From: an uncultured Lachnospiraceae bacterium
GTDB lineage: Bacteria > Bacillota > Clostridia > Lachnospirales > Lachnospiraceae
DNA length: 52,027 bases
Reading direction: 5' to 3'
Assembly (NCBI GenBank): GCA_946616835.1
Contig: CAMOJK010000006.1
Span: 1-52,027, forward strand
Of the stretch, positions 1-52,027 are shown in pieces. The position numbers and the translations under genes were made by a program. The number at the start of each line of letters is the position of its first letter. The first letter of the stretch is position 1. The notes under the pieces were generated by a model. The model worked only from the letters and a program-made list of their open reading frames with translations. It was not told the DNA's origin and made no database searches.

Positions 1-473
1 TGCCTTGTAAGCTTGTGTGCAAGTGAAATAGGATAAGGCATAAGCTCGGGAGTCTCATTTGTTGCATATCCGAACATCATACCCTGGTCGCCGGCACCTG
101 TATCAAGATCATCTTCAAGAGTACCTTTCTTTGCTTCCAGAGCCTTGTCAACGCCCATTGCGATATCTGCTGACTGCTCGTCAATAGCAGTAAATACAGC
201 ACAGGTATTGCCGTCAAAACCATACTCGGAACGGTCATAGCCAATCTCCTTAACAGTATCCCGAACTACCTTCGGGATATCAACATATGCTTCTGTGGTG
301 ATCTCACCTGTTACTACTACGAATCCCGTGCAGGCCATTGTCTCGCAGGCCACACGGCTCATGGGATCCTGTGCCATGCAGGCATCAAGGATCGCATCCG
401 ATATGGCATCGCAGACTTTATCGGGATGTCCTTCAGTTACTGATTCTGATGTAAATAATCTTTTCTCTGACAT
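1..473 (-). CDS. metK: S-adenosylmethionine synthetase, N-terminal part (cut by window edge)
   Basis: Makes S-adenosylmethionine from methionine and ATP in the cytoplasm. The minus strand from the ATG at 473-471 reads [20 protein letters not shown], the hallmark MetK N-terminus, and continues through the methionine/ATP-binding [12 protein letters not shown] motif near residue 120 before running off the window at base 1. About 157 residues are visible; the family is about 390 long, so the C-terminal 60 percent lies outside. A SAM-I riboswitch, a terminator and a promoter with an inverted repeat precede it, so expression should fall when SAM is plentiful. No frame damage is visible in the portion present. 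Confidence 0.97.
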
Positions 474-637
474 TTTTCTTCCTTTCTTTTATTTGATATA
501 AATCGTTACCAACAGTTATGATCCGGTGTAGCAAATCTTAAATACAAAAACAAATACCTGCGATCACTGTGCCAGCCGATAAACACCGGTTCTCTGCAGC
601 CACCCTGCCCAAAACCAAACAATAAACAAAAATAAAA

Positions 638-657
638 TCCGCTTAACAATAAGCGGA
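638..657 (-). terminator. Riboswitch-controlled intrinsic terminator of metK
   Basis: TCCGCTTA at 638-645 and TAAGCGGA at 650-657 form an 8-bp stem with a four-base loop. On the minus transcript it is followed by TTTTATTTTTG. The 9 bases at 645-653 (loop plus 5' arm) are perfectly complementary to 675-683, the 3' strand of riboswitch helix P1 and its flank. An antiterminator pairing can therefore replace both P1 and the terminator when SAM is absent. Confidence 0.9.
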
Positions 658-672
658 CTCCAAAAACGAATC

Positions 673-798
673 CTCTTATTGTTCGACAAAGGCTCGGCAC
701 CAAACCGTCCTCTCGCTCAGGTTGGCACCTTCCGTCATCGCTTCCGGGGTTGCCGTGGTTTCATAGGTCCTATGTACCTCCACCACTCTGAATAAGAG
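673..798 (-). promoter_or_regulatory. SAM-I (S-box) riboswitch
   Basis: The minus strand carries the S-box core: CAGAGTGGTGGAGG, then CCTATGAAACC, CGGCAACC, a GATGA kink-turn segment, GGTGCCAA, and the closing GAACAATAAGAG. Helix P1 is perfect, with CTCTTATT (798-791) pairing with AATAAGAG (680-673). It sits in the metK leader, where SAM binding stabilises P1 and lets the downstream terminator form. This is the usual transcriptional OFF switch of Firmicutes methionine genes. Confidence 0.97.
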
Positions 799-827
799 TT
801 CATCAGCTATTCTTTTTTCCAGACATA

Positions 828-856
828 AGCATACAACGACTGTGCTTATGTGTCAA
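828..856 (-). promoter_or_regulatory. metK promoter overlapped by a 29-bp inverted repeat
   Basis: On the minus strand TTGACA (856-851), a 17-base spacer and TATGCT (833-828) make a near-consensus sigma-A promoter; transcription would begin about 20 bases before the riboswitch. The perfect 9-bp inverted repeat ACATAAGCA (823-831) / TGCTTATGT (843-851), spacer 11, covers the -10 and touches the -35. The promoter is seen directly; an operator function for the repeat is inference. Confidence 0.75.
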
Positions 857-935
857 TAAAAAATTAAGTTTTCTCTACCACTAACTTCCTCACACCGGCA
901 GCTCCTCTCCGGGCAGCCATTTATACAGAGAATTG

Positions 936-3080
936 TTATTTCACTTTCATGCTGAGAGATATCCGCTTCTTTGCGGGATCCACCCCCAGAACTTTAACCT
1001 CCACAATATCCCCTACCGACACTACCTCAAGCGGATGCTTTATATACTTATCTGACATCTGGGAAATATGTACCAGGCCATCCTGATGCACTCCTATATC
1101 TACAAAGGCTCCAAAGTCGATGACATTCCTCACCGTTCCCTTAAGGATCATTCCCTCCTTAAGGTCTTCCATGCTCATAACATCCGAACGGAGTATAGGC
1201 TTAGGCATGTCTTCCCTGGGATCCCGCCCCGGCTTTTCCAGTTCCTTTATGATATCCTTTAATGTAAGCTCACCAACGGACAGGTCGGAAGCCAGCTCTG
1301 ATGTATTCTTTATCTTTGCTGAAAGCCCGGGCAGCCCTCCCTTTTTTATATCGGCTGTAGAATATCCAAGCTTTTCCAAAAGCTTCTTTGCTGCATCATA
1401 AGACTCCGGATGCACCCCTGTCCCATCCAGAGGATCCTTTGCATCCGTTATCCTTAAGAATCCCGCACACTGCTCATAAGCCTTAGGACCGAGCTTCGGG
1501 ACCTTAAGCAGCTCCTTCCTGCTGCAAAAGCTTCCGTTTTCTTCACGGTAGCTTACTATATTTTTTGCAAGGGTTTTATTTATGCCGGAAACATATTCAA
1601 GGAGAGACGCTGATGCAGTATTTAAATCCACACCCACTCTGTTTACACAGTCTTCCACCACCGCACCTAAAGCTTCACCAAGCTTTTTCTGGTTCATATC
1701 ATGCTGATACTGGCCTACACCAATGGACTTGGGATCGATCTTAACAAGCTCTGCCAAAGGATCCTGAACACGTCTTGCTATGGATGCCGCACTTCTCTGG
1801 CCTACATCAAATTCCGGAAATTCCTCCGTTGCAAGCTTGCTTGCAGAATAAACGGAGGCACCGGCTTCATTGGTGATCACATACTGTACCGGCTCCGATA
1901 TCTCATGAAGCATTTCGGATATTATCTGCTCTGACTCCCTGGATGCTGTACCGTTGCCGACAGAGATCAGGTTTATTCCATATTTTTTTATTAAAGCTTT
2001 GACATCCTTCTTTGCTTCTTCAACTTTATTCTGAGGTGCTGTAGGATAAATCACTTTAGTATCAAGGACCTTTCCGGTAGCATCAACCACCGCAAGCTTA
2101 CACCCGGTACGGAAAGCCGGATCCCAGCCCAGCACAACAAGTCCGTGTATAGGAGGCTGCATCAGTAACTGGGTAAGGTTCTTTCCGAAAACTTCTATGG
2201 CACCGTCCTCGGCTTTTTCGGTAAGTTCGCTGCGGATCTCACGCTCTGTTGATTCTTTGATAAGACGCAGATATGCATCCTGACAGGCTTCTTCCAGACA
2301 CACTGCCGCTGCATCATCCTTTCTGATGATCACCTTTTCTTCCAGATATCGTATTATATTTTCCTCCGGTGCCTGTACCTTCACATTGAGGACCTTTTCC
2401 TTCTCACCGCGATTGACAGCCAGAGTGCGATACCCGGTCATCTTAGAAACCGGTTCCCTGAAATCATAATACATCTCATAAACGGAAGATGCCTTTTCAT
2501 CTTTAGCTTCGGAAATGATAGTTCCTTCACGCCTGGTGATATCCCTGATCCATTTGCGGTATTCCGGTTCATCGGATATGAGCTCCGCAATTATATCTTT
2601 TGCGCCCATGATAGCATCTTCAACAGTCATTACGCCCTTTTCAGCATCTATATATTTTTTTGCTTCCTCTTCCACAGAATGTGTAGAATGCTGAAGCTGT
2701 ATCCATATTGCCAATCCCTCCAGCCCCTTTTCTTTAGCTATGGCCGCACGAGTCCTTCGCTTCTGTTTATAGGGACGATAAAGGTCTTCAACAGCCACAA
2801 GAGTCATTGCATCCTCTATCGCTTTTTTTAACTCATCGGACAGCTTTCCCTGTTCCTCTATGCTTTTTAAAACCGTATCCTTACGTTCCTCAAGACCACG
2901 AAGATAATTCAAGCGTTCCTCAAGATTTCTGAGCACTTCATCATTCAGGCCTCCGTGCATTTCCTTACGGTATCTGGCTATGAAGGGAATAGTATTTCCC
3001 TCGTCAATAAGACGCATGACCGTTTCCACCTGAGAAGGCTTTATCTTTAATTCCGATGCTATGACCTTTGCAATATCCAT
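936..3080 (-). CDS. tex: Tex family S1 RNA-binding protein
   Basis: Tex proteins are cytoplasmic nucleic-acid-binding factors related to eukaryotic Spt6, linked to transcription and toxin-gene expression. The 714 residues show the family order: N-terminal helical region with IPFIARYRKE near residue 32, a YqgF-like RNase H fold around 320-430 (GWDPAFRTGCKLAV), helix-hairpin-helix units around 490-560 (LNTASASLLEYVSGI, KVPKLGPKAYEQCAGFLRI), and a C-terminal S1 domain from about 640 (GMILKGTVRNVIDFGAFVDI). Length is normal for the family. The ATG at 3080 has GGAGG eight bases upstream. It stands alone between metK and a divergent exporter gene. Confidence 0.96.
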   Translation of the reverse strand: MDIAKVIASELKIKPSQVETVMRLIDEGNTIPFIARYRKEMHGGLNDEVLRNLEERLNYLRGLEERKDTVLKSIEEQGKLSDELKKAIEDAMTLVAVEDLYRPYKQKRRTRAAIAKEKGLEGLAIWIQLQHSTHSVEEEAKKYIDAEKGVMTVEDAIMGAKDIIAELISDEPEYRKWIRDITRREGTIISEAKDEKASSVYEMYYDFREPVSKMTGYRTLAVNRGEKEKVLNVKVQAPEENIIRYLEEKVIIRKDDAAAVCLEEACQDAYLRLIKESTEREIRSELTEKAEDGAIEVFGKNLTQLLMQPPIHGLVVLGWDPAFRTGCKLAVVDATGKVLDTKVIYPTAPQNKVEEAKKDVKALIKKYGINLISVGNGTASRESEQIISEMLHEISEPVQYVITNEAGASVYSASKLATEEFPEFDVGQRSAASIARRVQDPLAELVKIDPKSIGVGQYQHDMNQKKLGEALGAVVEDCVNRVGVDLNTASASLLEYVSGINKTLAKNIVSYREENGSFCSRKELLKVPKLGPKAYEQCAGFLRITDAKDPLDGTGVHPESYDAAKKLLEKLGYSTADIKKGGLPGLSAKIKNTSELASDLSVGELTLKDIIKELEKPGRDPREDMPKPILRSDVMSMEDLKEGMILKGTVRNVIDFGAFVDIGVHQDGLVHISQMSDKYIKHPLEVVSVGDIVEVKVLGVDPAKKRISLSMKVK

Positions 3081-3338
3081 TTATTATTCCTCCGTACAAA
3101 ATATCTCTGAATATTTTATAACAGTTCAAAACTTTTTTCATTCGGTTTACGGCAATTTACAGAAACTTTTTATGATAAAGCAAGCCGGTACTGACATGAC
3201 CACCACTAAAGAAAATCATATAACCGGGTTAATGATTAAGTGACAAAAACTTCCCACTTATTATATACCATTAACTTCGAGTAAAATGTCTGTTAATGAC
3301 CTGTAACATAAATGTGCATAAATACTTGTCCTCCGGGG

Positions 3339-3366
3339 TTGACAATAATGTAATTTATTTTATAAA
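3339..3366 (+). promoter_or_regulatory. Candidate promoter for the MFS gene
   Basis: TTGACA at 3339-3344, 16 bases, then TATAAA at 3361-3366, giving a leader of about 260 bases. Within the leader are a TCCCC/GGGGA hairpin (3503-3516) and the symmetric repeat listed separately. Otherwise I see nothing coding or structured in 3081-3630; a 60-codon frame at 3061 lacks a ribosome binding site. Confidence 0.5.
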
Positions 3367-3541
3367 ATTTTGCATAGTAATAAATTTGGTGAATTAAGTT
3401 ATGCAAATATGACAGTCTGATTCATCGAGAATAAAACCAACAGAAAGAAAAAAATGTACTGGATAACAACAAATATACAACTGGCTAATGGATACACTTT
3501 TCTCCCCTAAGGGGGATAGTGCGCCCTTTTTCAGGTATATT

Positions 3542-3562
3542 TGTTATATTCGGACTATAACA
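3542..3562. promoter_or_regulatory. Inverted repeat, candidate operator upstream of the MFS gene
   Basis: TGTTATA (3542-3548) and TATAACA (3556-3562) are perfect inverted 7-mers separated by 7 bases, about 70 bases before the start codon. The size suits a dimeric helix-turn-helix regulator such as a TetR- or MarR-type repressor. No regulator gene is adjacent, so the assignment is inference only. Confidence 0.35.
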
Positions 3563-3630
3563 CTGATACGGAAGTAAGCATTATCTCCATAATTTGTTTA
3601 GCATTATCAAACAGATAAGGAGATTTTTTT

Positions 3631-4749
3631 ATGTTCAAAATCAAGAAACAGATAAATACATTATATTTGACATCAATACTGGGCAATCTGTCCATTACCG
3701 GAGCATGGGTTGCAATACTGGCTGCAAGAGGATTTTCTCTTGTACAGATAGGCTTCGCGGAAACTGTTTTCCACATTACCAGCCTGATCTTTGAAATACC
3801 ATCAGGACTGATGGCAGATGTCTACGGCCGAAAAAAGATGCTGCTGCTCAGCAATCTTATGACGGCAGTGGCAGGAATCATAATGGCCATGACGGACGGC
3901 TTTACCGGTGTCTGCATATCCTTTGTCTTCCACGCACTGGGATACAATTTTGCTTCCGGCGCCGGAGATGCTCTTGCCTACGATTCCTACAAGCTGGTGA
4001 ATATGGAAGACCGATATGAAAGATATGCTTCCAATCAGCTCATTATATACAGGATAACCAGCAGCATCTCCACTATGTGTGCAGGACTTGCGCTGCTTAT
4101 TGGATACAAACCTGCGTATCTCATAAGTGCAGCTTGGAGTCTTTTTACCATGTTGGTCGGATTCAGGCTTGTTGAGGTCAGACCGGATACAGCACAGGAG
4201 GAAAAAAAGAAATCCGAAACCAAAGGGATTTTGAAAAGAATGTTCTTCGATGTCATAAGCTACTTTAAGGAAAGCCTGCTGTTCCTGATACGGAATCCAA
4301 AGGCTTCGAAGCTAATGTTTGCCAATTCCTTTGTAGGTGCCATCGATATACTGTTGCTATTCTTCCTGCAGAGCAAACTGAGGACAACCGGCATATCCGA
4401 TCTTGCACTGGGCATAGCTCTCTTCATCATAGAGCTTGGCGGCATAGCCGGCGCAAATCTTATACTAAAAGCTAAGAAAGCACGATATGCACACTTATTC
4501 ATCATATGTACCTGCGGTGTCATAGCCGGCGTACTGCTGGAACATACTTCCATGGCAGTACTGATGACACTGGGGGGATTCATTTCCTCCATGGCAGATG
4601 ATGCACTGCAGATACGGACAGATGCCAAGCTCCAGGACAGCTTCCCCTCAGAACAGAGAGCGACACTGATATCCATATCATCATTCACTTTTTCCGTGAT
4701 CATGATAGTTCTGTCACCGTTAGCAGGATACTTTTTTGAAATATGGTAA
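3631..4749 (+). CDS. Major facilitator superfamily transporter
   Basis: Polytopic inner-membrane protein of 372 residues with about eleven or twelve hydrophobic segments. The MFS signature loop between helices 2 and 3 is clear: GLMADVYGRKK near residues 59-69, following FEIPSG. Central residues around 185-205 are charged (QEEKKKSETKG), as expected for the cytoplasmic loop joining the two six-helix halves. It is slightly short for the superfamily, ending soon after the last helix at FEIW. The ATG has AAGGAG upstream. It is a lone plus-strand gene among minus-strand genes with its own promoter, as is common for drug or metabolite exporters. The substrate cannot be told from sequence. Confidence 0.85.
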   Translation: MFKIKKQINTLYLTSILGNLSITGAWVAILAARGFSLVQIGFAETVFHITSLIFEIPSGLMADVYGRKKMLLLSNLMTAVAGIIMAMTDGFTGVCISFVFHALGYNFASGAGDALAYDSYKLVNMEDRYERYASNQLIIYRITSSISTMCAGLALLIGYKPAYLISAAWSLFTMLVGFRLVEVRPDTAQEEKKKSETKGILKRMFFDVISYFKESLLFLIRNPKASKLMFANSFVGAIDILLLFFLQSKLRTTGISDLALGIALFIIELGGIAGANLILKAKKARYAHLFIICTCGVIAGVLLEHTSMAVLMTLGGFISSMADDALQIRTDAKLQDSFPSEQRATLISISSFTFSVIMIVLSPLAGYFFEIW

Positions 4750-4801
4750 AAATTGCGGTATTGGGAACACTGAAAGTTTTTTGAGAAATCACAAAATAAT
4801 A

Positions 4802-4839
4802 ATCCCCGCCGTTGCTGCAATCACAGTAACGGCGGGGAT
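4802..4839. terminator. Bidirectional terminator between MFS gene and rpoD
   Basis: A 12-bp perfect stem, ATCCCCGCCGTT (4802-4813) with AACGGCGGGGAT (4828-4839), is flanked by an A-rich left side and a T-rich right side. It can end transcription from both convergent genes. Confidence 0.9.
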
Positions 4840-4876
4840 ATTTTAACATAAATCCTTATAAGAACCATGTACCTGA

Positions 4877-6142
4877 TCAGATAAACCCATCCAGCTTCTT
4901 TAACCTTGAAGGAAGCTTAAGCTTCTTTATTGCCCTGGCCTCGATCTGCCTGATACGCTCCCTTGTAACAGAAAACTTCTTACCAACTTCTTCAAGAGTC
5001 TGGGGCTGTCCGTCACGAAGACCGTATCTGAGTATCAGCACTTCACGCTCCCTTTCATCAAGAGCTTCCATTGACTCCATAATCTGTTGCCTGAGCATAG
5101 TCTTGGCTGCGGCCTCTTCCGGGGCGATGGTAGTCTTGTCATCAACCATATCACCTATAGTGGTGTCTTCCTCCTCACCCACAGGAGTCTCAAGGGATAT
5201 AGGCTCAGCAGAGATTCTGGTGATCTCCTGTACCTTGCTCTCGTCCATATCAGCTCTCTCTGCCACCTCAGCTGTGGTCGGTTCACGGCCAAGCTCTGCA
5301 GTAAGAGTCCTGCGGATACGCACTATACGGTTTATATTCTCAACCATATGTACCGGAAGTCTTATTGTTCTTGCCTGATCTGCTATGGACCTGGTGATGG
5401 CCTGTCTGATCCACCATGTAGCATATGTTGAAAACTTATAACCCTTATGGTAGTCAAACTTGTCTACCGCACGCATAAGTCCCAGATTTCCCTCCTGAAT
5501 AACATCCAGGAAAGACATTCCGCGTCCCAGATAGTGCTTTGCATTGCTGACTACCAGTCTTAAGTTAGCGCTGGTCAGATGGTCGATAGCGACCTTTGAG
5601 TCTGCAATTATCTTCTTGTTATTGCGGATTTTTTTCTGATAGTTTTCCTTTTCACGCTTATCCTTATCCGTTATGTTCTTCTTATTCTTTATCTCATCGA
5701 TCTTACGCTGGAGCTCCTCGTTCTCACGCTCAGCCGCCTTGCCCTTTTCGATACGCTTGGCAAGCTCGATTTCCTCTTCCATACTTAAGAGATCCACGCT
5801 TCCGATCTCCTTGAGATACATGTGCACGGAGTCGGCCATCTGAGAGTCATCGCCTACCACATCCTTGTCGAACTCTTCGATTTCTCTCTCGATTTCTTCG
5901 CTTTCTCCGTCAATCTCGCTAAGCTCGGCATCAGTTGCATCGTCGCTGTCCTCAGACATAGAGCTCAGTACTATGCCGTTTTTGTCCAGAGCATTCCAGA
6001 TGTCCTCGAATTCTTCTTCTGTAAGTTCGTATTTATCAAAAACTTCTATTACTTCCTCGTAAGCAACAGCGCCTCTCTTTTTTCCGCTTTTGATAAATTT
6101 GTCCAGCTCTTCTTCAAGAGCTTTCTGCATTTTCTCGTCCAT
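4877..6142 (-). CDS. rpoD: Primary RNA polymerase sigma factor (sigma-70/SigA)
   Basis: Housekeeping sigma factor that directs RNA polymerase to -35/-10 promoters. In the 421 residues, region 1.1 is at about 5-60, region 1.2 at 98-133, region 2 at 190-262 with the -10 recognition segment [20 protein letters not shown], region 3 at 265-340, and region 4.2 with the [23 protein letters not shown] at 382-401. Residues about 135-182 form a very Lys/Glu-rich insert between 1.2 and 2.1, where Bacillus SigA is compact. Many Firmicutes have dnaG just upstream of rpoD; here the upstream gene is the PurF-like 6229-7638 and no dnaG is in the window. AAGGAAAGGATGG precedes the ATG. Confidence 0.97.
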
Positions 6143-6228
6143 TAAGATTCCATCCTTTCCTTTACATTACATTAGAAATTCCGGTATGATCATTTTCTCC
6201 AAATGATCAGGTTTGTTTTCACAGTCAG

Positions 6229-7638
6229 TTACTCCTTGCCATCCCAACAGTAAGTACATACCTTACACTTGGGAAGACCGATCGCCGTTATCATGTCATC
6301 AAGCCTCTCATACTGCAGGGAATCAAAGCCCTGCCTCTTGCAGATTTCTGCAACCATGTGCTTGTAACAAGGATGATCCGGATTGCTGTAGTCATCAAGC
6401 TTCTCAACATCACTGTCCCCTTCAAAATCGTGTATCACACGTCTGGTAATAAGGTCCATCACGGATCTGGATCTTGAGAAGTTAAGGAACTTACATGCAA
6501 ATGTGATCGGCGGGCATGCAGCTCTTACATGAACTTTCTTAGCCCCGCTGTTGTAAAGATATTTAATTGTATCTCTGAGCTGTGTACCGCGTACTATCGA
6601 ATCGTCGATCAACGCTATTCTCTTATCCTGAATAAGCCCGTCTACGGGTACCAGCTTCATTCTTGCGATCATTTCACGAACACTCTGGTTAGTCGGCATA
6701 AAGGACCTGGGCCAGGTGGGCGTATACTTTATAAAGGGTCTGGAAAAAGGCACATGCGCTTCGTTGGCATATCCTATGGCGTGGGCGGTACCGGAATCGG
6801 GAACACCTGCCGCATAGTCTATATCCTGGCATGCCTCATCCCTTTTTGCGATCATGGCACCGTTGCGGTAACGCATTTCCTCAACACTGATACCTTCATA
6901 TACAGAATTAGGATATCCGTAATAAATCCAGAGAAATGCGCAGATACGCATCTTATCTCCGGCAGGCTTGATCTCTTCCACTCCATCAGGGGTGATAAAG
7001 ACCATCTCACCGGGACCTAATTCTTTATAATCCTTATAGCCAAGATTTACATAGGCAAAACTCTCGAAAGAAGCACAGAATCCTCCTTCTTTATGACCTA
7101 TCTGAAGCGGCGTCCTTCCCACCAGATCGCGGGCAGCATAAATTCCCTCCTTGGTAAGCACTAAAAGTGTCAGGGAACCATCAACCATTTCCTGCGCATA
7201 TCTTATACCATCGGCAATATTGTCCTTTAAGTTTATAAGGGAGGCAACCAATTCCGTAGCATTTACTTCCTCAGAGCTCATTACCTGAAACTGTGTATGT
7301 CCGGACTTGTATGCTTCATTTATAAGCTCCTGCATATTGTTGATTTTGCTGACAGTTACCAGTGCAAAAGTTCCCAGATGAGACTGCACAAGTATGGGCT
7401 GTGGCTCATAATCGGATATACAGCCTATGCCCAGCTGCCCTTTCATTGATTCAACATCGTGTTCGAACTTTGTCCTGAACGGGGTATTTTCTATATTGTG
7501 TATTGCTCTGGAAAAACCTTCGCGCCCATATACCACCATACCGCCGCGGCGCGTCCCCAGATGGGAATGATAATCTATTCCGAAGAAAAGATCGTATACC
7601 GAATTATCCTTTGATGCTACACCGAAAATTCCACTCAT
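6229..7638 (-). CDS. PurF-like amidophosphoribosyltransferase paralogue with degenerate glutaminase site
   Basis: True PurF makes phosphoribosylamine from PRPP and glutamine. This 469-residue protein has the PRTase half intact (IALIDDSIVRGTQ, residues 341-353) and Cys233, 375/382, 458 and 461 at places that could hold the PurF 4Fe-4S cluster. The N-terminal Ntn glutaminase lacks its machinery: the start is MSGIFGV, with Ser (AGT codon) where mature PurF has nucleophile Cys1; the GHVRYST segment is IGCISD (71-76); the HNGN oxyanion motif is absent around 94-101. It may use ammonia, bind PRPP as a regulator, or do something new. It precedes rpoD by 86 bases in the same direction. Similar Cys-less PurF paralogues occur in other anaerobes as far as I recall. 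Confidence 0.85.
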   Translation of the reverse strand: MSGIFGVASKDNSVYDLFFGIDYHSHLGTRRGGMVVYGREGFSRAIHNIENTPFRTKFEHDVESMKGQLGIGCISDYEPQPILVQSHLGTFALVTVSKINNMQELINEAYKSGHTQFQVMSSEEVNATELVASLINLKDNIADGIRYAQEMVDGSLTLLVLTKEGIYAARDLVGRTPLQIGHKEGGFCASFESFAYVNLGYKDYKELGPGEMVFITPDGVEEIKPAGDKMRICAFLWIYYGYPNSVYEGISVEEMRYRNGAMIAKRDEACQDIDYAAGVPDSGTAHAIGYANEAHVPFSRPFIKYTPTWPRSFMPTNQSVREMIARMKLVPVDGLIQDKRIALIDDSIVRGTQLRDTIKYLYNSGAKKVHVRAACPPITFACKFLNFSRSRSVMDLITRRVIHDFEGDSDVEKLDDYSNPDHPCYKHMVAEICKRQGFDSLQYERLDDMITAIGLPKCKVCTYCWDGKE

Positions 7639-7813
7639 ATACAGGCAACCTCGTTAATCATTTGTAAGCCGACGCAACTTATCGTTTAATACCGCCAAGA
7701 ATTTCAGGTTAAAGCGGTAAAACATACATTTTATAACACAGTTTCGTACTAAATACTACAAAAAGATATGTAAAAACCGTCCGAACGCACAAAGTGCACA
7801 ATAAACAGATTGT

Positions 7814-9295
7814 TTAACTCAACAGCTCCTTAAGTATCTTATTGGCAGTACCGGGATCAGCCTTGCCCTTTGCAGCCTTCATAACCTGACCTACCAAGAA
7901 CCCTATGGCTTTTTCCTTTCCGCCCTTGTAATCCGCAACTGACTGGGGATTAGCCTCAATCACCTGCTCACAAATGCTCTTTATGGCGCCCTCGTCATTT
8001 TCCTGCTTCATGCCGTGCTCTTCCACATACTTCTCAGGATCCACGTCTTCCTCAAACATTACCTCGAAGACTTCTTTTGCGGAATTATTATTTATAACTT
8101 TTGAATCAACCAGCTTGATCAATGAAGCCAGATGTGCGGGACTGAACCTTATCTTATCCGCATCCATGCACTTTTCCTTTAAGAGCCTCATAGTCTCTAC
8201 CATGAGCCAGTTGGAAACCTTCTTGGGCTGCCCGCAGATTGCGGTAGCTTCTTCAAAGATATCCGCCATGCGCTTGGATTCTGTGATAAGCTCTATATCA
8301 TAATCGGGAATACCGTATTCCTTTTTATAACGCTCTATCTTGGCAGGTCTGAACTCAGGTTGTGAAGCCTTTACTCTTTCTATCCACTCTTCGGATATGT
8401 CTACAGGGATCAGGTCCGGATCAGGGAAATATCTGTAATCCTGGGCATCTTCCTTACTCCTCATGGCATAGGACTCACCCTTGGCATCGTCCCAGCGTCT
8501 TGTCTCCTGTACGACCTTGCCGCCGGACTCTAATATATCCATCTGTCTTTCACGCTCGCCTGCAATGGCATGCATGATAGACGTAAATGAATTAAGATTT
8601 TTCATCTCGGTACGGGTACCGAATTCCGTGCTGCCGACTTCCCGCAGTGAAAGATTTACATCCGCACGCATGGAGCCTTCCTGAAGCTTGCAGTCAGAAG
8701 CTCCCAGATACTGTATGAACATGCGAAGCTTTTCAAGATAAGCTATAACCTCCTCTGCAGATCTCATATCAGGCTCGGAAACTATCTCGATAAGAGGCAC
8801 GCCGCTGCGGTTATAGTCCACCAGTGAAGCATCAGCCCAGTCATCATGGACAAGCTTTCCCGCATCCTCTTCCATATGTATCTCATGGATGCCTATACGT
8901 TTGGTCTTAACCTCGCCCGATTCTGTCATTCCGGCATTTTTCTGGTTAACGGAAAGCTTTCCCGTCTCTATCTCTACATAACCGTCACGGCATATGGGAA
9001 GATAAAGCTGGGATATCTGATAGTTCTGGGGATTATCCGGGTAAAAATAATTCTTACGATCGAATTTGCAGTGTCTTGTAATATTGCAGTTGGTTGCCAG
9101 GCCGACAGCCATAGCATATTCCACTACCTGCTTATTCAAAACAGGCAGAGATCCGGGCATTCCCGTACAAACCGGACAGGTATGTGTATTGGGTGCACCG
9201 CCGAAAGCAGTGGAACACCCGCAGAAGATCTTGGTCTTCGTAGCAAGCTCCACATGAACCTCAAGTCCTATGACGGTTTCGTATTCTTTACTCAT
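7814..9295 (-). CDS. gatB: Asp/Glu-tRNA(Asn/Gln) amidotransferase subunit B
   Basis: GatB is the tRNA-binding kinase/transamidase subunit of GatCAB, which activates misacylated Asp-tRNA(Asn) or Glu-tRNA(Gln) with ATP and amidates it. The 493 residues begin with the family signature ETVIGLEVHVEL, followed by a Cys pair CGCS and CPVC (about 25-43) that forms the zinc site, then FDRKNYFYPDNPQNYQISQ. The C-terminal YqeY-like tRNA-binding tail ends in GTANKILKELL. Length is normal. It lies 22 bases after gatA as last gene of the aspS-gatC-gatA-gatB operon. GTGACTT-type spacing is ordinary and the ATG start is unambiguous. Confidence 0.97.
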   Translation of the reverse strand: MSKEYETVIGLEVHVELATKTKIFCGCSTAFGGAPNTHTCPVCTGMPGSLPVLNKQVVEYAMAVGLATNCNITRHCKFDRKNYFYPDNPQNYQISQLYLPICRDGYVEIETGKLSVNQKNAGMTESGEVKTKRIGIHEIHMEEDAGKLVHDDWADASLVDYNRSGVPLIEIVSEPDMRSAEEVIAYLEKLRMFIQYLGASDCKLQEGSMRADVNLSLREVGSTEFGTRTEMKNLNSFTSIMHAIAGERERQMDILESGGKVVQETRRWDDAKGESYAMRSKEDAQDYRYFPDPDLIPVDISEEWIERVKASQPEFRPAKIERYKKEYGIPDYDIELITESKRMADIFEEATAICGQPKKVSNWLMVETMRLLKEKCMDADKIRFSPAHLASLIKLVDSKVINNNSAKEVFEVMFEEDVDPEKYVEEHGMKQENDEGAIKSICEQVIEANPQSVADYKGGKEKAIGFLVGQVMKAAKGKADPGTANKILKELLS

Positions 9296-9317
9296 TCTAA
9301 GTCACCTCTCGATTAGG

Positions 9318-10769
9318 TCAGGCGAAATCGCCGCGTATCTTCTCATAAGTGTATGCAGCCTGTATCAGGGTGCTGTCCTTAAAGCAGTCGCCTATGAGCT
9401 GTAATCCAATGGGCAGTCCTTTTGAATCCCTGCCACAGGGCAGACATATTCCGGGCAGACCTGCCAGATTCACGGATATGGTGTAAATATCCCCAAGATA
9501 CATACTTAAAGGATCCGATAAACTCTTGCCAAGCTCAGGTGCAGTAGTAGGTGCCACCGGTCCCAGTATCATGTCATACTTTGAAAATGCATCATCAAAG
9601 GCTTTCTTTATAAGTGCCTTTACCTTAAGCGCCTTAAGATAATAAGCATCATAATAGCCTGATGAAAGCACGAATGATCCAAGCATTATACGCCTCTGCA
9701 CTTCAGGTCCGAAACCTTCGGAACGGGTCTTCTTGTACAAGTCGTGCAGATCCTTAAAATCCTCTGCCCTGTAGCCATACTTTATTCCATCGAATCTCTC
9801 AAGGTTCGAGCTTGCCTCAGCATCAGCTATGGTGTAGTAAGCAGGGATTGCATATTTTACCAGGCTTAAGTCGAATTCCTCCACGATAGCCCCTGCTGCC
9901 TTCAGGTCATCTGCAGCTTTTTTCACTGCAGCGGACACCTCCGGATCAAGACCTTCTCCGAAATAATCACGGGGAACTCCTATCTTCATCCCTGCCACAT
10001 CTTCTATCAATGCAGAGGTGAAATTTGTATCATCACGGTCAACTGAAGTTGAGTCCTTTTTGTCATATGAGGAAATGGTCTCCAGCATGACTGCGGTATC
10101 TGTCACATCCTTTGTGATCGGACCTATCTGGTCTAAAGATGAGCCATATGCTATCAGACCATATCTGGAAACAGTTCCGTAGGTAGGCTTCATTCCCACA
10201 ACGCCGCAATACCCGGCAGGCTGTCTGATGGATCCGCCGGTATCGGAACCAAGGGCACACGAACACTCATCTGCTGCAACTGCCGCTGCGGAACCACCCG
10301 ACGACCCGCCGGGAACATGCGCAGTATTTCTTGGATTCTTTGTGACACCGAAAGCAGATGTCTCGGTGGTTGAACCCATGGCAAACTCATCCATATTGGT
10401 CTTGCCGATAACTATCGCACCGGCTTCTTCAAGATTTTCAACCGCCGTCGATGAAAATGTCGGTACAAAATTATAAAGTATCTTTGATGCACAGGTGGTC
10501 TTTATCCCTTCCGTGCACATGTTATCCTTTATTGCTACGGGAACGCCCGCAAGGGGATGCTTTAAGGAGCCGTCACTTATACGCTTCTGTATGTCTTCAG
10601 CCCTTTCATATGCCTTCTCCCTGCTCAGCTCAAGATACGCATGTATCTCGCCATCCTTTTCGTCAATAGCAGCAAAAGAAGCATCAAGGGCTTCCTTAAC
10701 GCTTACTTCACCGACACTGATCTTTTTCCCGAGCTCTACCGCCGAGAGCTCATTTAACTTTTTTTCCAT
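9318..10769 (-). CDS. gatA: Asp/Glu-tRNA(Asn/Gln) amidotransferase subunit A
   Basis: GatA is the glutaminase of GatCAB, releasing ammonia that is channelled to GatB. The 483 residues carry the amidase-signature Ser-cisSer-Lys triad: Lys in VAIKDN (near residue 84), then the Gly/Ser-rich GGSSGGSAAAVAADE and GSDTGGSIRQPA (about 154-183). The start has AAGGA seven bases upstream, and that site lies directly after the hairpin-rich 10781-10902 element. The 154-base gap from gatC is unusual in an otherwise tight operon and leaves room for control at the RNA level. Confidence 0.97.
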   Translation of the reverse strand: MEKKLNELSAVELGKKISVGEVSVKEALDASFAAIDEKDGEIHAYLELSREKAYERAEDIQKRISDGSLKHPLAGVPVAIKDNMCTEGIKTTCASKILYNFVPTFSSTAVENLEEAGAIVIGKTNMDEFAMGSTTETSAFGVTKNPRNTAHVPGGSSGGSAAAVAADECSCALGSDTGGSIRQPAGYCGVVGMKPTYGTVSRYGLIAYGSSLDQIGPITKDVTDTAVMLETISSYDKKDSTSVDRDDTNFTSALIEDVAGMKIGVPRDYFGEGLDPEVSAAVKKAADDLKAAGAIVEEFDLSLVKYAIPAYYTIADAEASSNLERFDGIKYGYRAEDFKDLHDLYKKTRSEGFGPEVQRRIMLGSFVLSSGYYDAYYLKALKVKALIKKAFDDAFSKYDMILGPVAPTTAPELGKSLSDPLSMYLGDIYTISVNLAGLPGICLPCGRDSKGLPIGLQLIGDCFKDSTLIQAAYTYEKIRGDFA

Positions 10770-10780
10770 AGTAGTCCTTC

Positions 10781-10902
10781 ATGTCGAGCACTTTGTGTGA
10801 GGCACGCGCGGCAAAAAACAGATTTGCCGCTGCGATCGGGCGATTTGGGCTCGACACAAATCGCCGGTGAAAAATCAGCTCTTTCAGAGCAAATTTTCAC
10901 AC
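10781..10902 (-). other. Three-hairpin structured element between gatC and gatA
   Basis: Non-coding intergenic DNA with three successive perfect stems: GCGGCAAA/TTTGCCGC (10808-10815 with 10823-10830), GGCGATTTG/CAAATCGCC (10839-10847 with 10857-10865), and GTGAAAA/TTTTCAC (10867-10873 with 10894-10900) enclosing GCTCT/AGAGC (10878-10882 with 10886-10890). In addition the loop of the middle hairpin (GCTCGACA, 10849-10856) is complementary to TGTCGAGC at 10782-10789, two bases from the gatA Shine-Dalgarno, and GTGTGA (10795-10800) to TCACAC (10897-10902). There is no T-tract, so it is not a simple terminator. It could be a dispersed repeat, a processing site or a translational control element; function is unknown. 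Confidence 0.7.
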
Positions 10903-10923
10903 TAGTCACCTGTAGAGCTGCTT

Positions 10924-11217
10924 TTAGTCAAATGTCCTGGGAACAACAAAGCTTCCGTCTTTTTCCTCCGGTGCATTTTTAAGGATATTCTCCCTGTCAT
11001 CACCGTTCGTGACCTCATCCTCCCTGAAACGGTTCGTAAATGGATGCACATGAGTCATGGGTTCCACGCCCTCCGTGTCAAGTTCTCCCAGCTGGTCTAT
11101 ATAGTCAAGCATCTGGGCCAGATCCTTCTTAGCCTGCTCCTTCTGCTCATCATCCAGCTTAAGCTTGGAAAGTATGCCCACATATTCTATTGTCTCATCA
11201 CTTATGACATTAGCCAT
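10924..11217 (-). CDS. gatC: Asp/Glu-tRNA(Asn/Gln) amidotransferase subunit C
   Basis: GatC wraps around the GatA-GatB interface and stabilises the complex. The 97-residue protein reads ISDETIEYVGILSKLKLDDE near its start and contains the family's LDYIDQLGELDTEGVEPM and the C-terminal FVVPRTFD. A longer frame starts nine codons upstream at 11244, but its added codons cover a GGAGG five to six bases before the ATG at 11217, so I use the inner start. aspS ends about 30 bases upstream and gatA follows after the structured intergenic element. Confidence 0.95.
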   Translation of the reverse strand: MANVISDETIEYVGILSKLKLDDEQKEQAKKDLAQMLDYIDQLGELDTEGVEPMTHVHPFTNRFREDEVTNGDDRENILKNAPEEKDGSFVVPRTFD

Positions 11218-11247
11218 TTCGTTTCCTCCACAAACAGGGATCATGTA

Positions 11248-12993
11248 TCAGTCACGCACTTTGATATGAACTTCCCTGAGCTGCTGCTCCGTAACCTCTC
11301 CGGGTGCGCCGCACATAAGATCCTGTGCAGTACCGCTCATAGGGAAAGGGATCACCTCACGGATATTCTCTTCATTCTTAAGCAGCATGATCATACGGTC
11401 CACTCCCGGTGCCATTCCTGCATGAGGCGGAGCACCGAACTGGAATGCATTGTATAGTGCGCCAAACTTTGCTGCGAGCACATCCTTGTCATATCCTGCA
11501 ATCTCAAATGCCTTTTCCATGATCTTCATGTCATGGTTTCTTACGGCGCCGGATGAAAGCTCCACGCCGTTACATACTATATCATACTGGTATGCAAGTA
11601 TGGTCAGGGGATCCTGCTCCTCAAGCGCCTTCAGGCCACCCTGGGGCATTGAGAAAGGATTGTGTGTAAATCCGATCTTCTTTTCCTCTTCATCATACTC
11701 ATACATAGGGAAGTCATTTATATAGCAGAACCTGTATGCATTCTTTTCAATAAGATCCAGTCTCTCGCCAAGCTCTGTGCGGATCTGGCCTGCATAAAGG
11801 CTTGCCTGCTTTTCCTTGTCTGCGATAAAGAATATGGTATCTCCGGCCTGAAGTCCTGCAAGATCCTTTATCTCAGTCTTCATATCATCAGGGATAAACT
11901 TATCGATAGGTCCCTTATAGGACATATCTTCCTGTACTTCCAGATACCCGAGACCTCCCATTCCTATAGACTGAGCAAACTTAAGCAGCTTTTCATGGAA
12001 GCCCTTTGACATCTGCTGATGTACATTCACAGCACGCACGCACTTTCCGTGGAAAGGCCTGAAGGTGCATCTCTGGAAAAAGTCTGTTACATCTATTATC
12101 CTTAAAGGATTGCGAAGATCCGGCTTATCCGTTCCGAACTCAAGCATGGCCTGCTTATATGAAATAATAGGATAAGGAGCCTGTGTAACTTCATATCCTT
12201 CCGGAGCAAATTTGCTGAATGTGGCAGTGAGCACTTCCTCGCCTACCTTGAACACATCTTCCTGGGTAGCAAAGCTCATCTCAAAATCAAGCTGATAAAA
12301 CTCTCCGGGGCTTCTGTCTGCCCTTGCATCCTCATCCCTGAAGCAGGGAGCGATCTGGAAGTACTTATCAAATCCGGACACCATGAGGAGCTGCTTATAC
12401 TGCTGGGGTGCCTGAGGAAGCGCATAAAACTTACCCTTATATCTTCTGGAGGGTACGATATAATCGCGGGCGCCCTCCGGTGAAGATGCACAGAGAATAG
12501 GTGTCTGGATCTCCATGAAGCCAAGCTCTGTCATTTTCTGTCTGAGGAAGCTTATTACCTGTGAACGGAAGATCATATTATCCTTAACCTTCTGGTTACG
12601 AAGATCAAGATAACGGTACTTAAGCCTTACATCCTCACGAGTCTCCTTGGATGTCATTATCTCAAAAGGAAGCTGACGATACACCTTGCCAAGTACTGTC
12701 ACACTCTTTGCTTCCACCTCAACCGTTCCCGAAGGGATCTTGGGATTATAGGTTTCCTCATCCCTCTTTTCCACAGGACCTTCTATGGATACACAATCTT
12801 CTCTGGTGAGACCTTCCAGCATGGACGTATCACGCATAACCACCTGCACTACGCCATACATATCCCTAAGGTCAATGAATGACACTCCGCCATGGTCTCT
12901 TATATTCTCAACCCAGCCTGCAAGCTTCACTGTCTGGCCGATCTTATCCTCACCTATCTCATTTAATGTGACTGTTCTGTACTGTTCGCTCAT
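11248..12993 (-). CDS. aspS: Aspartyl-tRNA synthetase, probably non-discriminating
   Basis: Class IIb synthetase: an N-terminal OB anticodon-binding fold (KLAGWVENIRDHGGVSFIDL), catalytic core with motif 2 CFRDEDARADRSPGEFYQLD, GAD-type insert, and motif 3 near the C-terminus GMAPGVDRMIMLL. 581 residues, normal for bacteria. The ATG at 12993 has AGGAGG upstream; a start eight codons earlier would overlap that site. In the anticodon loop a His (residue 34, RDHGG) replaces the Leu of E. coli AspRS; from memory His here marks bacterial non-discriminating enzymes that also charge tRNA(Asn) with Asp. Linkage to gatCAB fits a transamidation route to Asn-tRNA. Confidence 0.95.
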   Translation of the reverse strand: MSEQYRTVTLNEIGEDKIGQTVKLAGWVENIRDHGGVSFIDLRDMYGVVQVVMRDTSMLEGLTREDCVSIEGPVEKRDEETYNPKIPSGTVEVEAKSVTVLGKVYRQLPFEIMTSKETREDVRLKYRYLDLRNQKVKDNMIFRSQVISFLRQKMTELGFMEIQTPILCASSPEGARDYIVPSRRYKGKFYALPQAPQQYKQLLMVSGFDKYFQIAPCFRDEDARADRSPGEFYQLDFEMSFATQEDVFKVGEEVLTATFSKFAPEGYEVTQAPYPIISYKQAMLEFGTDKPDLRNPLRIIDVTDFFQRCTFRPFHGKCVRAVNVHQQMSKGFHEKLLKFAQSIGMGGLGYLEVQEDMSYKGPIDKFIPDDMKTEIKDLAGLQAGDTIFFIADKEKQASLYAGQIRTELGERLDLIEKNAYRFCYINDFPMYEYDEEEKKIGFTHNPFSMPQGGLKALEEQDPLTILAYQYDIVCNGVELSSGAVRNHDMKIMEKAFEIAGYDKDVLAAKFGALYNAFQFGAPPHAGMAPGVDRMIMLLKNEENIREVIPFPMSGTAQDLMCGAPGEVTEQQLREVHIKVRD

Positions 12994-13030
12994 AACCGCC
13001 TCCTGAGTACTGTTCAAAATCTGACATGAT

Positions 13031-13060
13031 ATTATAGCACAATCTTAGGATTTCCCGCAA
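13031..13060 (-). promoter_or_regulatory. Promoter of the aspS-gatCAB operon
   Basis: Minus strand TTGCGG (13060-13055), 18-base spacer, then TATAAT (13036-13031) preceded by TGC (extended -10). It lies about 40 bases before the aspS start; no T-box leader is seen in this short region. Confidence 0.7.
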
Positions 13061-13103
13061 TCTGTATCGATTGACTTTGCATACTTTTTCTCAAAATAGT
13101 GCG

Positions 13104-15824
13104 CTACTGCTCCGGAGTGATCTCCGTCCAGCATTCCGGATCCAGGATATTATTCTCCACATGATACCAGAGGGCATCATATGGCCAAAGTCTGGTATCT
13201 TCATTTCCCTGGACCTTGGTATCCATGGCGCATATAACATCCGCGCCCTCGTCACTGTGTGAAACTATGGCATTGCCCGTATAAGGGTTGACAGGGTTGT
13301 CGATCAGCCCTTCCAGTGCCATTACCGGAGTATCCGCATTTGTCTTAAAAGAATCGTCCGTAACAAAACCGGTCGCCCCGAAATCCTTTACCATAAACAA
13401 GGCATTTACTCCCTCCACATCCAGTTCGTCAAGGAAAAGCATATCTTCAAACTGTCCCAGCGCCCTTCCGTGGTCAGCCACGATTATTATCCTGGTATTG
13501 TCATAAACCCCTTCATCACGGAGCTTGTCAAACCACCTTCCCAGAGACATTATAGCCGCCATATTGCAGTGATAATGGGATATGCCATATTTACGGTTAT
13601 CTGTCCCATAATCCAGCACTTTACCATCAAGCACCGGATTTTCATCCCAGTCTGCAAATTCGGAATTATCAACAGTCTCTGCCGGTGTATAATCCGGAAG
13701 CTGAAGTATGGCAGGTGCATGGGTGGTGTTATTGTCCATCATAAACAGAGTATTTCCCGTCACACCTTCGGTAACAGTGACCTCCGGCATGTGTTCCAAT
13801 ACTTCCCACGCTTTCAGGAAATCATTGTTTGCGGCCAGGGGCGCTGCCGCCATGTACTCACCGCTATCGTAAACCTCGTCCTGCAGCATGGCAGGTACCA
13901 CTTTAAAAATGCTGTAGAAGAAAAAATTCCTCTCTATCATTGCCAGATAATTGTCCTGTCCTATGGACGGCGTATATCTGCCCTCCACATTTACGGCATT
14001 TACATACGGGTATTCATCAAAAACCGACAGGTCAGACGGGATACAGTAGTTAGCATATGGCGGATCCCAGGTGGTCACGCGGTATCCTTCCTCTCCTAAA
14101 ACCCTTGGAAGAAGCGTTATCGCCTCATTCTGCTTATCACGCAGCTTCACATCATCCCTTGCATTAAGTGCCGCCGCCGAATAATCATACCCGCCATACA
14201 GCGCCGGCGAGCCATAGCAGGTAGTCTGCCCGTATGAAACCGTATTAGGGTAATATACGAAGCCGTCATACTGATTTTTAAGTTCAGGCTTTTCAGCAAA
14301 CAGGTACGGAATATATGCGCCTATCGCCCTGTCCAGCATTATTACCACTACATTTTTCCCATCCTTTGAAAGCGGGATGGTAAGGTCCGCCTCAGCCGCA
14401 GCCGCTTCTTTTGCTTCAACTATACGCTTTAACTCTGCGCCGGTCTTTGACATATTGACGATACATATTCCAAGCAGGGAAAGAATAACGACAATGACGA
14501 TATATTTCATCCAGTTCCTTCGAAGCTTCCAGAGGACAAACGAAGCCCCTGCAATGCCTCCTGCCATAAGAAGATTGACCACGCGCAGCATTTTTCCGTA
14601 TTTCGGAACATGGTCAAAGGAAAGCTCATTTGAAACGGTTCCTATATCCGGCTTTACCAGCATGAAATCTGCTATAAACATAAGCAAAAGCACAAATAAT
14701 ATGAGGCTGTATAGGCCTTTACCCCTTTTGTCGGAAATATAAAGAATGATCCCTCCCCAGACAATAAACACGCCTGCATACATCACCACAGTCGTAAAAA
14801 CATAATGAAGGGGCGACATATAATTATAGACATTCACAAAATCCACCGGAGACGCGGATATCACCGACAACGGGATATACACGCCACAAAAAAGCGTAAG
14901 CGCAATCTCTAACAGCACAGGCAGTGCCTTTGGCGTCACTGTGCCGTCCGGTTTTATCGCATGCTTCTTTTTCCATAAAAGCAGTACAAGGGGCGAATTA
15001 AACACGCAGATAAGGACAAACCATATAAGAAAAGCTTCATAATCCCGTCCCTGTCTTCCGAACCACGAGGTATACATTTTGCCGGATATTAAAAGATACA
15101 GGACGAATGCCACGGAAATACCGCTGAGCAGGATTCCAAGAAACCTTGCAGGGTTCTTTATATGCTTCATAACTATATTCTTGCACAGCGAGTAAAGATT
15201 GTTCATGGTCCAGTACAGAACAAGTCCTGATGGGCTCTGATACAGAAGTACCAGGAAAACAGATGCAAGAATATATATCTGCAGCTTCGCCCGCAAGGGA
15301 AGATCTCTGGTATACACAAATCCGGATACACAGTTTATCACTGTCATAAGTATAGGAAGCAGATTTATATGGATAACTCCAAGAGCTATCAGCCCATCCG
15401 GTCTGCCCAGATCCGCTATCGGTCCAAAGCTTATCCCCGAAAGCAGTGAAAGAGTTGACAGATAATGATATCCGGCTATAAAGAACGGAATCTGCAGAAG
15501 AAGCGAGAATGCACTGCGCAGTGCATACAGAGGGCGGTAATCCATCTCTCTGTAATAAGCATTCTCTATCATGTAACGCTCGTCGCCCTTGAAAAACTTC
15601 CTGATATGCTTAAGCCACTTTTCCATGGCTTTTTGTTTGTTCTGCTCGCTTTCCTGTATAGCATCAGAACGCAGGTAAAGAGGCAGTACAAGGGTGCTTA
15701 CAGTAAGGCTCACCGCAATGATAGCCACACCTGCATTCCCGAAAAAGGAATACATTACCCAGAAGATGGTTTCTATAAGATATTCAATAGGTTTTATTAT
15801 CAGATTGTAAAGCAAATCAGACAT
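13104..15824 (-). CDS. YidC/Oxa1-type membrane domain fused to extracellular sulfatase/phosphotransferase-fold domain
   Basis: 906 residues in three parts. Residues 1-225 resemble YidC/Oxa1 insertases: two N-terminal hydrophobic segments, LPLYLRSDAIQ with Arg52 at the hydrophilic-groove position, a cytoplasmic charged loop (55-95), and the hallmark YQSPSGLVLYWTMNNLYSL at 195-213. Residues about 226-456 hold roughly seven more membrane segments. Residues about 485-906 form an alkaline-phosphatase-superfamily (sulfatase, LtaS, EptA-like) domain: NVVVIMLDR with metal ligand Asp498, nucleophile candidates Thr534/535 in YGQTTCYGSP, NNTTHAP (His702), and IIIVADHGR with Asp784/His785. It probably transfers or cleaves a phospho group on an envelope polymer outside the cell. 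The ATG has GGAG directly against it; TTG at codon 4 has better spacing. The GT-C-like gene lies upstream. Confidence 0.82.
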   Translation of the reverse strand: MSDLLYNLIIKPIEYLIETIFWVMYSFFGNAGVAIIAVSLTVSTLVLPLYLRSDAIQESEQNKQKAMEKWLKHIRKFFKGDERYMIENAYYREMDYRPLYALRSAFSLLLQIPFFIAGYHYLSTLSLLSGISFGPIADLGRPDGLIALGVIHINLLPILMTVINCVSGFVYTRDLPLRAKLQIYILASVFLVLLYQSPSGLVLYWTMNNLYSLCKNIVMKHIKNPARFLGILLSGISVAFVLYLLISGKMYTSWFGRQGRDYEAFLIWFVLICVFNSPLVLLLWKKKHAIKPDGTVTPKALPVLLEIALTLFCGVYIPLSVISASPVDFVNVYNYMSPLHYVFTTVVMYAGVFIVWGGIILYISDKRGKGLYSLILFVLLLMFIADFMLVKPDIGTVSNELSFDHVPKYGKMLRVVNLLMAGGIAGASFVLWKLRRNWMKYIVIVVILSLLGICIVNMSKTGAELKRIVEAKEAAAAEADLTIPLSKDGKNVVVIMLDRAIGAYIPYLFAEKPELKNQYDGFVYYPNTVSYGQTTCYGSPALYGGYDYSAAALNARDDVKLRDKQNEAITLLPRVLGEEGYRVTTWDPPYANYCIPSDLSVFDEYPYVNAVNVEGRYTPSIGQDNYLAMIERNFFFYSIFKVVPAMLQDEVYDSGEYMAAAPLAANNDFLKAWEVLEHMPEVTVTEGVTGNTLFMMDNNTTHAPAILQLPDYTPAETVDNSEFADWDENPVLDGKVLDYGTDNRKYGISHYHCNMAAIMSLGRWFDKLRDEGVYDNTRIIIVADHGRALGQFEDMLFLDELDVEGVNALFMVKDFGATGFVTDDSFKTNADTPVMALEGLIDNPVNPYTGNAIVSHSDEGADVICAMDTKVQGNEDTRLWPYDALWYHVENNILDPECWTEITPEQ

Positions 15825-15863
15825 CTCCGCCGCTTAAATTTTACTTACTAAAGCTTACCGCTC

Positions 15864-15869
15864 ATTATA
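15864..15869 (-). promoter_or_regulatory. Candidate -10 element for the YidC-sulfatase gene
   Basis: Minus strand TATAAT inside GGTATATAATG, about 40 bases before the start codon. No convincing -35 is seen, so the gene may be co-transcribed with 15990-17462, or have a weak own promoter. Confidence 0.35.
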
Positions 15870-15989
15870 TACCACTAATATCCTCACACCGGCTGCTTAC
15901 CTGACGATAGTGCCGTTTGCCAGGCAGTTCTTACGAAAACGCCCCAAACTATGGTATATTTTCGGAACCATTCACACGGTACCGGCACT

Positions 15990-17462
15990 TTATTCGTACA
16001 TATCAAGATGATACTCTTCATTCATGGAAGGATCCGGACATACCGTCACCTCCAGCTCATGAGTAAGCACCCCATGAGCATAAAGAGTATCCGCCATTGC
16101 GTTTCCCATGCCATACGCATGTGGCCAGTTATCCCCATCTGCCTCAAAAAAGAATTCCGGCACCCTCAAGTCCACACTTGATTCTCCGCTTTCATCAGCA
16201 CTTTTCAGCTGTCCTATGTAATCATCCATAAGAGCCTTACATACTGTCGGAGGATATCCCTGCCAGTTAGTTTCCCTGAAGGTATGCGTCCCAAAGTATG
16301 TATTTGAAAACAGAATAAAAAAGAGCAGAGGCATAACTGCTGCCCCTTTGGGAAAATCCTTAAGCACAGACAGCGCAGACATAAATGTAATTATAAACGC
16401 AAAAAATGCCACTGCAAATATCACGCCGCTCCTCTGCATATGCTCACTTCCGGTAACAGAACATAACAGGATCAAAAATACAGAACTCACCACTGCACAA
16501 ACAGCGGCAGTAAGTGCCTGCTCCCATACCGGCTTTACATTCTCTCTGTCCCTCTTCTTTTTTGTTACCAGCATGATAAGCCCAAGAGCCGTCACGCCAG
16601 CCATAACGGCAGATGTCTGGAGATTAAGAGATGAGATCCAACCGAAGAACAGCCTGATACTTTCGCTAAGCGGTATTCCGCCGCTATTGGAGGCTGCGCG
16701 TCCGCCGTTTACCTCAAAGAATATAGATATAAACCATACAGCAATAACAGAAGCCGGGAAGATCATGCTCCTGCAGACTTTTTTATTTTTTATCAGGTCA
16801 AAAAGTATCCTTGCTCCCATATAGGATATGAGGATAATGGTCTGGAAAAAGTCCGAAAAAACTGCGAGGTATACAAGCAGTATCACAAAACCATCCTGCT
16901 TTTTTCCTGTCAGGAAGCTGCCGTCCTTATTTCCCATAAAATAAAGGACCAGCGATGAATTCAGTATATTTGGCAAGACATAGAAAAAATATCCCGTAAG
17001 ATTTGAAGCATAAAATAAGTATGTATTATCGCTCCGAAACCTCCTGAAAATACTGAAATGAAAAAGTAGAAAAAACGCGGTCAGCATATAAATAGCAAGC
17101 TTCCCTGCATCACTTCTGTTCCTTAGCAATCTGTAAAACATATACATATATATTACTATGGAAAAACTAATGAATATTGCATTTATGGTTGTTATTGACT
17201 GAAGGTAGTCTCTGGTAACGGGATAAAGAGTATAGATACCCACCCCTGAAACCATGGACATAATAGTCTCCGGGAGTATACGGCTCGGATTCCAGGCTTT
17301 CCATAAAGGATATGCATTTCTATGCCATGAAATATAGAGCCAGTCATCACCATCCCAGACCTGCAGTGGGTGGATCACAGAAAAAAAGATATACAAAAAG
17401 CCGAAAGCAGCAAGCCAGAAAGCAGCCTCAGCAAATTTATACTTCTTTTCAACAGTAATCAT
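15990..17462 (-). CDS. Polytopic membrane protein, GT-C glycosyltransferase-like
   Basis: 490 residues with about ten to twelve hydrophobic segments and no recognisable soluble enzyme domain until a hydrophilic C-terminal tail of about 80 residues (after ETNWQGYPPTV). After the first membrane helix comes HPLQVWDGDDWLYISWHR (residues about 31-48); an acidic DxDD-type motif in the first extracellular loop is what GT-C transferases using polyprenyl-phosphate sugars show. It resembles the uncharacterised DUF6056-like polytopic families as far as I can judge. ATG at 17462 has AGAGG upstream, favoured over one ten codons earlier. It precedes the YidC-sulfatase fusion by 165 bases, suggesting a shared envelope role. 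Confidence 0.6.
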   Translation of the reverse strand: MITVEKKYKFAEAAFWLAAFGFLYIFFSVIHPLQVWDGDDWLYISWHRNAYPLWKAWNPSRILPETIMSMVSGVGIYTLYPVTRDYLQSITTINAIFISFSIVIYMYMFYRLLRNRSDAGKLAIYMLTAFFLLFHFSIFRRFRSDNTYLFYASNLTGYFFYVLPNILNSSLVLYFMGNKDGSFLTGKKQDGFVILLVYLAVFSDFFQTIILISYMGARILFDLIKNKKVCRSMIFPASVIAVWFISIFFEVNGGRAASNSGGIPLSESIRLFFGWISSLNLQTSAVMAGVTALGLIMLVTKKKRDRENVKPVWEQALTAAVCAVVSSVFLILLCSVTGSEHMQRSGVIFAVAFFAFIITFMSALSVLKDFPKGAAVMPLLFFILFSNTYFGTHTFRETNWQGYPPTVCKALMDDYIGQLKSADESGESSVDLRVPEFFFEADGDNWPHAYGMGNAMADTLYAHGVLTHELEVTVCPDPSMNEEYHLDMYE

Positions 17463-17678
17463 TTCGCCTCTTTCCGTCGCATTTTCATGCAACTACATGA
17501 AGAATTTGAGTATAATCACCCGTTTCTTACAAAATCATGCGCTAACAACTTTACCACACCGAAGGTTGTTTGGCAACTTTTATGCCTATCCGGTGCATAA
17601 TTGTGTTAAAATTAATCCGTTATTCAGGTTACACCAGATAGACTCAAAGGAGATTTTAGTCGGTTCCGGAAACGCTTG

Positions 17679-17684
17679 TATAAT
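17679..17684 (+). promoter_or_regulatory. Candidate -10 of the thioredoxin reductase-like gene
   Basis: TATAAT preceded by CTTG, about 55 bases before the start; the -35 candidate TTAGTC (17656-17661) is weak at 17-base spacing. The remaining 17463-17737 interval shows no other clear feature. Confidence 0.45.
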
Positions 17685-17737
17685 ACGATAAATACCGGTA
17701 TGGAATGATTTAGAAAATAATTATCAGGAGGTATCTT

Positions 17738-18643
17738 ATGAAGGATATAATCATAGTCGGAGGCGGCACCGCAGGGCTTACGGCTGCTATATACGCAAGG
17801 CGTGCCGGCAGAAGTGTCCTTGTAATAGAAGCTGACAACTGCGGCGGCCAGATAATCAACACCCCTGAAATAGAAAACTACCCGGGCATAAAAAATATCT
17901 CCGGCTTAGAATTTGCAAACGGATTAAAGGACCAGGCAGAGAGCCTTGGAGCAGTGATAGAAAACGCAAAAGTGACAGGGCTTGAAACCAAAGAAGGAAA
18001 GGTAAAAATTCTGCACACCACAGCCGGCGACCGGGAATGCCTTGCAGTTATACTAGCCACAGGAGCGAAAAACAGACATCTTGGACTGGAAAACGAAGAA
18101 GAATTTACAGGCTGCGGAGTATCCTACTGTGCGACCTGCGACGGTGCTTTCTTTAAGGACAGTATCGTGGCCGTAAATGGTGGTGGAAATACAGCCATAG
18201 AGGACGCATTCTTCCTCTCTAACTACTGCAGCAAGGTCTACCTGATCCACAGGCGTGATTCTTTCAGAGCCGATGCAAAAGAAGTTGCAAAATTAAAAGC
18301 AAAAGAAAATGTTGAGTTTATACTCAACTCCACCATTACCTCCCTGGGTGGTAACGGTGATCTGGAATATATCGAGCTTGAGAATAAGCTTAACCATAAT
18401 AAGAGCAAGCTGGAAGTCGAAGGACTTTTCATTGCTATTGGACAGACGCCTGACAATAAATCCTTTGCTGATTTTGTTAATCTGGATGAAAAGGGATATA
18501 TAGTAGCCGGTGAGGATTGCAAAACCGCCACAAAGGGCATATTTGCAGCAGGAGACTGCCGCACAAAATCAGTAAGACAGCTTACCACCGCCGCAGCAGA
18601 CGGTGCAGTGGCAGCCCTCGCCGCAGCAGCATACTGCGGATAA
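17738..18643 (+). CDS. trxB: Thioredoxin reductase-like flavoprotein
   Basis: Class II pyridine nucleotide-disulfide oxidoreductase passing electrons from NADPH through FAD to a disulfide partner. The 301 residues show the N-terminal FAD dinucleotide motif IIVGGGTAGLTAAIYARRAG, the redox pair CATC in GVSYCATCDGAFF (near residue 130), the second nucleotide motif VAVNGGGNTAIEDA with HRRDSFRA, and the C-terminal FAD motif GIFAAGDCRTKSVRQLTTAAADG. Length matches low-molecular-weight TrxB. AGGAGG lies seven bases before ATG. No thioredoxin gene is adjacent, so the partner (thioredoxin, NrdH or ferredoxin-type) is unresolved; lone paralogues of this type are common in clostridia. Confidence 0.92.
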   Translation: MKDIIIVGGGTAGLTAAIYARRAGRSVLVIEADNCGGQIINTPEIENYPGIKNISGLEFANGLKDQAESLGAVIENAKVTGLETKEGKVKILHTTAGDRECLAVILATGAKNRHLGLENEEEFTGCGVSYCATCDGAFFKDSIVAVNGGGNTAIEDAFFLSNYCSKVYLIHRRDSFRADAKEVAKLKAKENVEFILNSTITSLGGNGDLEYIELENKLNHNKSKLEVEGLFIAIGQTPDNKSFADFVNLDEKGYIVAGEDCKTATKGIFAAGDCRTKSVRQLTTAAADGAVAALAAAAYCG

Positions 18644-18703
18644 ACATCATGACATATGCATGCTGTCACACTCTTCTCTTCCCGTTACTATTGATCTGAC
18701 CGA

Positions 18704-19876
18704 TCATTTCTTTTCATCTTTGAGTCTGCCCACAAACCTCTCAATCCTGCCTATGGCGACTTTCAGGTTTTCTATTGAATAAGCATAAGATATTCTGAGA
18801 TACCCTTCCCCACAGTCACCAAAAGCTGTTCCCGGCACAACAGCCACTTTCTCTTCCTCAAGAAGTCTGGTGGCAAATTCTTCGGATGTCATTCCGAATT
18901 CTTTTATGCATGGAAATACATAAAAGGCACCAAAGGGTTCAAAGCAGGGTAGCCCCATCTGCTTAAAAGCATGCATAAGATACCTGCGTCTCTGATTATA
19001 CGCATCACGCATAATACGCACATCTTCATCACCGTTTTTAAGTGCCTCTATGGCCGCATACTGTGATGTGGTAGGAGCACACATTATGGCAAACTGATGT
19101 ATCTTTAGCATCTGCTTAAGAATCACCGCAGGAGCACAAACATATCCCATTCTCCAGCCCGTCATGGCATAGGCCTTGGAGAAGCCGTTAATATATACGG
19201 TCCGCTCCTTCATACCGGGCATCTGTATAATGGAAGCATAATCATCCTTATAATAGAGCTCGCAGTATATTTCATCCGTAAGAACAAATATATCATGTTT
19301 TTCCACAACCTTTGCAATCTCTTCCAGGTCCTTACGCTCCAGCACAGCACCGGTAGGATTGTTAGGAAAAGGAAGTATGAGAAGCTTGGTCTTGTCGGTT
19401 ATGGCTGCCTCAAGTTCTGCCGCCGTCAGCCTGAAATCATTTTCAGCTTTAAGATTTATGAACACGGGAACTCCACCTGCAAGCACGGTACAGGGATCAT
19501 ATGAAACATAACAGGGCTGCGGTATAAGAACCTCATCCCCCGGATCCAGCATAGCGCGCAAAGCCATATCTATACCCTCAGATCCACCGACGGTAACAAA
19601 CACCTCGCTGTCAGGATCATATGACACGCCCAGCTTTCGCTTTACATACGCTGATATCTCGGTCTTAAGTTCCTTAAGACCTGCATTTGAAGTATAGAAA
19701 GTACGTCCCTTTTCAAGTGAATATATACCCTCTTCCCTTACATGCCACGGTGTATCAAAATCAGGCTCACCCACGCCAAGAGATATGGCATCTTTCATTT
19801 CGCTTACAATATCAAAAAACTTTCTTATCCCGGAGGGCTTGATGCTCTCTACTTTTTTATTCAACGGATTTCTCAT
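18704..19876 (-). CDS. Class I/II PLP-dependent aminotransferase
   Basis: Fold-type I aminotransferase of the aspartate/aromatic group, 390 residues. The N-terminus SLGVGEPDFDTP (32-43), LPFPNNPTGAV (168-178), substrate/PLP contacts at DEIYCELYY (201-209) and the Schiff-base lysine Lys234 in NGFSKAYAMTGWRMGY are all present, as is the carboxylate-binding Arg in GYLRISYA near the C-terminus. The start codon overlaps the stop of the Lrp-type gene upstream by four bases (ATGA), so the two are translationally coupled, and the regulator probably responds to an amino acid related to this enzyme's substrate. The exact amino acid is not resolved by motifs. Confidence 0.93.
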   Translation of the reverse strand: MRNPLNKKVESIKPSGIRKFFDIVSEMKDAISLGVGEPDFDTPWHVREEGIYSLEKGRTFYTSNAGLKELKTEISAYVKRKLGVSYDPDSEVFVTVGGSEGIDMALRAMLDPGDEVLIPQPCYVSYDPCTVLAGGVPVFINLKAENDFRLTAAELEAAITDKTKLLILPFPNNPTGAVLERKDLEEIAKVVEKHDIFVLTDEIYCELYYKDDYASIIQMPGMKERTVYINGFSKAYAMTGWRMGYVCAPAVILKQMLKIHQFAIMCAPTTSQYAAIEALKNGDEDVRIMRDAYNQRRRYLMHAFKQMGLPCFEPFGAFYVFPCIKEFGMTSEEFATRLLEEEKVAVVPGTAFGDCGEGYLRISYAYSIENLKVAIGRIERFVGRLKDEKK

Positions 19877-20358
19877 GGTGTGACCAGCTGCCTTTCATCT
19901 TCAGGCTTTTTAGCCATGATAGTGCCATGGTCTTTATATTTCTTCAGAATAAAGTGTGTAGATGTACTGAGGACATTCTCCATGGTCGAAAGCTTGGAAT
20001 GTACAAAAGAGGATACTTCCTTTATGGATTTCCCCTCTATAGTAACAAGTAGGTCATATCCCCCGCTTATCAGATATACGCTTTTTACTTCAGGATACTT
20101 ATATATATGCTCGGCTATGCCATCAAAGCCCTGTCCCCGCTGAAGGGTAACATTTACTTCTATAAGAGCTGTTACCTTCTCCATACCGGTCTTTTCCCAG
20201 TCTATCATGGTATGGTAACCGCAGATGACACCCTCTTCTTCCATTTTACTCATCTCTTCTGCGATGACTTCTTCCTCGCTTCCGAGTCTTACCGCCAACT
20301 CCGCGATATCAACGCGGCTGTTTTTTTCAATAGTTGATAATATCTCGTCTCTAAGCAT
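19873..20358 (-). CDS. Lrp/AsnC family transcriptional regulator
   Basis: 161-residue feast/famine regulator. The N-terminal winged HTH is at about 1-50 (ILSTIEKNSRVDIAELAVRL followed by GSEEEVIAEEMSKMEEEGVI), and the C-terminal RAM ligand-binding domain runs from about 65 to 140 (VTALIEVNVTLQRGQGFDGIAEHI). Lrp proteins form octamers that bind amino acids and DNA. GGAGG lies six bases before the ATG. Its stop overlaps the aminotransferase start, a common arrangement in clostridia, and it follows the AIRS-like gene by 25 bases. Confidence 0.93.
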   Translation of the reverse strand: MLRDEILSTIEKNSRVDIAELAVRLGSEEEVIAEEMSKMEEEGVICGYHTMIDWEKTGMEKVTALIEVNVTLQRGQGFDGIAEHIYKYPEVKSVYLISGGYDLLVTIEGKSIKEVSSFVHSKLSTMENVLSTSTHFILKKYKDHGTIMAKKPEDERQLVTP

Positions 20359-20383
20359 ATCACGCCTCCATTGGCTCTAGCCC

Positions 20384-20968
20384 TCATAAGCCCTGCGGCT
20401 TTGTCAGGTATTGCATTTCATCTCTGTTTATAATAAGCTTTTCTTTTCCTTTTAGTGTATAGCCTGCGATCACACAGGGCAGACATCCTTCAGTCACCCG
20501 GTTTATGATTTCAACAGTCCTGGCCCCGCAAAGCGATGTTAGTATCATACACCCATTACTTTTAGTCCTGTAGGGATTCAGGTCAAACATATTGCATAAC
20601 TCAATAGTTCCCTGGCGTAACGGAATCTTCCGCACATCAAGATGGATCCCTATATGTGATGCTGCAGTCATATGCCACAAAGCTCCAAATACTCCGTCAT
20701 CACCACATGGCCAAACAACAGTATCAGGATCTTCTTTTTGTATCGCAGACAGCACTTCTGCCTCATAATGCTCAAGGCTGTCCATGCAGGCACTGATATT
20801 GTACTTTATGCGGTCTGCATATACCTGCCCTGTCCGTTCTGCTATCCGGGCATATTCAGACGATAGCAGGTCAGTTGCAGCAGGCAGAGCCGCATATCCG
20901 TAAACAATAATATCACAGCCTGCTTTAGATCTTGTGTTATTTTCAGACAAATTCTCGTGACGCTGCAT
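20384..20968 (-). CDS. AIR synthase/HypE-related protein lacking the N-terminal ATP-binding half
   Basis: 194 residues. From residue 90 onward it reads DDGVFGALWHMTAASHIGI then RKIPLRQGTIELCNMFDLNPY and GCMILTS, which matches the C-terminal domain of AIR synthase-related (PurM/HypE superfamily) proteins common in Lachnospiraceae. Residues 18-60 (DIIVYGYAALPAATDLLSSE) match the strand-helix segment that precedes it in full-length relatives. The roughly 130-residue N-terminal ATP-binding domain is missing, and the usual DVTEGG of the core is replaced by CGDDG. It could be a degraded or partner-dependent paralogue. The start overlaps the vanW stop by one base (TGATG), so it is translationally coupled. 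Confidence 0.7.
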   Translation of the reverse strand: MQRHENLSENNTRSKAGCDIIVYGYAALPAATDLLSSEYARIAERTGQVYADRIKYNISACMDSLEHYEAEVLSAIQKEDPDTVVWPCGDDGVFGALWHMTAASHIGIHLDVRKIPLRQGTIELCNMFDLNPYRTKSNGCMILTSLCGARTVEIINRVTEGCLPCVIAGYTLKGKEKLIINRDEMQYLTKPQGL

Positions 20969-22563
20969 CAGGGATCCACTGAAGCATTCTGATCCATTGC
21001 TGCCTGAGCTGCCGCAGCCGCTGCCATTTCATTAAGCTGGGCCGCCATGGCCTTACAGTTATCAATGCTTCCGGTCGCTATAGCAGCCTGCATAGCTGCC
21101 GTATATTCAGGATTGGCAGATGCAATACCCACCACCGCAGTCCTGGGGGTTGCCTTGTAAGTACTGTTATTGACCACCTCACGGCTTACTTCAACACCGT
21201 TTTCATAAACTATCTTCCAGAGCTTCGCAGTGTAACCGATATGTGCGGATGTAGCGCTGACATATCCTATAGGCTGCGAAGCATCAGCAACAATGTCTTC
21301 ATGGTCAGGAACAGTCTCCGTTACGATCTCGCTTTCAAACTCTACCTTCCTGCCCGGGTCTCTGGTTTCTACGCCATAAATATTGAAAGTGATCTTTTTG
21401 TTCTCAGTATATCCTTCTATGTAAATAGGATAATCAGTGTTATTTACAAATCTGAAATCCTTTCCCGAGGACTCAGCTATAGCAGCATCAGCAGATTTAT
21501 CAACATAGTTAACTACCATGGAGTGGCTGTTTCTCTCAACCACCTGTAGTTCCGCCCTGAGTACCGCATTATAAAGTGTGGAGGACACCTGGCAGATACC
21601 TCCACCAAGGCTCTCAACCACCTGACCGTTTAAATATGAGCCTGCAAGAAAATAACCGTTTTCCTCAGTAAAAGGCTTAATGGTTTCGTATGCCGAAAAC
21701 TCTTCTCCCGGATAAAGCACAGTACCGTTTATAAGCCTGCAGCCGTTAGCCACATTGCCACTTCTGTTGCTTCCAGATGAAGAATAGCTGGTAGTAAAAG
21801 TGCCAAGAAGATCATGAACTTTTGCCAGATCCTCTACAGATGTATCCGGCTCAGTTGCCACCACCGGAAGGCTTATCGTGGTCTGTCCTGCCCTGTAGTC
21901 AGCATAAAACTCGTCATCAAGCTGGGCAACAGCCGCAGGGATATCCAGACCCTGTCCGCCCTCACCATTGATTATCGTAAAATCATTTCCCTCTCTTACA
22001 AGAGTGGGATTCTCAACCGGAATATCGTAAATTGAGCAGTTCTCCTCAAGATAAGCCGAAAGCGCTGCATCGTCAAATGTAATCTCCAAAGGAAAATTCA
22101 AGCCGTTATGCTCTATGTCCTTTTTCATTTTATATCTGGCGATAACATTTCCATCCGTAGTATTCTCAGCAGCCTGCGAAACCACCTCTGGATTACTCCA
22201 TACAGGTGACAGATCAGCAACTGTCACGGGAACCTCAGTATCCTGAGCAACCACCAAAGTAACCTGGCTTGAGGAAAGCTGTGCGATATAGTCCTCAACA
22301 GCAGCCCTGGCCTCATCCTCCGTCATCCCTGATACATCTATATCATCAATGTGTACGCCCGGGAAGATCTTGCTGTCACTCTTTTCCTCATCTTCCTCTT
22401 CTTCATCTTCAGGGGGCAAAAATGTAAGTGTCCCCCTGACAATCTCCCCTGCATCTGCCTTTATGCCTTTTAATCCATCAAACATGCCAAAACTTCCGGC
22501 CAAAACCAAAAATGCGGCAGTCATAATAATAGATAAAATTGTTCTTTTCAGATTAGTCCTCAT
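20968..22563 (-). CDS. VanW family exported protein with peptidoglycan-binding-like and G5-like domains
   Basis: 531 residues. An N-terminal hydrophobic segment after MRTNLKRT (about 4-30) is a signal anchor; a very acidic linker (PPEDEEEEDEEKSDSK) follows. Two YoaR-type putative peptidoglycan-binding repeats occupy about 65-250 (IDVSGMTEDEARAAVEDYI). The VanW domain runs about 265-385 with YPGEEFSAYETIKPFTEENG and GGGICQVSSTLYNAV. A G5-like beta segment follows (about 405-475), then an Ala/Met-rich tail. VanW proteins are found in some vancomycin-resistance clusters, but the biochemical role is not known. GAGG precedes the ATG at 22563; GTG two codons upstream is possible. First gene of vanW-AIRS-like-lrp-aminotransferase. 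Confidence 0.9.
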   Translation of the reverse strand: MRTNLKRTILSIIMTAAFLVLAGSFGMFDGLKGIKADAGEIVRGTLTFLPPEDEEEEDEEKSDSKIFPGVHIDDIDVSGMTEDEARAAVEDYIAQLSSSQVTLVVAQDTEVPVTVADLSPVWSNPEVVSQAAENTTDGNVIARYKMKKDIEHNGLNFPLEITFDDAALSAYLEENCSIYDIPVENPTLVREGNDFTIINGEGGQGLDIPAAVAQLDDEFYADYRAGQTTISLPVVATEPDTSVEDLAKVHDLLGTFTTSYSSSGSNRSGNVANGCRLINGTVLYPGEEFSAYETIKPFTEENGYFLAGSYLNGQVVESLGGGICQVSSTLYNAVLRAELQVVERNSHSMVVNYVDKSADAAIAESSGKDFRFVNNTDYPIYIEGYTENKKITFNIYGVETRDPGRKVEFESEIVTETVPDHEDIVADASQPIGYVSATSAHIGYTAKLWKIVYENGVEVSREVVNNSTYKATPRTAVVGIASANPEYTAAMQAAIATGSIDNCKAMAAQLNEMAAAAAAQAAMDQNASVDP

Positions 22564-22710
22564 GATCACACCTCACTTTGAAACTGCAGCCTGATCCCAA
22601 CCGACCAGATTATACCCTGCTGTCCCCCGAACTGCAACAAGCGCTAACCCCCATACATACGCATCCTTGCACTATGGTCCAAAAAAGTCTAAAATATAGT
22701 CGCGTCACAC

Positions 22711-22821
22711 TTACATAGAAAGATATGCCGCTATAGATGGTACTATCATCGCAAGTGCGAGAATAACTATCAAAATAGTCCTCAAAATCTTGCGCCCTTT
22801 GTTACTGTGCATATTAAACAT
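22711..22821 (-). CDS. Small single-span membrane protein, 36 residues
   Basis: A short frame below usual length cut-offs: a basic N-terminus (MFNMHSNKGRKILRT) followed by a hydrophobic helix of about 20 residues (ILIVILALAMIVPSIAAYLS) and a stop. GGGGAA lies about nine bases before ATG. Basic start plus one transmembrane helix fits small stress or regulatory membrane proteins frequent in clostridia, but I cannot name a family. It is divergent from 22882-23496, with 60 bases between the two starts. Confidence 0.6.
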   Translation of the reverse strand: MFNMHSNKGRKILRTILIVILALAMIVPSIAAYLSM

Positions 22822-22881
22822 TGCAATTTCCCCAAAAATAATGTTGAAAAATCGTCATTTTTTCTAATTTGGTAATTATAA

Positions 22882-23496
22882 ATGAAAATGCCCGTTTTGA
22901 CAAGTGTCGTAATATTCATAATTATACTGCTTTGGAGCATAAAACGCTCTGCAAAAAAAAGCCGTAGCGAGCTCGAAGCCTTTGTAAACCGAGAAAACGA
23001 GGCCAACTCAACCAGAAGGCAGCCCATTGATGATCTCCCATATATAAATATCCCGGACGAACTGTTCTTCATAAAATACAAAGATTCCTCAAAAATGCAG
23101 GAGGTAATGAGAAACCTTGATTTTCTAAAAGATAAGAAGATGCTTAATCTCACCGGAATCAGCAATACTGATCTTAAGTTAAAATACGGCGCCGCAAACC
23201 TGCCGGAGCTTTCTGAATGTGATGAAAGATATACGCTGCTGGTACGCTCCCTTCAAAGCTTTGCAGAATGTCTTTCCGAGGATGGCCGTGAGCAGGACGC
23301 AGTTAAAGTTTTGGAATTTTCAATTTCTACAGGAAGTGATATCCTCGGCAGCTATACCCTGCTGACAAATCTTTATATCAAGGCAGGCACCCCCGATAAA
23401 TTAAATGGTCTCAAGGAAAAAGCTGCCAAACTCAACAGTCTGACAGCTCCGTCAATAATCCGTATGCTCGAAAAAGCGACATCTGCGCCTACTTGA
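22882..23496 (+). CDS. Membrane-anchored protein of unknown function
   Basis: 204 residues. One N-terminal transmembrane helix (VLTSVVIFIIILLWSI, about 5-20) followed by a basic stop-transfer stretch, then a soluble domain. The C-terminal half (about 110-195) is helical with a TPR-like pattern (YTLLVRSLQSFAECLSEDG, AVKVLEFSISTG, YTLLTNLYIKAGTPD), suggesting a protein-interaction role. I do not recognise a named family. The start has no Shine-Dalgarno; a second ATG two codons in is equally possible. Its 3' end overlaps the convergent PfkB gene by 8 bases. Codon use and composition look like the neighbours. Confidence 0.7.
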   Translation: MKMPVLTSVVIFIIILLWSIKRSAKKSRSELEAFVNRENEANSTRRQPIDDLPYINIPDELFFIKYKDSSKMQEVMRNLDFLKDKKMLNLTGISNTDLKLKYGAANLPELSECDERYTLLVRSLQSFAECLSEDGREQDAVKVLEFSISTGSDILGSYTLLTNLYIKAGTPDKLNGLKEKAAKLNSLTAPSIIRMLEKATSAPT

Positions 23497-24433
23497 AATT
23501 TGCTATTTTTTCCGGAGTCTTATCCATCCCCCAGATCAGTCTTCTCCACTGTGCCACTTCATCCACTGTCATAAATCCATTTGATGTGCCCATAAATCCT
23601 ACCTTGTATGAAGCAAAAAGCAGTGCATTCTTTATGGCATTTACAGAGTCCTTTGTTTCCACATAATAATGCAGGAAACATGCGAACAACGCATTTCCGG
23701 CCCCAACAGAATTAACTACTTCATTAGTTTTTACACAGTCATAATGAACATGTATATTCTGATTTCTGTCATAAAGTATGAGTCCTTTATTTCCCTGCCC
23801 CATTACCATAACTGATATATCATACTTTTCAGCCACTTCCTTCATGAAACTGAATGGATCATCCCCCACGCAGTCATCATCAACGTAGAGAATTGATGCA
23901 GCTTGCAGAAAGTCCTCATTATATTGTTCCTTTTCCTTTTCAAAGGTGTGCATATTTACAGCTACAGGGACATTGTACTTTGCTGCAATATTCAGGAAAG
24001 GTCTGCAGAAATTTGCATTTGCAACTACTAACAGTTCAGAAGATGCGATAAGAGGTGTCACCATAGACATATCGTATGTCACATTGCGAAGATCCTTTAT
24101 ATCCTCAAATACCTGCTTCTTTCTGTCCTTGCCACAAAGTATTACCTGAGTAGCTGTGGATTCAGCTATAGGCAGTATATGCTCAGTAGAAACTGTAACC
24201 TTTCTGTCAGAAGGATTGAGCACATTCATATCCTGATTACGTCCAACTATGGAAAGAAAATTCACATCATCCCCAAGCCAGGTAAAGGCAAGGCTTTCGT
24301 TAAAAGCATCACCCCCGGCCTCCGTGAATATTGTATTTGGCATGCTGCTTGATGAAACATAAGGTACCGGAACCTCATCCACATTAACGATAGTTTCAAT
24401 CTGTGTTATCCCTGCAACTGTAATCCTGCTCAT
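23489..24433 (-). CDS. PfkB/ribokinase-fold protein with Asp-to-Asn change at the catalytic site
   Basis: 314 residues with the PfkB sugar-kinase fold: the N-terminal AGGDAFNESLAF (39-50) matches the GG.g.N substrate motif, and the C-terminal NSVGAGNALFACF (241-253) matches the anion-hole motif usually written DTxGAGD. Here the motif's first Asp is Asn241 and the catalytic base Asp is Asn247 (codon AAT). A canonical kinase would be expected to lose activity with Asn247, so this may be a binding or regulatory relative. It has its own extended -10 promoter about 110 bases upstream and no sugar-pathway neighbours. Substrate unknown. Confidence 0.85.
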   Translation of the reverse strand: MSRITVAGITQIETIVNVDEVPVPYVSSSSMPNTIFTEAGGDAFNESLAFTWLGDDVNFLSIVGRNQDMNVLNPSDRKVTVSTEHILPIAESTATQVILCGKDRKKQVFEDIKDLRNVTYDMSMVTPLIASSELLVVANANFCRPFLNIAAKYNVPVAVNMHTFEKEKEQYNEDFLQAASILYVDDDCVGDDPFSFMKEVAEKYDISVMVMGQGNKGLILYDRNQNIHVHYDCVKTNEVVNSVGAGNALFACFLHYYVETKDSVNAIKNALLFASYKVGFMGTSNGFMTVDEVAQWRRLIWGMDKTPEKIANFK

Positions 24434-24549
24434 CCTTACCCCTCCTTATTCCTGATGCAGCTGACAGCTAAACTGTCCGTTTATACGTGCGCATCTCGCT
24501 TCATATTCACACATTTTCCGCAGGCCAGAGCCCGCCATGCACTGCAGAA

Positions 24550-24558
24550 ATTATACCA
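24550..24558 (-). promoter_or_regulatory. Extended -10 promoter of the PfkB-like gene
   Basis: Minus strand TGGTATAAT. The -35 candidate TGGTTA at 17 bases is poor, as allowed for extended -10 promoters. Apart from this and the 24685-24713 terminator, I see nothing in 24434-24752. Confidence 0.55.
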
Positions 24559-24684
24559 TAACCACAAAGCATTAACCATACCCGCCAACATCCGGGCAGC
24601 CATGGCAAAAAGTCAGGCAAGCAAAAACGATATCTGCAGACCGTTGCCTGCAAATGAGCTGTCCTGCACTCCGTTACAACAAAA

Positions 24685-24713
24685 AGGTCACTATGTCATC
24701 GACACAGTGACCT
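24685..24713 (-). terminator. Terminator of the SCP2/Lys-rich gene
   Basis: AGGTCACT (24685-24692) pairs with AGTGACCT (24706-24713), extended inside by TGTC/GACA with one mismatch. On the minus strand it is followed by TTTTTGTTG. Confidence 0.85.
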
Positions 24714-24752
24714 CTATATACACTATAAACCTACGATAGACTTACTAACTAA

Positions 24753-25268
24753 TTATTTCTTTGCTGCTTTCTTGGTGGACTTTGCGGCAGGCTTCTTAGC
24801 CTCAGCCTTAACTTCTTCCTTCTTAGCAGGCTCAGCCTTCTTTGCAGGTTCAGCTTTCTTTGCAGGTGCTGCCTTCTTAGCAGGCTCAGCTTTCTTTGCA
24901 GGTGCTGCCTTCTTTACAGGCTCAGCTTTCTTCGCAGGTGCTGCCTTCTTAACTGCAAATACGCTCTTGAGCTCAGCAACCTTCTCAACATTACCTTCAA
25001 CACGGATCTTTCCTTCATTGAAAGCTGCTACAGCATCAAGCTTGCCATCTACGATATCAATTATATCGCTGCCGTCAGCAATGATCTTTGCATCATGATC
25101 ATAATACTCATAAGGCTCAACCGCACCCTTGCCATCCTTAACAGCAACATAGAATGCACCTTCACCTTCTCCTGTCACATCGATCTGCACAGCCACATCA
25201 CCGGTCTTGCTGACGTCAAGCTTTGCAAATTTCTTCTGCACATAATCAACAATCTTCTCGTATGTCAT
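24753..25268 (-). CDS. SCP2 sterol-carrier domain protein with Lys/Ala/Pro repeat tail
   Basis: 171 residues. Residues 1-102 form an SCP2-like lipid-binding domain (VDYVQKKFAKLDVSKTGDVA, then GEGAFYVAVKDGK, IIADGSDIIDIVDGKLDA, AFNEGKIRVEG). The rest is a low-complexity basic tail of PAKKAEPAKKA-type repeats, like eukaryotic histone H1 or AlgP tails. The tail suggests nucleic-acid or cell-surface polyanion binding. ATG at 25268 has GGAGAG five bases upstream; an in-frame extension to 25445 lacks such a site and would run across the promoter, so it is rejected. Divergent from nth with promoters that share a -35 palindrome. Confidence 0.88.
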   Translation of the reverse strand: MTYEKIVDYVQKKFAKLDVSKTGDVAVQIDVTGEGEGAFYVAVKDGKGAVEPYEYYDHDAKIIADGSDIIDIVDGKLDAVAAFNEGKIRVEGNVEKVAELKSVFAVKKAAPAKKAEPVKKAAPAKKAEPAKKAAPAKKAEPAKKAEPAKKEEVKAEAKKPAAKSTKKAAKK

Positions 25269-25370
25269 AGTTCTCTCCTTTTCTCTAAAGCCGTTCGCGT
25301 CTCCCCAACACCGGCTATTTTCATGTGAAAGCTTGCATAAACCAACATGCTCTCTTATAATTACGCTAAC

Positions 25371-25420
25371 ACTATATCCCAAAAAAATTTTTGAGTCAAC
25401 ACTTTTTTCATATTTATAAC
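25371..25420. promoter_or_regulatory. Back-to-back scp2 and nth promoters sharing a -35 palindrome
   Basis: The palindrome TTGAGTCAA (25391-25399) serves both strands. Minus strand: TTGACT (25399-25394), 17 bases, TATAGT (25376-25371). Plus strand: TTGAGT (25391-25396), 18 bases, TATAAC (25415-25420). The nth ATG begins only five bases after its -10, implying a leaderless or nearly leaderless nth mRNA. Confidence 0.6.
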
Positions 25421-25424
25421 AAAA

Positions 25425-26060
25425 ATGATACAAAAAAATCTGCAAAAAATACTAAACAGACTTGATGAGCATTATGGTACAGATGCGAAATGCTATCTTG
25501 ATCACAACACTCCATGGCAGCTTCTTATCGCCACAATACTCAGTGCACAATGTACCGATGCAAGAGTAAATATCGTCACAGGAACTCTCTTTAAAAAATA
25601 TCCAACAGTCGAGGCATTCGCAAGCGCTGACCTTAAGGAGCTTGAAAACGATATACATTCCACCGGTTTCTACCACAATAAAGCAAAAAACATAATCGCC
25701 TGCTGCCAACAACTCATGGAAAAATATAACGGTGAGGTACCATCTTCCATTGAAGAACTGACTTCACTTCCGGGAGTAGGAAGAAAAACTGCTAATGTAA
25801 TAAGAGGAAACATATATAACGAACCAAGTATCGTAGTAGATACCCATGTTAAACGGGTTTCAAAAAAACTGGGCCTCACTGAAGAAACAGATCCGGTAAA
25901 GGTTGAATACGACCTTATGAAAAAACTGCCAAAAGATCATTGGATACTGTGGAATCTCCAGATAATCGCCCATGGCCGAAGCATCTGCAAGGCACCAAAG
26001 CCCGACTGTAAAAACTGCTTTCTCAAAGACCTGTGCGATACCGGGAAAAAAATCAAATAA
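25425..26060 (+). CDS. nth: Endonuclease III (DNA glycosylase/AP lyase)
   Basis: Base-excision repair enzyme that removes oxidised pyrimidines and nicks abasic sites. 211 residues with an HhH-GPD fold: helix-hairpin-helix LPGVGRKTANV containing catalytic Lys121, catalytic Asp139 in VVDTHVKRV, and the [4Fe-4S] loop Cys188, 195, 198, 204 spaced C-x6-C-x2-C-x5-C. Length is standard. The N-terminal sequence aligns with other clostridial Nth proteins, supporting this ATG, although there is no Shine-Dalgarno and the -10 is only five bases away. A shared terminator separates it from the convergent ferredoxin gene. Confidence 0.97.
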   Translation: MIQKNLQKILNRLDEHYGTDAKCYLDHNTPWQLLIATILSAQCTDARVNIVTGTLFKKYPTVEAFASADLKELENDIHSTGFYHNKAKNIIACCQQLMEKYNGEVPSSIEELTSLPGVGRKTANVIRGNIYNEPSIVVDTHVKRVSKKLGLTEETDPVKVEYDLMKKLPKDHWILWNLQIIAHGRSICKAPKPDCKNCFLKDLCDTGKKIK

Positions 26061-26074
26061 TACAATAATTAAAA

Positions 26075-26099
26075 TGCCGCACCCTTTCCGGATGCGGCA
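26075..26099. terminator. Bidirectional terminator between nth and ferredoxin
   Basis: TGCCGCA (26075-26081) pairs with TGCGGCA (26093-26099), with two further CC/GG pairs inside past one mismatch. A-rich on the left, T-rich on the right, so usable from both sides. Confidence 0.85.
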
Positions 26100-26126
26100 C
26101 TTCATTTTACATTTTGTCTTTGGAAA

Positions 26127-26297
26127 TTATTCCTCGGAAATAGCACCTACAGGGCAGTTGCCAGCGCAAGTTCCGCAGCTGATGCAGGTATCAGCATCAA
26201 TATTGTACTGAGAATCTCCCTGAGAGATAGCGCCAACAGGGCAGTTACCCTCACAAGTTCCACAGCTGATGCATGAATCACTGATTACATATGCCAT
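26127..26297 (-). CDS. 2x[4Fe-4S] ferredoxin
   Basis: 56-residue clostridial ferredoxin, a small electron carrier. Two near-identical halves each carry a full C-x2-C-x2-C-x3-C motif: CISCGTCEGNCPVGAIS in the first and CISCGTCAGNCPVGAIS in the second, joined by QGDSQYNIDADT. GAGGAGG precedes the ATG at 26297. It is the expected electron acceptor of the pyruvate:ferredoxin oxidoreductase at 30060-33617. The 136-base upstream region shared with 26434-26994 has TAACAC-N14-GTGTTA symmetry and a TTAGA site resembling the PFOR upstream sites. Confidence 0.96.
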   Translation of the reverse strand: MAYVISDSCISCGTCEGNCPVGAISQGDSQYNIDADTCISCGTCAGNCPVGAISEE

Positions 26298-26433
26298 AAT
26301 AGATTTCCTCCTCTTCTTGTTATTTTTATCTTTGAAAAGCTTAACACAATATTTTTAGTTAGTGTTAGAAAACCTTTGTTTACTTTCAAAAACTTATACT
26401 CTGCATTCTAATCTATGATAGAATAAAATCACT

Positions 26434-26994
26434 ATGACAGATGCCGAAAAAAAAGAATTGAAAGAACTCCGCATAGAGATACGGTCACTCAACGAGCAGA
26501 AGTACCAGCTTGATACTGAAATACTTGATGTGAGAAACCGGCGCGCTTTTTTATCACAGTGGAAAAATCGTTCCCTTATCGGATTCCTGCTTTCTTTCGG
26601 AGCCTACATATTTGTGTTGGCTAACATCTATTTTTTTGCACTTAATACCGTTGCAGCCTCAGCTAATGCCACTATCTTTGATTCCGCAGCTATGTTTGTT
26701 ACCGCCATGGGATCTACAGTGTTGGGACTTCTGTTTCTGATACATATGGTACTTTTGGTGTTCGTTGTGGTAAGCGGGCTCACTGCAATCGCCGAAATGG
26801 GTAACAGCCGTTTATCCCTGGCACTTGCGGAACTCATGCATAAACGAAATTACCCCAGCGAGTTCAAAAAAAATGAAGAGCAGGAATACCTGCTCCTCAG
26901 AGAAAAAGAAAGACTTCAAATCAGTATTAACGAAGTTGTCCCCAGACTGAAAGAACTGGAGGCAATGGACACACCCTGGTACAAAATGCAGTAA
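26434..26994 (+). CDS. Coiled-coil membrane protein of unknown function
   Basis: 186 residues arranged symmetrically: an N-terminal coiled coil (about 3-38, EKKELKELRIEIRSLNEQK), two transmembrane helices (about 46-68 and 88-118) and a C-terminal coiled coil (about 133-180, EYLLLREKERLQISINEV). Both termini should face the cytoplasm, giving a membrane hairpin with two helical arms. No known family recognised. There is no Shine-Dalgarno; TAGAAT at 26419-26424 lies nine bases before the ATG, so a very short leader is likely. It ends eight bases from the convergent YfbR gene. Confidence 0.75.
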   Translation: MTDAEKKELKELRIEIRSLNEQKYQLDTEILDVRNRRAFLSQWKNRSLIGFLLSFGAYIFVLANIYFFALNTVAASANATIFDSAAMFVTAMGSTVLGLLFLIHMVLLVFVVVSGLTAIAEMGNSRLSLALAELMHKRNYPSEFKKNEEQEYLLLREKERLQISINEVVPRLKELEAMDTPWYKMQ

Positions 26995-27002
26995 ACATAT
27001 AA

Positions 27003-27602
27003 CTAAATCTCTGGTCTTATGGCATCAAGCGTCTTCTTATATGCTGGCAAAAACTCCTCCAGAAATACTTCTATTTCATCAAGCCCCATGGCCTTTATCG
27101 ACTCAAGCGTTAACTGCTCCGCATCTGCAAACTCATCATTTCCCGCTTTCTTTTCTTCGAGACACTTAATATATGCAGATATCTTATCAGCTGCTTTTAC
27201 AAGCCTCGCCTCATATGCATATTCTTCCTCCGGAAAAAGAACCTTGCGATACTCTTCCCTTATATCTTCAGGCAAAAGCGTAAGCAGGCTTTCATTTGCA
27301 TCATCCTCAATCTGCTTATATGCACCTTTTATGGTTTTGTTTCTGTATTTCACGGGCGTTGGCATATCACCGGTAAGTATTTCCGAAACATCATGATACA
27401 TACCGAACATTGCTGCATGTTCCGCATCAAGGTTCTTCCCAAAGCGCTTATTACCTATCACGCAAAGAACATGTGAAAGCATGGCAACCTGAAGAGAGTG
27501 TTCCGAAAGGTTTTCTTCCTCGGAATTTCTCATAAGCGCCCACCTGTCTATCCATTTAAGCCTTGCCATCATGGCAAAAAAAGCATAATCACTTTTACCC
27601 AT
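27003..27602 (-). CDS. yfbR: YfbR-type HD 5'-deoxynucleotidase
   Basis: Hydrolyses deoxynucleoside 5'-monophosphates in nucleotide salvage. 199 residues with the HD metal site: His35 (SEHSLQVA), His70-Asp71 (GMYHDVSEILTGDMPTPVKY) and Asp139 (VKAADKISAYIKCLEE). The TGDMPTPVKY segment is characteristic of the YfbR group rather than of other HD hydrolases. It starts 17 bases after the GT2-GtrA gene, so the two are likely co-transcribed. Confidence 0.93.
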   Translation of the reverse strand: MGKSDYAFFAMMARLKWIDRWALMRNSEEENLSEHSLQVAMLSHVLCVIGNKRFGKNLDAEHAAMFGMYHDVSEILTGDMPTPVKYRNKTIKGAYKQIEDDANESLLTLLPEDIREEYRKVLFPEEEYAYEARLVKAADKISAYIKCLEEKKAGNDEFADAEQLTLESIKAMGLDEIEVFLEEFLPAYKKTLDAIRPEI

Positions 27603-27619
27603 TTTATTCTCCAGTCTAA

Positions 27620-28723
27620 TTAATCTTTCTTCTTAAACACCCAGACCTGCTGCACTTTATAGCTTATAAAGAACAATATCGGATCTACTATTATCTTCGT
27701 AATCATTGCGGGGATTCCCAGCCATTCAGTCAGATATTTAACAGCGCCGGCCGATAACATCATCTGTATAAGCCATAGTATAAAATATCTGGGACCTGAG
27801 CCTGCAGCATCTTTTTTTCTGGATTTAAATACCATACGGTTTATACAGTAATTGAATATACCTGAACATATACGTGCGATAACTGTCGACACCACTATGT
27901 AGTTTATGCTGCGATTCAGAAAAGCTATATATAATTCCGGCATCCTGCCTGCAAGGAAACAGACAAGTGCCGAAAACAACGCATAATCAACCACAAATGA
28001 GCTCAGTGACGACGCTATAAATTTAAAGAACACCTTGTATATTCTAAGAGAATCTTTTATCGGATTAAAATGCGAGCTTTCATTCTCATTAAGATATATA
28101 ACTTCAATGGGAACTTCCTCAAAAGGAACTCCCATATCATGAAGCTCAAATATCATATTCATCTCAAACTCATAGCGTTCACCGGGTACCTTGCAGAGAT
28201 CCGCAAGTATATCTCGCCCAAAGACTCTGAGTCCGGTCTGCGTATCCGTAAGAGTAATATCAGCAAAAAGTTTGAGCAGACTGCTGGTGAGTCTGTTACC
28301 AAATCTTGAGCGGGCAGGTATCTTTGTGTCTGATTTAAAATCCCGGCAGCCGAAAACTACCGGTCTGATTTCAGCGTCAAATTCTTTAAAACCCTGACAG
28401 CACTTTAGTGTGTCTGCCACAGTGTGCTGCCCGTCCGCGTCAAGCGTAACTACACCCAAAACATTAGGCAACGATTCCAGAATATACGAAAATCCCGTCT
28501 TGAGCGCAGCGCCTTTACCTTTGTTCTTCTCATGATGCAGTATGGTGACATTTGACTTTTCTCCAAGTCTCTCTACTTCCGCAAAGATCTTGCCAAAACT
28601 TTCATCACAGCCGTCATCAACGATAACAATATTCGAAAACTCTAAAACCAGCCCCTCAACTACCTTGATCATCTCCCTATCGGGATTATAAGCAGGAATA
28701 AGCGCTGCTATATCTTCGATCAT
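27620..28723 (-). CDS. GT2 polyprenyl-phosphate glycosyltransferase fused to GtrA membrane domain
   Basis: 367 residues. The N-terminal two thirds is a GT-A family 2 transferase of the dolichyl-phosphate mannose/glucose synthase group: ALIPAYNPDREM, IVIVDDGCDE, GKGAALKTGF and the metal motif VVTLDADGQHTV, then LTDTQTGLRVF. From about residue 245 follows a four-helix GtrA-like domain (SSFVVDYALFSALVCFL to FFISYKVQQVWVF) that is thought to flip or retain lipid-linked sugars. ATG at 28723 has GGAGAG seven bases upstream; the 35-codon extension has no such site. It likely supplies undecaprenyl-phosphate-sugar to GT-C transferases such as 15990-17462 (inference). Confidence 0.92.
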   Translation of the reverse strand: MIEDIAALIPAYNPDREMIKVVEGLVLEFSNIVIVDDGCDESFGKIFAEVERLGEKSNVTILHHEKNKGKGAALKTGFSYILESLPNVLGVVTLDADGQHTVADTLKCCQGFKEFDAEIRPVVFGCRDFKSDTKIPARSRFGNRLTSSLLKLFADITLTDTQTGLRVFGRDILADLCKVPGERYEFEMNMIFELHDMGVPFEEVPIEVIYLNENESSHFNPIKDSLRIYKVFFKFIASSLSSFVVDYALFSALVCFLAGRMPELYIAFLNRSINYIVVSTVIARICSGIFNYCINRMVFKSRKKDAAGSGPRYFILWLIQMMLSAGAVKYLTEWLGIPAMITKIIVDPILFFISYKVQQVWVFKKKD

Positions 28724-28838
28724 ATCTATTCTCTCCGTTGTTTCACCAAAAGCTCTTTTACCCCCGCCCCCTGCGAAACAATCTCTAATTACAAGAAACC
28801 GTAAACGGAATAGCCTGCAGGATTTCAAGCAGTTACAA

Positions 28839-28847
28839 GTATACCAA
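28839..28847 (-). promoter_or_regulatory. Candidate extended -10 for the GT2-yfbR pair
   Basis: Minus strand TGGTATACT about 115 bases upstream of the GT2 start. No good -35 is seen. Confidence 0.35.
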
Positions 28848-28899
28848 AAGACAGATATTTATAACAGTACTGTCGGAACATACTACACTTTCCGAAACC

Positions 28900-29337
28900 T
28901 TATAAAAATGTAATTCCAAAAAAGAATATCAGTATATTTCTTAGCAGCCACTGTCCCAGTATCACTCCTACCCCAATGTAGACGGTAACGGTCACCGGAT
29001 AGCCTTCAAAACCAAACCGTCTCGTATGCCTTACCAAAATCGTATTTATCATAAAAATAAAATAGACTGTCAGCGAATACATAACTATCGGGTGACACAA
29101 AAAACTCTTTATAAAATGCAGATGGACCGCATGATAAAAAGCCCTGGTACCGCCGCACCCCGGACAGTATAATCCGGTCACTTTATTAAACATACAGTCC
29201 GGACCACCTGCCAATATCCTGTCCCCGTATATTACAAAAACCGCAACAGCAACAAGCCCTGCAATCCCTGCAATGATCCCCAATATAAACCAGGTATCCG
29301 TCAGCGGATCCTTAAACATCCTTTTATTTATGTCCAC
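28900..29337 (-). CDS. DUF2752 membrane protein
   Basis: 145 residues with three to four transmembrane helices. The DUF2752 signature CPGCGGTRAFYHAVHL follows the first helix (about 58-73), where two Cys and a conserved Gly-Gly-Thr-Arg turn sit near the membrane surface. Function of the family is unknown. It lies downstream of the DUF4190 gene in the same direction; these two families are often neighbours in Gram-positive bacteria. No separate strong promoter is evident. Confidence 0.88.
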   Translation of the reverse strand: MDINKRMFKDPLTDTWFILGIIAGIAGLVAVAVFVIYGDRILAGGPDCMFNKVTGLYCPGCGGTRAFYHAVHLHFIKSFLCHPIVMYSLTVYFIFMINTILVRHTRRFGFEGYPVTVTVYIGVGVILGQWLLRNILIFFFGITFL

Positions 29338-29379
29338 TTTTCAATCTCTCTTTTACAGAACATAAGATAAGACAAAATC

Positions 29380-29412
29380 AAAACCGAAGGCACATCGTAT
29401 GCCTCCGGTTTT
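29380..29412 (-). terminator. Terminator after the DUF4190 gene
   Basis: AAAACCG-AAGGC (29380-29391) pairs with GCCT-CGGTTTT (29401-29412) with one mismatch. On the minus strand a T-rich stretch follows. The DUF2752 gene beyond it would rely on read-through or a local promoter. Confidence 0.75.
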
Positions 29413-29501
29413 CGATCATCTAATTTACTCTCCATTGTGACCGTATCAACAAGTGTCCGAACCGAATATTAACTTGCGATCCTTCTCACATTTTCAACGA
29501 T

Positions 29502-29870
29502 TTACATATACTGAGAAAAGCTCTCAAGGAATGCAACTCCGCCAACAAATACGATGTATATTATCATACCAAGCGAAAGCAGAAGACCTATCACACCGGT
29601 GATGATGCCGGCTATACTCAAGCCCTTTGACTGCCCCTTCTTCTGCGCAACAATACCAAAGATTATAGCCATTATTGCAGGGATAACTGTAACACCCAAT
29701 GTACAATAGCAGCACAGTATCGATAATATACCGCAAACAAGTGAAGTTATGGCAAATCCACTGCCCGCATTCTGCTGGGGCACGCCACCGTTATAACCAT
29801 AATTCCCATTAGGCATTCCACCCTGATATCCACCTTGATTTCCATAATTGTTGTAGCCGTTATTGTCCAT
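29502..29870 (-). CDS. DUF4190 membrane protein with Gly/Asn/Tyr-rich N-terminus
   Basis: 122 residues. Residues 1-38 are a low-complexity Gly/Asn/Tyr/Gln region (NNYGNQGGYQGGMPNGNYGY), followed by a DUF4190 unit with two membrane helices: SGFAITSLVCGILSILCC and AIMAIIFGIVAQKKGQSKGLSIAGIITGVIGLL. The motif between the helices (KKGQSKGLSIAGI) is typical of the family. Function is unknown; such proteins often accompany Gram-positive envelope genes. A near-consensus promoter lies about 95 bases upstream and overlaps the nifJ terminator zone. Confidence 0.88.
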   Translation of the reverse strand: MDNNGYNNYGNQGGYQGGMPNGNYGYNGGVPQQNAGSGFAITSLVCGILSILCCYCTLGVTVIPAIMAIIFGIVAQKKGQSKGLSIAGIITGVIGLLLSLGMIIYIVFVGGVAFLESFSQYM

Positions 29871-29963
29871 CGTTTCCCTCCTTAATCCTCAATGACAATC
29901 AGTCTGCATCTGCATGATCACACCATATTTAAGCGATATGTTTCTGCACAACCATACTAGACC

Positions 29964-29992
29964 ATTATACCACATTCACTCTAACACGTCAA
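29964..29992 (-). promoter_or_regulatory. Promoter of the DUF4190 gene
   Basis: Minus strand TTGACG (29992-29987), 17 bases, TATAAT (29969-29964) preceded by TGG. Its -35 abuts the nifJ terminator stem. Confidence 0.75.
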
Positions 29993-30024
29993 AACCCGGC
30001 TGACATTCCTGCCAGCCGGGTTTT
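29991..30024 (-). terminator. Terminator of the PFOR gene
   Basis: An 11-bp perfect stem AAAACCCGGCT (29991-30001) / AGCCGGGTTTT (30014-30024) with 12-base loop, 36 bases after the nifJ stop. Confidence 0.9.
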
Positions 30025-30059
30025 CTAATTCAAGTATTAACTATGAAGCTGTCTTCAAT

Positions 30060-33000
30060 TTAGTTCTTTGAATACAGTTCAACGAGATTTGAAAGATGTG
30101 TAAATCTTTCCTTTGCAGCCTCTTCTGCTTCCTTGAAGAGTTCTCCTGCCTTTTCCTTGTTAACCTTGGTAAGAGCGGTGTAACGAGCTTCTCCACCGAT
30201 GAAGTCAGCGTAAGGAACTGTTGCAGCCTTGGAATCAAGAGTGAACTTCTTCTCAGCAGTAGGATTGAATCTGAACAGATGCCAGTAACCTGCATCAACA
30301 GCCTTCTTCTCTTCTGCCATAGCTGCACCCATACCAGCCTTGATACGGTGGTTGATACAAGGAGCATAACCAATGATAAGTGAAGGTCCGTGATAGCTCT
30401 CAGCTTCCTTGATAGCCTTAACGAGCTGGTTAGGATTAGCACCCATTGCAACCTGTGCAACGTATACATAGCCATAGCTCATTGCTATACCTGCAAGATC
30501 CTTCTGCTTGATTGCCTTACCGCCTGCAGCGAACTGAGCAACAGCACCGATAGGAGTAGCCTTGGAAGACTGTCCGCCGGTATTTGAGTAAACCTCGGTA
30601 TTGAATACGAATACGTTAACATCCTCACCGGAAGCAAGTACATGGTCGAGACCGCCGAATCCGATATCGAATGACCATCCGTCACCACCGAAGATCCACT
30701 GTGACTTCTTAGCAGCATAATCCTTGTTCTTGATGATTTCCTTAGCATGTGCGCTGGAATCATTAGCGATTGCAGCAAGAAGCTTGTCTGTAGCTTCGGT
30801 ATTCTTAAGTGTCTCATCGAAGGTAGCAAGATACTCATCGATAGCAGCCTTGATGTTAGCATCAGATGTCTCAGCAGCAAGTGCCTCAACCTCATCCTTT
30901 ACATTGCCGCGGAGTGTCTTCTGTGCAAGATACATACCGAAGCCGAACTCTGCGTTATCCTCGAAGAGTGAGTTAGCCCATGCAGGACCCTGGCCCTTCT
31001 TGTTGGTTGTATAAGGTGTTGAAGGTGAAGAGTTACCCCAGATGGATGAGCATCCGGTTGCATTTGCAATGTACATTCTGTCACCGTAAAGCTGTGTAAC
31101 GAGCTTAGCATAAGGTGTTTCACCGCAGCCTGCGCATGCGCCCGAGAACTCAAGATAAGGCTGTCTGAACTGTGAACCCTTAACGGTATCCATTCCGAAC
31201 TTGCTTATTACCTCTGCCTTCTCATCAAGCTCTACAGCGAAATCGAAGTACTTCTGCTGTGCCTTAAGCTCATCATCAAGAGTCTGCATAGCAAGAGTCT
31301 TAACACCGGCCTCAACATTCTTGGGAGCCTTATTAGCAGGACATACATTTGCACAGGAGCCGCATCCAAGGCAGTCCATCTGAGATACAACGATGGAGAA
31401 CTTGTATCCGGGCATACCTGTAAGTTCCTTGAGCTGCATTCCTTCAGGAGCCTTAGCTGCTTCTTCATCAGTAAGAGCAACGGAACGGATAGCTGCGTGA
31501 GGACATACATAAGAGCACTGCTGACACTCGATACAGGTATCAGGATTCCATACAGGAACAGCTACGGAAACTCCGCGCTTCTCGAATGCCGCTGTACCTG
31601 AAGGTGTGGAACCATCAGTGTAAGTCATTGTTACGGATACAGGGATGCTGTTACCTTCCTGTGAAGATACAGGGATCTGGATGTTGTTTACGAAATCCTG
31701 TACTTCCTTGCTTCCCTTTGTAGCCTTAGGATAATCAAGGCCTTCATCAACGCCGTTAGCCCATGAATCAGGAACCTTAACTTCTACGACGCCGGTAGCG
31801 CCGAGGTCGATAGCATTCCAGTTCTTCTGAACCACATCATCACCCTTAAGACCATAGGTCTTCTTAGCGGCAGCCTTCATAAGCTCGATAGCCTTCTCCT
31901 CAGGGATGATGCCTGTAAGCTTGAAGAATGCGGACTGAAGAATAGTATTGATTCTTGTAGGTCCCATGCCGGACTCGATACCAAGCTTTGTACCGTTGAT
32001 GGTATAGAACTTGATCTTGTGGTCATAGATGTACTTCTTAACCTGGCCGGGAAGATGGCTGTCAAGCTCTTCGCCTTCCCAAGGGCAGTTGAGGAGGAAT
32101 GTACCACCGTCAACAAGCTCCTGAACCATGTTGTACTTTCTTACGTATGCAGCATTGTGGCATGCTACGAAATTAGCCTTATGGATAAGGTAAGTAGACT
32201 TGATAGGCTTCTTACCGAATCTTAAGTGAGACATTGTGATACCGCCGGACTTCTTTGAATCATAATCAAAGTATGCCTGTGCGAACATGTCTGTGTTATC
32301 ACCGATGATCTTGATGGAGTTCTTGTTTGCGCCGACCGTACCGTCTGCACCGAGACCCCAGAACTTACAGCAAACTGTTCCTTCAGGAGTTGTAACAAGA
32401 GGCTCACCTGCATCAAGTGAAAGATGTGTAACATCATCGTTGATACCAAGTGTGAATTTCTTCTTGTCTGTGTTGTGATATACAGCAACGATCTGCTCAG
32501 GAGTAGTATCCTTTGAACCAAGACCGTAACGACCTGTAAGAACCTTAACTCCTGCGAACTTTTCATCGCTCATAAGTGCGCTCTTAACATCAAGTGCAAG
32601 AGGCTCATCGATACATCCGGGCTCCTTTGTACGGTCAAGTACAGAGATAGTCTTTACGCTTGCAGGGATAGCACCTAAGAATGCTTCTACAGAGAAAGGT
32701 CTGTAAAGTCTTACCTTGATAAGACCAACCTTCTCACCCTTTGCTGCAAGATAATCGATAGTCTCTTCGATAGTATCGTTAACAGATCCCATTGCAACTA
32801 TTACATGCTCTGCGTCAGCAGCACCATAGTAGTTGAAAAGCTTGTAATCTGTACCGATCTTCGCATTGATCTTGTCCATGTATTCCTGAACGATAGCAGG
32901 AAGCTCATCATATGCAGTATTGCAGGACTCTCTTGACTGGAAGAAAATATCAGGGTTCTGAGCGGATCCCATTTCACGAGGGTGATTGGGATTAAGAGCA

Positions 33001-33617
33001 CCTGCTCTGAACTCCTCGATTGCTTTCATATCGATGATGTCATCGAAATCCTCATTTGACCAGATATCGATCTTCTGAATCTCATGAGAAGTACGGAAAC
33101 CATCAAAGAAATTGATGAAAGGAAGACGGCCCTTGATAGCTGCAAGATATGCAACAGGTGTAAGGTCCATAACTTCCTGAACGGAAGACTCGCAAAGCAT
33201 TGCACAGCCTGTCTGTCTGCAGGCATATACATCGGAGTGGTCACCGAAGATATTAAGTGCATGTGATGCGATACAACGTGCAGCCACATTTACAACGCCC
33301 GGAAGTCTCTCACCGGCTATCTTATACAGGTTCGGGATCATAAGAAGAAGACCCTGAGATGCTGTGTAAGTTGATGTGAGTGCACCGGCTACCAGTGAAC
33401 CGTGTACAGTACCGGAAGCACCTGCTTCGGATTCCATCTCGACGATCTTAACCGTCTTGCCGAAATAGTTCTTCCTGCCCTGAGTTGCCCACTCGTCGGT
33501 GTGTTCCGCCATAGGTGATGACGGGGTGATGGGATAGATGGCAGCTGTATCTGTAAAGATATAACCAGCATGTGCGGCAGCTTCGTTACCATCCATCGTC
33601 TTCTTGCTTCTTGCCAT
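30060..33617 (-). CDS. nifJ: Pyruvate:ferredoxin (flavodoxin) oxidoreductase
   Basis: Oxidises pyruvate with CoA to acetyl-CoA and CO2, reducing ferredoxin; central to fermentative energy metabolism. The 1185-residue single-chain enzyme has the N-terminal pyrimidine-binding domain (TDTAAIYPITPSSPMAEHTD), the gamma and CoA-binding regions, two 4Fe-4S motifs CIECQQCSYVCP near residue 694 and CLGCGSCANVCP near 749, the proximal-cluster start CAGCGETPYAKL near 827, and the TPP/Mg site FGGDGWSFDIGFGGLD near 979 with NTEVYSNTGGQSS after it. Length is typical. AAGGAGG precedes the ATG. Codon use is strongly biased and regular, consistent with high expression. Partner ferredoxin lies at 26127-26297. 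Confidence 0.98.
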   Translation of the reverse strand: MARSKKTMDGNEAAAHAGYIFTDTAAIYPITPSSPMAEHTDEWATQGRKNYFGKTVKIVEMESEAGASGTVHGSLVAGALTSTYTASQGLLLMIPNLYKIAGERLPGVVNVAARCIASHALNIFGDHSDVYACRQTGCAMLCESSVQEVMDLTPVAYLAAIKGRLPFINFFDGFRTSHEIQKIDIWSNEDFDDIIDMKAIEEFRAGALNPNHPREMGSAQNPDIFFQSRESCNTAYDELPAIVQEYMDKINAKIGTDYKLFNYYGAADAEHVIVAMGSVNDTIEETIDYLAAKGEKVGLIKVRLYRPFSVEAFLGAIPASVKTISVLDRTKEPGCIDEPLALDVKSALMSDEKFAGVKVLTGRYGLGSKDTTPEQIVAVYHNTDKKKFTLGINDDVTHLSLDAGEPLVTTPEGTVCCKFWGLGADGTVGANKNSIKIIGDNTDMFAQAYFDYDSKKSGGITMSHLRFGKKPIKSTYLIHKANFVACHNAAYVRKYNMVQELVDGGTFLLNCPWEGEELDSHLPGQVKKYIYDHKIKFYTINGTKLGIESGMGPTRINTILQSAFFKLTGIIPEEKAIELMKAAAKKTYGLKGDDVVQKNWNAIDLGATGVVEVKVPDSWANGVDEGLDYPKATKGSKEVQDFVNNIQIPVSSQEGNSIPVSVTMTYTDGSTPSGTAAFEKRGVSVAVPVWNPDTCIECQQCSYVCPHAAIRSVALTDEEAAKAPEGMQLKELTGMPGYKFSIVVSQMDCLGCGSCANVCPANKAPKNVEAGVKTLAMQTLDDELKAQQKYFDFAVELDEKAEVISKFGMDTVKGSQFRQPYLEFSGACAGCGETPYAKLVTQLYGDRMYIANATGCSSIWGNSSPSTPYTTNKKGQGPAWANSLFEDNAEFGFGMYLAQKTLRGNVKDEVEALAAETSDANIKAAIDEYLATFDETLKNTEATDKLLAAIANDSSAHAKEIIKNKDYAAKKSQWIFGGDGWSFDIGFGGLDHVLASGEDVNVFVFNTEVYSNTGGQSSKATPIGAVAQFAAGGKAIKQKDLAGIAMSYGYVYVAQVAMGANPNQLVKAIKEAESYHGPSLIIGYAPCINHRIKAGMGAAMAEEKKAVDAGYWHLFRFNPTAEKKFTLDSKAATVPYADFIGGEARYTALTKVNKEKAGELFKEAEEAAKERFTHLSNLVELYSKN

Positions 33618-33706
33618 ATTTATTTCCTCCTTATTAAATTTTATGATGCCGGAACAGAAAAAAAGAACCCGACACCATTATGCAAGTACAAAATATGTCG
33701 CTTGCT

Positions 33707-33735
33707 ATCTTACCATTAAATATTGAAAAAGTAAA
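33707..33735 (-). promoter_or_regulatory. PFOR promoter with adjacent hairpin-like palindrome
   Basis: Minus strand TTTACT (33735-33730), 17 bases, TAAGAT (33712-33707) preceded by TGG. Just upstream of the -35 is CGTGCAT/ATGCACG (33743-33749, 33751-33757), a symmetric site at roughly -43 to -57. The rest of 33618-33931 holds only the tandem dyad listed next. Confidence 0.6.
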
Positions 33736-33774
33736 CAAAAGCCGTGCATAATGCACGACTATTTTTGGTTATTT

Positions 33775-33814
33775 TGTCTAACACAAATTAGATATATCTA
33801 TTATAAGTTAGACA
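33775..33814. promoter_or_regulatory. 40-bp nested palindrome upstream of the PFOR promoter
   Basis: TGTCTAAC (33775-33782) and GTTAGACA (33807-33814) share their centre with TAGATATATCTA (33789-33800). Read otherwise, it is two tandem 16-bp dyads, TCTAA-N6-TTAGA (33777-33792) and TCTAT-N6-TTAGA (33797-33812), set 20 bases apart. The 5-N6-5 geometry is that of CRP/FNR-type sites, though the bases are different. It lies about 75-115 bases upstream of the proposed start of transcription. Confidence 0.55.
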
Positions 33815-33931
33815 TGTATTACCGTTTTGCACGGTACAGATCGGTATAATAATAAATGACTGAAACTGCCCACTCACTGAGCATCTCAAAACGACACGCG
33901 CAATCGCACCGGAATGATCACGATATTCAGA

Positions 33932-34654
33932 TCACTTACTGTATCTTCCGATAAACATATCCACCAGTTCAGCAGTATTATCTGCTGCCATCTTGCAGAA
34001 CTCGCCGAAATCCATTGTAGAGGACTCGTTTGCAGAATCCGATATGGCCCTGACCACTCCGAACCTGATCTCATTCACGCAGCATACCTGTGCGATTGCT
34101 GCACCCTCCATCTCGCAGGCCACTGCCTGGAATTCATCCACTATTGATTTTTTAAGCCCACTGTCTGCCACAAAAACATCACCGGATGCAATCGTGCCCT
34201 TTATTGCATGAAGAGCTTTTTTTCCTTCTTTCTCGCGCTCAAGGTTAACCAGCTCCAGACAATCTTTTGCAATGTCTATGATTTTGGAATTTGCCGGGAA
34301 GAATCTGTAATCACATCCGAAAAGCTGGCCTTTCTTTAACCCCAGAGCAGTAACATCCATATCATGCTGAACCAGCTGTTCAGCCATTACAAGATCTCCC
34401 ACGGAAAGGTCAGGGCTTAAGCCACCTGCCACACCCACATTGAGTATCACGTCCGGGTGATAATGATCGATCATCGCCTGAGTACAGATTGCTGCGAATA
34501 CCTTTCCTGCTCCGCTCACCGCCATTACCACATCCGTTCCTTTTTTCTTTCCTATGATATAGACGACACCGGCATGCTTTTCTTCCGTTATGTCTGTCAT
34601 CCCCTCTCTGATCTTCTTAATCTCAAGTTCCATTGCACAGATTATACCTATCAT
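33932..34654 (-). CDS. mtnN: 5'-methylthioadenosine/S-adenosylhomocysteine nucleosidase
   Basis: Cleaves MTA and SAH (and 5'-deoxyadenosine) to adenine and the thiosugar, clearing by-products of SAM use. 240 residues with purine phosphorylase fold: N-terminal MIGIICAMELEIKKIR (Glu11 as catalytic acid position), GVAGGLSPDLSVGDLVMAE, the VACEMEGAAIAQV substrate-binding segment and catalytic Asp in VRAISDSANE. Length is normal. It lies 51 bases after the AlgX-like gene and may be the last gene of that run. No terminator with a T-tract is seen before the PFOR gene. Confidence 0.95.
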   Translation of the reverse strand: MIGIICAMELEIKKIREGMTDITEEKHAGVVYIIGKKKGTDVVMAVSGAGKVFAAICTQAMIDHYHPDVILNVGVAGGLSPDLSVGDLVMAEQLVQHDMDVTALGLKKGQLFGCDYRFFPANSKIIDIAKDCLELVNLEREKEGKKALHAIKGTIASGDVFVADSGLKKSIVDEFQAVACEMEGAAIAQVCCVNEIRFGVVRAISDSANESSTMDFGEFCKMAADNTAELVDMFIGRYSK

Positions 34655-34705
34655 GTTCTTTTCCTCCTGTCATACAATGATTAACTCTTCCAAAACAGTT
34701 TCAGC

Positions 34706-35860
34706 CTACTTTCCCTCTTCCGCCAGGGGTGATGTCTCATCCCAGGCCAATAGTCTCTCCGGCAGGTATCTTTCTGCCGACTCCCATATTAAGTACTTCG
34801 GCTTCGTAGTCTGTATCAGCGGCAGGTCATAATTATCATGTGTTGCTACATACGTGTATTTAAACGCTCCTGCCATATAGTAATAAAAGCCGGAGAATGA
34901 ATCACATTTTATAACCAGGGTATCCCCTTCTTCCCTGTCCGTCATAAGACGCAGTATCTTTGAATCAGGCTCCGAAAAAATATGATATTCAAGTATTTCC
35001 GGGGTCCGATCCACATAGCCGCTTAACTGATATTCCGTATCTTCACCGAGAACATCTGTCATCTTTATCAGCCGTTCAAGGTCTGCCGCATATCCCATTG
35101 GCGCCTGCTCCAGATCATCAAGATCGGCAGCCTTTATGCCACACAGCTCATCCAATAAAACTCCCGCTGTCACATAGGCCCCCCTGTGGTTCCAATGAGT
35201 ATCATAGCGGAAATAAATATCCTTACACGTACCATTATCCTCATCTTCCGCCTTTTGTGCAAGCATTGCTTCTGTTGGATCGATTATCACAAGATCAGAA
35301 TTTGCCCTCAGATAATCCTCTATCTGCTGCATACAGCTGGGATCAGCATGCTCGCCGTACCTATCCGGCATATATTCGGGATATACCGTGGACTTATTCG
35401 GAATGAACAAAAACACAAGAGTGGTCCCTCTGGCTTTCAGTTCATCACTTGTTGCGGTCAGGTCCGCACAGATCCCGGCCAGTTCCTCTTCTGTCAGAAG
35501 GTTTTCACCTGTATAGTCTGCCAGCGGATCCCCCTCAGTCTCACTGTTGAAATAAAGGAAATTGTTTTTTCCTACTATAACTTTCCCTATCTCACTTTCA
35601 TGGAAAGCGTACATATCTATGGAATTATTTGCCGTGATCAGCTGACTCCTGAAAGGAAGGTGATCCTCAACATAGGATGTCACAGCTCCCGGATAGTCCA
35701 ACAGCGGGGTTTCTTCTCCCGGCCATACAGCAAGCGGCCTTCCCTCTCCTGTAGGGTCGTCATCCGTAATGGCAGGCGAAAACGCCAGCCATAAAGGATA
35801 CGGCAGGAAAAGAAAAACTATCATCATGATCATCCAGCTTATTTTTATGCTTTTTTTCAT
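34706..35860 (-). CDS. AlgX/AlgJ-like SGNH (DHHW-type) extracellular protein
   Basis: 384 residues: a cytoplasmic basic start, one N-terminal membrane anchor (about 10-28), then an extracellular SGNH-hydrolase-like domain. Seen motifs are EDHLPFRSQLI, VGKNNFLYFNSE, FIPNKSTVYPEYMP and the DTHWNHRGAY block (near residue 218), whose Asp/Thr-His-Trp-Asn is diagnostic of AlgX/AlgJ and DltD-like acetylation partners. It should work with the MBOAT acyltransferase just upstream to O-acetylate a secreted polysaccharide. The ATG at 35860 is used; a TTG four codons upstream has AAGGA directly against it. Confidence 0.88.
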   Translation of the reverse strand: MKKSIKISWMIMMIVFLFLPYPLWLAFSPAITDDDPTGEGRPLAVWPGEETPLLDYPGAVTSYVEDHLPFRSQLITANNSIDMYAFHESEIGKVIVGKNNFLYFNSETEGDPLADYTGENLLTEEELAGICADLTATSDELKARGTTLVFLFIPNKSTVYPEYMPDRYGEHADPSCMQQIEDYLRANSDLVIIDPTEAMLAQKAEDEDNGTCKDIYFRYDTHWNHRGAYVTAGVLLDELCGIKAADLDDLEQAPMGYAADLERLIKMTDVLGEDTEYQLSGYVDRTPEILEYHIFSEPDSKILRLMTDREEGDTLVIKCDSFSGFYYYMAGAFKYTYVATHDNYDLPLIQTTKPKYLIWESAERYLPERLLAWDETSPLAEEGK

Positions 35861-35894
35861 TCTCTGATACAATCCTTAGTCTTCGTATTTTAAC

Positions 35895-37316
35895 TCAAAA
35901 TCTGAAATATATGAACGGATTATATGTTCCGGCCGCAAGCGTTATCACGCAATAAATAAATATTATCCCACAGAATACCAGTTCTGGTATGCTGCCCTTC
36001 CATTTTTCTGAAAGATGCAGTTTCTGCCCTGCCAGCTGAAGGGGGCCGCATCCAATTATTGCCAGAATACCAATGATAACTTTCTTAGCCGAAAGGAAAC
36101 GGTATGTCACATACGGAACAAGCTCCGGTGCATCATAGATAAGGAACATCTTTTTTCCTATGACATACAAAGCATTCTGTGCCGTAGTAGAAGAAAACAT
36201 CACCCAGCCTATAACCACAACAAACAGTGTATAAATATGTCCTACTATTCTGTGTTCATCCAGCCACTTTTTAAGGAACGCTCTTTCTATCACCATAAAG
36301 AAAGCATAATAAACACCCCACAGCACAAACTGGTATGCAGCTCCATGCCAAAGTCCCGTAAGGAAAAATACTATAGCAAGATTTATGCAAGTCCTGACTT
36401 TGCCCCGCCTGCTGCCACCCAGAGGAATATAAACATATTCCCTGAACCATGCTCCCAGCGTCATATGCCACCTTCGCCAGAACTCACTGACTGATGCTGA
36501 CATATATGGGTAATTAAAGTTTTCCGGAATGGTAAATCCGAACATTTTACCCAAACCTATAGCCATGTCAGAATATCCTGAAAAATCATAATATATTTGC
36601 AGTGTATAGAAAATTGCGCTGGTCCATGCATAAAGAGGTGCCATCTGCCGGCCCTCCATACTCCAAAAATACGCAGTAGACACAGCAAGGGTATTTGAAA
36701 TTATAACCTTCTTGGCCAGACCATAAATAAACCGTCTGAAGCCTTCTACGGTAAGCTCTGTATTCACCTCACGATTTGCCAGTTGTGCTTCCATATCCTC
36801 ATAGCGCACAATGGGACCGGCTATCAGTTGCGGAAAAAACGAAATATACAGAGCCATACTGAAGAGATTCTTCTGAGCCGGATATTTCCCCCTATAAAGG
36901 TCTATGATGTAACTCATGGCCTGAAAGGTAAAAAAAGATATGCCGATTGGCAGTGAAATATTTTTGGGCTCAAGGGGAGCATTCCTAAAAAATATATCAT
37001 TAAGAATATTTATGAAAAAATCACAGTATTTGTAATACCCCAGCAGGAGAATATTCCCGCCAATCCCCACTGTCAGCCAAATTCGCTTAAGTACTAAATT
37101 CGACGAAGCATCTGCCCTGCCTATAAGCAGTCCGGCTGCATAATTAAACAAAATCGAAAATATCATAAGAAGAACATAAACCGGCTCTCCCCACGCATAG
37201 AAAACAAGACTTGCTGCAAGAAGCAGCAGGTTACAGGCTTTGCCCCTAAACACTCTTGATAAAACAAGAGTGATCGGCAGAAACACCCATAAAAATATCA
37301 TCGAACTAAATACCAT
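35895..37316 (-). CDS. MBOAT family acyltransferase (AlgI/PatA type)
   Basis: 473 residues with about eleven hydrophobic segments; moves acyl groups across the membrane to an extracellular polymer. Family marks are VFSSMIFLWVFLPITL at the start, SFFTFQAMSYIIDLYRG, FPQLIAGPIVRY, DFSGYSDMAIGLG, FWRRWHMTLGAWFREYVYIP and the catalytic His in FFLTGLWHGAAYQFV (near residue 320). Length matches AlgI. It is 34 bases before the AlgX/J-like gene, the standard two-gene acetylation module. The acceptor polysaccharide is not encoded next to it. Confidence 0.93.
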   Translation of the reverse strand: MVFSSMIFLWVFLPITLVLSRVFRGKACNLLLLAASLVFYAWGEPVYVLLMIFSILFNYAAGLLIGRADASSNLVLKRIWLTVGIGGNILLLGYYKYCDFFINILNDIFFRNAPLEPKNISLPIGISFFTFQAMSYIIDLYRGKYPAQKNLFSMALYISFFPQLIAGPIVRYEDMEAQLANREVNTELTVEGFRRFIYGLAKKVIISNTLAVSTAYFWSMEGRQMAPLYAWTSAIFYTLQIYYDFSGYSDMAIGLGKMFGFTIPENFNYPYMSASVSEFWRRWHMTLGAWFREYVYIPLGGSRRGKVRTCINLAIVFFLTGLWHGAAYQFVLWGVYYAFFMVIERAFLKKWLDEHRIVGHIYTLFVVVIGWVMFSSTTAQNALYVIGKKMFLIYDAPELVPYVTYRFLSAKKVIIGILAIIGCGPLQLAGQKLHLSEKWKGSIPELVFCGIIFIYCVITLAAGTYNPFIYFRF

Positions 37317-37379
37317 ATATCAATCCTTTATATCTGTCCGTGACAGCAGCTGCGACAGACAGACTTTAAATATTACTCC

Positions 37380-39056
37380 TTAATCCACATCCTCTGCAGG
37401 ATCTGTTGCGATTTCACCGGATACATATTCATCGTCAGCAATATCCGTAACTATTCCCGGCAGCACATTTATCTCCTGCTGTTCCAGAGTCTGAACTGAC
37501 GAAAGCTTCCTTGTTAATGCCTTGGTCCTGGTAGTCATCAGCGCATCCAGATCCTTACTGGTCAGGTCAAGGTGCTTTTGCATCTTAACCAACTGCTCGG
37601 AAAATTTACCAAACTCATTCTTAACATCGGCAAGCACCTTCCAGACCTCATCACTGCGCTTCTGTATAGCCAGTGTCTTAAAGCCCATCTGCAGGCTGCT
37701 TAGCATCGCCCCCATAGTGCTGGGGCCTGCGATATTGACCTGATACTCTTTCTGAAGAATCTCGACCATTCCCAAATTTACTGCTTCAGAATACAATCCT
37801 TCAAACGGAAGAAACATTATACCAAAATTTGTAGTATAAGGTACAGCAACATATTTTTCCCTTATATCTTTCGCTTCCAGCTTCATCACTGTTATTAATG
37901 CTTTTTTAGCTGCTTCTATTGCATTCCTGTCTGCACTGTTGTATGCGTCCTGGAGCTGTCTGTAGGAATCACCCGGAAATTTTGAATCTATCGGCAGATA
38001 GACGCAGTTCCCATCATTCCCCGGAAGTTTTATGGCAAATTCCACACGATTGCTGCTGCCCGGTATGGTCGCCACATCCGTCTCGTACTGCTCAGGGCTT
38101 AGTATTTCGGAAAGAATGGCGCCCAGCTGGTACTCTCCCAGGATTCCTCTGGTCTTCACTCCCGAAAGCACCTGCTTGAGTCCGCCCACATCGCCTGCAA
38201 GACTCTTCATTTCTCCCAGCCCTTTATAGACCTGTTCCAACTGATCACTAACATTCTTAAAGGACTCATTTATCCGTTTATTTAATGTATCAGTCAGCTT
38301 TTCTTCTACTACATCCTTTATCTCCTCAAGCCTCTTATCCGTTTTATCACCCAGCTCCCTCAGGCGCTTTTCATTATTTTCATTAAGCTCTGCTATTTTT
38401 TTATCATTATTATTTCTTATTTCAGTGAGATTTCTTTCCGTACTCTCCCTGAGAGTCTTTATGGATTCGTTTGTTTCTTCTTTAAGACCTTTTACTTCCT
38501 TTGCAGTCCCCTCTTTTATTTCAGACAGGCTGCGCTCCATATCCTCAGTCTGTTTCTTCATTACGGAATCCAGGGTGTCGAGTTTAAGTTTTATCAGCTC
38601 ATTCATTGACTCCTGGCTGGATTTCTGTGACTCCGTAAGCTTGGCCCCCAGCCTGTCCTGGGCTGTCACCAGTTCTTCCTTTAATTTAACAGAAGAAGCT
38701 GTCAGTTCTTCCTTAAGATCAGACGATGATGCAGTAAGTTCCTGCTTAAGATTTCCCTGGGAATTTATAACATCCTGCTTAAGAGCTGACTGGGAAGACA
38801 TTATATCCTGTTTAAAAGCTGTCTGGGAAGCAAACAGTTCCTGCTTAAGCTCCGAGTGCTTCTGCCCCTGCTCGCTCCTGAGCACAGACATCTCACGACT
38901 CACATGATCCTCTATGTCCTTCCTGATGCCCTCACATTCGTCCCGGACATCCTGGAGCCTTAGAATTTCTGCTTTCTTATCGGCGAAACTTCGGATTATT
39001 ATAACAATATTAAGTATTACAATAAGAATAAGAAGAATTGCGATAATATAATCCAT
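37380..39056 (-). CDS. rmuC: RmuC family DNA recombination-limiting protein
   Basis: 558 residues. N-terminal membrane anchor (IIAILLILIVILNIVIIIR), a long coiled coil (about 40-270), then the nuclease-like RmuC domain (about 290-500) with GVKTRGILGEYQLGAILSEIL, LPIDSKFPGDSYRQL and FLPFEGLYSEAV. RmuC limits recombination at inverted repeats in E. coli and belongs to the PD-(D/E)xK fold. The coiled coil includes tandem 11-residue repeats such as SSQSALKQDVI, NSQGNLKQELT, ASSSDLKEELT and ASSVKLKEELV. ATG at 39056 has AGGA upstream; the ten-codon extension covers that site. Confidence 0.93.
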   Translation of the reverse strand: MDYIIAILLILIVILNIVIIIRSFADKKAEILRLQDVRDECEGIRKDIEDHVSREMSVLRSEQGQKHSELKQELFASQTAFKQDIMSSQSALKQDVINSQGNLKQELTASSSDLKEELTASSVKLKEELVTAQDRLGAKLTESQKSSQESMNELIKLKLDTLDSVMKKQTEDMERSLSEIKEGTAKEVKGLKEETNESIKTLRESTERNLTEIRNNNDKKIAELNENNEKRLRELGDKTDKRLEEIKDVVEEKLTDTLNKRINESFKNVSDQLEQVYKGLGEMKSLAGDVGGLKQVLSGVKTRGILGEYQLGAILSEILSPEQYETDVATIPGSSNRVEFAIKLPGNDGNCVYLPIDSKFPGDSYRQLQDAYNSADRNAIEAAKKALITVMKLEAKDIREKYVAVPYTTNFGIMFLPFEGLYSEAVNLGMVEILQKEYQVNIAGPSTMGAMLSSLQMGFKTLAIQKRSDEVWKVLADVKNEFGKFSEQLVKMQKHLDLTSKDLDALMTTRTKALTRKLSSVQTLEQQEINVLPGIVTDIADDEYVSGEIATDPAEDVD

Positions 39057-39123
39057 CTTTTTCCTTTCTGCCCCCAGGCAAAACACTTCCTAAAACAGCG
39101 TTCTGCTCACCGGCTCACGCTTT

Positions 39124-39525
39124 TTACTTACCTGCCATCGCATCAGCTTCCGAGCGCAGTTCCTGATACAGAGCCCTGAAGGACCACCTCAGATTATGTA
39201 CTGTCGCCATTGCGGTAAGTCTTATCCGAGGAATTCCACAGCTCTTCATTCCATCAAAAAATGCTTCCATTTCTTCATTTGAAAAACCATACAGCAAAAG
39301 TAAAGGTTCTACCATGTCTCTCCTGTGTATCCAGACATCAGGAGCCGGTGAAAATACTCCATCTGCATCAGTTCCCGCTGCAGGTATCATCAGCAGTTCC
39401 CTTAATTCATTCCGCAGTTTAGTCTTTTCTACCTGAATATAAAGCACATCCTGTTCCGCAGCAAGCAGTCTTAACGGAGCTTCATACGGGGTCTCTTCCA
39501 ATTTGTATACCAGGATTTTTTTCAC
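39124..39525 (-). CDS. DUF3783 family protein
   Basis: 133 residues. The C-terminal part PLLLLYGFSNEEMEAFFDGM followed by GIPRIRLTAMATVHNLRWSF is the DUF3783 pattern; the protein is cytoplasmic with no signal. Function unknown. I choose GTG at 39525: it has GAGG seven bases upstream and overlaps the stop of the DHH gene in GTGA, so translation is coupled. An ATG nine codons earlier would lie inside the DHH gene without a ribosome binding site. Family members are largely from clostridia. Confidence 0.82.
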   Translation of the reverse strand: MKKILVYKLEETPYEAPLRLLAAEQDVLYIQVEKTKLRNELRELLMIPAAGTDADGVFSPAPDVWIHRRDMVEPLLLLYGFSNEEMEAFFDGMKSCGIPRIRLTAMATVHNLRWSFRALYQELRSEADAMAGK

Positions 39526-40634
39526 AGATTTTCCTCTACTTCCTGTCTGCATAACCTCATTACTTCCTCAAGTATGTCTTTAGGATTGCCCTCCAGCTCT
39601 GCCCCGGCCGCATTGTCATGTCCGCCCCCGCCAAGTTTCCCACATATTCTCGCAGCATTCACCGGCAGCCTTGATGTAACGGATACTCTGCAGATTCCCG
39701 GCCTCAACTCACGCACCAGCACATGGGCATGAGCAATGCTTTTATCAGGCTTACAGATCTGGTCTACGGTATTCATAAAATCCCCCAGTTCAGGATCCGT
39801 TATAGAATGATGTGCATAATCCAGCGCGGTCACATAACTTCCGACCACTTCATTATCCTCCGAAAAAACAAGCCTGTCATAAACTTCCTTTTCCATTCCT
39901 ATCTGTCCCGGAGTCTTCCTCATATAATGGTGCCTTCCTATATTAACTATGTCTGCTCCACACAAGGCCAGCTCTGCAGCTGCTTCCAGTGAAGCCGGAG
40001 TTGTAGACATAGATCTGAAGCAGGAAACATCTGTTACAAGTCCCATATACAGAAAATCTGCTATCTGCTTTGATATAGGCACCCTCATAATCTTTAAGAG
40101 TTTAAATATTATCTCTGCACAGGAAGCCGCCTCAGGTTCCACATATCTGTAAGGTGATGGCATATGACCTTCAGCAGATATCGTATTGGTCACATGGTGA
40201 TCCAGAACATAATCAATACCTACGGTTGCATATTTCCCCAGCCGTTGGGACGTAGCTGTGTCCACCGCAATCCTTAATATCCGTCTGGTATTACCGGCAT
40301 ATAATATACGCTCAGCAGCTTCTGTCTGATACCTGTACATTTCCGGAACAGGTTCGTTTCCTATTACTTTAACGCAGGCTCCAAGTGAAGCAAGTCCCAA
40401 GGCGAGGGCATATGCTGAGCCTATCGCATCACCATCAGGTCTTTTATGATAATATATTTCAAATCCCCAGGCACTGTCTTCCGCCTGGTCCAGCAGCTTT
40501 TCAGCTATTTCTTCCAGTGGAAGCTCCTTTTCCACCAGATTTTCCTTCCATGGGTCATTCTTATTTGGAGCATTTTTTCTAAAATCACTTCTTTCAGAAT
40601 CAGTTTTCACTGAGTCAACATTCTTTTCTGTCAT
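39522..40634 (-). CDS. DHH/DHHA1 phosphoesterase (NrnA-like)
   Basis: 370 residues. Bacterial NrnA proteins degrade short oligoribonucleotides and 3'-phosphoadenosine 5'-phosphate with Mn. Motifs in order: YYHKRPDGDAIGSAYALALG (about 60-80), a VDTAT segment, VLDHHVTN (DHH, about 144-151), TDVSCFRS, and the DHHA1 signature KLGGGGHDNAAGAEL near the C-terminus. The first 40 residues are a hydrophilic extension not needed for the fold. GGGGGAG lies just before ATG. Coupled by four-base overlap to the DUF3783 gene. Confidence 0.92.
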   Translation of the reverse strand: MTEKNVDSVKTDSERSDFRKNAPNKNDPWKENLVEKELPLEEIAEKLLDQAEDSAWGFEIYYHKRPDGDAIGSAYALALGLASLGACVKVIGNEPVPEMYRYQTEAAERILYAGNTRRILRIAVDTATSQRLGKYATVGIDYVLDHHVTNTISAEGHMPSPYRYVEPEAASCAEIIFKLLKIMRVPISKQIADFLYMGLVTDVSCFRSMSTTPASLEAAAELALCGADIVNIGRHHYMRKTPGQIGMEKEVYDRLVFSEDNEVVGSYVTALDYAHHSITDPELGDFMNTVDQICKPDKSIAHAHVLVRELRPGICRVSVTSRLPVNAARICGKLGGGGHDNAAGAELEGNPKDILEEVMRLCRQEVEENL

Positions 40635-40708
40635 TACTCCCCCTCACATTTTCTTTTACTTTCCATTATGTATTCATTAATTCCCGGTTCCAGCTCATTA
40701 CTCTTTTG

Positions 40709-41236
40709 TTAAGGTATGCACTTTTGTGACATAGTTGAATTATGGTATTCGGTATCATGGGTTACATCTTCACCAAACCATTCGGGCGGTACAAAATCTA
40801 AAGCCTCCACTTCAGTTTTAAATTCAACCTCTGCTAACACCAACGGGGCAAATGGCTTATCAAAGACATCCAGCTCTATGGTAAGCAAAGTCCCCTCTAT
40901 CGGAATTAGATACCGCTTCTTGCTGATTATATTTCCATCAGCTTTTGCTGCCAGATGTTCGAAGGATTCCTTTGTAAGTGGAAGATTGTATTCCTCTCTT
41001 GAAAGAAATCCCTTCCCTTTGTATGTCAGATAATATTCATCATCCGAGCGTCTGACCCTGACTACCGGATCAGTACTCAGATACCCCTGTACAATCAAAT
41101 GAAATGGATATTTATCCAGATTCTCCGGCAGTCTGTTGATTAAAAATTTTCTTTCTATTTCAAAGTTTTCCACTTTTTTCAAACCCTCTGTATTTTCCAT
41201 ATTCTTCAAATCTTTCATATTTTCCGTACTTCTCAC
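40709..41236 (-). CDS. CYTH domain protein, probable tripolyphosphatase
   Basis: 175 residues. The CYTH hallmark EIERKFLIN (about 26-34) starts the triphosphate tunnel fold, followed by VVRVRRSDDEYYLTYKG, REEYNLPL, KKRYLIP and ELDVFDKPFAPLVLAEVEF, giving the alternating charged strands of the tunnel. Bacterial members hydrolyse inorganic tripolyphosphate; adenylate cyclase is the alternative CYTH activity. GTG at 41236 has GAGG five bases upstream and is preferred over ATG six codons in. It heads the minus-strand run toward the DHH, DUF3783, RmuC and acetylation genes. Confidence 0.9.
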   Translation of the reverse strand: MRSTENMKDLKNMENTEGLKKVENFEIERKFLINRLPENLDKYPFHLIVQGYLSTDPVVRVRRSDDEYYLTYKGKGFLSREEYNLPLTKESFEHLAAKADGNIISKKRYLIPIEGTLLTIELDVFDKPFAPLVLAEVEFKTEVEALDFVPPEWFGEDVTHDTEYHNSTMSQKCIP

Positions 41237-41318
41237 AACATCCTCAGACTTTTATTCCCGGATCTGCGTTTTCCAATCAACGGGAACCCTGTTTTAACTC
41301 ATTCCGGTAACATACTCT

Positions 41319-41347
41319 TTGACACTCATAGTAGATAATTGTATCAT
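41319..41347 (+). promoter_or_regulatory. Promoter of the ECF sigma operon
   Basis: TTGACA (41319-41324), 17 bases, TATCAT (41342-41347), a near-consensus sigma-A type promoter. The leader of about 115 bases includes CCGTC/GACGG (41429-41433, 41456-41460) and TATCT/AGATA (41436-41440, 41446-41450) pairings around GAGGAG at 41451-41456. Confidence 0.75.
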
Positions 41348-41467
41348 ATTAGTGTTGTTTTTATATAGCAAACGACAAAACGAAAAATCTTTTACCGTTT
41401 TTAGAAAAAAACCATAAAAATGATATTTCCGTCCGTATCTATATCAGATAGAGGAGACGGGGCTCAG

Positions 41468-41482
41468 ATGGAGCGCCATTGA
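41468..41482 (+). CDS. Four-residue upstream ORF overlapping the sigma start
   Basis: ATG-GAG-CGC-CAT-TGA. Its stop overlaps the TTG start of the sigma gene (TTGA), so ribosomes finishing it could restart at the TTG. GGGG lies five bases upstream. Translation is inference; it may be fortuitous. Confidence 0.3.
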   Translation: MERH

Positions 41483-42018
41483 CAGAAATCGAATTTCAGG
41501 AAAAAATCTCTGCTGTTGCAGCCGGTGACAGAAATGCCCTCCGGGAAATATACGATGAATACCTGCCCTATATCTATACGGTAGTTTATGGCGTTGTGGG
41601 AAACAGGGAAGATGCAGAAGACCTGGCAGCCGACTGCTTTGTGAGGATTTGGGAAACAGCCGGCAGGTTTAAGCCCGGTAACGGTCACAAGGGGTATCTG
41701 GCAACGATTGCAAGGAATATGTCAATAGACTTTATCCGGAAAAAGAACCGGGAAATGCCCGTGGATGAGGTTCCTGAGGATGACTCAGGAGGAAGTCCTC
41801 CGACCGCCGGAGAGGACAGCAATGTAAATGTGATAAGCGTACGTGATGCAATATCCACCCTCAGTCCGCCGGAGCAGACGATAGTAAATATGAAGATACT
41901 GTCCGATATGACATTTAAGGAAATAGCAGAGTCATTAGGACAACCTATAGGTACAATAACCTGGCGATACAACGAAGCAATAAAAAAACTCAGAACAATA
42001 CTTGCAAGTACCGCCTGA
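41479..42018 (+). CDS. ECF-type RNA polymerase sigma factor
   Basis: 179 residues. Region 2 spans about 12-80 with REIYDEYLPYIYTVVYGVVG, EDAEDLAADCFVRIWE and YLATIARNMSIDFIRKKNRE; region 4 spans about 118-172 with LSPPEQTIVNMKILSDMTFKEIAESLGQPIGTITWRYN. The two are joined by an acidic linker (PEDDSGGSPPTAGEDSN). No region 1 or 3, as usual for ECF factors. The start is TTG at 41479 with GGAG five bases upstream; no in-frame ATG lies near the conserved N-terminus. A membrane partner follows 30 bases downstream. The signal it answers is unknown. Confidence 0.92.
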   Translation: MTEIEFQEKISAVAAGDRNALREIYDEYLPYIYTVVYGVVGNREDAEDLAADCFVRIWETAGRFKPGNGHKGYLATIARNMSIDFIRKKNREMPVDEVPEDDSGGSPPTAGEDSNVNVISVRDAISTLSPPEQTIVNMKILSDMTFKEIAESLGQPIGTITWRYNEAIKKLRTILASTA

Positions 42019-42048
42019 TCGCAAAGACCAGATTTGGAGCAGCCGTTT

Positions 42049-42876
42049 ATGGATGAGAAAATTCAGGACAACAGCATATTTGAAACTGAACTCTCAGAGC
42101 ACTATAAAGAGGAACTCATGACCGATATCCCTGACATCTGGGATAAGATTAGCATGCGTCTGGATAGTGTTTCAGTCCCTTCATCCTCAAACGACACTAT
42201 AACAGACGGTACCACAAATATTCCCGCAAGCATTTCATCTGAATATATACCTGACCAAACAAGCACCCCTGTAATACGCTACAATAAGGCCGCCGCCAAA
42301 AGCAGCCATAGTTACTTTTCAGGTTCTGCACTCACCAGGTTTATCCCGGTTGCTGCAGCTGTTGTGTTGCTGTGCATCTGTGTTCCGGTCTTTATAAGAC
42401 TGCAGCACAACGGTCAGACCGAAAGCGCAGTCGCGACAGCCGACAATGCAACGACATACGAAAAAACTTCAGACAGCGCCACATTGACCCCCGATAGTTC
42501 AACTTACAATTTTTCTTCTGAAACCAAAACCGCTGGTGACGATATATCATACGAAGATGCATTTGCCGAAGAAGCCACGGAATACTATGACAACACTGCC
42601 GGTGACTCAGATGAGCGCGAGGCAGTGGAATCTGTTGCTTCTGAAAACAGCGAATCCGGAGCATACATAATGATCTATGTGGTTCCCGACACAGACTACT
42701 CCAGGATCGAAGAATTGATATCCGCCTATAATATGGATCTTGAATCCGACAGCTCAGATCCCAATGCATATAAGCTTTTCCCCGGATCCGACATGGACCT
42801 GAAGGAATTATCAGGAATATGTGATGAGATCAGAAAGTATGATTTTATCGTTCAGGCCACACCCGTGGGCCAATAA
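42049..42876 (+). CDS. Putative membrane anti-sigma or sigma-associated protein
   Basis: 275 residues: a cytoplasmic N-terminal helical part (SEHYKEELMTDIPDIWDKIS), a Ser/Thr-rich linker, one transmembrane helix (FIPVAAAVVLLCICVPVFI, about 100-118), then an acidic Ser/Thr-rich extracellular stalk and a C-terminal domain (YIMIYVVPDTDYSRIEELIS to IVQATPVG). The zinc-type H-x3-C-x2-C anti-sigma motif is absent, so binding to the sigma factor is proposed from position and topology only. ATG at 42049 has GGAG nine bases upstream; TTG five codons earlier has none. Confidence 0.7.
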   Translation: MDEKIQDNSIFETELSEHYKEELMTDIPDIWDKISMRLDSVSVPSSSNDTITDGTTNIPASISSEYIPDQTSTPVIRYNKAAAKSSHSYFSGSALTRFIPVAAAVVLLCICVPVFIRLQHNGQTESAVATADNATTYEKTSDSATLTPDSSTYNFSSETKTAGDDISYEDAFAEEATEYYDNTAGDSDEREAVESVASENSESGAYIMIYVVPDTDYSRIEELISAYNMDLESDSSDPNAYKLFPGSDMDLKELSGICDEIRKYDFIVQATPVGQ

Positions 42877-42880
42877 AAAA

Positions 42881-42899
42881 GCGGTGAATACTTCACCGC
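42881..42899. terminator. Bidirectional terminator between the sigma operon and malQ
   Basis: GCGGTGAA (42881-42888) / TTCACCGC (42892-42899), three-base loop, flanked by A6 on the left and CT7 on the right. Confidence 0.95.
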
Positions 42900-42910
42900 C
42901 TTTTTTTGCT

Positions 42911-44389
42911 TTACCTTCCGTATAAAACAGTCATTTTCCTTATAGACTCTGCCAGATTCTTAGTATAAGCATCCGGCTTCATACGCCAGCACCAATTCCC
43001 TCCCAGAGTGGACGGGGTATTGATCCTCGCCTCGCTTCCTAGTCCAAGATAATCCTGCATGGGAATTATTGCAGTATCCGCAACGCTCATAAGTGCATGT
43101 CTTATCAGCGCCTGATTAAAATTCTTAGCACTCTTCATCCCCATATAATCCCGGGCAAATTTCTTATCTTTCGCTCCGGCACTCTCATACCATCCGACAG
43201 ATGTATCATTATCGTGAGTACCGGTATAGACTACACAGTTCTTAGTATAATTATGCGGAAGATAATTATTCTCTTCATTGCAGTCAAAAGCAAACTGAAG
43301 GACTTTCATCCCCGGAAATCCTGTCTTATCTACAAGCTTAAATACCGCAGGTGTCAGATAGCCAAGGTCTTCTGCAATTATTTCTTTCTTACCAAGCTCT
43401 TTTTTTATCGCCGCAAAGAAATCATATCCGGGACCTTTTTCCCAATGGCCGAATTCCGCTGTGGCATCACCGTAGGGAATATTGTAATATGACTCAAAAC
43501 CCCTGAAATGATCAATCCTCACAACATCGTACAACGAAAAACACATCCTGAGTCTCGATATCCACCATTTATATCCTGACTTCTTATGATAAGCCCAATC
43601 ATATAAGGGGTTTCCCCATAGCTGACCTGTTGCAGAAAAATAATCAGGCGGACACCCTGCCACTCCGGTAGGATCATTATTATCATCTAACTGAAACAGT
43701 TCAGGATTAGACCATGTATCCGCACTGTCATATGCAACATAAAGCGGAATATCTCCGATTATCTTTATTCCTTTTTCATTAGCATAATTTTTCAGCTCGA
43801 ACCACTGCTTATAGAAAAAATACTGGATGAACTTATAGCACATAAGCTCATCAGAGTATTTGGGATCTTCTGCATATTTTTTTATTGCAGACCTTGAATG
43901 CTTTCTGATCTCGTCCGGCCAGTATATAAAACTCTTACCATTAAAATTTTCTTTTAATGCCATAAATAAAGCATAATCATCCAGCCAGAATTTATTTTCT
44001 TTTATGAATTTTAAAAAATCCTTGTCTTCAGAAATTCTGCTTTTTAGAAAAGCTTTCTTTAATATTTTAAATCTGTTCCTGTATACTTTTTCGTAATCTA
44101 CTTTTTCCGGATCATCTCCCCAGTCTTTACTCTCGCAGTCTTTTCTTCTTATCCATTTTTTTTCAATAAATTCTTCAATATCAACGAAATAAGGGTTACC
44201 CGCAAAAGTCGAGAAAGACTGATAAGGTGAATCACCATATCCTGTAGGTCCCATAGGAAGAACCTGCCAATACTTCTGTCCTGCACTCGCTAAAAAATCC
44301 ACAAATTCATATGCTTCTTTTGAAAAACATCCTATGCCGTACTTTGATGGTATTGAAGTGATAGGTAACAGAATCCCGCTTCCCCTCAT
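42911..44389 (-). CDS. malQ: 4-alpha-glucanotransferase (amylomaltase)
   Basis: GH77 enzyme that transfers alpha-1,4-glucan segments between chains. 492 residues: RGSGILLPITSIPSKYGIG at the start, WQVLPMGPTGYGDSPYQS, the nucleophile Asp in DVVRIDHFRGF (near 293), the acid/base Glu in IIAEDLGYLT (near 340), TGTHDNDTSVGWY and the C-terminal TPSTLGGNWCWRM. Length is typical of bacterial MalQ. It works with glycogen phosphorylase (49567-51891), supplying longer chains for phosphorolysis. Own promoter upstream. Confidence 0.97.
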   Translation of the reverse strand: MRGSGILLPITSIPSKYGIGCFSKEAYEFVDFLASAGQKYWQVLPMGPTGYGDSPYQSFSTFAGNPYFVDIEEFIEKKWIRRKDCESKDWGDDPEKVDYEKVYRNRFKILKKAFLKSRISEDKDFLKFIKENKFWLDDYALFMALKENFNGKSFIYWPDEIRKHSRSAIKKYAEDPKYSDELMCYKFIQYFFYKQWFELKNYANEKGIKIIGDIPLYVAYDSADTWSNPELFQLDDNNDPTGVAGCPPDYFSATGQLWGNPLYDWAYHKKSGYKWWISRLRMCFSLYDVVRIDHFRGFESYYNIPYGDATAEFGHWEKGPGYDFFAAIKKELGKKEIIAEDLGYLTPAVFKLVDKTGFPGMKVLQFAFDCNEENNYLPHNYTKNCVVYTGTHDNDTSVGWYESAGAKDKKFARDYMGMKSAKNFNQALIRHALMSVADTAIIPMQDYLGLGSEARINTPSTLGGNWCWRMKPDAYTKNLAESIRKMTVLYGR

Positions 44390-44424
44390 AGCATCCTCCG
44401 AAAATCCGAAAACGTTTTCTATTG

Positions 44425-44452
44425 ATTATAACATACGCCCGCTTTTCGTCAA
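44425..44452 (-). promoter_or_regulatory. malQ promoter
   Basis: Minus strand TTGACG (44452-44447), 16 bases, TATAAT (44430-44425), about 36 bases before the malQ start. Confidence 0.8.
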
Positions 44453-44543
44453 GAATATTCGAGCCTTACACTGTCCCACACGATAGGAAGATTTTTTATG
44501 ATACTGACAATTAGCTTTCTTTTTGCCGGTGCTGCAATAACAA

Positions 44544-44572
44544 AAAACAGCACATACAAAATGTGCTGTTTT
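44544..44572 (-). terminator. Terminator of the histone H1-like gene
   Basis: 12-bp perfect stem AAAACAGCACAT (44544-44555) / ATGTGCTGTTTT (44561-44572), loop of five; TTTTTTG follows on the minus strand. Confidence 0.92.
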
Positions 44573-44600
44573 ATTATTATCTGATATTTAATCTACCGGA

Positions 44601-45173
44601 TTATTTCTTTGCAGTGGACTTTTTAACAGGGGTCTTCTTAGCAACTGACTTCTTTGCTGCAGCATCCTTCTTAACTGTTGTCTTTGTTGCAGCTTTCTTT
44701 GTTGTTGTCTTAGCAGCTGCCTTGGTTGCTGTCTTTTTTGTGGTTGCTGCTTTCTTTGTTGCAGTTGCAGGCTTCTTAACTGTTGCCTTAGCAGGTGTCT
44801 TCTTTGTGGTTGCTGCTTTCTTTGTTGTAGCCGCAGCTTTCTTCACTGTTGACTTAACTGCTGTCTTCTTTGCAGCTGCCTTAGCAGGTGTCTTTACTGC
44901 TGTCTTCTTAGTTGTTGTCTTTGCTGCTGTTTTAGCTGTTGTCTTCTTCTCAGCTGCCTTAGCTGCAGTCTTCTTTACTGTTGTCTTAGCTGCAGCCTTC
45001 TTCTCAGCCACCTTAGCTGTTGTTTTCTTTGTAGTAGTCTTTGCAGCTGCCTTAGCTGCAGTCTTCTTCTCAGTTGCCTTAGCTGTTGTTTTCTTTGTAG
45101 CGGTCTTTGCGGCTGCTTTAGCTGCTGTCTTCTTTTCAGTTGCCTTGGTTGTGGCTTTCTTTGCTTCTGCCAT
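44601..45173 (-). CDS. Histone H1-like Lys/Ala/Thr-rich protein
   Basis: 190 residues made almost wholly of Lys, Ala and Thr, with a few Pro, Val and Glu: tandem units such as KKTTAKATEKKTAAKAAAKT repeated with small changes from near the start to the end. It resembles the C-terminal tail of histone H1, bacterial Hc1/AlgP-type proteins and PHA-granule or nucleoid proteins. Expected to bind DNA or another polyanion. The opposite strand gives an equally long open frame of Ala/Phe/Val repeats, which is an artefact of composition. ATG has GGGAAATC upstream; a strong terminator follows. Confidence 0.85.
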   Translation of the reverse strand: MAEAKKATTKATEKKTAAKAAAKTATKKTTAKATEKKTAAKAAAKTTTKKTTAKVAEKKAAAKTTVKKTAAKAAEKKTTAKTAAKTTTKKTAVKTPAKAAAKKTAVKSTVKKAAATTKKAATTKKTPAKATVKKPATATKKAATTKKTATKAAAKTTTKKAATKTTVKKDAAAKKSVAKKTPVKKSTAKK

Positions 45174-45298
45174 GATTTCCCTCCGTTAAATTAAATGATG
45201 TTTTTTAAATTAAATTTTGCAAAAACCTATTTACATTCACGATTTTATCTTATTGTTTAAATCATTTCAACCATTTTTGTTGATTTTTCAAGGTTTTT

Positions 45299-46165
45299 TC
45301 AGCTTTCTATCAGCTTTTTTAATTCTTCTATCGTGAATTCATAATCCTTTTCGCAGAAATCGCAATGTAATTTTACATTCTCCCCAGCATCAATCATTGA
45401 CTTCAGCTCTTTATTTCCAAGGCTTATCAAAGCCTTTGTTACACGTTCAGTAGAACAGTTACAATGATACCTTACAGACATCCGTTCTTCAACACTGACA
45501 TCATCAAGAAGCTCATTCATTATATCTTCCATACTTTTTTCATGTTCTAGTTCCTGTGTAACAGAAGAAAATGAAGCTAATCTTTTCTCTATAAGGCTGA
45601 GCGTTTCGTCTGAGGCAAAAGGCATCACCTGAATTATAAAACCGCCTGATGTCTTCACGCTTCTATTCCTGTCTATCAGCACTCCCAAAGCAACTGATGT
45701 GGGAATCTGTTCACTTTCAGCAAAGTAATAGGTAAGGTCCTCCGCTATCTCACCTGAATGCAGAAGAGTCTGCCCTACATAGGGTTCCTTCATTCCCATA
45801 TCCCTGATTACGGAAAGCATACCGTTTCCGATTCCTCTCCCCACATCAAGATGCCCGTCATCACGAAGCGGAAGCTCCACATGGTTATTGTAGACCAGTC
45901 CTTTAACATTTCCATTTGGATCAGCCGTAACAGTAAGACTCTTTATCGGTCCGTCACCATCAATCTTTAATGTGATAATATCTGATTCATCCTTTCCCAT
46001 TGCCCCCATCATAAGACCTGCCGTAAGCAGACGTCCTAAAGCCGCAGTACAAAGAGGAGACAGATCATGGATCTGTCTCGCCTCTTCAACCGTATCTTTT
46101 GTATATGCTGCAAAGAACCTTATCTGGTCACCGAATGCGGTGCCCCTTATCATCTCATCTTTCAT
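45299..46165 (-). CDS. hslO: Hsp33 redox-regulated chaperone
   Basis: Cytoplasmic holdase activated by oxidation of its zinc site. 288 residues with N-terminal MIRGTAFGDQIRFFAAYTKDT-like start, SPLCTAALGRLL, GDGPIKSLTVTADPNGNVKG, and the C-terminal zinc motif: CNC in RYHCNCSTERV and CDFC in KLHCDFCEKDYEF, about 32 residues apart. Length is normal. It sits 23 bases behind the LacI-GGDEF gene and is probably in the same transcript. Confidence 0.96.
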   Translation of the reverse strand: MKDEMIRGTAFGDQIRFFAAYTKDTVEEARQIHDLSPLCTAALGRLLTAGLMMGAMGKDESDIITLKIDGDGPIKSLTVTADPNGNVKGLVYNNHVELPLRDDGHLDVGRGIGNGMLSVIRDMGMKEPYVGQTLLHSGEIAEDLTYYFAESEQIPTSVALGVLIDRNRSVKTSGGFIIQVMPFASDETLSLIEKRLASFSSVTQELEHEKSMEDIMNELLDDVSVEERMSVRYHCNCSTERVTKALISLGNKELKSMIDAGENVKLHCDFCEKDYEFTIEELKKLIES

Positions 46166-46188
46166 AAATCCATATCCTATTATGTATT

Positions 46189-48135
46189 TTATTTCTTATT
46201 CAATATCATACTTTTTTCATTCTGACAGTATCTTGCATGATGTTCCTTCTTTATTCCGTACATCCGCTTATCAGCGATTGTCAGTGCTTTCTTTATATCG
46301 AAGCCCTCACAAAATGCCGTATTGCAGATACCATAGCTTGCCAGTACTCTGTAACCCTTTCCTGATGTTTTATTATATGCATCAAGTGAGTCGTCAATTC
46401 TTTTTATAATGGCTGCTTCATCACACTTGCCTATGATAACGGAAAATATCTCATCTCCGCCAAACCTCACATTGAAAGCATCCTCCGGACAGGATTTTTT
46501 TACGGAAGCTGCAAGAGCCGAGATGGCCTGATCCCCCTCTTCGTGTCCGAAATTATCATTTATTACTTTAAGTCCATCCAGATCATACATTATGATAGTA
46601 ACAGGAATCCCGGAATTCTTCTTTTCCTCAAGGATCCTGTCAAAGAACCTGTTAAAGCCGTTCCTATTGTATAGTCCCGTCAGAAGATCATGTTCATAAT
46701 AGTCATTAACCTGTTTAACAAGATTCTTCTGGTAACTCATATTGATGTAACTGCCTATTCCCATGTCAAGTGTACCCGTGGTACTTGCAGTTCTTGTATA
46801 CCTTGTATTATCACAGTCGGCATAGTTGTAGCAAACATAGCCCAAAGGAATATTCATATAATCAAGGGAATTGAATATGAGGGGATTTCCTGTCTCTACC
46901 ATCCCCTTAAACAGCTCATTCTCAGTGCTCATTATCGTCTCACCTTCCCCAAGCTGACGAATGATCCGCCGTTCATCCATATTCACATACATGGTAAGAT
47001 CTTTGGGATCAAGCTTATTATCTATCGAATCGAAATAATACGCATCAGTTCTGAAACAGTTCTTATTAAGCACCAGAAGCATATTACCCATTATATCCTG
47101 ATCATAAAGCTTTCTGTCATTAAGCCTGTCTATCATTTCCTCCGGAGAGCCGCTGACCTGCATATCCATTATTATCTTGTACATCATCCGGATATCATCC
47201 TGATGCCTGTAAAATCCAAAATTAAAATTACTGAGAAGAACATCATTATCTATAGCACTGGAAGAATCACCCGTTGACTCATTTGCTGCCAAAGCCGGCA
47301 TCACTTTAGTGGATATAATATCATCTGATGTGAACGAACCGTTAAATACACCCTCTATATATTTTACGGTGGCTTCGGAAAACGCCGGCGTAAGACATAC
47401 AGCAGTTGTTATTTTAGGAGATACCGTAAAGACTTCATCCATACCGTCAAAGCCGGTTATTACTAGGTCATCCGGAATGGAATAACCGTTCTGTTGAAAA
47501 ACTTTCACGACATTTATGGCCATAATATCATTGGCACAGAATATCGCATCAGGTATCTTGCCGGATGTGATGATCCGTTTTGCCTCTGCCGCAGCAGGAA
47601 CTGCCCAAAATAGGCCATAGCTCAGCATGCTTTCGTCAAAGGTAAATCCGTACTCGGCTATAACCTTCTTAAATACATCGATCCTCTCATCGGAAAACTT
47701 ATTGTCAGGAATCCCGGCCATCATATGCGGTCTTTTTATGTCCCGCTCTTCAAAAACATGGCGTACCACATTTTCAAATCCTGCTTTATAATCAAAGACT
47801 AATGATGAAGCATTTTCATACTCACCGTCAACCACAAGAACAGGCAGCTTATATTTTTGGGCATTTGCTATAACCTTCTCTGTAACGGTACGGCACTTTA
47901 TCTTTTCATCCATTATGACGACAACATCTGCCAGATCATAAGGAATACTGTCAAAAACTGAAGCTTCAGCCGGTATGGCGTCTTCCTTCCAATAGATATC
48001 CGCATTGACAGCAAATATCAAGAGCACAGCATCCATTTGGGAAATGTGCTCGTTGACCTGCTCAATATAGTCATGTACCTGAGAATCAAATATTCTCGAA
48101 GTACAGAGAATAACTATTTTCTTATTTCCAACCAA
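46189..48135 (-). CDS. LacI-type periplasmic-binding-like sensor fused to GGDEF domain
   Basis: 648 residues. Residues 5-285 are a sugar-binding fold of the LacI/PBP type (KIVILCTSRIFDSQVHDYI, IPDAIFCANDIMAINVVKVF, PDDLVITGFDGMDEVF), but with neither an HTH nor a signal peptide, so a cytoplasmic ligand sensor. Residues about 300-465 form an uncharacterised middle region. Residues 475-630 are GGDEF: DLLTGLYNRNGFNRFFDR, metal Asp518 in MYDLDGLKVINDNFGH, and the signature as GGDEI at 559-563. The inhibitory RxxD site five residues before is absent. It probably makes c-di-GMP in response to a sugar-like ligand. Start is TTG with GGAG nine bases upstream; a stop lies two codons before. Confidence 0.9.
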   Translation of the reverse strand: MVGNKKIVILCTSRIFDSQVHDYIEQVNEHISQMDAVLLIFAVNADIYWKEDAIPAEASVFDSIPYDLADVVVIMDEKIKCRTVTEKVIANAQKYKLPVLVVDGEYENASSLVFDYKAGFENVVRHVFEERDIKRPHMMAGIPDNKFSDERIDVFKKVIAEYGFTFDESMLSYGLFWAVPAAAEAKRIITSGKIPDAIFCANDIMAINVVKVFQQNGYSIPDDLVITGFDGMDEVFTVSPKITTAVCLTPAFSEATVKYIEGVFNGSFTSDDIISTKVMPALAANESTGDSSSAIDNDVLLSNFNFGFYRHQDDIRMMYKIIMDMQVSGSPEEMIDRLNDRKLYDQDIMGNMLLVLNKNCFRTDAYYFDSIDNKLDPKDLTMYVNMDERRIIRQLGEGETIMSTENELFKGMVETGNPLIFNSLDYMNIPLGYVCYNYADCDNTRYTRTASTTGTLDMGIGSYINMSYQKNLVKQVNDYYEHDLLTGLYNRNGFNRFFDRILEEKKNSGIPVTIIMYDLDGLKVINDNFGHEEGDQAISALAASVKKSCPEDAFNVRFGGDEIFSVIIGKCDEAAIIKRIDDSLDAYNKTSGKGYRVLASYGICNTAFCEGFDIKKALTIADKRMYGIKKEHHARYCQNEKSMILNKK

Positions 48136-48164
48136 CCTTTACAGCTCCGCTAAAAATACTGTTT

Positions 48165-49445
48165 TTAAAACTCAAGTGCCTGCTTAAGATCGTCGATCAG
48201 ATCTGCCTTGTCCTCTAAGCCGCAGCTCATCCTCACCATTCCCGCCGGAATTCCGGCTGCATTAAGCTGCGCTTCTGTCATCTGACGATGTGTTGATGTT
48301 GCAGGATTCAGACAGCAGGTTCTTGCATCAGCAACATGTGTCTCTATTGCCGCAAGTTTCAGCCTCTTCATAAAGCTTTCTGCCGCAGGTCTTCCGCCCT
48401 TCAGTACAAATGAAACTACGCCACATCCGCCACCGCCAAGGTATTTCTGTGCAACATCATAATACTTATTGCTCTTAAGTCCGGGATAGTTAACCGACTC
48501 GACTTTATCATGTCCCTCAAGGAACTCCGCAACTGCCTGACCGTTTTCCACATGCCTTGGCATCCTTACATGCAGTGATTCAAGTCCGAGATTAAGGATG
48601 AATGCATTCTGGGGTGACTGTATAGAACCGAGGTCACGCATGATCTGGGCAGTAGCCTTTGTGATGAATGCCCCTTCCTTTCCAAACTTCTCAGCATATG
48701 TAATTCCATGATAAGAATCATCCGGCGTAGTAAGTCCCGGGAAAAGATCAGCATGTGCCATCCAGTCAAACTTTCCGGAATCAACTATCGCACCGCCAAC
48801 TGCCGCACCATGGCCATCCATATATTTTGTTGTGGAATGTGTAACTATATCTGCACCCCACTCGATCGGCCTGCAGTTTACAGGTGTAGGAAATGTATTG
48901 TCGATGATAAGAGGCACGCCATGTGCATGTGCAGCCTTTGCATACTTTTCAATATCGAGCACTGTAAGCGCGGGATTAGCGATGGTCTCTCCGAATACTG
49001 CGCGGGTATTCTCCTTAAAAGCCGCATTAAGTTCTTCCTCACTTGCATCAGGCGCCACAAAGGTCACATCTATTCCCATCTTCTTCATGGTAACGCTTAT
49101 GAGATTAAAGGTTCCTCCATAGATTGACGAAGAAGAAACGATATGGCTTCCGCATTCACATATATTAAAAAGTGAATAGAAATTAGCAGCCTGCCCTGAT
49201 GATGTAAGCATGCCCGCAGTACCGCCTTCCAGCGCGGCGATCTTGGCTGCCACATGGTCATTTGTGGGATTCTGCAGTCTTGTATAAAAATAACCGCTTG
49301 CCTCCAGATCAAAGAGCTTGCCCATATCCTCGCTGGTATCGTACTTAAAAGTCGTTGACTGTACGATGGGGATCTGTCTCGGCTCTCCGTTTGACGGTGT
49401 GTAACCTGCCTGTACGCATTTGGTATTTAATCTGTAATCACTCAT
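48165..49445 (-). CDS. metY: O-acetylhomoserine sulfhydrylase family (Cys/Met metabolism PLP enzyme)
   Basis: Makes homocysteine from O-acetylhomoserine and sulfide. 426 residues with N-terminal RLNTKCVQAGYTP, YTRLQNPTNDHVAAKIAALE, PLIIDNTFPTPVNCRP and the PLP lysine Lys207 in VTHSTTKYMDGHG, then the C-terminal THRQMTEAQLNAAGI and VRMSCGLEDKADLIDDLKQAL. The long form (over 420) fits MetY rather than the shorter MetB/MetC (about 380). Unlike metK, it has no SAM riboswitch; instead its leader opens with a hairpin. The LacI-GGDEF gene follows after 29 bases. Confidence 0.94.
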   Translation of the reverse strand: MSDYRLNTKCVQAGYTPSNGEPRQIPIVQSTTFKYDTSEDMGKLFDLEASGYFYTRLQNPTNDHVAAKIAALEGGTAGMLTSSGQAANFYSLFNICECGSHIVSSSSIYGGTFNLISVTMKKMGIDVTFVAPDASEEELNAAFKENTRAVFGETIANPALTVLDIEKYAKAAHAHGVPLIIDNTFPTPVNCRPIEWGADIVTHSTTKYMDGHGAAVGGAIVDSGKFDWMAHADLFPGLTTPDDSYHGITYAEKFGKEGAFITKATAQIMRDLGSIQSPQNAFILNLGLESLHVRMPRHVENGQAVAEFLEGHDKVESVNYPGLKSNKYYDVAQKYLGGGGCGVVSFVLKGGRPAAESFMKRLKLAAIETHVADARTCCLNPATSTHRQMTEAQLNAAGIPAGMVRMSCGLEDKADLIDDLKQALEF

Positions 49446-49470
49446 TTTTTCCCTCCAAAGTAAAAATAGC

Positions 49471-49493
49471 CGTTATTCCGCATAGGAATAACG
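49471..49493 (-). terminator. Hairpin at the metY leader start, also usable as glgP terminator
   Basis: CGTTATTCC (49471-49479) / GGAATAACG (49485-49493), five-base loop, followed on the minus strand by GCTATTTTTAC and then the metY GGAGG. It ends 25 bases before the metY ATG and begins at the predicted metY transcription start. Confidence 0.75.
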
Positions 49494-49498
49494 ACTAT

Positions 49499-49528
49499 AT
49501 TTTATCACTTGTAAGATGATAATTTCAA
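49499..49528 (-). promoter_or_regulatory. metY promoter
   Basis: Minus strand TTGAAA (49528-49523), 18 bases, TAAAAT (49504-49499). Predicted start near 49492, at the base of the hairpin. Confidence 0.65.
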
Positions 49529-49566
49529 TAATACCGTAAATTTGGTGCAATTGCTCCTGCAGCTTA

Positions 49567-51891
49567 TTACAGGTTATCCTCATTCTTAAGCTTCCAGATA
49601 TCCCTGTTGTACTCAGCTATTGTACGGTCTGAAGAAAAGAACCCTGCCTTTGCGATATTAGTAAGACTCATCTGCTGCCACTTTCTCCTGTCCTCAAAAT
49701 CGGCAAACATGCGGTCCTTGGTCTCTATATAGTCTTCCAGGTCTATAAGAGTCATGAACCAGTCTTTATTAAGAAGTTCCTTATAGAGCCTCTCCAGATT
49801 TTCTTTCTTTCCGACAGCCAGTGCCTGCTTGCCGACTATGAAATCCACCGCTTCTTTTATCACGGGACTCTTCTTATAATAATCTTTTGATACATAATCA
49901 GCGTCTTCATAATGCTTTATGACAGTGTCGCTGTCCAGACCGAACTCATAGATATTCTCAGGTCCTACCAGGTCACGGATCTCAACATTTGCTCCGTCAG
50001 CAGTTCCTATGGTAACGGCACCGTTAAGCATAAATTTCATATTGCCGGTTCCGGATGCCTCTTTGCTGGCAAGGGATATCTGCTCGGAAATATCACATGC
50101 AGGGATAAGCTTCTCCGCATAGCTGACATTATAGTTTTCAACCATTACAAGCTTTATGTATTTATTCACATCAGGATCGTTATTGATGATCTCCTGAAGA
50201 ACTAACAGAAGATGTATTATATCCTTTGCAATAACATAAGCCGGTGCGGCCTTTGCTCCGAAGATAAAACTGATGGGCCTTACAGGCTTCTTTCCGCTCT
50301 TGATCTCCAGATATTTGTGGATGATATACAGAGCGTTCATCTGTTGTCTCTTGTACTCATGAAGTCTCTTTATCTGTATATCAAATATGGATTCAGGGTC
50401 AAGCTCGACTCCTTCGTGTTCCTTTATATATGCCGCAAGCAGCCTCTTATTATCTTTCTTGATATTCTCAAGGCGAAGAAGTACGGTATCATCATCCTTA
50501 TACTTAAGGAGCTTTTCAAGCTCTCCGGCATCCTTCTTGTATTCCTCACCTATAAGCTCCGTTATCATATCTGCCAGGGAATGATTGCAGGAAAGAAGCC
50601 AGCGGCGGAAAGTGATACCATTGGTCTTGTTATTAAACTTCTCAGGATAGATCTTGTAAAAGCTGTTAAGCTCGGTATTCTTAAGTATCTCGGTATGTAT
50701 GGCAGCAACACCGTTTACGCTGAAACCGTAATGGATATCGATATGTGCCATGTGCACCTTATCATCCTTATCTATGATCTGAACCTTTTCATCCTTATAC
50801 TTAGCTGCCACCCTCTTGTCCAGTTCCTTTATGATAGGCACAAGCTGGGGCACAACCTTCTCAAGATACTCAAGGGGCCACTTCTCAAGCGCTTCGGCAA
50901 GTATGGTATGGTTGGTATAAGCACAGGTCTTTGATACCACCTCTATCGCCTCGTCGATAGTGAACGCCTTGTCATTTACAAGAACCCTTATAAGTTCCGG
51001 AATGACCATGGTAGGATGGGTATCATTTATCTGGATTACCGCATGCTCATCCATATGATGCAGGTCATAATCGTGTTCCTTCATATCCTGCAGTATCAGC
51101 TGAGCCGCGTTGCTTACCATAAAATACTGCTGGTATATCCTTAAAAGATTTCCGGCTTCATCAGAATCGTCGGGATACAGGAAAAGCGTAAGATTCCTTT
51201 CTATATCTTCTTTATCGAAATCAATGCCTTCCTTTACTATGGATTCATCAACAGACTCCACATCAAAAAGGTGAAGCTTGTTTATTCCGTTGTCATATCC
51301 GATGACATCCAGATCGTACAGTCTGGAAACCACTTCCCTGTCACCGAATTTCACCTTGAAACGGGTATCTGTCTTGTGAAGCCATGAATGCTTCTCTATC
51401 CAGGGATTTTTCTCGGCCATCTGCAGATGGTCTTTGAATACCTGCTTAAAAAGCCCGAAATGATAGTTAAGTCCTATTCCGTCTCCCGGTATGCCAAGGG
51501 TTGCGATGGAATCAAGGAAGCATGCAGCAAGTCTTCCCAAACCACCGTTTCCAAGAGACGGCTCCGGCTCCATCTCCTCTATCTTTGCCAGATCCTTACC
51601 CTTAGAAGCAAGCAGTTCTTTTACCCTGTCATAGAGTCCCAGGTTGATCAGATTATTTGAAAGAAGCTTGCCGATAAGGAACTCTGCCGAGATATAGTAA
51701 AGCTTCTTTTCCCCATTTATGACATCGCTGGTGGTCATAAGGGTTTTGGTCATATGGAGCAGACAGTCGTAACACTGCGCATCATCGCATTCCTCAAAGC
51801 TTTTTGAGAAATACTTCATTGCAAAATCATCAAGCTGCTGTTCAAGCCGTCCCTCCAGTACCTGTCTCTGCATGTTAGGTAAATTGTGCAT
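49567..51891 (-). CDS. glgP: Glycogen/maltodextrin phosphorylase
   Basis: GT35 enzyme releasing glucose 1-phosphate from alpha-1,4-glucans. 774 residues from the ATG at 51891, with [73 protein letters not shown] and the PLP-lysine block [19 protein letters not shown] frame extending 22 codons upstream to 51957 is hydrophobic and covers GGAG ten bases before the inner ATG, so I use the inner start. Acts with MalQ on glycogen. Upstream at the window edge is a TATAAT-like -10 (51965-51960, minus) and a CCACA-N7-TGTGG repeat (51985-52001). Confidence 0.96.
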
Positions 51892-52027
51892 TTTATCCCA
51901 TCTCCTTTTATGATCTTCTTCTTTAGCGCCTATAGAGAATATAACAAGTGAGCCCACATATTATAAGTTATAAACTAAAACTTCCCACATATAGTCTGTG
52001 GAAAGAGAACGACGACTCGCATATGCA

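What the first reader, a model, noticed from the sequence alone, without database searches (positions are those of the whole stretch)
13104..17462. YidC/Oxa1 insertase domain fused to an extracellular sulfatase-fold enzyme, next to a GT-C-like protein
One unbroken 906-codon gene joins a YidC-type domain (Arg52 in the groove position; YQSPSGLVLYWTMNNLYSL at 195-213), about seven extra membrane helices, and an alkaline-phosphatase-superfamily domain with Asp498, Thr534/535, His702 and Asp784-His785. LtaS- and EptA-like enzymes have this fold, but a YidC half is not part of those families. The domain order puts the catalytic part outside. The upstream gene has a DGDDW acidic loop and GT-C-like topology. 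Together they may build or decorate an envelope polymer, with the YidC part acting as a lipid or protein conduit.
Basis: partly seen in the sequence, partly recalled or inferred. Interest (0 to 1): 0.8.

Follow-up and report, generated by a model that had tools for sequence, protein, structure and literature searches.

The report
YidC-sulfatase fusion for surface head groups
Gut and rumen bacteria carry an apparently undescribed enzyme in which a membrane-protein insertase domain is joined to an extracellular transferase domain, probably to move small charged groups such as aminoethylphosphonate or choline phosphate across the membrane and onto the cell surface.

The parts
13104..15824 (-). 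YidC-sulfatase fusion gene, 906 aa (type A)
   Evidence: Single ORF; Pfam 60KD_IMP and Sulfatase; model pLDDT 89.6
15162..15824 (-). YidC-fold membrane domain, residues 1-221; groove column residue 43 is Ser, not Arg/Lys
14964..15152 (-). two linking membrane helices, residues 225-287
   Evidence: Helices 225-246 and 262-287 in the model; hydropathy
14397..14924 (-). five membrane helices, residues 301-476, perhaps matching the membrane part of PbgA-like sulfatase-fold enzymes
   Evidence: Helices in the model; PbgA 6xlp and 6v8q aligned over residues 295-906, but at rmsd of about 15.5 A, so the helix match is loose
13107..14378 (-). sulfatase-fold catalytic domain, residues 483-906, with D498, T535, H702, D784, H785
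15990..17462 (-). upstream 490-aa membrane protein with a D-x-D-D-W motif; role in this system uncertain
   Evidence: No Pfam match over its cut-off; matches in 8 of 60 genomes, own included; D-x-D-D-W kept in the five proteins aligned

Best explanation
The gene encodes the outer half of a head-group transfer machine. Step 1 (inferred): a membrane-anchored PF04464 protein in the cytosol takes a CMP- or CDP-activated head group (CMP-aminoethylphosphonate in this genome; hydroxyethylphosphonate, choline or other amino-alcohols in others) and puts it on a membrane lipid. Step 2 (inferred): the YidC-derived domain lets that lipid or its head group cross the membrane. Step 3 (inferred from fold and residues): the sulfatase-fold domain, with a metal site and a Thr nucleophile as in LtaS and EptA, takes the head group from the lipid outside and transfers it to a surface glycan. 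Shown here: the folds, the conserved catalytic residues, the gene linkage and the fusions in three arrangements. Not shown: any activity, the lipid intermediate, the acceptor, the direction of transfer.
For: (1) Partner: a PF04464 protein family (A3) is within two genes of the fusion at 39 of the 68 loci that had a neighbour, 30 times directly upstream on the same strand; 26 of these 30 lie between a 10 bp overlap and a 15 bp gap. (2) Co-occurrence: in 246 genomes of the order, strong fusion matches (over 280 bits) occur in 5 and strong partner matches (over 580 bits) in the same 5 (few candidates were scored per genome); in 35 same-genus genomes 24 have both, 3 the fusion only, 0 the partner only, 8 neither (fusions counted by frame length). 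(3) Rosetta stone: the partner's cytosolic domain is homologous (E=5e-37, single comparison) to the middle of a 1241-aa ORF in this genome that holds YidC, PF04464 and Sulfatase in one chain; at 11 of 12 fetched second-tier places in other genomes an ORF joins YidC to PF04464, and six sulfatase-like genes lie by five of them. All five catalytic residues are kept in the 18 rows compared from the three arrangements. (4) Chemistry: the partner gene of this genome lies between an AEP aminotransferase and a CTP-transferase/PEP-mutase gene, followed by an NTP-transferase-like and a phosphonopyruvate decarboxylase gene; three of these four are over NCBIfam cut-offs. Locus L044 carries choline kinase, NTP-transferase and BCCT transporter. 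PEP mutase and the PF04464 family co-occur in 11 of 246 genomes (24 and 19 have each; p=3e-8). (5) E. coli YidC scrambles lipids in vitro (PMC10491306, a preprint, passages read).
Against: In this genome the window gene has no PF04464 partner beside it; its neighbours are housekeeping genes. At 29 of 68 loci no partner lies within two genes. Five paralogues share one full-length stand-alone partner in this draft, so pairing is not one to one. At 6 of the 11 YidC-PF04464 loci no sulfatase-fold gene was found in the stretch fetched, and one of the six counted has no Pfam match. Only 15 of 74 fusion loci hold a homologue of the AEP-operon genes, some of them weak or general. Eight of 29 ordinary YidC, all eight of this genus, also lack the groove Arg/Lys, so its loss is weak evidence for a new role. 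LtaS-like enzymes work without a YidC half. Genomes of one order are not independent, so the p-values overstate.
Confidence: 0.55

Rival explanations
1. The YidC half acts as an insertase or chaperone: it helps fold or position the fusion's own helices or a partner enzyme in the membrane, and moves no lipid. The catalytic half still decorates a glycan.
For: The fold is clearly YidC; the cytosolic helical hairpin is kept (helices 31-77 and 80-93); the groove charge can be dispensable for insertase function when the groove is otherwise hydrophilic (PMC8920935, abstract).
Against: LtaS/EptA relatives need no built-in insertase (established knowledge); the YidC part is fused now to the cytosolic enzyme, now to the outer enzyme, which fits a bridge between the two better than a self-chaperone; the groove charge is missing in 71 of 71 type A fusions.
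Confidence: 0.2
2. An LtaS-type enzyme that uses phosphatidylglycerol and adds or polymerises glycerol phosphate; the PF04464 partner makes a poly(glycerol phosphate)-like chain from CDP-glycerol.
For: LtaS and LtaP are among the structural matches and PF04464 is named for CDP-glycerol transferases.
Against: Activation genes identified beside the system are for phosphonates and choline; CDP-glycerol synthesis genes were not searched for systematically. The genome has four other Sulfatase-family proteins in frames of 617-830 aa that could be ordinary LtaS-type enzymes.
Confidence: 0.17
3. A hydrolase that removes or recycles phosphonate or phosphate esters outside the cell.
For: Choline sulfatase and phosphonate monoester hydrolase are among the top structural matches.
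Against: The nucleophile column is Thr in 71 of 71, as in LtaS and EptA, and not the Cys/Ser of formylglycine sulfatases (family knowledge, recalled); the linked genes identified are biosynthetic.
Confidence: 0.08

Closest known systems
LtaS/LtaP and EptA/MCR/PbgA membrane sulfatase-fold enzymes
   Same: Sulfatase-fold outer domain, metal-site residues and Thr, membrane helices before it
   Different: As recalled, those enzymes have no YidC half and no linked PF04464 transferase
YidC/Oxa1/SpoIIIJ insertases
   Different: Here part of an enzyme; groove Arg/Lys absent in 71 of 71; up to 10 fusion-length frames in one same-genus genome, G027
Phosphonyl tailoring (Pnt) and Lic phosphocholine decoration
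   Same: CMP-AEP or CDP-choline apparently made by PEP mutase/PntC-like or LicC/LicA-like enzymes
   Different: The Pnt steps after C-P bond formation are called enigmatic in PMC6697681, which identifies the nucleotidyltransferases and notes LicD-like transferases in the clusters (passages read); here a PF04464 protein plus YidC-sulfatase take that place
Three-step lipoteichoic-acid glycosylation (PMC5836110, seen in the search listing only)
   Same: As recalled: lipid-linked donor made inside, crossing, transfer outside
   Different: Sugar donors and other protein families (recalled)

Membership tests
YidC/Oxa1 insertase | Sequence profile over cut-off | tested here: met
   PF02096 73.8 bits, cut-off 35; but TIGR03592 76.5 bits, under its cut-off of 84.3
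YidC/Oxa1 insertase | Five-helix core with cytosolic two-helix hairpin | tested here: met
YidC/Oxa1 insertase | Positively charged residue in the groove, called strictly conserved in PMC8920935 (abstract read) | tested here: not met
   0 of 71 type A fusions; 21 of 29 ordinary YidC have it; 12 of 12 YidC-PF04464 proteins, the single-chain one included, have it. The domain is a YidC homologue but is not filed as a YidC insertase
YidC/Oxa1 insertase | Insertase activity | not testable with these tools
   -
LtaS/EptA-like transferases | Sulfatase fold of the outer domain | tested here: met
LtaS/EptA-like transferases | Metal-site Asp/Glu, Thr nucleophile, His, Asp-His | tested here: met
   D498, T535, H702, D784, H785 in 71 of 71; their equivalence to LtaS residues is recalled, not computed
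LtaS/EptA-like transferases | Uses a phospholipid head group as donor | not testable with these tools
   -
PF04464 (partner protein) | Profile over cut-off | tested here: met
   7 of 7 partner proteins scanned are over 22.1 bits
Phosphonyl tailoring pathway | PEP mutase, phosphonopyruvate decarboxylase, AEP aminotransferase and cytidylyltransferase together with the system | tested here: met
   C90 of this genome, beside the partner gene: three over NCBIfam cut-offs plus an NTP-transferase without a model over cut-off. The window gene itself lies elsewhere in the genome

The most novel reading that the evidence does not exclude
YidC-type insertases were recruited, perhaps in two separate lineages, as built-in lipid or head-group translocators that link a cytosolic CMP/CDP-head-group transferase to an extracytoplasmic transferase, forming a modular, in one form single-chain, trans-membrane assembly line for phosphonate and choline decoration of bacterial surfaces.
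Probability: 0.4. Interest if true: 0.92.

Novelty: new variant of a known kind. Interest (0 to 1): 0.8.

Why it matters
The later steps of bacterial phosphonate decoration were described as enigmatic (PMC6697681, passages read). This gives concrete candidates in gut and rumen bacteria, at loci where the head group can often be guessed from neighbouring genes. It would also be the first case known to me of a YidC-family fold built into a biosynthetic enzyme, and a natural test of the report that insertases scramble lipids (PMC10491306).

Tried and rejected
Considered and rejected: frame error or chimaeric contig (the same fusion at 74 loci in other records); the upstream gene as general partner (0 homologues in 74 loci); Arg52 as groove residue. 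Led nowhere: Pfam and NCBIfam gave no family over cut-off for the 490-aa protein; the promoter scan found no more sites than shuffles (11, mean 10.4); terminator-like sites were more than in shuffles (8, mean 3.8), none of them between the two genes. Literature: ten searches, seven of them naming YidC, listed no paper on this fusion; subscription journals are mostly not held. The tree shows three groups of YidC domains but cannot root them, so one or two recruitments cannot be told apart; row L101 was a wrong frame with a very long branch, was also among the 12 ordinary YidC, and was dropped from the count.

Limits and rows dropped. L012 (near copy), L029 (cut), L059 (broken match) and L035 (ORF caller took another frame) were left out of the 71-row alignment. 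Of 16 second-tier PF04464 places outside this genome, 12 were fetched; 11 show a YidC-PF04464 ORF, in L129 the ORF caller kept a frame of the other strand, and 4 (G209, G186:C166, G112, G221) were not fetched. Fusions in same-genus genomes were counted by open-frame length (whose list was cut). One search scored at most 3 candidates per genome and at most 7. In relatives, single-chain genes were judged by YidC and PF04464 matches in one frame; their sulfatase part was not tested.

Full report

Corrections. In the alignment with E. coli YidC and with ordinary YidC of related genomes, the conserved Arg column is residue 43. None of 71 fusions has Arg or Lys there (43 Asn, 26 Ser, 1 Cys, 1 Gly). 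Of 29 ordinary YidC, 16 have Arg, 5 Lys and 8 Tyr; the eight with Tyr are the eight rows from this genus. Absence of the charge therefore does not prove a lost insertase function, and PMC8920935 (abstract) reports that the charge is dispensable when the groove is otherwise hydrophilic.

The family. This draft genome (3.05 Mb, 85.6% complete) has six YidC-domain genes, and no ordinary one was found. Five are fusions of this kind, the other four 41-44% identical to the window protein; three of them lie within about 14 kb on contig C1, among glycosyltransferase-like and ABC-transporter-like genes. The sixth, on contig C55, holds YidC, PF04464 and Sulfatase in one 1241-aa chain. By record title most are Lachnospiraceae and other Clostridia of rumen and gut; four are Treponema or Spirochaetales bins. 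One same-genus genome (G027) has 10 fusion-length YidC frames, and another (G030) has eight within about 64 kb.

The recurrent partner. Neighbours of the fusion were clustered. One family stands out: a protein of about 430 aa with an N-terminal hydrophobic stretch (motif YIDPGTGSM or similar) and a PF04464 domain, found within two genes at 39 loci; the next largest cluster has 6 members. Of 73 loci with the fusion ORF, 68 had a neighbour to look at. Thirty copies are directly upstream on the same strand, and 26 of these lie between a 10 bp overlap and a 15 bp gap. Anywhere in the loci a homologue is present in 46 of 74, one of them only 24% identical. Across 246 genomes of the order the five with a strong fusion match are the five with a strong partner match, adjacent in four of them and not in this genome (Fisher p=1.4e-10). 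In the genus 24 of 35 have both, 3 the fusion only, none the partner only, 8 neither (p=7e-6). These p-values ignore kinship.

Three arrangements of the same modules. Type A: PF04464 protein plus YidC-sulfatase. Type B: YidC-PF04464 in one ORF of 625-710 aa, at 11 of 12 second-tier places fetched from other genomes; six sulfatase-like genes lie by five of them, and at the other six none was found in the stretch fetched. One of the six sulfatase-like genes has no Pfam match (L133, 732 aa) and another is over the Sulfatase cut-off; the rest rest on a local profile. Type C: all in one chain, in this genome and, judged by YidC and PF04464 in frames of 1200-1437 aa, in some relatives. The order in type C is YidC, PF04464, five helices, sulfatase, which would put PF04464 inside and the sulfatase outside (inferred from hydropathy). 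The five catalytic residues are kept in all 18 rows compared from the three types. Types B and C keep the groove Lys/Arg (12 of 12), type A does not. A tree puts 23 type A YidC domains in one group (support 98/91) and 12 of types B and C in another (100/100), apart from ordinary YidC.

The chemistry next door. In this genome the single full-length stand-alone partner (C90) lies in an apparent operon with AEP aminotransferase, CTP-transferase/PEP mutase, an NTP-transferase-like gene and phosphonopyruvate decarboxylase. Elsewhere similar sets occur by L127, L133 and L136 (PEP mutase over cut-off in all three; L127 genes by Pfam; the others by likeness only). L018 has PEP mutase, iron alcohol dehydrogenase and decarboxylase, which suggests hydroxyethylphosphonate. 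L044 has choline kinase, NTP-transferase and BCCT transporter, with homologues of the transporter in L048 and L055; L139 (type B) has choline kinase and NTP-transferase. L030 has an NTP-transferase fused to an aminotransferase-fold enzyme. Across 246 genomes PEP mutase over its cut-off is in 24, this PF04464 family (over 120 bits) in 19, both in 11; by coordinates the two lie within 3.5 kb in eight of the 11 and on different contigs in three. But only 15 of 74 fusion loci show a homologue of the AEP-operon genes by BLAST, and several of these are general NTP-transferases or one weak aminotransferase hit. Phosphonate is thus at most one of several head groups.

Mechanism. The activated compounds suggested are small alcohols or phosphonates on a cytidine nucleotide. 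A cytosolic PF04464 enzyme could move the head group onto a lipid; a YidC fold, which scrambles lipids in vitro in the E. coli protein (PMC10491306, passages), could let it cross; an EptA/LtaS-like domain could pass it to a glycan. That the YidC module is tied sometimes to the inner and sometimes to the outer enzyme is the best argument for a bridging role. Donor, acceptor, order and direction are all inferred.

Verdict. A real and widespread enzyme architecture, apparently undescribed as far as ten literature searches show, with a strong genomic link to surface head-group decoration. It is filed as a new variant of a known kind because each enzymatic module has known relatives and no activity has been shown.

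Noticed in passing
   Followed up: no
L105, L107, L109, L110, L112-L115: Ordinary YidC of this genus has Tyr where the groove Arg called strictly conserved should be (8 of 8 rows).
   Followed up: partly
L010:10368-12197 and 16260-18221: Two genes for secreted or lipoprotein-like proteins with a similar C-terminal ending flank the single-chain YidC-PF04464-sulfatase gene.
   Followed up: no
34706-37316: MBOAT acyltransferase next to an AlgX-like SGNH protein, perhaps acetylation of an envelope polymer.
   Followed up: partly
G030:C73:489753-553979: Eight YidC frames of fusion length in about 64 kb of one genome.
   Followed up: no
L030:4944-6743: NTP-transferase fused to a CobD/HisC-like aminotransferase-fold enzyme upstream of the partner; may make CDP-ethanolamine or similar.
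   Followed up: partly
15990-17462: The 490-aa D-x-D-D-W membrane protein is a narrow family (8 of 60 genomes, own included); in G005 and G009 a match lies on the same contig as a YidC-PF04464 frame of 1216-1376 aa.
   Followed up: partly
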